This document shows positions 1 through 39,473 of a stretch of 39,473 nt of DNA, one piece after another; within the stretch, counting starts at the first letter, position 1, and every line of letters begins with the position of its first letter. The translations under genes were made by a program, and so were the position numbers. The notes under the pieces were generated by a model, which made no database searches, was not told the DNA's origin, and saw only the letters and a list, made by a program, of their open reading frames with translations. This stretch comes from Tannerella sp. (lineage in GTDB: Bacteria > Bacteroidota > Bacteroidia > Bacteroidales > Tannerellaceae), in the NCBI GenBank assembly GCA_031267935.1, contig JAIRYD010000096.1:1-39473 (forward strand), written 5' to 3'.

Positions 1-2
1 AA

Positions 3-110
3 AAACCGAACGACCATCATCCGAAAACCATTATCACCCTCGACCCCGAAGAGCCGACTTACAACGGAATCGTGCAACGTAACGCAACAAAATGGCTGAT
101 AGAAAAGTAG
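3..110 (+). CDS. 3' end of a truncated CDS (C-terminus ...KPNDHHPKTIITLDPEEPTYNGIVQRNATKWLIEK*), product unknown
   Basis: Frame 3 is open from the window edge to TAG at 108-110 with codon usage like neighbouring genes; followed by a terminator-like hairpin. Confidence 0.45.
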   Translation, partial: KPNDHHPKTIITLDPEEPTYNGIVQRNATKWLIEK

Positions 111-126
111 AACAACAACAACACAG

Positions 127-168
127 AGAGCCGTTTTCGATGTGTCGGGCATCAGAGACGGCTCTTTT
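127..168. terminator. Rho-independent-like hairpin between convergent genes
   Basis: AGAGCCGT (127-134) pairs with ACGGCTCT (158-165), with inner GATG/CATC pairing, then a T run; lies between the partial + CDS and the - strand AraC gene. Confidence 0.6.
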
Positions 169-211
169 CCGTATCGGATTCCAGTACAAAATCTCTTTTG
201 CGTGTAAAATC

Positions 212-1081
212 TCACCCCTCCCGATACTCCTTCGGCGACATCCCTTCGTATCGCTTGAAATACTTCCCGAAGAACGACTGCGACGTAAAATTCAACTCGT
301 CGCTGATTTGCTGGATGGTCATGTTCGTGGATTTGAGCAGCGCTTTCGCTTCGAGCATCACATAGTCATCTATCCAGTCGGCAGCGGATTTGCCTGTGAT
401 CGCGCGTATTTTCAGCGACAGGTACTTCGGAGTGAGGCAAAGTTTTCCGGCATAAAACGACATTTGCCGCTCGCGCTTGAAGTTTTCTCTTACAAGCGCC
501 ATAAATCGGTTGGTAAACATCTGTTGTGGTGATGCCGCCGTGTTTTCGAGCAGCAGATTATCATGGAAATTCGTCCCATAGATGAAAGCCAGCGTCAGGT
601 GTTTCAGTGTTTCGAGCAAGTACGGAGTGTTGCTCAGTTCGATGATCCTTTTTATGTTTTTGTAGTAAGATACAAACATGTTCAACTCGTCGCCGGACAG
701 CGGTATGACGGGGTTTTCGACGGCCTGAAGCATGATTTCCCTCCGTCGCATGTCATGCAGAAGACTGTCGATAAACTGCTTCGAGGCAACAATGGCATAT
801 CCCTGAAAATCGTCGCTGCCATACTCTTTCTGAAGCGTCTGATTGTGCAGAAGGATGTTGATGCACGGCGCTTTGCTTTCGTAGTGTTTGAAATTGACCC
901 GGTATCGCGCAACGCCTTGCGTGCATATCGCCAGAACCGCCATGTCGACTTTGAACGGGAAATCGAATACGGGCAGGAGATGCAAGTTCTCAACCAGCAT
1001 GAAATCATTGTTTACGGCAGTCACACTGTCCTTGTTCGTCACATATTTCCGCCAGTTCAGCGGCGTAATTTTCACTTCCAT
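212..1081 (-). CDS. AraC family transcriptional regulator
   Basis: C-terminal HTH: LCLTPKYLSLKIRAITGKSAADWIDDYVMLEAKALLKSTNMTIQQISDELNFTSQSFFGKYFKRYEGMSPKEYR. Confidence 0.9.
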   Translation of the reverse strand: MEVKITPLNWRKYVTNKDSVTAVNNDFMLVENLHLLPVFDFPFKVDMAVLAICTQGVARYRVNFKHYESKAPCINILLHNQTLQKEYGSDDFQGYAIVASKQFIDSLLHDMRRREIMLQAVENPVIPLSGDELNMFVSYYKNIKRIIELSNTPYLLETLKHLTLAFIYGTNFHDNLLLENTAASPQQMFTNRFMALVRENFKRERQMSFYAGKLCLTPKYLSLKIRAITGKSAADWIDDYVMLEAKALLKSTNMTIQQISDELNFTSQSFFGKYFKRYEGMSPKEYREG

Positions 1082-1192
1082 GAATGCTATATTTCTTGAT
1101 CCGTTTTCATCGCAAAAGTATATTATTTTTCATAAACAGTACAAAATTTGTACGGATTCAACTTTTTGCCCAATATTGTAGACAAATAGACC

Positions 1193-1223
1193 TTGCGGGG
1201 ATGCGGAAACCGCCGTACTTTTG
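1193..1223 (+). promoter_or_regulatory. Bacteroidetes-type promoter for the HU-like gene
   Basis: TTG (1193-1195), N20, TACTTTTG (1216-1223), matching TTTG/TAnnTTTG. Confidence 0.5.
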
Positions 1224-1301
1224 CGCCGTTGATTTGAAGGAAAATTGAAACGGGACAGTCAACAAATTGGAAATAAGTTGTATTTTTAAATAATAAAGAT
1301 T

Positions 1302-2006
1302 ATGTTGGAATATTCATTGCATGAAAACGTGCTGACGGAACGCAAGGACGACTACGCAGCGCAAACGCACAGTAAAACGGTTTATACCCGTGAACAGTTT
1401 ATCGACCTGATGCTGCAGCGCGGCACGCTGGTCACAAAGACCGACATCGTGGCGGTGCTCAACGACGTGGAGGAAACCGTATCCTACATCGTGAAAAACG
1501 GCGGGATGGTCAACCTGCCGCTGTTTAACATCGCCTTTTCCATTTCGGGCGTATTCGATGGCGTGACGGACACATTCGACCCGCACCGCCACAAGCTGCA
1601 TGTCAACCTCAGCAAAGGCACGCTCTTGAGGGACGCCGAAAAGGAAGTGAAACTCACCAAGGTAAATGCCCCCTCGCCTCAACCGCAAATCCTCGAAGTG
1701 CTGGACAGCGTGAGCGGCAGGGTGGACGAAATCCTGACGTCCGGCGGAGCCGTCCTGATCGACGGCGTCAACATCAAGCTTACGGGCGACAAGAACACGG
1801 TCGGCCTGTGGTTTGTGGCGGAAGACGGCTATGAAACACAAGCCGTTACCATCATCACCAACAAGCCGGCGCAAATCGCCGCCCTCATTCCGTCGCTCAA
1901 GGTCGGCAACGTCTATCAGGTGAAAATCGTCACGCAGTATTCGAGCGGAAAGGATTTGAAGGAGCCGAAAACAACCGTCTACGGCAAAACGCTGACGGTT
2001 GAATGA
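1302..2006 (+). CDS. HU-like DNA-binding domain protein with C-terminal DUF4469-like domain
   Basis: 234 aa; N-terminal HU/IHF-like fold (KTVYTREQFIDLMLQRGTLVTKTDIVAVLNDVEETVSYIVKNGGMVNLPLF) and Ig-like C-terminal part, a common Bacteroidetes architecture. Confidence 0.75.
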   Translation: MLEYSLHENVLTERKDDYAAQTHSKTVYTREQFIDLMLQRGTLVTKTDIVAVLNDVEETVSYIVKNGGMVNLPLFNIAFSISGVFDGVTDTFDPHRHKLHVNLSKGTLLRDAEKEVKLTKVNAPSPQPQILEVLDSVSGRVDEILTSGGAVLIDGVNIKLTGDKNTVGLWFVAEDGYETQAVTIITNKPAQIAALIPSLKVGNVYQVKIVTQYSSGKDLKEPKTTVYGKTLTVE

Positions 2007-2018
2007 CGGCAGGCAATT

Positions 2019-2126
2019 CTCACCCCTGCGTGAGAGCATCTCTCACGCAGGGGTGAGAGGACTTCTCACGCAGAGGTGAGAGCGTCTCTCACGCGGAGGT
2101 GAGAGCGCTTCTCACGCAGAGGTGAG
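2019..2126. repeat. Array of 16-bp imperfect palindromes at 23-bp period, first unit inverted
   Basis: CTCACCCCTGCGTGAG (2019-2034) is the exact reverse complement of CTCACGCAGGGGTGAG (2042-2057); further units at 2065-2080, 2088-2103 and 2111-2126, each separated by 7 nt. Confidence 0.9.
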
Positions 2127-2146
2127 CTAACTACAAACGATGAACT

Positions 2147-2350
2147 ATGAACAAAGACAGAATAGAAGCGGATGCCGGTACAATATGCCATCTGCTTGCC
2201 TTTAACGGAGAACTGAGCGTTACGGACCTCCGGAAATATTCGGATATTCCGGCGACATTCCTTTTTCTCGCCCTCGGCTGGCTGTTGAGGGACGACAAAA
2301 TCCGCTTCATTGAAACGAAAGGCGCAGTGTATGTCGTGCTGCACGGCTGA
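2147..2350 (+). CDS. Small winged helix-turn-helix domain protein
   Basis: 67 aa: GTICHLLAFNGELSVTDLRKYSDIPATFLFLALGWLLRDDKIRFIETKGAVYVVL; resembles the PF10771-type Bacteroidales wHTH family. Confidence 0.75.
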   Translation: MNKDRIEADAGTICHLLAFNGELSVTDLRKYSDIPATFLFLALGWLLRDDKIRFIETKGAVYVVLHG

Positions 2351-2372
2351 ACAATCCGGATGTAAAAAAACG

Positions 2373-2810
2373 ATGAAGACGGGAAATATAATCTTGCGTC
2401 CGATGCACTTTGTCGCTGCAATCGCCGGTTTTTACCTGTGTACGGTGATTTTTTCACGGATACAAGTCGGCAATGCGCCGGAATCTTTCAACACCGGATG
2501 CTTTCCGGCGTTCAACGGCTGCCTTTCCGACAGCGGATATACCGTCATATTCTTTTTCGACGAATCTCCCGTCTGTAATAAAATGCGATACAATCTGGAA
2601 CAGACAATGATCACCGACAACCCCGACGTCCGTTTTTTTAGCGTCGACGTCAACGGCCGGCAGCAGACGGATTTTCAGATCCCCGTATCAGGCGTTCCGA
2701 CAACCCTGATATTAAAGGATAAAAAAGAAGTTGTCCGTGTCACCGGTCTTGTTTCGCAAGGCAACATGAAGAAAATTTATACCCGGAAAATTATAAGCAA
2801 ACAGCGATGA
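2373..2810 (+). CDS. Thioredoxin-like domain protein, N-terminal membrane anchor
   Basis: Thioredoxin-like pattern YTVIFFFDESPVCNKM...FFSVDVNGRQQTDFQIPVSGVPTTLILKDKKEVVRVTGL; internal ATG at 2373 preferred over 2310. Confidence 0.65.
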   Translation: MKTGNIILRPMHFVAAIAGFYLCTVIFSRIQVGNAPESFNTGCFPAFNGCLSDSGYTVIFFFDESPVCNKMRYNLEQTMITDNPDVRFFSVDVNGRQQTDFQIPVSGVPTTLILKDKKEVVRVTGLVSQGNMKKIYTRKIISKQR

Positions 2811-3031
2811 AATGGATGAAACTGCTTTTATTTATCCAGCTCAATCATGAGGTATTGGCGGGAATGATTCTCGGCGCCATTGCCGGCTATTTCTACTGGA
2901 CCCGGTTCGGCATGATGTGGGGAACTTATCCGCTCTCGTCGGAATGTTGGGTGAACTGCACTTACGGTTGTTTGTTCGGAGGATTTATCGCAAATCTCAT
3001 CTCCGAGCCGTGGCCGGATGCGAATGGGTAG
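2807..3031 (+). CDS. Small membrane protein, DUF6132-like
   Basis: 74 aa with MILGAIAGYFYW...YGCLFGGFIANL; 4-nt ATGA overlap with the thioredoxin-like gene. Confidence 0.6.
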   Translation: MKWMKLLLFIQLNHEVLAGMILGAIAGYFYWTRFGMMWGTYPLSSECWVNCTYGCLFGGFIANLISEPWPDANG

Positions 3032-3055
3032 GGGCGAAAAATCTTTCGCCCCTAC
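3028..3055. terminator. Perfect 12-bp hairpin just after the DUF6132-like gene
   Basis: GTAGGGGCGAAA-AATC-TTTCGCCCCTAC; a further copy of TTTCGCCCCTAC follows at 3062-3073. The hairpin 5' arm overlaps the gene's final codons. Confidence 0.55.
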
Positions 3056-3092
3056 TTTCGCTTTCGCCCCTACCCTCCCCCGCGTTGGATGC

Positions 3093-3139
3093 AAAAAGAG
3101 CCGTTTCCGATGCGCCGGGCATCGGGGACGGCTCTTTTT
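3093..3139. terminator. Bidirectional terminator hairpin
   Basis: AAAAAGAGCCGT (3093-3104) / ACGGCTCTTTTT (3128-3139), with inner CCGATGC/GCATCGG. Confidence 0.85.
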
Positions 3140-3247
3140 CATATCGAAACTTGAAGTACGGAAACGCCTGTTTCCGTCAGACTGCACCGGAACACGGTGA
3201 AGAATTGCGTGGCAAATATGCCGGAACACATCCCTTTTTACCGTGCG

Positions 3248-3321
3248 CTCTTCCTCTTGGACTTGAACCAAGGACCCTCTGATTAACAGTCAGATGCTCT
3301 AACCAACTGAGCTAAGGAAGA
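3248..3321 (-). tRNA. tRNA-Asn(GTT)
   Basis: Minus strand tcttcct-ta-gctcagttggttagagc-a-tctgactGTTaatcaga...ggttcaagtcc...aggaaga; acceptor, D, anticodon and T arms all pair. Confidence 0.97.
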
Positions 3322-3403
3322 AGATGAGGCGAAAAGCCTTCCGTTAAATTGCGCCGCGAAAGTACGGGTATTTTTCCAAATATGCAATATCTTTGCCGGA
3401 AAA

Positions 3404-4390
3404 ATGAAAATGATGAAAATATTAGGTATCGGAAATGCGTTGCTGGACATACTCCTGACGCTCGAGAGCGACGAAACGCTTCGCCGGATGGGCATGGCGA
3501 AGGGCGCCATGGATTTGATTGACGAATCGCAGATGCTGGCGATTCATCGCGTACAGGCCGGTTTGGAACGGCACGAGGCGCCCGGCGGCTCGGTATGCAA
3601 CACGATGCGCGCGCTGGCGAAGCTGAATGTCGCCGCAGGCTATGTCGGTAAAATAGGCTCGGACGACGCCGGGCGCTTTTACGAACAAGCCGTACGGCAG
3701 GCCGGCGTAGCGCCGTATTTTGTACGCGTCGAAGGCATCTCCGGATGCTCGACGGTACTGGTTTCGCCTGACGGCGAGCGCACGATGGCCACCTTTCTGG
3801 GGCCTGCCGCGACGCTGTCGGCCGATGAAATCCGGGACGATACGCTTCGCCCCTACGACTGCGTGTACGTGGAAGGATATCTGATTTCCAACGAAGCGCT
3901 GTTCTTACCCATTCTGCACAGAATCCGCCGGCTGGGACTCAAAATCGCCCTCAATCTGTCGAACTTCAATATCGTCAACGACTTCAGCGAACTGCTGCAT
4001 CGCGTGATACCCGAATACGTCGACATACTGTTCTCAAACGAGCGCGAAGCGGAAGCCTACACGGGCACGGATGCCGCCGTCGCCGTCCGCGAAATAGCGA
4101 AGCAGGTGGACATCTCGGTCGTGACGATCGGCGAAAAAGGCGCTTTGGCCGCAAGCGGCGATACATGTGTACATGTCCCCGCACCGGCATGCAATCCGCT
4201 CGATACCACCGGAGCAGGCGACAACTTTGCAGCCGGATTCCTCTACGGGCTGTCGGTCGGCGCATCGCTGAAACAGTCGGCCTGCATCGGCTCGCTCCTG
4301 TCGGGCTACGTGATTGAGACCTTCGGCCCGCAGATCCCGGCCGACCGCTGGCATGAAATAAAGTTAAAAGTAAAAGAATATATTGGGTGA
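3404..4390 (+). CDS. PfkB family carbohydrate kinase (adenosine/ribokinase-like)
   Basis: GGSVCNTMRALAKL and C-terminal DTTGAGDNFAAGFLYGL PfkB signature. Confidence 0.93.
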   Translation: MKMMKILGIGNALLDILLTLESDETLRRMGMAKGAMDLIDESQMLAIHRVQAGLERHEAPGGSVCNTMRALAKLNVAAGYVGKIGSDDAGRFYEQAVRQAGVAPYFVRVEGISGCSTVLVSPDGERTMATFLGPAATLSADEIRDDTLRPYDCVYVEGYLISNEALFLPILHRIRRLGLKIALNLSNFNIVNDFSELLHRVIPEYVDILFSNEREAEAYTGTDAAVAVREIAKQVDISVVTIGEKGALAASGDTCVHVPAPACNPLDTTGAGDNFAAGFLYGLSVGASLKQSACIGSLLSGYVIETFGPQIPADRWHEIKLKVKEYIG

Positions 4391-4437
4391 TAAGAATTAA
4401 TTCGCGTATTTTTGCAATCCAAATAACCAAATATCGT

Positions 4438-6099
4438 ATGTTACGAATAAAATCTATTTGCACATATTGCCTGCTGTTCCTGTCCGTCGCGTGGCAAACG
4501 CTTTCGGCACAGGAAACAAGCCGTTTCGAAACAAGTAAGCAGCTGGAGATTTTCAATGCGCTGGTCAAGGAAGTGGAAATGTTCTACGTAGACTCGGTGG
4601 AGGTCGACAGGATGATTCGCCGGGGCATCGACGCCATGCTCAGAGGCTTCGACCCCTACACCGTATATATCCCCGAAGAGGAGATGGACGATTTCAAATA
4701 CCTGATTACAGGCGAATATGGCGGCATCGGATCGCTCATCGTGCAGCGCGGGCAGGGCGTGGTCATTGCCGAGCCCTACGAAGGCATGCCGGCACAGCAG
4801 GCCGGACTCAAAGCCGGCGACGTCATTCTGGCTATCGACACGATCGACGTGACGAATGCGACCACCACTCGAGTCAGCGAACTGCTGAAAGGCATGCCGA
4901 ACTCGAAAGTGACGCTGAAAATCCGGCGTCCCGGCGAGAACAAACCGCGCAAGATTGACCTCACACGGAAACAAATCGTGGAAAATCAAGTGCCTTACTA
5001 CGGCGTGCAGCGAGACAGCATCGGTTATATCAGTCTCGCCGGATTCACCGAAAAAAGCGCGCAGGAAGTCAAGTCCGCGCTGGAAGACCTGAAGCAGAAT
5101 CATCATATCAAGGGACTGGTACTCGACTTGCGCGATAACGGCGGAGGCATACTCGACGGCGCCGTGCAGATAGTGAATTTCTTTGTTCCCAAAGGAAAAG
5201 AAGTCGTTTCCACACGCGGGAAAATCGCACAGCGAGACCGCATCTACCGCACCTCGCTCGAACCGACAGATACGGTGATGCCGATTGCCGTCCTCATCAA
5301 CCGCCATTCCGCGTCGTCGACCGAGATTGTCTGCGGCGCGCTGCAGGACATGGACCGCGCCGTGCTGATCGGCGAACGATCTTTCGGAAAAGGGCTGGTA
5401 CAAGGCTCGCGCGACTTGCCTTACGGCGGGAAAATCAAGGTGACAATGAGCAAATATTACATCCCGAGCGGCCGGTGCATCCAGTTGATGGATTATTCGC
5501 ACCGCCGCGAAGACGGCAGCGTAGCGCCCGTCCCCGACAGTCTGACCTCTGTTTTCTACACCTCGCACGGTCGTCCGGTACGCGACGGCGGCGGCGTTCG
5601 CCCCGATTTCGAGGTCACGGAGAAAGTACCGGCCATGCTCTACTATCTGGCCGGCGACGACATTCTGTTCGACTACGTGACGGAATGGACGCTGAAACAC
5701 AAGACCATACCGCCCGTCGACAAGTTTGTGTATCCGGACGAAGATTTCGAAGACTTCAAGACCTGTCTGCGGGAGAAAGGATTTTCGTACGACTGGAACA
5801 GCGGACGGTATCTGAACGAACTTCGGGAAATAGCGGATTTCGAAGGATATACCGACAACGACTCCACGCTTTTTTCGGCGCTCGAAGCCAAACTGAAACC
5901 CGACCTGAACCACGATCTGGAGCGCTACAAGACGCATATCAAAAATTTCGTTTCGGGCGAGATCGTCAAGCGCTACTATTTCCGGAAAGGCGAAATCATC
6001 GAAAGCCTGAAAACGGACAACACGCTCGAAAAAGCGCTGGACGTGCTGGGCGATGCCGCCCTGTACCGTAAAACGCTGAGTGCGCCGGAGCCGGAATGA
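4438..6099 (+). CDS. S41 family C-terminal processing peptidase
   Basis: Signal peptide at ATG 4438 (MLRIKSICTYCLLFLSVAWQTLSAQ), PDZ domain (GIGSLIVQRGQGVVIAEPYEGMPAQQAGLKAGDVI), S41 core (LRDNGGGIL, RHSASSTEIVCGALQD, SFGKGLVQ). Confidence 0.93.
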   Translation: MLRIKSICTYCLLFLSVAWQTLSAQETSRFETSKQLEIFNALVKEVEMFYVDSVEVDRMIRRGIDAMLRGFDPYTVYIPEEEMDDFKYLITGEYGGIGSLIVQRGQGVVIAEPYEGMPAQQAGLKAGDVILAIDTIDVTNATTTRVSELLKGMPNSKVTLKIRRPGENKPRKIDLTRKQIVENQVPYYGVQRDSIGYISLAGFTEKSAQEVKSALEDLKQNHHIKGLVLDLRDNGGGILDGAVQIVNFFVPKGKEVVSTRGKIAQRDRIYRTSLEPTDTVMPIAVLINRHSASSTEIVCGALQDMDRAVLIGERSFGKGLVQGSRDLPYGGKIKVTMSKYYIPSGRCIQLMDYSHRREDGSVAPVPDSLTSVFYTSHGRPVRDGGGVRPDFEVTEKVPAMLYYLAGDDILFDYVTEWTLKHKTIPPVDKFVYPDEDFEDFKTCLREKGFSYDWNSGRYLNELREIADFEGYTDNDSTLFSALEAKLKPDLNHDLERYKTHIKNFVSGEIVKRYYFRKGEIIESLKTDNTLEKALDVLGDAALYRKTLSAPEPE

Positions 6100-6115
6100 A
6101 TCGTCGCAAATCAAT

Positions 6116-8893
6116 ATGACCGTGAGAACAACACCTTTCCTCTTAATAACAATCGCCTGTATTGCAGGCGGCTGTATGCAACAACGCATATCCGTAGACG
6201 ACCTGCGCTGCGAATATCTGGTTTGTCCGGCAGGCATGGATGCAAACCGTCCGCGTTTCTCGTGGAAAATCATTGCCGGCGAAAGAAGCGTCTATCAGCA
6301 GGCCTTCCGGATTATCGTAAGCGATCACGAAGCTGATATCCGACGCCAAAACGGCAACTGCTGGGATTCGGAATGGAAAGAATCGGCACACACCGTCAAC
6401 GTGGAATATGCAGGTGTACCCCTTGCGAGCAACCGAACTTACTTCTGGCAGGTCAGCACCCGCATCAACGGACGGGAAATACGTAGCAAACCGGCCTCTT
6501 TCCATACGGGTCTGTTTCATCAGGAAGACTGGAAAGCGCAATGGCTCAGTACGGAAGAAAATATTCTGCATGAAAGCCCCCTGTTCCGGAAAACCTTTTC
6601 CATAGAGAAACAGATAAAAAGCGCTTTCGCGTACGCCACGGCGGCAGGTTTTTATGAGTTGCATCTGAACGGGCGGAAGGTGGGCGACGACGTGCAGCAT
6701 CCCGCCGTCACGGACTATCGCAAGACGGTGCTGTACTCCGTTTACGACGTGACCGACATGCTGGAAAAAGGTGAAAATGCCGTCGGCGTGATGCTCGGCA
6801 ACGGTGCGTACAGCATGCAGACTGTTGCGGAACGATACAGCTGGCACGATTCGAAGCCGACAGGCAATCCATGCTTCCTGCTGCAGATACACATCCTGTA
6901 CGGCGACGGCAGCGAAACGCTTGTCACCTCGGGCGAAGGGTGGAAATATACGACCGGCCCCGTCATTTTCAACAATATATACGGTGGCGAAGACTACGAT
7001 GCCCGCAGAGAAGTACCGGGATGGGCCTCTGCCGGGACGGACGACGCAGGCTGGCAGACGGCTGCCGTCGTGCCGGGACCGGGCGGAAAACTGAAATGGC
7101 AAAGCATCCCCGTCAAGGTGACGGAAACACTGACGCCTGTGACCCGAACGCATCCGTCGCCGGGTGTTTACCTCTTCGACCTCGGACAAAATATTGCAGG
7201 ATGGTGGCGCATCAGCGCCAAAGGGAAAACCGGACAGACGATTCGCGTACGCGGAGCGGAAACGCTTAACAACGCACTGTTTCCCAAACCGCTGGAAGAA
7301 GGCGACAGCCTGAGTGTCAAATTCAGATATCACTCTCACGTCTGGACGGACTATACGCTGAAGAGCGACGGCAGCGAGACGTACGAACCACACTTTTTTT
7401 ATACCGGATACCGTTACATAGAGGTAGTTACCGACGATTTGACCGACCTTGCGGAACTGAAGACCGAAGGACGGGTCGTCCGGTCCGCACTGGAAAACAC
7501 CGGCTCGTGGACCTCGTCCAACGATTTGCTGAACTGGATCCACAAGGCCGGACTGTGGGCGCAGAAGGGAAACCTGGTCGGCTATCCGACCGACTGTCCG
7601 CACCGCGAAAAGGGAGCATATACCGGCGACGGACAGGTGATTGCCGAAACATCCATGCACGATTTCGCCATGGCATCGTTCTACGATAAATGGCTTCACG
7701 ACATGCGCGACGCGCAAGAGCCGAACGGACGGGTTCCCAACACTGCGCCGACAATAGTTGGCGGCATGGGTGGCGGCGTGGCATGGGGAAGCGCCTGCAT
7801 CCTGATTCCGTGGTGGATGTATCATTACTACGACGATGTGCGGATACTGGAAACCTGTTATCCCATGATGAAAAAATACGTGGATTATCTGCAAAATCTG
7901 GCACGTGTCGATGCGAAACCCGAAGAACCGTATATCATCAACTATTTCGACGGATACTGGTATTCGCTGGGCGAATGGTGTTCGCCCGGACGCGGCGATT
8001 GTCCGAATCACGACGTGGTGAATACATTTTATTATTATTACGACGCACATCTGATGTCCCGCATTGCCGGTCTGCTTGGTCATCAGGATGATGCACGCCA
8101 GTATGTCGCGTTGAGCGATACAGTCGGGAAGGCATTTAACACACGTTTTTTCAATCCCGAAACATGCATCTACGGCCTGGACTCCGTCTACCAGACGTAT
8201 CAGTTGCTTGCGCTTGTCGGCAATCTCGTGCCCGAAGGAAGCGGCGACGCAGTGCTGAAAACCATCATTGACGATATACATAAGCATGATACTCATTTGA
8301 ATACAGGTATTATCGGGACAAAATACCTGTGGAAGGTACTGTCGGATGCCGGATACCACGACCTGGCGTACAGCGTGGTCACACAGGAAACGTATCCCGG
8401 CTACGGTTTCTGGAAAAACAACCATGCCACCACCCTGCTGGAGAAATGGGAAGGCACGGATTCGCATAACCATCAGATGTTCGGTGCCGTGACGGAGTAT
8501 CTATACCAGTATCTGGCCGGTATCCGTTCGCCGCTTCATACGGAAGAATCACGCGGATACAGGCACATCTGTCTGCAGCCCTGCATGCCCGACACGCTCC
8601 GGATGGTAGAAGCTTCGCTGCAGACCGTGGCCGGCACGATTGTATCCGGGTGGGAAAGACAGGATTCACGCTACGCATATCATGCGACGATACCGCCCAA
8701 TACGACCGCCACGCTTGAACTGCCGACAGACGGATTCGAACCGGCGAAGATCATCGAAGACGGCAGAATCGTCTGGCAGTACGGCGGATTTGTGAGCGGC
8801 GACCCGGGCATCCGCGAAATAAAAAACAACGGTTCACGCATCTGTTTATCGCTTGAATCGGGTACTTACCGGTTTATTGTAGAAAAAGAATAA
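6116..8893 (+). CDS. GH78 alpha-L-rhamnosidase, lipoprotein
   Basis: Lipobox IAGGC after ATG 6116; GH78 features GYPTDCPHREKGAYTGDGQV, WMYHYYDDVRIL, GFSWEQWEGTDSHNH-like (LEKWEGTDSHNHQMFGAV). Confidence 0.9.
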   Translation: MTVRTTPFLLITIACIAGGCMQQRISVDDLRCEYLVCPAGMDANRPRFSWKIIAGERSVYQQAFRIIVSDHEADIRRQNGNCWDSEWKESAHTVNVEYAGVPLASNRTYFWQVSTRINGREIRSKPASFHTGLFHQEDWKAQWLSTEENILHESPLFRKTFSIEKQIKSAFAYATAAGFYELHLNGRKVGDDVQHPAVTDYRKTVLYSVYDVTDMLEKGENAVGVMLGNGAYSMQTVAERYSWHDSKPTGNPCFLLQIHILYGDGSETLVTSGEGWKYTTGPVIFNNIYGGEDYDARREVPGWASAGTDDAGWQTAAVVPGPGGKLKWQSIPVKVTETLTPVTRTHPSPGVYLFDLGQNIAGWWRISAKGKTGQTIRVRGAETLNNALFPKPLEEGDSLSVKFRYHSHVWTDYTLKSDGSETYEPHFFYTGYRYIEVVTDDLTDLAELKTEGRVVRSALENTGSWTSSNDLLNWIHKAGLWAQKGNLVGYPTDCPHREKGAYTGDGQVIAETSMHDFAMASFYDKWLHDMRDAQEPNGRVPNTAPTIVGGMGGGVAWGSACILIPWWMYHYYDDVRILETCYPMMKKYVDYLQNLARVDAKPEEPYIINYFDGYWYSLGEWCSPGRGDCPNHDVVNTFYYYYDAHLMSRIAGLLGHQDDARQYVALSDTVGKAFNTRFFNPETCIYGLDSVYQTYQLLALVGNLVPEGSGDAVLKTIIDDIHKHDTHLNTGIIGTKYLWKVLSDAGYHDLAYSVVTQETYPGYGFWKNNHATTLLEKWEGTDSHNHQMFGAVTEYLYQYLAGIRSPLHTEESRGYRHICLQPCMPDTLRMVEASLQTVAGTIVSGWERQDSRYAYHATIPPNTTATLELPTDGFEPAKIIEDGRIVWQYGGFVSGDPGIREIKNNGSRICLSLESGTYRFIVEKE

Positions 8894-8905
8894 GGGCAAA
8901 ATTTT

Positions 8906-11539
8906 ATGAAATACGTGTATTCACTTGCTTTCTGTATGATTTGCTTTTCGGCCCATGCACAACAGGATACGGTGATCCCATTCGACATGGCATATAAACG
9001 CCTGTATCGGATCACCAGGGTCGACGGCCTCCGTCCCGAAATAGACGGACGAATCGACGACGACTTTTGGCGCACGCAAGGCGTCTGGACGGAAAACTTC
9101 GTGCAGGTGACACCCTACGAAAGGCATCCCTCGTCGTCGCCCACCAGAGCCAAGCTTCTCTACGACGACAAATATATTTATGTAGCGGTATACTGCAAGG
9201 ACAACGAGCCCGGGAAAACGATCCGCTTCATCGGCAACCGCGACGACAATACGGTGGGCGACCTGATCAGCATCGCATTCGACACCTACCATGACTACCG
9301 CGCCGCGCCGGAGTTCAACATCAATGCAGGCGGCAGCAAGACCGACCTCATCGTGACCGACAAACTGAGCATCAATCGCAGTTGGAACGCCGTGTGGGAA
9401 GGAAAGACATACGTGAACGCGCAGGATTCGAGCTGGACGGCCGAACTGCGCATCCCCTTCAGTCAGCTGCGCTACAACCGCATATCGGAAGACGGACTGT
9501 GGGGATTGCATATCCGCCGCGTCATCCGCCGCAACAACGAAGTGCAGAACTGGAGCATGATTCCACTCAAAAACAACGGACACGTGTTCTCGTTCGGGAT
9601 CATGGACGGGATGGACAATTTGCCCAAATCCAAAAGCATAGAGATCATTCCGTATGTGATGGGCAAGTACCGGCTCGACCCGAAGATCGCAGGGAATCCC
9701 TACCGCAAGGAACGAATGTGGGAGCGCAATGCAGGTATCGACGCCAAATTCGGCCTGTCGGATTTCACGCTCGATCTGACCGTCAACCCTGACTTCGGGC
9801 AAATCGAACTCGACCCTTCGGTGATGAACCTGACGGCATACGAAACGTTTTACGACGAGAAACGCCCGTTTTTCCTTGAGGGTAAACATATTCTCGACTT
9901 TGCCGATGGCGGCGACATGATGTTCTACACGCGCCGCATCGGTGCCGCACCGTCGTACACGCCGACGGTCGACAACGTGAACAGTTTTGCCGAAACCAAG
10001 GGAAACGTGCCGATCCTCGGCGCGCTCAAACTGACGGGGACGAACCGTCACGGCGTGACCATCGGCGCAATACAAAGTCTTACCGCCCGTTCGACAGCCC
10101 GGGTGGCCCGCGAGGGCGCGGAAAGCCGCGAAACGGTCGAGCCGCTCACGAACTATACCGTCGCGCGTGTGCAGAAAAACTGGAAGGGAAACACGCTGCT
10201 GGGCGGAATGCTTACATCCGTCAATCGTTTCATGGACGAGGCGTACCTGAAGGACATCATGGTGCGCGACGCATTCTCGGCCGGTATCGACTTTACGCAG
10301 TATTTTGACAATCGCCTGTATTATATCGACATGAAGGGAATGTTCACTTCGTTGCAGGGCAGTCGCGAAGCCATCGCACGTCTGCAGAACAATCCCGTGC
10401 ACTACTTCGGCCGGGAATCGGCGACAGACTATCTCGGTGTGGACGAGACGCGCACGTCGCTCAACGGTACGGGCGGATACGTGCAGGCAGGACGGAAAGG
10501 GAATGCCCGGTGGGCATTTTCGGAAACCTTCGGCTGGTCGTCGCCCGGCTTCGACCTGAACGACGTCGGTTACCTCAAGCAGGCCGACATCCTGCAAAAC
10601 ACGTCCGAAATACAGTTTCGCCGCACAAACATCTGGACGATTTTCCGCACGAATACCGTCACGCTGACACAGAACAACCGATGGAACTACGGTGGAACAC
10701 CTGTGCTGAACACCGTCGGACTGACGTGGAAAACAATGTTTCTCAACCGCTTCGAACTGACGGCTGCGGAGACCTGCGCATGGAACTACCTCGACACCCG
10801 CAAACTGCGCGGCGGCCTCGACCTGCGATACGATCCCTACTACAACACGACGCTGACATTCAACACCGACAAGGCACAGCGCGTCGTATTCACACTGAAC
10901 TATCTGCACATGTACAATACCAACCGGATCAACCGTGAACAGACCGTTACCCCCGGCGTCGCTTTCCGCATGGGCAACCACGTCCATCTCTCCGGCGAGT
11001 TCACTTACAGCCACAATACCGACAACACGCAATATGTGGCTTTCCCTTTTGCATCTTCGTCCGTTTACCGGACGCCGGTCATGGGATACATGGATCAGAA
11101 AACATACGGACTGACGATGAAGCTGCAAATGAACGTCACACCCGACGTTTCGCTCCAGTTCTACGGTGCACCTTTCACGTCCACCGCCAAATACACCGAC
11201 TTCAAGATGGCAACCGATACCCGTGCACACACGATGACCGACCGCTACCGTACGTTCGCGCCTGAAGAAATAATCCTTCGGGACGGTTTCTATACAGTCA
11301 CGGACGGCGACCGGCCGACGTATCGTTTTGCCGATCCCGACTTCAATTTCAACGAATTTCGTTCAAATTTTGTCGCCCGCTGGGAATACCGCCCCGGCTC
11401 GACGCTCTATTTCGTCTGGGAACACCGCATGTCTAACCGTGAAAACCGCTACCTCCCCGCCTGGGACGACAATCTGGAACGCATGTTTTCCCTTCCTTCG
11501 ACCAATACTTTTATGGTGAAGATTAATTACTGGTTCTGA
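8906..11539 (+). CDS. Carbohydrate-binding family 9-like domain / DUF5916 outer-membrane protein
   Basis: Signal peptide ending AHAQ; CBM9-like N-terminus (RPEIDGRIDDDFW...AKLLYDDKYIYVAVYCKD) and beta-barrel C-terminus ending in F (TNTFMVKINYWF). Confidence 0.88.
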   Translation: MKYVYSLAFCMICFSAHAQQDTVIPFDMAYKRLYRITRVDGLRPEIDGRIDDDFWRTQGVWTENFVQVTPYERHPSSSPTRAKLLYDDKYIYVAVYCKDNEPGKTIRFIGNRDDNTVGDLISIAFDTYHDYRAAPEFNINAGGSKTDLIVTDKLSINRSWNAVWEGKTYVNAQDSSWTAELRIPFSQLRYNRISEDGLWGLHIRRVIRRNNEVQNWSMIPLKNNGHVFSFGIMDGMDNLPKSKSIEIIPYVMGKYRLDPKIAGNPYRKERMWERNAGIDAKFGLSDFTLDLTVNPDFGQIELDPSVMNLTAYETFYDEKRPFFLEGKHILDFADGGDMMFYTRRIGAAPSYTPTVDNVNSFAETKGNVPILGALKLTGTNRHGVTIGAIQSLTARSTARVAREGAESRETVEPLTNYTVARVQKNWKGNTLLGGMLTSVNRFMDEAYLKDIMVRDAFSAGIDFTQYFDNRLYYIDMKGMFTSLQGSREAIARLQNNPVHYFGRESATDYLGVDETRTSLNGTGGYVQAGRKGNARWAFSETFGWSSPGFDLNDVGYLKQADILQNTSEIQFRRTNIWTIFRTNTVTLTQNNRWNYGGTPVLNTVGLTWKTMFLNRFELTAAETCAWNYLDTRKLRGGLDLRYDPYYNTTLTFNTDKAQRVVFTLNYLHMYNTNRINREQTVTPGVAFRMGNHVHLSGEFTYSHNTDNTQYVAFPFASSSVYRTPVMGYMDQKTYGLTMKLQMNVTPDVSLQFYGAPFTSTAKYTDFKMATDTRAHTMTDRYRTFAPEEIILRDGFYTVTDGDRPTYRFADPDFNFNEFRSNFVARWEYRPGSTLYFVWEHRMSNRENRYLPAWDDNLERMFSLPSTNTFMVKINYWF

Positions 11540-11592
11540 CCGGGATATGAGGATTCGTCACGCATCTTTCGGGAAAGAGGGAAGAACCGTTT

Positions 11593-12687
11593 CTAAAACA
11601 TCTCCATAAACCGGTCCATCTCTTCCGCATGCGCCTCAAGGCTTTGCAGTAGTTTGAACTGTGCCTTGCCACGAACGAGGTTGTGTTCGGGATAGTGTAT
11701 CTTGTAATAGGTATCGCCGTTGATGTAGTCGGTCAGGAAACGGACGGTTTGCATGTAGGTCAGCAAACGTCCGCCGTACGGCAGCATCCCGATTTCCAGA
11801 GGAGTGAGAAAATGTTTTGCCGTTTCCATATAACCGCGCGTGTAGGCCTTGAAGATGTCCATGTTCACGTAGACGCGGTCGAGGTTTTCGTCGTCTTCCG
11901 CGCCGGCATTGGCGCCGGTGCGGATAAAATCTCCGATGTCGGACAGGACAAAGCCCGGCATCACCGTATCCAGATCGATGACACACAATACCTGGTCGCT
12001 ATGCTCGTCGAACAGGATGTTGTTGACTTTCGTGTCGCAGTGGTTTGTCCGTTTTTTCAACTTCCCGGCGCGATACAGCTCTTCCTGCGCACACATTGCC
12101 GCCGCGCGTTTTTCTATCGCGTCGACCAGCTCTGCGATATTGTCCAAACGACCTGCGTGGTTGGCTTTTACGGCATCGCGAAACTGTTGCAGGCGAAATT
12201 CCATGTTGTGGAAATTGGGAATGGTTTCGCCCAGCGCGCCTTCGGGCAGGTCGGACAGCATCAACTGGAAATCACCGAAAGCCTTTCCCGCTTCGTATGA
12301 AAGTTTTTCGTTCACCCCGTCGTAACTCCGGCTGCGTGGAATCATCAGACACACACGCCAGTAGTTCTCTCCATCGAAATGATACGTGCGGCCGTCTGCG
12401 GTCGGGATGAGTGTCAGCACTTTGCGATCGATATCCGGTTCGCCGCGCGCTTCCAGTTTACGGCGTATGTGCGCCGTAACCGTTTGGATATTCAGTTGCA
12501 GCATCTCCACGTTTGTGAAAATGGCATGATTGATACGCTGGAGAATGTATTTCGCTTCGCCGTTTTCCATTGTGACTTTTAGCGTGTCGTTGATATGTCC
12601 GTTGCCGAACGCTTCGGCCTTGACAGGATTCCCGGCGAGTTCGAACACGCTGAGTACCTGCATGTAATCTTTGTTTTTCAGTTGCAT
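11593..12687 (-). CDS. Aminoglycoside phosphotransferase-fold sugar kinase (N-acetylhexosamine 1-kinase-like)
   Basis: HCDTKVNNILFDEHSDQVLCVIDLDTVMPGFVLSDIGDFIRTGAN catalytic and metal-binding motifs. Confidence 0.82.
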   Translation of the reverse strand: MQLKNKDYMQVLSVFELAGNPVKAEAFGNGHINDTLKVTMENGEAKYILQRINHAIFTNVEMLQLNIQTVTAHIRRKLEARGEPDIDRKVLTLIPTADGRTYHFDGENYWRVCLMIPRSRSYDGVNEKLSYEAGKAFGDFQLMLSDLPEGALGETIPNFHNMEFRLQQFRDAVKANHAGRLDNIAELVDAIEKRAAAMCAQEELYRAGKLKKRTNHCDTKVNNILFDEHSDQVLCVIDLDTVMPGFVLSDIGDFIRTGANAGAEDDENLDRVYVNMDIFKAYTRGYMETAKHFLTPLEIGMLPYGGRLLTYMQTVRFLTDYINGDTYYKIHYPEHNLVRGKAQFKLLQSLEAHAEEMDRFMEMF

Positions 12688-12782
12688 GATCCGTTAGTTT
12701 TTCCGTGTTTATAAAAAGTATATTATACAAATGTAGGTGTTTTTCAATTCACGGCAAAATTTCGGGGGGATAAAAAGAAAGC

Positions 12783-12815
12783 TATCCGAAACGGCGCATA
12801 ACTCCGTTTCGGATA
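12783..12815 (-). terminator. Terminator of the L31 gene
   Basis: TATCCGAAACGG (12783-12794) / CCGTTTCGGATA (12804-12815), T-rich on the minus strand after the stem (CTTTCTTTTTATCC). Confidence 0.75.
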
Positions 12816-12849
12816 CCTTCCTTGTTTTTTTCGTCGATGTGGAAACGGG

Positions 12850-13104
12850 TTATTTCCTGACTCTGTTTCCGTAGCGGCTCATAAACTTGTCCACGCGCCC
12901 TGCCGTATCGACCAGTTTGGCCTTGCCGGTGTAGAACGGGTGCGAAGTATTCGATATTTCCAGTTTCACCAAAGGATAGGTGACCCCATCGAGATCAATG
13001 GTTTCTCTCGTCTTGATGGTGGAACGCGAAATAAATACATCCTCGTTGGACATGTCTTTGAACACGACCTGACGATAATTCTCAGGATGAATACCTTTCT
13101 TCAT
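12850..13104 (-). CDS. rpmE2: 50S ribosomal protein L31 type B
   Basis: [30 protein letters not shown]...[31 protein letters not shown]; start at 13104 rather than 13134. Confidence 0.95.
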
Positions 13105-13300
13105 TACTTTATCTTTTAAATTGTTACGTTTCAAAACTTCTTACGGGCGGCAAAGGTACGCAAAAACGATCGAACAACCATAAAAAATACGCTGTTTTTT
13201 TCGAGTGATGCAACTTTATGTTTTTTTATTAAGCAATGTTTACACATAATTGTTACCTTTGTACAGGTTTTATAATACATAATTAATTCGTAAACAGAAA

Positions 13301-14296
13301 ATGGTAAGTTACAAAGAATTAGGATTGGTGAACACGAAAGAAATGTTTGCCGGAGCGATTAAAGGCGGATACGCTATTCCGGCTTTTAATTTCAACAACA
13401 TGGAACAGATGCAGGCCATCATTCAGGCGGCTGTAGAAACAAAGTCGCCCGTGATTTTGCAAGTGTCCAGCGGCGCGCGCAAGTATGCCAACCAGACCCT
13501 TCTGCGTTACATGGCGGAAGGCGCCGTTGAATACGCGAAAGAATTAGGTTGTCCGAATCCCCAGATTGTGCTGCATCTGGATCACGGAAATACGTTCGAA
13601 CTTTGCAAGAGCTGTATCGATCTGGGATTCTCGTCGGTAATGATTGACGGGTCCCATCTTTCATACGAAGAAAACGTGGCGCTGACGAAACAGGTGGTCG
13701 AATATGCCCATCAGTTTGACGTGACGGTCGAAGGCGAACTCGGCGTGCTGGCCGGCGTGGAAGATGAAGTCTCCGCCGAACACCATACCTACACGCGTCC
13801 GGAGGAAGTGATTGATTTTGTGACAAAAACAGGTTGCGATTCGCTGGCCATATCCATCGGCACGTCGCACGGTGCAAACAAATTCAAACCCGAACAATGT
13901 ACGCTCAATGCCGACGGCGTACTGGTCCCTCCCCCACTGGCATTCGATATCCTCGAAGCCGTGGAAAAAAAATTGCCCGGATTCCCCATCGTGTTGCACG
14001 GCGCATCGTCGGTGCCACAGGAAGAAGTAGCCACCATCAACAAGTATGGCGGCGCACTGAAGGATGCCATCGGGATTCCCGAGGATCAGTTGCGCAGGGC
14101 GGCCAAATCGGCAGTCTGCAAAATCAACATCGATTCGGACAGTCGTCTGGCAATGACATCCGCCATCCGTAAAGCGTTTGCCGAATCTCCCGCGGAATTT
14201 GACCCCCGCAAATATCTGGGACCGGCTCGCGACAATGCAAAAAAAATATATATACACAAAATTGTGGATGTATTAGGCTCGAACAACAAATTGTAG
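13301..14296 (+). CDS. fba: Class II fructose-bisphosphate aldolase
   Basis: YAIPAFNFNNMEQMQAI, VLHLDHGNTFE, MIDGSHLSYEENV, VLHGASSVPQE, KINIDSDSRLAMT. Confidence 0.95.
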   Translation: MVSYKELGLVNTKEMFAGAIKGGYAIPAFNFNNMEQMQAIIQAAVETKSPVILQVSSGARKYANQTLLRYMAEGAVEYAKELGCPNPQIVLHLDHGNTFELCKSCIDLGFSSVMIDGSHLSYEENVALTKQVVEYAHQFDVTVEGELGVLAGVEDEVSAEHHTYTRPEEVIDFVTKTGCDSLAISIGTSHGANKFKPEQCTLNADGVLVPPPLAFDILEAVEKKLPGFPIVLHGASSVPQEEVATINKYGGALKDAIGIPEDQLRRAAKSAVCKINIDSDSRLAMTSAIRKAFAESPAEFDPRKYLGPARDNAKKIYIHKIVDVLGSNNKL

Positions 14297-14315
14297 TCCG
14301 ATGATATGGCAGTAG

Positions 14316-14342
14316 GAAAGCCATCTCATGCAGATGGCTTTC
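14316..14342 (+). terminator. Rho-independent terminator after fba
   Basis: GAAAGCCATCT-CATGC-AGATGGCTTTC, 11-bp perfect stem. Confidence 0.8.
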
Positions 14343-14380
14343 TTACGTTTATGAAAAAATGAATATTAAAAAAAAGGGTT

Positions 14381-16147
14381 ATGAAACAATTTTTCAAGAT
14401 GCTGTTTGCATCGATTATCGGCACTTTCATAGGTATTTTCCTCCTTGCAATCATGTTTGTGGCAGTGACGTACGCCGGCCTCAATTCCGCGTCCAAAGCC
14501 TCCTATATTCCCGGCGAAGATGAAAACATCCTTAAAATCTCAATGAGCGGGACAATCGATGATTATGCCGAAGAAAATCCGTTTTCCGCCTTGCTGGGCA
14601 ATGCCCCGGCGCTTTCGCTGAAAAGTATTCTGACCGCCATCGACCGGGCAAAAAACAGCGACGGCGTGAAAGGCATCTATCTGGATATCGGTTATTTTTC
14701 GACAGGAACGGCAAACGTGGACGCCCTGCGCCGCGCATTGAAAGATTTCAGGGAAGCAGGGAAATTCGTGGTGGCCTATGCCGACAACTATTCGCAGGGC
14801 GGTTATTATCTTGCATCGGTGGCCGACCACGTATACCTCAATCCCAAAGGTTTGTTGATGTTGCATGGATTTTCGTCCGAAACCATGTTTTACAAGGGAT
14901 TGCTGCAGAAGGCCGGGATTGAAATGGAAATATTCAAGGTCGGGACATACAAAGGCGCCGTCGAACCGTTCACCTCCGACCGTCTGAGCGATGCCAACCG
15001 GGAACAAATCACGTCATATCTGAACGGGATATGGGAAAATGTCGTAGAAGGAATAGCCGCCAGCCGCCACCTGGCAACGGCCGATATCCATCATTTTGCG
15101 AATGAAGGGTTGTTTTTTGACGACGCATCCGCCGCGGTGGAATGTGGCCTGATCGATTCGTTGATATACCGTTTCGAAGTCGAGACGCGTTTGAAAGAAT
15201 TGTCGGGACAAACGTCGGCAGAACTGAGATCGCTGAGTGTGCACGAAATGATAAAAGTCAAAATGTCGGAACGCAAATACAGAAATAAGATTGCAGTGGT
15301 TTATGCCGAGGGCGAAATACTCGAATCGACAGGTTCGTCGTATCTCGTTACGCAAAAGAATATTACGGAAAGCCTTGCCGACAAATTGCGCGAACTGGAA
15401 AAGAATGAGGAAGTGAAAGCAGTAGTCCTGCGCGTCAACTCGCCCGGCGGAGATGCCTACATCTCGGAACAAATCTGGCGGCAAGTAGCAAAACTGGACA
15501 AAAAGAAACCGGTCGTCGTCTCGATGGGCAGTATGGCCGCTTCGGGCGGATATTACATTTCCTGCGCCGCCCGCAAAATCGTGGCCGAATCAAATACCTT
15601 GACCGGTTCAATAGGTATTTTCGGTATATTCCCTAATATAAGCGGTTTACTTGGAAAGCTCGATTTGACGACCGATGTGGTGAAGACAAACAGGTATGCC
15701 GATTTGGGCGACATGTCCCGGCCGATGACGAACGACGAGCGCGTACTGATACAAGCCTACATTGAAAGAGGTTACGAATTGTTTCTCGCGCGTTGCGCCG
15801 AAGGACGCCACATGAGCCCGGAGGCTGTCGACAGCATCGCTCAGGGGCGTGTCTGGACGGGCGAACAGGCTTTGACACTGGGGTTAGTCGACGAACTGGG
15901 CGGGATTGATCGCGCCATCGAACTGGCCGTCGAACAGGCCAACATATACAATTATACATTAATATATGCACCGGTTTCGACAAATTCACTCAAGGATATG
16001 TTGCAACTGCAACTCAGGACGGCGAGAGTATCCGTGGCGAAAGAAGTGATAGGCGACGAGGACTATGAATTTGTCAGCCTGTTGCGGCAAATACGTACGA
16101 TGTATGGCGTCAAAGCACGTATCCCGTACGATATGAAGCCATTATAA
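14381..16147 (+). CDS. sppA: Signal peptide peptidase SppA, 67K type
   Basis: Duplicated S49 domains: FVVAYADNYSQGGYYLAS and VVVSMGSMAASGGYYISCAA...TGSIGIFG. Confidence 0.94.
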   Translation: MKQFFKMLFASIIGTFIGIFLLAIMFVAVTYAGLNSASKASYIPGEDENILKISMSGTIDDYAEENPFSALLGNAPALSLKSILTAIDRAKNSDGVKGIYLDIGYFSTGTANVDALRRALKDFREAGKFVVAYADNYSQGGYYLASVADHVYLNPKGLLMLHGFSSETMFYKGLLQKAGIEMEIFKVGTYKGAVEPFTSDRLSDANREQITSYLNGIWENVVEGIAASRHLATADIHHFANEGLFFDDASAAVECGLIDSLIYRFEVETRLKELSGQTSAELRSLSVHEMIKVKMSERKYRNKIAVVYAEGEILESTGSSYLVTQKNITESLADKLRELEKNEEVKAVVLRVNSPGGDAYISEQIWRQVAKLDKKKPVVVSMGSMAASGGYYISCAARKIVAESNTLTGSIGIFGIFPNISGLLGKLDLTTDVVKTNRYADLGDMSRPMTNDERVLIQAYIERGYELFLARCAEGRHMSPEAVDSIAQGRVWTGEQALTLGLVDELGGIDRAIELAVEQANIYNYTLIYAPVSTNSLKDMLQLQLRTARVSVAKEVIGDEDYEFVSLLRQIRTMYGVKARIPYDMKPL

Positions 16148-16160
16148 TCATAAAAATAAT

Positions 16161-17267
16161 ATGAAAGAAAATCAAAATAATTTTCGTTATTTACTGTATC
16201 CGTTCGCACTGCTCTACGGTTTGGGCGTATGGGTTCGTAACACACTGTTCGACGGCGATATACGCTCGTCGCGACAATTTCCCGTACCGGTGATATGCGT
16301 CGGGAATCTGGAAGTAGGAGGAGCGGGTAAAACCCCCATGGTCGAATATCTGATTCGCCTGCTGAAGGACAAATACCGTATTGCCGTACTCAGTCGTGGC
16401 TACAAACGTAAATCGTCCGGATATATTCTTGCAGACCGGGACAGTACGCCACAGCTTATCGGCGACGAGCCATATCAGATCAAAAGCCGGTATCCGGACG
16501 TGACGGTGGCGGTCGACAAAGACCGTTGCCGCGGCATCCACAATCTGCTGAACATGGCAGAAGATGTGCGTCCGCAGGTGATTGTGCTCGACGATGCGTT
16601 TCAGCACCGTTCCGTGCAACCGTCGCTCTCCATTCTGATGACGGACTATAACAGACTATACTATAATGATATACTATTGCCGGTCGGGCGTTTGCGCGAA
16701 TCGGCGGGTGGCGTCAGACGGGCAAATATCATTGTGGTGAGCAAGTGCGACGAAGCGTTGAAACCGATTGATTGCCGCATTATCGAAAACGAAATGCGGC
16801 TATTGGCTTATCAGATGCTGTTTTTCTCCTCTATTTCGTACCGGCAGCCGGAAGGCGTTTTTCCGGACAAGTGTCCTCCCCTGTCGCTCGACGAGATCCG
16901 CAAAGAAGACGAAATCCTGCTGCTGACCGGCATTGCCAATCCCCGGCCGCTGATAGAGAAGATGAAAAAATGTTCCGACAAGGTGACGGCAATGTCTTTT
17001 CCGGATCACCACGATTATACGAAGAAGGATGTCCGGAAAATATGTGCGGAATTGTCGCGTATGCAGTCGGATGAACCGTTGATTATCTGTACGGAAAAAG
17101 ATGCGGTCCGGCTACGCACAAACCCGCACGTCCCGGACGGATGGAAAACGCGTCTGTACAGCATCCCCATCCGGGTGGAATTTTTGCTCGGCAAAGGCGT
17201 ACAGCTGGACGAGCAGATTCTGCATCAAATCCATCTTATCGAAAAAAGCGGTATCTTGCGTCGATAG
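16161..17267 (+). CDS. lpxK: Tetraacyldisaccharide 4'-kinase
   Basis: VPVICVGNLEVGGAGKTPMVEYLIRLL, ILSRGYKRKSSGY-like, VIVLDDAFQHRSVQPSLSILMTDYNRL. Confidence 0.95.
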   Translation: MKENQNNFRYLLYPFALLYGLGVWVRNTLFDGDIRSSRQFPVPVICVGNLEVGGAGKTPMVEYLIRLLKDKYRIAVLSRGYKRKSSGYILADRDSTPQLIGDEPYQIKSRYPDVTVAVDKDRCRGIHNLLNMAEDVRPQVIVLDDAFQHRSVQPSLSILMTDYNRLYYNDILLPVGRLRESAGGVRRANIIVVSKCDEALKPIDCRIIENEMRLLAYQMLFFSSISYRQPEGVFPDKCPPLSLDEIRKEDEILLLTGIANPRPLIEKMKKCSDKVTAMSFPDHHDYTKKDVRKICAELSRMQSDEPLIICTEKDAVRLRTNPHVPDGWKTRLYSIPIRVEFLLGKGVQLDEQILHQIHLIEKSGILRR

Positions 17268-17269
17268 CC

Positions 17270-18301
17270 ATGCAGCGAACAGAAATTGCAACACTGGGCG
17301 AATTCGGACTGATCCGCCATCTGACGGAAAACATCGCGCCGGTCAATCCCGGTAGCCTCAAAGGGACAGGCGACGACGCAGCCGTACTCGAATATAAAGA
17401 TAAGCAGGTGCTTGTCACCACCGATTTGTTGCTGGAAGGCATTCATTTCGATTTGACATATATGCCGATGAAACATTTGGGATACAAGGCTGCCACGGTT
17501 AATTTTTCCGATATATATGCCATGAACGGACAACCGAAGCAGATGACCGTTTCGATAGGCGTCTCCCGGCGGTTTTGCGTGGAGGATCTGGAAGCGTTTT
17601 ATGCGGGACTGTTGCATGCCTGCGAAGTGTATGGCGTCGATTTGGTGGGCGGCGACACGTCGTCGTCGCGCACGGGGTTCATGGTAAGCATTACCTGCCT
17701 CGGCGAAGGCGAAAAGGATAAAATCACGTATCGTAACGGTGCGAAGGTGAACGATTTGATTTGTGTGTCGGGCGATCTGGGCGCAGCTTACATGGGCTTG
17801 CAGTTGCTGGAACGCGAAAAGAGCGTCTTCAAGGGCGAGAAAGATTTTACCCCCGATTTTGCAGGAAAAGAATACCTGCTGGAACGTCAACTGAAGCCCG
17901 AAGCACGAAAGGACATCGTCGAAATGCTTGCCGGCGCCGGCATTGTTCCGACGGCCATGATAGACATCTCGGACGGACTCTCGTCCGAAATACTTCACAT
18001 CACGCAGCAAAGCCATGTGGGATGCCGCATTTACGAAGACCGCATACCGATTGATTATCAGACGGCACTGATGGCTGAACAGTTTAACATGAATCTGGCG
18101 ACGGCGGCGCTGAACGGCGGCGAAGACTATGAACTGCTGTTTACCGTACCGCTTGCGTGTCACGATATGATGGATAATATGGAAAGTGTCAGGGTGATAG
18201 GCCATATCACCGAAGCGGCGGCGGGTAATCGGCTGGTGGGACGCGACGGCGGTGAAGTCGCGTTGCAGGCGCAGGGTTGGAATCCGCTTGCAGAAGAATA
18301 A
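17270..18301 (+). CDS. thiL: Thiamine-phosphate kinase
   Basis: GTGDDAAVLEYKDKQVLVTTDLLLEGIHFDLTYMPMKHLGYKAATVNFSDIYAMNG, VDLVGGDTSSS, MIDISDGLSSEILHI; start at ATG 17270. Confidence 0.93.
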   Translation: MQRTEIATLGEFGLIRHLTENIAPVNPGSLKGTGDDAAVLEYKDKQVLVTTDLLLEGIHFDLTYMPMKHLGYKAATVNFSDIYAMNGQPKQMTVSIGVSRRFCVEDLEAFYAGLLHACEVYGVDLVGGDTSSSRTGFMVSITCLGEGEKDKITYRNGAKVNDLICVSGDLGAAYMGLQLLEREKSVFKGEKDFTPDFAGKEYLLERQLKPEARKDIVEMLAGAGIVPTAMIDISDGLSSEILHITQQSHVGCRIYEDRIPIDYQTALMAEQFNMNLATAALNGGEDYELLFTVPLACHDMMDNMESVRVIGHITEAAAGNRLVGRDGGEVALQAQGWNPLAEE

Positions 18302-18323
18302 TATCAAAAAAGTGCATTTTTTC

Positions 18324-18354
18324 TTTGGCCAGGAAAAAATTATTCCTACATTTG
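18324..18354 (+). promoter_or_regulatory. Consensus Bacteroidetes promoter of tRNA-Arg
   Basis: TTTG (18324-18327), N19, TACATTTG (18347-18354). Confidence 0.75.
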
Positions 18355-18378
18355 CACTCGCAAAAGCGGAAAAGAAAC

Positions 18379-18452
18379 GGCTCCGTGGCTCAACTGAATA
18401 GAGCATCTGACTACGGATCAGAAGGTTACAGGTTTGAATCCTGTCGGAGTCA
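18379..18452 (+). tRNA. tRNA-Arg(ACG)
   Basis: ggctccg-tg-gctcaactgaatagagc-a-tctgactACGgatcaga-aggtt-acaggtttgaatcctgt-cggagtc-a. Confidence 0.96.
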
Positions 18453-18463
18453 CAAACGGTTGC

Positions 18464-18508
18464 AAAAGAATCAGGTCGACGCATGATGTGTCGACCTGAT
18501 TCTTTTTT
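18464..18508 (+). terminator. Terminator after tRNA-Arg
   Basis: AAAAGAATCAGGTCGAC (18464-18480) / GTCGACCTGATTCTTTT (18490-18506), 17-bp perfect stem and T run. Confidence 0.9.
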
Positions 18509-18929
18509 GTGCTTTTACCGGTGATCCATTCCGTCAGACGGATTATACTGCGCGCGGAGTAATTATGTGCATTGCTGTTCATCGCCATGACGGTACGGGC
18601 CTCGCCTTTTCGGCTTGTCCCGATGGCATTGCGGCAAGGCGCATACGATGTCACGAAGGGGTTGGCCGGAGGTTTTTTGGTGCCCGCAATCGGGTGAAAG
18701 GATACGCCCGTTCGCCGCGCCGACCGCGGCGGGTCCGGTTTTGACGGGATTTTCGAGCGCCGTCCCGTGCAGGGCACGATGGCGGAAACGATTTCACTCC
18801 ACGGACCTGTTTCGCGGCGTGTGTTGATCCATCGCGTGGCATACCATACCCATCAGACTGCGCTGTTTTTTCCCGGGTGACGGCCGGCGTGCGTGTCGCC
18901 TGATGAGGTACGTAATCTTTCTTTTTCAT
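18500..18929 (-). pseudogene. Possible decayed small Bacteroidales hypothetical gene
   Basis: Plausible start context (aaaacttatcagacATGAAAAAGAAAGATTAC) giving MKKKDYVPHQATRTPAVTREKTAQ, then frame is lost/incoherent; N-terminus resembles a recalled Bacteroidetes family with MKKKDYIP... and ...ATRTPA-V-KN... segments. Not tested by search. Confidence 0.3.
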
Positions 18930-18996
18930 GTCTGATAAGTTTTAAAATGTTGATATATAATTATTAATAAGCAGTTGCGGATTGCTTCGGGGGATG

Positions 18997-19290
18997 TTCC
19001 CGGACGATTTAGGGACGCCCTTAAATGATTTAGGGAAGTCCCTGGACGGTTCAGGGAAGCCCTTAAATGATTTAAGGGAGTCCCTGAGCGATTCAGGGAA
19101 GCCCTTAAATAGTTTAAGGGCGCCCTTAAATGGTTTAAGGGAGCCCTTAAATGATTTAGGGACGCCCTTAAATGGTTCAAGGGAGCCCTTAAATGATTTA
19201 AGGGAGCCCTTAAATGATTTAGGGGAGCCCTTAAATGGTTTAAGGGAGCCCTTAAATGGTTCAAGGGAGTCCCGAAAAGGTTCGGGAATG
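18997..19290. repeat. Tandem array of 14 palindromic 21-bp units
   Basis: Consensus GCCCTTAAATGRTTTAAGGGA, strict 21-bp phase from 18997 to 19290; CCCTTAAA pairs with TTTAAGGG inside each unit. Confidence 0.95.
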
Positions 19291-19400
19291 TCCTGCGGCC
19301 GTTTGCAGCAGTGCGGAAGGGGGAAAGGGATTCTTCCCGCCTGCAGAGCGGATTTCCGTCGGACGTGCGAACGGGGGCCGACACGCAACGGACCGTCGCG

Positions 19401-19446
19401 ATCGCAAAACGGCAATCATGCGTGTGCGACAATTTGAATTGCACCC
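19401..19446. repeat. Two-block repeat, copy 1 (upstream of fabK-like gene)
   Basis: ATCGCAAAACGG (19401-19412) then 11 nt then GTGCGACAATTTGAATTGCACCC (19424-19446). Confidence 0.85.
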
Positions 19447-19511
19447 GACGAATCTTGAAGAATTGAATCTTTATGCGTATATTTGCATCCTGATTTTAAA
19501 CGGAAAGTCGA

Positions 19512-20465
19512 ATGAACAGAATTTGTAAATTGTTTGGAATCCGCTATCCTGTCGTGCAGGGCGGCATGGCGTGGTGCAGCGGCTGGCGGCTGGCATCGGC
19601 CGTAAGCAATGCCGGCGGACTGGGTCTGCTGGGTGCCGGATCGATGCCTCCCGAGGTGTTCAGGGAGCATATCCGCAAGTGCAGTGCAGCCACGGACAAG
19701 CCCTTCGGGGTGAATATCCCGCTGATGTATCCCGAAATAGAAGCGCTGATGAATGTCGTGGCCGAAGAAGGCGTGAAGATTGTTTTTACATCCGCGGGAA
19801 ACCCCAGGACGTGGACGGAATTTCTGAAAACGCACCACGTCACGGTGGCGCACGTCGTCAGCAGTTCGAAATTTGCCGCGAAGAGCGAGGCGGCAGGCGT
19901 CGACGCCGTTGTGGCCGAAGGATTTGAAGCCGGCGGTCACAACGGGCGCGAAGAAACGACAACCATGTGCCTGATACCCGCCGTACGCCGTGCAACGACG
20001 CTTCCGCTCGTCGCCGCGGGCGGTATCGGGACGGGCGAAGCCATGCTTGCCGCGCGCACGCTGGGCGCCGACGGCGTGCAGATCGGCACGCGCTTTGCGC
20101 TTGCGCAGGAAAGTTCGGCGCACGAAGACTTCAAACGCCTTTGTCTGAGCCTCGACGAAGGCGATACGAAACTGCTGCTGAAAAAACTGTCGCCGACGCG
20201 ACTGGCCAGGGGCGATTTCCGCACGACCGTCGAAGCGCTCGAAGAGAGAGGCGCTACGGCCGGCGAACTGCGCGAACTGCTGGGCCGTGGACGCGCCCGG
20301 AAAGGCATCTTCGAAGGCAACCTCAGCGAGGGCGAGCTGGAAATCGGACAGGTGGCATCCCTCTTCCGCGATCTGCAATCCGTGGACGAAGTGATGAAAG
20401 ACCTGGTCGACGGGTATGCAGCGGCGCTGGAACGAGTCGTTGCAATCGCGAAACGGGAGCAGTGA
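19512..20465 (+). CDS. FabK-like enoyl-ACP reductase / nitronate monooxygenase family flavoprotein
   Basis: IRYPVVQGGMAWCSGWRLASAVSNAGGLGLLGAG, AEGFEAGGHNG, PLVAAGGIGTGEAMLAARTLGADGVQIGTRFAL. Confidence 0.92.
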   Translation: MNRICKLFGIRYPVVQGGMAWCSGWRLASAVSNAGGLGLLGAGSMPPEVFREHIRKCSAATDKPFGVNIPLMYPEIEALMNVVAEEGVKIVFTSAGNPRTWTEFLKTHHVTVAHVVSSSKFAAKSEAAGVDAVVAEGFEAGGHNGREETTTMCLIPAVRRATTLPLVAAGGIGTGEAMLAARTLGADGVQIGTRFALAQESSAHEDFKRLCLSLDEGDTKLLLKKLSPTRLARGDFRTTVEALEERGATAGELRELLGRGRARKGIFEGNLSEGELEIGQVASLFRDLQSVDEVMKDLVDGYAAALERVVAIAKREQ

Positions 20466-20490
20466 ACGTGCGACAGTTTGAATTGCACCC
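20445..20490. repeat. Two-block repeat, copy 2 (fabK-like 3' end / pspC upstream)
   Basis: ATCGCGAAACGG (20445-20456) then 11 nt then GTGCGACAGTTTGAATTGCACCC (20468-20490); 11/12 and 22/23 identical to copy 1. Confidence 0.85.
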
Positions 20491-20534
20491 CTATCTTTTA
20501 TCTTTGTCAGAGTCATTAATAATATAATAATATA

Positions 20535-20738
20535 ATGTATATGGAAACGTCAAAAAGATTGTACCGTTCGAATGAAGACAAAATGATTGCCGGCGTATGC
20601 GGAGGTATTGCGGATTATTTCGAGCTTGACCCCACGCTGGTACGTGTCGGATATATACTGCTGAGTGTTTTCACGTTTTTTTCGGGAGTACTGGGCTATC
20701 TTGTCCTGTGGATTGTCATTCCGCAGAAGAAAAACTGA
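20535..20738 (+). CDS. PspC domain protein
   Basis: KRLYRSNEDKMIAGVCGGIADYFELDPTLVRVGYILLSVFTFFSGVLGYLVLWIVIP. Confidence 0.93.
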   Translation: MYMETSKRLYRSNEDKMIAGVCGGIADYFELDPTLVRVGYILLSVFTFFSGVLGYLVLWIVIPQKKN

Positions 20739-20741
20739 TGT

Positions 20742-22763
20742 ATGGGTTTCAAAATCATCTCGCCCTTTAAACCTACCGGCGACCAGCCGGAGGCCATCAA
20801 GGCGCTGGTCGAAGGAATCGAGAGCGACATCCCGTACCAGACGCTGCTGGGCGTGACCGGTTCGGGTAAAACGTTTACGATTGCCAATGTCATCGAAAAA
20901 GTGCGTAAACCGACGCTCATTCTCAGCCACAACAAAACGCTGGCGGCCCAGTTGTACGGCGAGTTCAGGAGTTTTTTCCCGAACAGCGCCGTCGAGTATT
21001 TCGTGTCCTACTACGATTACTATCAGCCTGAAGCCTATATCCCGAGTACGGATACATACATCGAAAAGGATCTTGCCATCAATGCCGAAATCGACAAGCT
21101 GCGCTTGCGCGCAACGGCTTCGCTCCTGTCCGGACGTGAGGATGTAGTCGTCATTTCGTCCGTTTCGTGCCTGTACGGGATGGCCGACCCGACCGCTTTC
21201 GCCGAAAAGGTCGTCCATCTCGAAACGGGAATGAATATCCAGCGTGACAGGATGCTTCGACTGCTGGTCGACGCCCTGTACGTGAACAACAAGGTCGATT
21301 TCAACAGCGGCAGTTTCCGCGTAAACGGCGACACGGTCGATATTTTCCCGTCCATCGAAAGCTACGACGGCATGGCCTACCACGTCGAATTCTGGGACGA
21401 CCATATCGAGCGCATCGCATCGTTCAATCCCCGTACGGGAGAAGAATACGACGAACAGTCCCATCTGAATATCTATCCGACCAACCTTTTCGTGACGACG
21501 CAGGAACGCATCGGCATGGCGCTCGGACAGATACACGTCGATCTGGGCACACAGGTCGAATACCTCCGGTCGCTTGGCAAGAATCAGGAAGCCAAGCGCC
21601 TGCAGGAAAGAGTGACTTTCGACCTCGAGATGATACAGGAACTCGGACACTGCGCCGGCATAGAAAACTATTCGCGCTATTTCGACGGCCGGGCGGACGG
21701 AGAACGCCCCTATTGCCTGCTGGACTATTTCCCGAAAAATTTTCTGACAGTCATCGACGAGAGCCACGTCACGGTGCCGCAAATCAGGGCGATGTACGGC
21801 GGTGACCGTTCGCGCAAGGCGACGCTGATCGAATACGGCTTCCGCCTTCCGGCGGCGAAGGACAACCGTCCGCTGACGTTCGACGAGTTCGATGCGCTGA
21901 CGCCGCACGTGATTTACGTCAGCGCCACTCCCTCGGAATTTGAACTGCAGAGATGTGAAGGCATCGTCGTCGAACAGGTCATTCGTCCGACAGGTCTGCT
22001 GGAACCCGTGATCGACGTGCGTCCGAGTCTGAACCAGATCGATGATCTGATGGAAGAAATCACGCAGCGGACGGCGCTGGACGAACGTGTACTGGTAACG
22101 ACGCTTACCAAGCGTATGGCGGAAGAACTGACCGCTTACCTGGGACGGATGGAAATACGGTGCCGCTATATCCACAGCGACGTGGAAACGCTTGAACGCG
22201 TCCAGATTATGGACGACCTGCGCAACGGACTGTTCGACGTGCTTGTGGGCGTCAATCTTCTCCGCGAAGGGCTGGACCTGCCCATGGTGTCGCTCGTGGC
22301 AGTGCTCGATGCCGACAAGGAAGGCTTCCTGCGTTCGCACCGCTCGTTGACGCAGACGGCAGGACGGGCGGCACGCAATGTCAACGGCAAGGTGATTTTT
22401 TATGCGGATAAAATCACGGAAAGCATGCGGCTGACAATCGACGAAACAGATCGCAGACGCGAAAAGCAGCTTACTTACAACAATATGCACGGCATCACGC
22501 CGCAGCAGATTGTGAGAACGTCCGTTTCCATTCTGGACGAAAGACAGCCTCCGAAACCGGTCGAGAACTATGCCTATACGGAAGCCGAGCCGACGCTCGT
22601 AGCCGATCCCGTACTGCAGTACATGAATCGCGAACAGATGGAGAAAGCCGTCGAACGGACAAAGAAACTCATGAACGACGCGGCCAGAAAGATGGATTTC
22701 CTCGAAGCCGCGCAATACCGGGACGAAATGCTCAAGTTGCAGGATTTGATAAAAAACAAATGA
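20742..22763 (+). CDS. uvrB: Excinuclease ABC subunit UvrB
   Basis: FKPTGDQPEAIKALVEGI, LGVTGSGKTFTIANVIE, YYDYYQPEAYIP, ESHVTVPQIRAMYGGDRSRK, C-terminal UVR motif. Confidence 0.98.
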   Translation: MGFKIISPFKPTGDQPEAIKALVEGIESDIPYQTLLGVTGSGKTFTIANVIEKVRKPTLILSHNKTLAAQLYGEFRSFFPNSAVEYFVSYYDYYQPEAYIPSTDTYIEKDLAINAEIDKLRLRATASLLSGREDVVVISSVSCLYGMADPTAFAEKVVHLETGMNIQRDRMLRLLVDALYVNNKVDFNSGSFRVNGDTVDIFPSIESYDGMAYHVEFWDDHIERIASFNPRTGEEYDEQSHLNIYPTNLFVTTQERIGMALGQIHVDLGTQVEYLRSLGKNQEAKRLQERVTFDLEMIQELGHCAGIENYSRYFDGRADGERPYCLLDYFPKNFLTVIDESHVTVPQIRAMYGGDRSRKATLIEYGFRLPAAKDNRPLTFDEFDALTPHVIYVSATPSEFELQRCEGIVVEQVIRPTGLLEPVIDVRPSLNQIDDLMEEITQRTALDERVLVTTLTKRMAEELTAYLGRMEIRCRYIHSDVETLERVQIMDDLRNGLFDVLVGVNLLREGLDLPMVSLVAVLDADKEGFLRSHRSLTQTAGRAARNVNGKVIFYADKITESMRLTIDETDRRREKQLTYNNMHGITPQQIVRTSVSILDERQPPKPVENYAYTEAEPTLVADPVLQYMNREQMEKAVERTKKLMNDAARKMDFLEAAQYRDEMLKLQDLIKNK

Positions 22764-23629
22764 TGATGACACGTTTACGCATTCCGCTCATTTTCATGTT
22801 TCTTTCGCTTGCAGGCTATGGCCGCGGACAGCATTTGACGGCACATGCCGATTATGTCGCCGAAGATCGCGAAATATGGAACCGCTGCATGGCCGCACTG
22901 GCGGATAAGAAAACGCTTCCGACGGGCGACCTGATTATCGAAGCCGCCCGCTGCTTCGCCGGCAAACCCTACGTAGCGGCGACACTCGAGAAAGAACCCG
23001 AACGGCTGGTGGTAAACATGCGGGAGCTGGACTGTACCACTTTTGTGGAAACGGTTGTCGCCATGGCGCTGACCGTGAAGGATGCAAACCCTTCGTTCGA
23101 ATCGTTTTGCCGTCATTTGCAGACACTGAGATACCGCGACGGCGTGATAAGCGACTACACGGACAGGCTTCATTACTTTTCGGACTGGATATTCGAAAAC
23201 AGTCGCCGCGGACTGGTTCGCGATGTGACGCAGATGATTGGCGGCGAACCGTTGACGCTGAAACTGTCGTTCATGTCCACGCATCCGGCCGCTTACCCGC
23301 CGCTCAAGTCGCATCCCGAACGGGTGCGGGCAATGCGGGACAAGGAAGCGGAGATCTCCTCGCGCGACGCATACGCAATGATTCCGCCGGCCCGCATCAA
23401 CGACTGCGCCGAAGGAATGAAAAACGGCGATATCGTCTGCTTCGTCACGAATATCGAGGGCCTGGACGTCTCACACGTCGGTTTTGTCTGCCTGCAGGGC
23501 GACACGCCCGGATTTGTCCATGCCTCGTCGGCCGAAAAAAAGGTGATACTCGATGCCCGCCCGCTGCAGGCTTACGCATCGGCAGGCCGGACGACACGCG
23601 GCGTGATAATCGTGCGAATCGTACGATGA
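22760..23629 (+). CDS. DUF1460 (N-acetylmuramoyl-L-alanine amidase-like) protein
   Basis: LIIEAARCFAGKPYVAATLEKEPERLVVNMRELDCTTFVETVVAMA; KNGDIVCFVTNIEGLDVSHVGFV. Confidence 0.85.
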   Translation: MMMTRLRIPLIFMFLSLAGYGRGQHLTAHADYVAEDREIWNRCMAALADKKTLPTGDLIIEAARCFAGKPYVAATLEKEPERLVVNMRELDCTTFVETVVAMALTVKDANPSFESFCRHLQTLRYRDGVISDYTDRLHYFSDWIFENSRRGLVRDVTQMIGGEPLTLKLSFMSTHPAAYPPLKSHPERVRAMRDKEAEISSRDAYAMIPPARINDCAEGMKNGDIVCFVTNIEGLDVSHVGFVCLQGDTPGFVHASSAEKKVILDARPLQAYASAGRTTRGVIIVRIVR

Positions 23630-23687
23630 AAATTCGTCCGGTCCAAATTCATTTGTCCCGCTTTTAACAATGTTTTTTGTAAAAATG

Positions 23688-23718
23688 TTTGCTACTTCAA
23701 AAACATACTGTAATTTTG
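23688..23718 (+). promoter_or_regulatory. Consensus promoter of the Crp/Fnr gene
   Basis: TTTG (23688-23691), N19, TAATTTTG (23711-23718). Confidence 0.75.
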
Positions 23719-23747
23719 TGCTTCATAATTATGCTGTATAACAGGTT

Positions 23748-24449
23748 GTGGTAAGACAGGAACGAAAAGAAGTAGATATATCATCCAGTTTGTCAGAAGT
23801 ATGGCGTGTTCTGACCGAGCGGGAACGTGAAATTTTGAGGGCGAATTCCACTATTCAACATTTCAAAAGGAATGAAAAAATTTACAGTGAAGGGGATGAG
23901 CCGCGAGACATGATGTGCCTGCTCAAGGGGAAAGTAAAAATTTCCAAACAGGGAGTGGGCGGACGCAGTCAGATCATCCGCATGATCAAGCCGATTCAGT
24001 ATTTTGCATACCGGGCATATTTTGCGGGAGAAAAATACTTGACGGACGCGTCGGCCTTCGAAGTGTCGACGGTTTGCATCATTCCGATGACGATTGTGGA
24101 CAGTCTGATTCGCGCCAACCTGAAACTGGCGATGTTCTTCATCCGTCAGTTGTCCATCGATCTGGGCATTGCGGACGAACGTACCGTCAACCTCACACAG
24201 AAGCATATCCGCGGACGTCTGGCCGAGTCGCTGCTGTTCCTGATGGACTGCTACGGCCTGGAAACGGACGGCGCCACTATCAGCATCTACCTTTCGCGCG
24301 AAGATCTGGCCAATCTGTCGAATATGACCACGTCGAACGCCATCCGCACGCTGTCCAACTTCGTTTCGGAACGCCTCATCGCCCTCGACGGCCGTAAAGT
24401 AAAAATTATCGACGAAGAACGTTTGCGGAAAATCAGCCGTTTGGGTTAA
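23748..24449 (+). CDS. Crp/Fnr family transcriptional regulator
   Basis: Cyclic-nucleotide-binding-like N-terminus (IYSEGDEPRDMMCLLKGKVKISKQG) and HTH (SREDLANLSNMTTSNAIRTLSNFVSERLIALDGRKVKIID). GTG start at 23748 is the most upstream candidate because the frame is closed just before it. Confidence 0.9.
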   Translation: MVRQERKEVDISSSLSEVWRVLTEREREILRANSTIQHFKRNEKIYSEGDEPRDMMCLLKGKVKISKQGVGGRSQIIRMIKPIQYFAYRAYFAGEKYLTDASAFEVSTVCIIPMTIVDSLIRANLKLAMFFIRQLSIDLGIADERTVNLTQKHIRGRLAESLLFLMDCYGLETDGATISIYLSREDLANLSNMTTSNAIRTLSNFVSERLIALDGRKVKIIDEERLRKISRLG

Positions 24450-24468
24450 TCTTTTTTGAAACACAGGC

Positions 24469-25833
24469 ATGCAAAAAAACTCGGCGTTTACGTTTATATG
24501 CCTTGCATCCTTTCTGGTGCCTTTCATGGGATCGGCCATCAATCTTTCGCTGCCGCAGATCGGCAGCGCCTTTTCGATGAAAGCCGTGTCGCTGACCTGG
24601 ATCGCAACGTCCTATCTGATTGCGACGGCCATTTCGCAGGTGCCGTTTGCCCGGCTGGGCGACATGGTCGGACGCCGGAAAGTATTCATCTGCGGCACGG
24701 CGATTTTCAGTGTATTCACATTTCTTTGCGGGCTGGCGCCGTCGGGGACGCTGCTGATCGTTTTTCGCGGACTGTCGGGTCTGGGCAGCGCCATGATGTT
24801 CGGCACGAGCATGGCGATCCTCATTTCCATTTTTCCGCCGCAGAGACGGGGACGGGCTATCGGCATCAATACGGCAGTCGTGTATTTTGCCCTGGCATCG
24901 GGGCCTTTCGCGGGTGGACTGCTGACGCATCACTGGGGATGGAAGAGTCTTTTTTTCCTGACGGGGATATTCGGTTTTTTCGTCGTGGCCGGCTCGCTGC
25001 TTGTGCTCAAGGGCGAATGGAGCGAGTCGAAAGGTGAAAAGTTCGACTTTGCAGGTTCGATCATCTATGCGGCAGGGTTGTTTGGACTGATTTTAGGGTT
25101 TTCACGATTGCCGCATGCGCTGTCGTTCGTATGTCTTTTGCTCGGAATTGCGGCATTCGTTCTTTTTGTGCGCTATGAGCTGAAGGTGGGGCAGCCCGTG
25201 TTCAATGTCCGCATTTTTTCGGGAAACAGGGTGTTCGGGCTGTCGAATCTTTCGTCGCTGATCAATTATGCCTGCACGTATGCCGTCGCCTACATGATGA
25301 GCCTCTATCTGCAATATATCCGCGGATTCAATGCGCAGCATGCGGGGATGATTCTGATTGTGCAGGCTGTCGTGCAGTGTCTGGTTTCGCTCTACGCCGG
25401 CAAGCTGTCCGACCGGCTGAATCCCGCCGGCATCGCCACGACGGGGATGGGCGTGATTTTCTGCGGACTGTGCGGACTGGTCTTTCTCTCGCCCGACACG
25501 CCGATGGCCGTCGTCCTCGTCCTGCTGATTCTGCTGGGCGTGGGGTTCGGCCTTTTCTCGTCGCCCAATGCAAACATCGTCATGAGTTCGGTCGAGAAGA
25601 AGTTCTACGGACAGGCTTCGGCCACGATCGGCACGATGCGGCTCGTCGGTCAGTCGTTCAGCATGGGGATTGCCATGATGGCCATCTCGCTCCATACGGG
25701 CAATCGCCTGATTGTTCCCGAACTGTATCCGCAGCTGATGAAAAGTTTCCACATGACGTTTGTCGTATGCGGCATTCTTTGCGCGGTCGGGACGTATACT
25801 TCCACTTTCAGGGTGAAGAAGGCCGAAAGGTAG
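24469..25833 (+). CDS. MFS transporter (drug:H+ antiporter-like)
   Basis: Multiple TM segments; LGDMVGRRKVFICGT motif A; 454 aa. Confidence 0.92.
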   Translation: MQKNSAFTFICLASFLVPFMGSAINLSLPQIGSAFSMKAVSLTWIATSYLIATAISQVPFARLGDMVGRRKVFICGTAIFSVFTFLCGLAPSGTLLIVFRGLSGLGSAMMFGTSMAILISIFPPQRRGRAIGINTAVVYFALASGPFAGGLLTHHWGWKSLFFLTGIFGFFVVAGSLLVLKGEWSESKGEKFDFAGSIIYAAGLFGLILGFSRLPHALSFVCLLLGIAAFVLFVRYELKVGQPVFNVRIFSGNRVFGLSNLSSLINYACTYAVAYMMSLYLQYIRGFNAQHAGMILIVQAVVQCLVSLYAGKLSDRLNPAGIATTGMGVIFCGLCGLVFLSPDTPMAVVLVLLILLGVGFGLFSSPNANIVMSSVEKKFYGQASATIGTMRLVGQSFSMGIAMMAISLHTGNRLIVPELYPQLMKSFHMTFVVCGILCAVGTYTSTFRVKKAER

Positions 25834-25941
25834 GGAAGAGTATGGCCGGCGTATCCGGGAAATGCCGTCCTGCGGGGAGCGCGTGTTTGCCGCACAGGCG
25901 ATTCCCCAATTATTCAGTGTTCATTATTCATTGTTCACTGT

Positions 25942-28350
25942 TCACTGATCCTGATATCCCTGAAACCAGTTGCCGAGTTTCATGTCCCGGATGTCGACGT
26001 CCGTTTCGCGTTCGCCGAGCAGGTGTTCGGAAAAGTAGTCTACCATCCGCCAGTAGAAATATTCGTTGTAGTTTTCGAAATGATGGCGCTGGCCGGGAAT
26101 TATCAGCATGTCGAACCGCTTGCCGGCCCTGATCAGTTCGTTCACGACGACGAGCGTGTTTGCGGGATGGACGTTGTTGTCTATCTCGCTGTGGATAAGC
26201 AGCAGATGTCCTTTGAGATTGGCGGCGAGATCCTGATTGGCGGGTACGCGGATGTCGAACCGTATGTTTCCGTCTTCGTCCGCGATTTCCGCCACGCCGT
26301 GATGTTTCTCGCTCCATCCGCGGTTGTAGAGGTGGTTGTCATGATTGCCCGCGCACGAGACGGCGACCTTGAAAAAATCGGGATAGACCAGCATGGCAGC
26401 CGTGGACATGAAGCCGCCGCCCGAATGTCCGTGAATGCCTATGCGGTTTATGTCCATATATTTGTGTCGGTCGCAGAGTTGCTCGATGGCGGCCTTGTGG
26501 TCGGCCAGCGGATAGTCGCGCAGGTTGCCGTATCCGTAGTTGTGATACCACTTGGAACGGCTCGGATGGCCGCCGCGATGTCCGACGGAGACGACGACGA
26601 AGCCTGCCTGGGCAAGGCGGTCGGTACGCGGATTCATCGGGATATAACGGATGTACGTGCTTTCCTGCTGCGGTCCGGGATATACGTAGTCGACGACGGG
26701 ATAGACCTTCGTGGAGTCGAAGTTGAAGGGCCGGTAGATGATGCCGTACAGGTCGGTGACGCCGTCTGCCGCCTTCACGCTGAAAGGTTCGGGAAACTTG
26801 TATCCGGCCTGCAGCAGTTGAGAGAAATCGCTTTCTTCGAGTGTCATCAGTCTTTTTCCCGTGTTGTCGTAAAGCGCGGTGGCGGGTATGGTGTTGATGC
26901 GCGAGTAGTTGTCGACCACGTAGCGGCCGTCGCGGTCCATGTATACCAGGTGATGGAAGTCGCCGGGCGTGACGAGTTTCAGGCCCGTTCCGTCGAAGTT
27001 TACGCGGTAGAGATGTTCGTAGTAGGGAGTCGTGTCGTCCGTTTCCTTTCCGTTGGCGAGGAAGTATATCACGCGGTTTTTGCTGTCCACGTGCCTGATC
27101 TGGTCCACGTGCCAGGGGCCTTTCGTGATTCGGTTTTTGAGCCGTCCTTCGGTGTCGTAGAGGTAGAGATGCGCCCATCCGTCGCGTTCGCTCCAGTGGA
27201 TGAGTTCGCGTGCATTGTCGGGCATGGCGAGCGGGCGGGTTTCGATGTAGGTGTTCAGGCGTTCGCGGATGATGGTTCTGACGGAGTCGTCGCCCGTCGT
27301 GTAGGAGCAGATGTCGACCCGTTTCATGTCGCGGCTGACGCGCGTGAGGAAAAATCCGTTCGCATCGCCCAGCCATATCTGCGGCGAGGTGAAATCTTCG
27401 CGCGGCCTGGAGGCGACGGCGATCGTCTGGTCCCTGAATGCCGACGCGCCGATTTCTTTGCGGCTCATTTTTTCGAGGTCGAAAAGATACAGATGGCTGA
27501 CGGGTGCGTCGTTTTCGCCGGGCAGCTGATATTTGTAAGTTTCCAGTGTGGGACGCGGCCGGGCAATGGAGTTGACTACCCACAAGTCCTTTACGGCGCG
27601 CTGGTCGGTCAGCGCGGCCGCGAAATAATGTCCGTCGGGCGACCAGCTGCCCTGCACCGGCTTGCGTTTGCGGTCGGTCAGCGTCGAATCCGTATTCATG
27701 CGGTTGCGCGGCATGCCGAAGGCAAAGTGTTCGACGCCGTCGGTCGTGAGCGCCGTTTCCCGGATGGTTTCTTCCCCGGGATCTTTCAGGAGCTTTTCAT
27801 AGTCGGAATATGTCATGCACCACAGATTAAGGTCTTTGGCGTATACGACATATCGTTTGTCGGGCGATACGTTTCCCCACCGTTCGCGCGGCGAATTGTC
27901 CCGGGGACGTTCCGACAGACGGCGCGAAGGATAATCGTACGCGAAATAAAACGTGCCGGCCGACGAGGGTATTTCGAAGGTGAACGTGCGGTCGTCGTCG
28001 TCGAGTTTGAGGTTTTTGACGGGCAGCTGCCGGGCCGTGAAGGGGTCTTTCACCGTTTCGGTGATTTGCGCGGCGATTTCGTCGAGGTCGAACAGCGGCT
28101 GCTTTGTAGCGCGTTCGGGGTCGACCACGTGCCATGCCGTCCCGCTGCTCGTGCCGTATTCGTACCAGAACTTGCTGCCGTGATGAAAATAATTGGGTTT
28201 AAGGGTGTAGGAAAACAGGAGCTGTTCGGCGTTGGACGGTGCGAAACGCCGTGCCTGCGTATATCCGGCAAGCGCCTCCTGCGCCGGCAGCATGCCTGCG
28301 CGAAGCAGGCTCAGGGAGATGATGATGAACGGTAATGCTTTTGATTTCAT
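25942..28350 (-). CDS. S9 family prolyl oligopeptidase, dipeptidyl peptidase IV-like
   Basis: N-terminal beta-propeller DPPIV-type, catalytic GIHGHSGGGFMSTAAML, IHSEIDNNVHPANT, PGQRHHF. Confidence 0.93.
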   Translation of the reverse strand: MKSKALPFIIISLSLLRAGMLPAQEALAGYTQARRFAPSNAEQLLFSYTLKPNYFHHGSKFWYEYGTSSGTAWHVVDPERATKQPLFDLDEIAAQITETVKDPFTARQLPVKNLKLDDDDRTFTFEIPSSAGTFYFAYDYPSRRLSERPRDNSPRERWGNVSPDKRYVVYAKDLNLWCMTYSDYEKLLKDPGEETIRETALTTDGVEHFAFGMPRNRMNTDSTLTDRKRKPVQGSWSPDGHYFAAALTDQRAVKDLWVVNSIARPRPTLETYKYQLPGENDAPVSHLYLFDLEKMSRKEIGASAFRDQTIAVASRPREDFTSPQIWLGDANGFFLTRVSRDMKRVDICSYTTGDDSVRTIIRERLNTYIETRPLAMPDNARELIHWSERDGWAHLYLYDTEGRLKNRITKGPWHVDQIRHVDSKNRVIYFLANGKETDDTTPYYEHLYRVNFDGTGLKLVTPGDFHHLVYMDRDGRYVVDNYSRINTIPATALYDNTGKRLMTLEESDFSQLLQAGYKFPEPFSVKAADGVTDLYGIIYRPFNFDSTKVYPVVDYVYPGPQQESTYIRYIPMNPRTDRLAQAGFVVVSVGHRGGHPSRSKWYHNYGYGNLRDYPLADHKAAIEQLCDRHKYMDINRIGIHGHSGGGFMSTAAMLVYPDFFKVAVSCAGNHDNHLYNRGWSEKHHGVAEIADEDGNIRFDIRVPANQDLAANLKGHLLLIHSEIDNNVHPANTLVVVNELIRAGKRFDMLIIPGQRHHFENYNEYFYWRMVDYFSEHLLGERETDVDIRDMKLGNWFQGYQDQ

Positions 28351-28478
28351 ATTACTGGCTTGTTAAATTGTTTACTTTCCTCCGTCTGTTCAACGGTCGG
28401 CCGGCCGGAGCGTTCCGTCGAACAGAAGGCGCTGCGCGATTCATGTGGCAAAAGTAATGTTTTTTTTTGTTTATCGTT

Positions 28479-28558
28479 CGGCTGTTCTCTCTTTGTGTGC
28501 TCCGTGCGCTCCGTGTTTGAATAAAAGTACCGGATTCATCGTTCATCGTTCATCGTTC
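28479..28558. repeat. Left arm of ~80-bp inverted repeat flanking tRNA-Gly
   Basis: Reverse complement matches 28927-29006 at about 77 of 80 positions by eye. Confidence 0.9.
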
Positions 28559-28613
28559 ACAGTTATATAATTCCCGCCCCGGAAGTCACGGAACAGCGAT
28601 TTGAACTGCAAAA

Positions 28614-28656
28614 AAAAAACGCCTTCCCGGTCCGTTACCCGGGAAGACGTTTTTTC
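28614..28656. terminator. Bidirectional terminator hairpin downstream of tRNA-Gly
   Basis: AAAAAACG-c-CTTCCCGG ... CCGGGAAG-a-CGTTTTTT. Confidence 0.85.
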
Positions 28657-28687
28657 TATCATCGCCTCGAATGCTTTTTCAGGAAAG

Positions 28688-28760
28688 AGCGGAAAACGGG
28701 ACTCGAACCCGCGACCCTAACCTTGGCAAGGTTATGCTCTACCAACTGAGCTATTTCCGC
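28688..28760 (-). tRNA. tRNA-Gly(GCC)
   Basis: Minus strand gcggaaa-ta-gctcagttggtagagc-a-taaccttGCCaaggtta...cgggttcgagtcccg-tttccgc-t. Confidence 0.97.
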
Positions 28761-28926
28761 ATTTGCGCCGGCAAAGATAGCATGTTTCCTGAAAACAAAA
28801 AAACTTTTTCGCAAAAAATTGTCCCGTTTCTTTTTTCGAGGTGTCATTTTTCATTGGAAATAAAGAAAAGACGGTTGTAATTTATTTTTTCTTTTGTTCA
28901 AACACGGAGCGCACGGAGAGAACGAT

Positions 28927-29006
28927 GAACGATGAACGATGAACGATGAATCCGATACTTTTATTCAAACACGGAGCGCACGGAGCGCACAAAGAGAGAA
29001 CGGCCG
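28927..29006. repeat. Right arm of ~80-bp inverted repeat, containing GAACGAT heptamers and TTCAAACACGGAGCGCACGGAG
   Basis: See left arm; a further direct copy of TTCAAACACGGAGCGCACGGAG lies at about 28897-28918. Confidence 0.9.
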
Positions 29007-29013
29007 GTTGAAG

Positions 29014-29265
29014 CTACACTCCGGAAGTTCCGGGCTACACTCCGAGAGTTTCGGGCTACACTCCGAGAGTTTCGGGCTACACTCCGGAAGTTTCGGGCTA
29101 CACTCCGAGAGTTTCGGGCTACACTCCGAGAGTTTCGGGCTACACTCCGGAAGCTTCGGGCTACACTCCGAGAGTTTCGGGCTACACTCCGGAAGCTTCG
29201 GAGTGCACTACAAAAACTTCGGAGTACGCTGCAAAAGCTTCGGAGGACACTGCGGACGTGGCGGC
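29014..29265. repeat. Tandem array of 12 units of 21 bp, consensus CTACACTCCGRRAGYTTCGGG
   Basis: Strict 21-bp phase, first nine units nearly identical, last three diverged; short dyads (e.g. CCGGAAGTTCCGG). Confidence 0.95.
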
Positions 29266-29523
29266 AGACCGCGCGCCGCCGTGCGAGCGGACGGTTTTTT
29301 ACCGGTTGAAAGTTCGTTTTCCTCTGCCTTGACTGGCGTTTCGGAGAGCGCATTGCCGAATCCGGCGCACGGACAGCCCTGCGGCATACATGCGCTTCTG
29401 CGGCAAAGTTCGACAGGTCAAAGCGTTTCCCGCAGGCGGAAGGGGAAAAAATTCCCGAATGTTTTTATGCCGCAAGTCGCAATAATTTTGTACTTTTGCA
29501 CGCACTAACAAGCAGATGAAGAC

Positions 29524-31275
29524 ATGAATATACTGGAATTGAGCGAACAGGAGATTATCAGGCGCCACAGTCTGGAACAGTTGCGACTGATGGGCATCGA
29601 TCCTTATCCGGCGCAGGAATACGTGACGGACGGCTATTCGGACGAGATCAGGACGACGTTTGTCGACGGCGCACAGCCGCGCCGCGTGTCCGTCGCCGGA
29701 CGAATCATGAGCCGCCGCATCATGGGTAAGGCGTCGTTTATGGAATTGCAGGATTCCAGAGGACGCATGCAGATCTACGTGACGCGCGACGACATCTGTC
29801 CCGACCCCGGAAATACGGATCTCTACAACGTCGTGTTCAAAAAACTGCTTGACATCGGCGATTTCGTGGGCGTCGGAGGTTTCGTGTTCCGCACGCAGAC
29901 GGGCGAAATCTCGATACATGCCGAATCGCTGACGCTCCTCTCCAAAGCCCTCCGCCCGCTGCCCGTCGTCAAGGAAAAGGACGGCGTGGTGTACGACGGA
30001 TTTACCGACCCCGAACAGCGATACCGCCAGCGATACGTCGATCTGGTCGTCAACAGTCACGTGAAGGATATTTTCCTCAAACGCGCAAAGATCATCAACT
30101 CGATGCGCACGTTTTTCAACGAAAGCGGCTACGTCGAAGTCGATACGCCCGTGCTGCAGACCATCCCCGGCGGCGCTTCGGCGCGTCCGTTCATCACCCA
30201 CCACCACGCGCTCGACATCCCGCTCTACCTGCGCATCGCCGACGAGCTGTATCTCAAACGCCTGATCACGGGCGGATTCGAGGGCGTGTACGAATTCAGC
30301 CGCAACTTCCGCAACGAAGGCATGGACCGTTCGCACAATCCCGAATTCACGTGCATGGAAATATACGTGGCCTACAAGGACTACCACTGGATGATGACCT
30401 TCACGGAGAAAATGCTCGAACGCATCTGCCTCGACGTGCTGGGCGGCACGACCGTGAAAACCGGCAACCGGGAAATCGATTTCAAGCCCCCCTACAAACG
30501 CATTTCCATGCTCGACGCCATACGCGAACACACGGGCGTCGACATTGCGGGCATGGACGAAAGCGCCCTGCGGGACGCATGCCGCCGGCTGAACGTCGAA
30601 CAGAACGAAACGATGGGCAAAGGCAAACTGATCGACGCCATCTTCGGCGAGAAATGCGAACACCACTACGTCCAGCCCACCTTCATCACCGACTATCCCG
30701 TCGAGATGAGCCCCCTCACCAAGATCCACCGCAACGACCCCGCGCTGACGGAACGCTTCGAACTGATGATAAACGGCCGGGAAATTGCCAACGCCTATTC
30801 GGAACTGAACGATCCGGTCGACCAGCGCCGGCGCTTCGAAGAACAGCTGCGCCTGTCGGAAAAAGGCGACGACGAAGCCATGTTTATCGACGAAGACTTT
30901 CTGCGCGCACTCGAATACGGAATGCCCCCCACCAGCGGAATGGGTGTCGGAATCGACCGCCTGACGATGCTCCTGACCGGGCAGGAAAGCATTCAGGAAG
31001 TACTGCTCTTCCCGCAGATGCGCCCCGAAAAGACGATCAGAAAAGACCCGCCCGAAAAGTACGGCCTGCACGGCGTCGGCCAGACCTGGGTGCCGCTCCT
31101 GCACAAGGCCGGATACGCGACCGTCGAAACGCTCGCCGACGCCAACCCCCAGCTGCTGCGTCAGGCGCTCTTCGACATCAATAAAAAATACAGCCTCGGA
31201 CTTGAACCGCCCTCCGCCCGCGAAGTCGAAGAATGGATACAGTCCGTAAAAACACAAACGGCGGAAAAACAATGA
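29524..31275 (+). CDS. lysS: Lysyl-tRNA synthetase, class II
   Basis: [71 protein letters not shown]. Confidence 0.98.
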
Positions 31276-32267
31276 ACTTCACAGGAAAAATAGCGGTCAT
31301 GGGCGGCGGAAGCTGGGCTACGGCGCTGGCCAAGATCGTACTGTCTACCCGAACGGACATCCACTGGTACATGCGCCGTCCGGATCGCATCGAAGACTTC
31401 AAACGGCTGGGACACAACCCTGCATATCTCTCCGGCGTCCTGTTCGACACCGACCGCATCCGCTTCTATTCCGATATCAACGAAGTGACGGAAGACTCCG
31501 ACATGCTCATCTTTGCCACCCCGTCGCCCTTCCTCAAGCAACACCTGAAGAAACTCAACGTCCCGATACGTGACAAATGGATCGTTTCGGCCATCAAAGG
31601 TATCGTCCCCGACGAAAACCTGCTGATTACGGACTACTTTGCGGAATACTACGGCGTGCCCGAAGCACACATCGCCATCATTGCCGGTCCCAGCCATGCG
31701 GAAGAAATCGCACTCGAACGCCTGTCCTATCTGACCGTCGCCTGCCGTGACATGCACAATGCCGAACGCGTCTCGCGCATCTTCAGCAACAACTGCGTGA
31801 AAAGCGCCTGCTCGCAGGACGTGACGGGCATCGAATATGCCTCCGTACTCAAAAACGTGTATGCCATCGTGGCCGGTATATGCCACGGAATGAAGTACGG
31901 CGACAACTTCCAGGCCGTCTTCCTGTCCAACGCCATCAAGGAGATGCAGCACTTCCTCGACACCGTGCACGTCCTCGAACGCGACATCACCGGTTCGGCC
32001 TACCTCGGCGATCTGATCGTGACCGCCTGCTCACGTTTCAGCCGCAACCGTACCTTCGGCACCATGATCGGAAAAGGATACTCGGTCAAAACCGCACAGC
32101 TCGAAATGGAAATGATTGCCGAAGGCTACTACGGCACAAAATGTATTCACGAAATCAATGCAAAATACAAAGCGGACATCCCGATTCTCGAAGCCCTTTA
32201 CGACATTCTGTACGAACGTAAATCGCCCACCATCGTGATACGCCGGTTAACAGGACTTTTTAAATAA
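31272..32267 (+). CDS. gpsA: Glycerol-3-phosphate dehydrogenase [NAD(P)+]
   Basis: [49 protein letters not shown]; start overlaps lysS stop (ATGA). Confidence 0.95.
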
Positions 32268-32280
32268 AAACAGAAATAAT

Positions 32281-33606
32281 ATGGATCTCATTCATCTGGA
32301 CATCAGCAAAACATTGGGCGAAGTGACGAAAGAACACATCGCCGCCCTCGAAACAGGCGCCGGAAAAGCGACGGCCGCATTGCACGACGGCAGCGGAGCC
32401 GGCTCGGATTATCTGGGATGGCTGCACCTGCCCTCTTCCATCACGGACACGGAACTGACGGACATCGAAAACGCGGCCGCCACGCTGCGGGCTTGCTGCG
32501 ATGCCGTCGTCGTCGTCGGCATCGGCGGCAGCTACCTGGGCACAAAAGCCGTCGTCGAAGCGCTCGGCCACAGTTTCGACCCGCTGCTTGCCGCACGCAA
32601 AAATCCGCTCATCCTCTACGCCGGACATCACATCAGCGAAGACTACCTCTACGAACTGAGCGAAGTGCTTAAAAACAAACCGTTCGGAATCATCAACATC
32701 TCCAAGTCGGGCACCACCACCGAACCGGCGCTCGCCTTCCGCATCCTCAGGCGGCAGCTCGAAGAAGCCGTCGGCCGGGACGAAGCCCGCCGGCGGATCA
32801 TCGCCGTGACCGACAAGGCGCGCGGCGCACTGCGTTCGCTGGCCGAAAAGGAAGGATACCGGACCTTCGTGATCCCCGACAACGTCGGCGGACGCTATTC
32901 CGTACTGACACCCGTCGGCCTGCTGCCCATTGCCGTGGCGGGCGTAGACATCCGCCGGCTGGTCGCGGGCGCCCTCGCCGTCGAACGCGCCACCGGCGTC
33001 GACACGCCTTTTGCCGAAAACATCTCCGCCCTCTACGCCGCCGTGCGCAACGCACTGTACGCGAAAGGTAAAAAAATTGAAATCCTGGCAAATTTCCACC
33101 CCAAACTCCACTATATCGGCGAATGGTGGAAACAACTCTACGGCGAAAGCGAAGGCAAGGAACACAAAGGGATCTATCCTGCTTCGGCAGATTTCACAAC
33201 CGACCTGCATTCCATGGGACAGTGGATTCAGGAAGGCGAACGCATCATCTTCGAAACGGTCATTTCAATCGAAAAAACCGATCACGAAGTCGTCGTTCCG
33301 CATGACGAAGCCGATTTGGACGGGCTGAACTTCCTCGCCGGCAAACGGGTGGACGAAGTCAACAAAATGGCCGAACTCGGCACGCAGATGGCGCATGTCG
33401 ACGGCGGCGTGCCGAACATCAAAATCACCCTGCCGCAAGTCAGCGCCTACTCCATCGGACAACTGTTCTATTTCTTCGAAAAAGCCTGCGGCATCAGCGG
33501 ATACATGCTGGGCGTCAATCCTTTCGACCAGCCCGGCGTCGAAGCCTACAAGAAGAACATGTTCGCCCTGCTGCGCAAGCCGGGCTACGAAAAAACGAAC
33601 CGCTGA
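32281..33606 (+). CDS. pgi: Glucose-6-phosphate isomerase
   Basis: [52 protein letters not shown]. Confidence 0.96.
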
Positions 33607-33648
33607 CGATGAATCATTAAGATTCGAATCAGTTCAAAATACTCGTCA

Positions 33649-36237
33649 TCAATTTGTAAACGTCAAGCCATTTTCACATACGTCCACGGTCATCGGACGG
33701 CTGCGGTCAATGGAGGCGTCGAGTATCCGTCTGGACAGTTCGTTGAGCACCATGTCCTGGATGACGCGCTTGACGGGCCGGGCGCCGAACTGCGGGTCGT
33801 ACCCTTTTTCGGCAATCAGGTCGACGGCGGCAGAGGTAAAACCGAGCATCAAGCCGTTCTTTTCCAGCATGCGGCAGACCGCGTCGAGTTGCAGGCCGAC
33901 AATCCGTCGGATTTCTTCTTCGTCCAGCGGCGTGAACATGATGATTTCGTCAATGCGGTTCAGGAACTCGGGCCGGATGGTTTTCTTGAGCAGGTCAAGT
34001 ATCTGTTCGCGGGTTGCGGCAATGACCTGTTCGCGGTTTTGAGCCGTCATCTGCTCGAAATTTTCGCGAATGAGCGACGAACCCATGTTGCTGGTCATGA
34101 TGATAATCGTGTTTTTGAAATTGACCGTACGTCCCTTGTTATCGGTCAGACGTCCGTCGTCAAGCACCTGCAGAAGAATGTTAAACACGTCGGGATGCGC
34201 TTTTTCCACTTCATCGAAGAGGACGACGGAGTATGGCTTGTGCCGGATGGCTTCGGTGAGCTGTCCGCCCTCGTCGTAGCCGACGTATCCGGGAGGCGCG
34301 CCGACGAGCCGGCTGGCGCTGAACTTTTCCTGATACTCGCTCATGTCAATGCGCGTCATCATGTTTTCGTCATCGAAAAGATATTCGGCCAGCGCCTTGG
34401 CCAGCTCCGTCTTGCCGACGCCCGTGGTGCCGAGGAAGATGAACGATCCGATGGGACGCTTGGGATCCTGCAGTCCGGCGCGACTGCGGCGTACGGCGTC
34501 GGCAATGGCGCGGATGGCTTCTTCCTGCCCGACGACGCGCCGGTGCAGCTCGTCTTCGAGGTGAAGCAGCTTTTGGCGTTCGCTCTGCATCATCCTGTTC
34601 ACAGGGATGCCCGTCCAGCGTGAAACGACGTCGGCGATGTCTTCACTGTCGACCTCTTCCTTGATCATGGCCGCACCGCCCTGCATCTCGTGCAAACGTT
34701 GCTGGATTTCGGCGATAAGACCCTCCTGTTCCTTGATTTTGCCGTAGCGGATTTCGGCAACCCTGCCGTAATCGCCTTCGCGTTCGGCCTTGTCGGCTTC
34801 GAATTTCAGGTTCTCGATGGCTATCTTGCTTTGCTGAATGCGATTGATAAGATCTTTCTCGCTCTGCCATTTGGCTTTCTGCTTGCGTTCTTCTTCCTTC
34901 AGTTCGGCAATATCTCTGTTCAGCACCTCCAGCTTGGGCTGGTCGTTTTCGCGTTTGATGGCTTCGCGCTCGATTTCGAGCTGCTTGATACGACGCGAAA
35001 CTTCATCCAGCGATTCGGGGACGGAATCGACCTGTATGCGCAGACGGGCGGCGGCCTCGTCCATCAGGTCAATAGCCTTGTCGGGCAGGAAACGGTCGGT
35101 GATGTAGCGTGTGGAGAGTTGCACGGCGGCAATGATCGCGTCGTCCTTGATGCGCACTTTGTGGTGATTCTCGTACTTCTCTTTCAGGCCACGCAGGATG
35201 GAAATCGTGTCGGCTTCGTCCGGTTCTTCCACCATCACGGTCTGGAAACGGCGTTCCAGCGCTTTGTCCTTTTCAAAATATTTCTGATATTCGTCGAGCG
35301 TCGTCGCACCGATGGCACGCAATTCGCCCCGCGCCAGGGCCGGCTTCAGGATGTTGGCGGCGTCCATCGCCCCTTCGCCCTTACCCGCGCCGACCAGCGT
35401 ATGAATCTCGTCGATGAAAAGAATGATTTCACCGTCGGACTTGATCACCTCGTTTACGACGGCTTTCAGTCTTTCTTCAAATTCACCCTTGTATTTGGCG
35501 CCGGCAATCAGCGCGCCCATGTCGAGCGAAAAGACCTGCTTGCTTTTCAGGTTTTCCGGCACGTCGCCACGCACGATCCGATGCGCCAGTCCTTCGGCAA
35601 TGGCCGTCTTGCCGACGCCCGGTTCGCCGATGAGGATGGGGTTGTTCTTCGTGCGGCGACTCAGAATCTGAAGTACGCGTCTGATTTCGTCGTCGCGCCC
35701 GATGACGGGGTCGAGCTTGCCCGACCGTGCACGTTCGTTCAGATTGACGGCATATTTGTTCAGCGAATCATATATGTCTTCGGCAGACTGGCTGCCGACC
35801 TTGCCGCCCTTGCGCAGTTCGTCGATGGCCTTGCGCAGTTCCTGTTCCGTTGCGCCGGCGTCGTGCAGCATCCGGGCGGCGTCGCTCTTTTCCGTGAGCA
35901 GAGCCAGCAGCAGATGTTCGATTGCCACATACTGGTCGCCCATCTTCCCGCAATAGTCGATGGCTTTTTGCAGGACGGCGCTGGCTTCGCGGCTCAGGTA
36001 GGGTTCGCCGCCCGATATCTTCGGATAATGCTCAATCCGGGCATTCAGGGTCTTTTCCAGCACTGACATATTGACACCAAGTTTTTGAAAAAGAAATTGC
36101 ACGACGCTCTCGCCGGTCGTCATAACCGCCTTCAGCAGATGCGTCGCTTCCACGCTCTGCTGATTGTTTGCGGAAACCAGTTGAATAGCTTGCTGTATGG
36201 TTTCCTGCGATTTGATTGTAAAATTATTCAGGTTCAT
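33649..36237 (-). CDS. clpB: ATP-dependent chaperone ClpB
   Basis: Two AAA+ modules ([35 protein letters not shown]), Clp N domain, coiled-coil middle domain. Confidence 0.98.
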
Positions 36238-36294
36238 ATATTAATTTCCTTTCTTTTTTATTCCGTTATTATACAGGACCGGTACAAAATTTAC

Positions 36295-36321
36295 GCCAAA
36301 ATAAAAAAACGTCATTTTGGC
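36295..36321 (-). promoter_or_regulatory. Inverted repeat upstream of clpB
   Basis: GCCAAAAT-N11-ATTTTGGC; on the minus strand followed closely by GTAAATTTTG (-7-like). Confidence 0.4.
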
Positions 36322-36433
36322 ATGAAGTGCAAAAAGTTTTATTGAAACACGTGCATAAAGATTGTTTTTTCAAAAAAAAATCTTTATCTTTACGCAGTGA
36401 AAAAAAAGGTATCAATGCTAATATTTTGATTGT

Positions 36434-37552
36434 ATGAAGACATCGAAGGTTTATTTTACCAATCTCAGGACTACGCCGTCAAGTAGTCTGCCGACCAAGA
36501 TGGAACGGCTTGTGAGACGTGCGGGCATCGAGCGGATTGACTTTAAAAATCAGTTCGTTGCAATTAAGATTCACTTCGGCGAGCCGGGTAATCTGGCTTA
36601 TATCCGGCCGAATTATGTGGCGCGGATGGTGACGTTTCTGGATGGTTTGGGCGCAAAAACGTTCCTTACCGACAGCAATACATTGTATTCCGGCAGGCGC
36701 GCCAATGCAGTCGATCATCTGCAAAGCGCTGCGGAGAACGGCTTTAACCCGATTTCGGCAAGATGCAACGTCATCATCGCCGACGGTTTGAAAGGTACGG
36801 ACTATCGCGAAGTATCCATCGACGGCCAATACTGCAAGGCTCCCAAAATCGGGGCAGCCGTCGTCGATGCCGATATTGTGTTGAGTATGACACATTTCAA
36901 GGGCCATGAACAGAGCGGTTTTGGAGGCACGCTGAAGAATTTGGGCATGGGAGCGGCCAGTGTAGGAGGGAAACTGGAACTCCACTCGTCTTCTCAGCCT
37001 GTAATCGACTCCGAGTCGTGTACCGGTTGCGGCATCTGCGTGAAATATTGTGCGCACGACGCTGTCCATCTGAATAAAAACAGGAAGGCCGTGATCGATT
37101 ACGACAACTGCGTGGGCTGCGGGCAGTGCGTGGCGCTTTGCCAGCACGAAGGCGCCGTACAGGGGGAAGCCGATACGTCGGAACGCCTGAACTGCAAGAT
37201 TGCTGAATATACGAAGGCGGTGCTGCTCGACAAACCGCATTTCCACGTGAGCTTCATCATGAACGTGTCACCCGAATGCGATTGCTGGAATCACAACGAC
37301 GCGGCGATTGTGCCGGATCTGGGCATTGCGGCATCGTTCGACCCCGTGGCGCTCGACCAGGCATGTGCCGACATGGTGATTAAAGCGCCTGCTCTCACCG
37401 GTAACCGCCTTGCAGATAGACACTCGCATACACATTTGGAAGGAGCGGACAAGTTTCGCCTGATTCATCCCGATACGAATTGGGAAGCAGGATTGGATCA
37501 TGCGGTAAAAATAGGTATCGGAACAAGAAAATATGAATTAATAGAAATATGA
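36434..37552 (+). CDS. DUF362 domain protein with two 4Fe-4S motifs
   Basis: SCTGCGICVKYCAHDAV and NCVGCGQCVALCQHEGAV; N-terminal DUF362-type KIHFGEPGNLAYIRPNYV. Confidence 0.92.
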   Translation: MKTSKVYFTNLRTTPSSSLPTKMERLVRRAGIERIDFKNQFVAIKIHFGEPGNLAYIRPNYVARMVTFLDGLGAKTFLTDSNTLYSGRRANAVDHLQSAAENGFNPISARCNVIIADGLKGTDYREVSIDGQYCKAPKIGAAVVDADIVLSMTHFKGHEQSGFGGTLKNLGMGAASVGGKLELHSSSQPVIDSESCTGCGICVKYCAHDAVHLNKNRKAVIDYDNCVGCGQCVALCQHEGAVQGEADTSERLNCKIAEYTKAVLLDKPHFHVSFIMNVSPECDCWNHNDAAIVPDLGIAASFDPVALDQACADMVIKAPALTGNRLADRHSHTHLEGADKFRLIHPDTNWEAGLDHAVKIGIGTRKYELIEI

Positions 37553-38955
37553 TGAAAGATGGTTTACAGGATACGGTTTGTGCCGTATCGACGCCTGCAG
37601 GGACAGGAGGAATTGCGATTGTCCGCGTGTCGGGAACGGATGCATTGACGATCTGCGATGCATTGTTTACGCCGCGGCGCAAAAATCATTGTTTATCGAT
37701 GCAAACGGCTTATACAATGAGCTATGGGGCTATTTGCGACGGAGAAGAAGTAGTGGATGAAGTGCTGATTGCCGTTTTTCGCGCGCCTCATTCGTTTACC
37801 GGCGAAGATACGGTAGAGATTACCTGTCACGGTTCGCTGTATGTGCAGCAGCAGATAATGCAACTGCTTGTTCGCGAGGGATGTCGCATTGCCATGCCGG
37901 GAGAGTTTACGCAACGCGCTTTCCTGAGTGGAAAGATGGATTTATCTCAGGCCGAAGCGGTTGCAGATTTGATTGCTTCCTCGTCGGCAGGAATGCACCG
38001 CGTGGCGCTGAACCAGATGCGTGGCGGCTTTTCCTGTGAACTGGCACAGATCCGTGAACAATTACTGCATTTCACGTCGCTGGTGGAACTGGAACTTGAT
38101 TTCGCCGAAGAAGATGTGACCTTTGCCGACCGTTCGCAACTGACTCAATCGGCGTCGGCGATCAAGACTCATCTTTCCCGTTTGGTTCAATCGTTTAGCT
38201 GGGGAAATGCGATTAAAAACGGTATTCCGGTGGTGATTGTCGGAGAAACCAATGTCGGCAAATCGACACTGCTCAATCATCTGCTGAACGAAGAGAAAGC
38301 GATTGTTTCCGAAATACACGGCACGACACGCGATGTGATTGAGGATGTGATTAGTATAAAGGGCATATCGTTTCGTTTCATCGATACGGCCGGTCTTCGG
38401 GATACGGACAATGAGGTTGAAATGCTGGGAATCGAACGGACTTACCAAAAAATAACACAAGCGTCCATCGTCGTATGGATGATTGATGCCACCCAGTTCA
38501 GCGAAAAAATCGAAAATATTGCCGAGAAGATTATCCCCCAAATAAAAGGTAAACAGCTGATTATTGTCATAAACAAGGTAGACCGGCTCACGCTGGAAGA
38601 ACAGCAGGTGCTGGATGCGGAATTTTTGCCGCAAATACCGGCCAGGCGGATTTACCTTTCGGCCAAATACAAGCAAAACACGGAGGCGCTGGAGGCCGCC
38701 CTGCTCGATGCCGCCGGATTGCCGGAAATTAATGATAGCGATTTTATTGTCAGCAATGTACGCCATTATGAAGCACTCTCCAAAGCGCTCGAATCCATCT
38801 GCCGGCTGGAAGACGGTTTGCAGCAGGGCATAGCAAGCGATTTGATGGCGCAGGACATCCGCGAATGTATACACTATCTTGGAGAAATAACCGGTGAAAT
38901 ATCTACGAATGAAATACTTGAGAATATTTTTAAGAATTTCTGCATCGGGAAATAA
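37549..38955 (+). CDS. mnmE: tRNA uridine-5-carboxymethylaminomethyl(34) synthesis GTPase MnmE
   Basis: DTVCAVSTPAGTGGIAIVRVSG, GETNVGKSTLLNHLLNEEKAIVSEIHGTTRD, C-terminal ENIFKNFCIGK. Confidence 0.98.
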   Translation: MMKDGLQDTVCAVSTPAGTGGIAIVRVSGTDALTICDALFTPRRKNHCLSMQTAYTMSYGAICDGEEVVDEVLIAVFRAPHSFTGEDTVEITCHGSLYVQQQIMQLLVREGCRIAMPGEFTQRAFLSGKMDLSQAEAVADLIASSSAGMHRVALNQMRGGFSCELAQIREQLLHFTSLVELELDFAEEDVTFADRSQLTQSASAIKTHLSRLVQSFSWGNAIKNGIPVVIVGETNVGKSTLLNHLLNEEKAIVSEIHGTTRDVIEDVISIKGISFRFIDTAGLRDTDNEVEMLGIERTYQKITQASIVVWMIDATQFSEKIENIAEKIIPQIKGKQLIIVINKVDRLTLEEQQVLDAEFLPQIPARRIYLSAKYKQNTEALEAALLDAAGLPEINDSDFIVSNVRHYEALSKALESICRLEDGLQQGIASDLMAQDIRECIHYLGEITGEISTNEILENIFKNFCIGK

Positions 38956-39047
38956 CCCCTAAAACCAACAATCAATCAAAAATAAATATTTTACTGCAAC
39001 ACAGTAATTTAACTGCATTTTGTTGATAACTTTCTTGTCGTTATCTA

Positions 39048-39105
39048 TTGTTTTTTACGGATATTTTGCGTAATTTTGTACCGCATTTGTACCACTACGG
39101 TACAA
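39048..39105 (+). promoter_or_regulatory. Promoter overlapped by a three-half-site operator-like cluster
   Basis: TTG (39048-39050), N20, TAATTTTG (39071-39078); TTGTACC at 39076 and 39087, GGTACAA at 39099. Confidence 0.5.
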
Positions 39106-39139
39106 GGGTAAAAAGTCAATCCTAAGTTGTGTAGAAATT

Positions 39140-39174
39140 TTACATTAATTTACACCAACTTACATTAATTGACA
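39140..39174. repeat. Pair of 15-bp direct repeats at 20-bp spacing
   Basis: TTACATTAATTTACA (39140-39154) and TTACATTAATTGACA (39160-39174). Confidence 0.8.
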
Positions 39175-39212
39175 ATATATTATTACTAATATATCCAAAG
39201 TATAGACGATAG

Positions 39213-39473
39213 ATGACAGGAAAATTTGAATATAAAAAGGTTTGCAAATTCTGTGGAAATACATTTTTGGCACAGAAAAGCACTACAAAATATTGTAGTG
39301 ACTTGCGCCAACCGAGGCAAGAAAGCAGAAAACAGACAGGAACGCTTGCGATTGGAGAGCGAAGAAATCAGAGAGCAAAACAGACAAACCCTGCTCTCAC
39401 AGGAATTTTTATCTATTTCTTCAGCCGCCGCGCTGCTATCTATTTCCCGCCCTACCATTTATAAAATGATAGC
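39213..39473 (+). pseudogene. Zinc-finger/helix-turn-helix (excisionase-type) mobile-element protein, frameshifted and truncated by the window edge
   Basis: Frame 1 gives MTGKFEYKKVCKFCGNTFLAQKSTTKYCSD (to 39302); the frame from 39301 gives TCANRGKKAENRQERLRLESEEIREQNRQTLLSQEFLSISSAAALLSISRPTIYKMIA, a continuous zinc-ribbon plus HTH. Confidence 0.75.

Follow-up and report, generated by a model that had tools for sequence, protein, structure and literature searches.

In the window analyzed here, i.e., the whole 39,473-nt stretch of a contig of a Tannerella sp. assembly, an array of short palindromes is surrounded by genes encoding HU-DUF4469, AraC and DUF2582 proteins. The first of these, encoded on the forward strand at 1302–2006 (234 aa) and proposed as the cognate protein of the array, combines an HU DNA-binding domain (PF14848, 3.4e-29, 101.8 bits) with an Ig-like DUF4469 domain (PF14734, 4.6e-22, 78.3 bits), both over the Pfam cut-off; its solved relative 4fmr_A (E 5.8e-48) served as the structural reference, and the AlphaFold model, being poor (mean pLDDT 44), was left unused. 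The array (2018–2127, delimited by motif matches, TRF and the lag score) starts 12 bp from the HU stop codon, and approximately 20 bp separate its end from the next gene downstream, a DUF2582 winged-helix gene recognized by Pfam (2147–2350, forward strand). An earlier note on this DNA had already placed the array between an HU-like and a winged-helix gene, with which the Pfam domains agree, but had missed how central the HU neighbour is.

The array comprises five exact copies (0 mismatches) of the 16-bp palindromic unit CTCACGCRGRGGTGAG, set in 23-bp steps and separated by related 7-nt spacers: unit 1 (2019–2034) is inverted and matches on the reverse strand, while units 2 to 5 (2042–2057, 2065–2080, 2088–2103 and 2111–2126) match on the forward one. 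None of 100 shuffles reached five matches, even with three mismatches allowed, TRF calls a 23-bp array at 2030–2126, and the array scores 53 at lag 23, versus 8 for the best stretch elsewhere in the window. The exact matches and the TRF call bear out the five units, 23-bp period and flipped first unit of the earlier note; the perfect stem that it drew between 2019–2034 and 2042–2057 is real as well, but its 16 bp were an understatement, as folding as DNA pairs 2018–2036 with 2040–2058 into a 19-bp inverted repeat of inverted unit 1 and unit 2 (2018–2058) with a 3-nt loop. Folded as DNA, the array region reaches a z of -7.6. An intrinsic terminator was rejected as an identity for the array, which has no T-run or terminator call at or after it (the same note had rightly taken the missing poly-T tail to mean something more than an ordinary terminator), and some arrays have separate terminators before them. 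A CRISPR array, which is recognized by unique spacers of about the repeat length, does not fit 16-bp units with related 7-nt spacers; Rfam matches in the window comprise three tRNAs only, which leaves no known RNA family for the array; and a phage or defence link was rejected, as PADLOC returned no match and IMG/VR no tandem pair of the window motif.

Within its own genome, the window motif recurs in only one further 23-bp array, which follows a radical-SAM-like gene on contig C49 and has no HU gene nearby, and among the 61 genomes searched, only one other (G021) contains it, in the orthologous place behind an 85% identical HU gene. The motif search and the comparison of unit orientation in relatives, both suggested by the earlier note, thereby revealed an orthologous array with the first unit again inverted, and the array, present also at C49 and in G021, is not confined to a single strain, as that note had allowed it might be. 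Named relatives (Tannerella sp. and Prevotellaceae MAGs) point to a Bacteroidales group of the termite gut as the probable source of the window, the termite gut being suggested by the names of the isolates.

The 515 kb of the own genome that were sampled, including the window and C49 by design, contain three palindromic arrays of 23-bp period, of which one is the C49 satellite and the other two follow the sample's only two HU-DUF4469 genes, and the many other arrays of this genome have periods of 21, 42 or 63. Three genomes of other families yielded one 23-bp array in 400 kb, and 400 kb of a genome of the same genus (G030, one contig), in which no HU-DUF4469 match was found, yielded some 22-bp arrays and a single weak row of 23 bp. 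Arrays of the 23-bp class are confined to HU-DUF4469 genes and their satellites, whereas the 21/42-bp arrays are scattered next to unrelated housekeeping genes; the view of the earlier note that the array is a likely third member of one class with the two 21-bp arrays of the window was therefore abandoned, its period being 23 and its neighbour an HU gene. Membership among the 21-bp arrays of the own genome (period 21, 42 or 63, no linked gene family) was likewise rejected, and the 21-bp arrays of the window are a different, HU-independent class. One of these, GATTTAAGGGAGCCCTTAAAT at 19006–19277 with approximately 12 palindromic units, belongs to the genome-wide 21/42/63-bp class found beside unrelated genes, and another, GCTACACTCCGAGAGTTTCGG at 29013–29253, is located upstream of a gene for a tRNA synthetase of class II (D/K/N type). 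In addition, 7-bp GAACGAT/TTCATCG repeats and AACACGGAGCGCACGGAG segments occupy many intergenic regions, often adjoining 23-bp arrays (e.g., window 28535–28559 and 28920–28950, L014 7780–8020, L060 8472–8583), and G030 (L125–L144) carries dozens of tandem arrays with a 41–42-bp period in the 400 kb, no two of them alike in sequence.

The linkage of period and gene family was seen in an unbiased scan of lags from 12 to 40 bp downstream of HU-DUF4469 genes, where the best repeat lag was exactly 23 bp at 44 of the 46 loci of the genus, five of six further named MAG loci and six of 15 loci from the remainder of the order (55/67 overall). An independent second set gave a 23-bp array for 17 of 18 HU-DUF4469 genes, and the one gene lacking it is broken by an in-frame stop. 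The array sequence differs from gene to gene across the loci of the genus, and the period stays constant. Most of the homologues tested in other Bacteroidota, outside the order, are followed by 22-, 23- or 24-bp arrays, and none of the homologues outside the order has an upstream one; Parabacteroides distasonis TSDC17.2-1.1 has four genes with 23-bp arrays and one with a 24-bp array, the homologue on a Treponema saccharophilum plasmid is followed by a 23-bp array, and no clear array accompanies the homologue on two phage-labelled fecal contigs that lack annotation. Chance slippage in genomes rich in tandem arrays, for which the many 21/42-bp arrays of the own genome and the 41/42-bp arrays of G030 might speak, is scarcely credible as the origin of an exact 23-bp period kept beside one gene family at this many loci, array-poor genomes included, against a low background of 23-bp arrays. 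All of this comes from the analysis of sequences, most of them from metagenome-assembled genomes, which were sampled as stretches. As a separate observation, short HU_rel (TIGR01201) genes without DUF4469 often have 22-bp palindromic arrays behind or in front of the gene (L107, L108, L176, L086, L094, L166, L170, L178 and L190), a link that was tested less strictly and that is to be read against the higher 22-bp array background of G224.

Most arrays begin approximately 15 nt past the stop codon (median 15 nt) and may be transcribed, and by a longest-frame heuristic, the gene after the array shares the orientation of the HU gene in 37 of 49 loci, a mild bias that could at best weakly suggest control of a downstream operon. 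The position just past the stop codon and the strong hairpins would fit an array that acts as RNA, i.e., as a hairpin series with which the HU transcript closes and which terminates or stabilizes the message. However, poly-T tails are absent after 52 of 55 arrays, hairpin plus T-run terminators stand between gene and array at six loci, and mismatches show no G-U excess (61 GT versus 50 AC), which together make an RNA role unlikely; with compensatory changes being rare and satellites occurring away from HU genes, we consider this explanation very improbable.

The palindromy itself is pronounced, with the longest perfect arm averaging 5.9 bp versus 3.7 bp in shuffles (highest null set mean 4.2), a test that replaced a whole-unit circular dyad score, which the non-palindromic spacers dilute. 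Variation within arrays is 0.08 in the arms, versus 0.22 in the core and 0.21 in the spacer (p about 1e-5), arm changes are one-sided in 137 cases versus compensatory in nine, and the 27 units at six loci of one motif family (C16) keep GATTGCG/CGCAATC nearly unchanged, while core and spacer vary. These near-invariant arms and one-sided changes therefore favour operator-like recognition of the arm sequence over recognition of shape alone. That the protein reads only shape (cruciform or junction DNA), with palindromy and period kept and the sequence left free, would suit the unrelated motifs seen even between close paralogues, and HU proteins are indeed known for structure-specific binding; nonetheless, the arm conservation just described, within arrays and across the six loci, and the exact same motif being carried by satellites make this unlikely.

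The C16 motif is present in one of the 41 genomes of the genus, at its home array and five other sites, and is absent from the genomes with 51–69% identical homologues; both motifs that were tested are absent from relatives without a close HU orthologue. Its satellites have SusC-SusD, a GH8 gene, a GH9 gene and lipoprotein genes as neighbours, and a GH43-CBM6 gene precedes the C16 HU gene itself; as several of the satellite contigs end at the array, the C16 sites may be parts of one fragmented polysaccharide locus. In a genome of another family (G069), two HU motifs have one satellite each elsewhere (0 control matches), one of them upstream of a GH3 gene, and C225 carries a probable satellite of the C167 motif, for which the pattern search alone did not rise above control. 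The C200 satellite of G000 (L218 440–620) keeps the unit order and was apparently copied along with the 3'-terminal codons of the HU gene of C16, so that shared motifs partly reflect copying.

Private, gene-linked palindromes with low-copy satellites, at least one of which was copied with flanking HU sequence, are also what selfish, REPIN-like dispersed palindromes with the HU gene as a companion or helper would look like. REPIN/REP palindromes with RAYT are a known gene-linked palindrome system (PMC3116915, PMC3733652). The arrays described here share with it the lineage-private extragenic palindromes, linkage to one gene and dispersed copies, but differ in their strict tandem 23-bp order and few copies. 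No HUH/Y1 RAYT transposase domain is encoded by the flanking genes of the window array, and no GTAG/CGTC-type tag is found at an end of unit CTCACGCRGRGGTGAG; with no HUH/Y1 transposase at the locus, one to five satellites rather than tens, and units kept in strict 23-bp order, a selfish origin looks decidedly unlikely.

The arrays follow their proteins to some extent, as 16% of HU pairs with at least 60% identity share at least 16 of 23 unit matches, versus 0.1% in the null (Mantel p 0.0005), but unit similarity is lost quickly, and some same-genome paralogues that are 85–90% identical have unrelated arrays. Within the pairs L019/L109 and L116/L123, the HU domain hardly differs, and many of the substitutions are located in the C-terminal loop of DUF4469. 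As the motifs are unrelated despite near-identical HU domains (L019/L109), specificity is either determined by a few residues, which may belong to the DUF4469 loop, or only weakly dependent on sequence. Either the choice of sequence depends in part on this loop, or turnover is faster in the arrays than in the proteins. At another locus (L103 3766–4113), a single home array is built of blocks with different versions of the motif, TCTTCCGCATGTGTAAGAGATGA followed by TCTCACGCATAGGTGAGAGATGA, and thus captures motif change in progress.

The above is most simply read as a DNA-binding protein linked to tandem sites of its own. Judging by the gene linkage, the constant period and the conserved arms, we think that the HU-DUF4469 protein encoded immediately upstream probably has in the array its home platform of dyad-symmetric DNA sites. 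A protein dimer would bind each palindrome through its two 5–9-bp arms, and neighbouring dimers, one per 23 bp (approximately 2.2 helical turns), would jointly form a nucleoprotein complex, which at the home locus may control the HU gene itself or the next operon, and which satellites may place at further genes, including glycoside-hydrolase or Sus loci. Candidate roles of such a complex are autoregulation, control of the next operon and local chromatin. More tentatively, and with somewhat less than even chances in our estimate, these might be self-addressing nucleoid proteins, each paralogue having a private address array and satellites recruiting that paralogue, with the period set by the subfamily (23 bp for DUF4469, 22 bp for HU_rel), which would result in many orthogonal HU-based chromatin or regulatory domains.

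Among known systems, the iterons and Rep proteins of plasmids and Vibrio chromosome II seem similar in having tandem sites of approximately two helical turns beside the gene of the binding protein (binding being putative here), and in sequence being replicon-specific there and private here. Iteron sites, approximately 17–22 bp long, are bound by the neighbouring protein, as the tandem 23-bp sites may be. The differences are an HU-like protein instead of a winged-helix Rep, each unit being a palindrome, and chromosomal intergenic arrays with satellites and no replication function seen; none of the HU-DUF4469, AraC and DUF2582 neighbours of the window array is a replication initiator gene. ParB-parS and similar centromere arrays likewise consist of tandem palindromic sites beside the gene of a binding protein (again putatively so here), but the present system has no ParA/ParB, a motif private to each paralogue and up to 14 family matches per genome. 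The same protein superfamily reportedly underwent a lineage-specific expansion, the HU-HIG expansion of Bacteroidetes treated by Burroughs et al. in 2017, and we know of no linked fixed-period palindromic array in that account. The literature searched, with most subscription papers outside its reach, contained no description of HU-DUF4469-linked 23-bp arrays. That nearly all genes of the family in related bacteria have an array of almost the same spacing and a sequence of their own suggests an undescribed protein-plus-address system.

HU proteins are textbook non-specific DNA benders, and a phylum-wide HU branch with private tandem palindrome arrays would mean that there are sequence-addressed HU proteins. 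It would also assign a role to a Pfam domain of unknown function and help to account for the large HU expansions of Bacteroidota. The fast change of the motif at a constant period amounts to a natural experiment in protein–site co-evolution, and the reading predicts directly which DNA each paralogue binds, which is testable in Parabacteroides distasonis.
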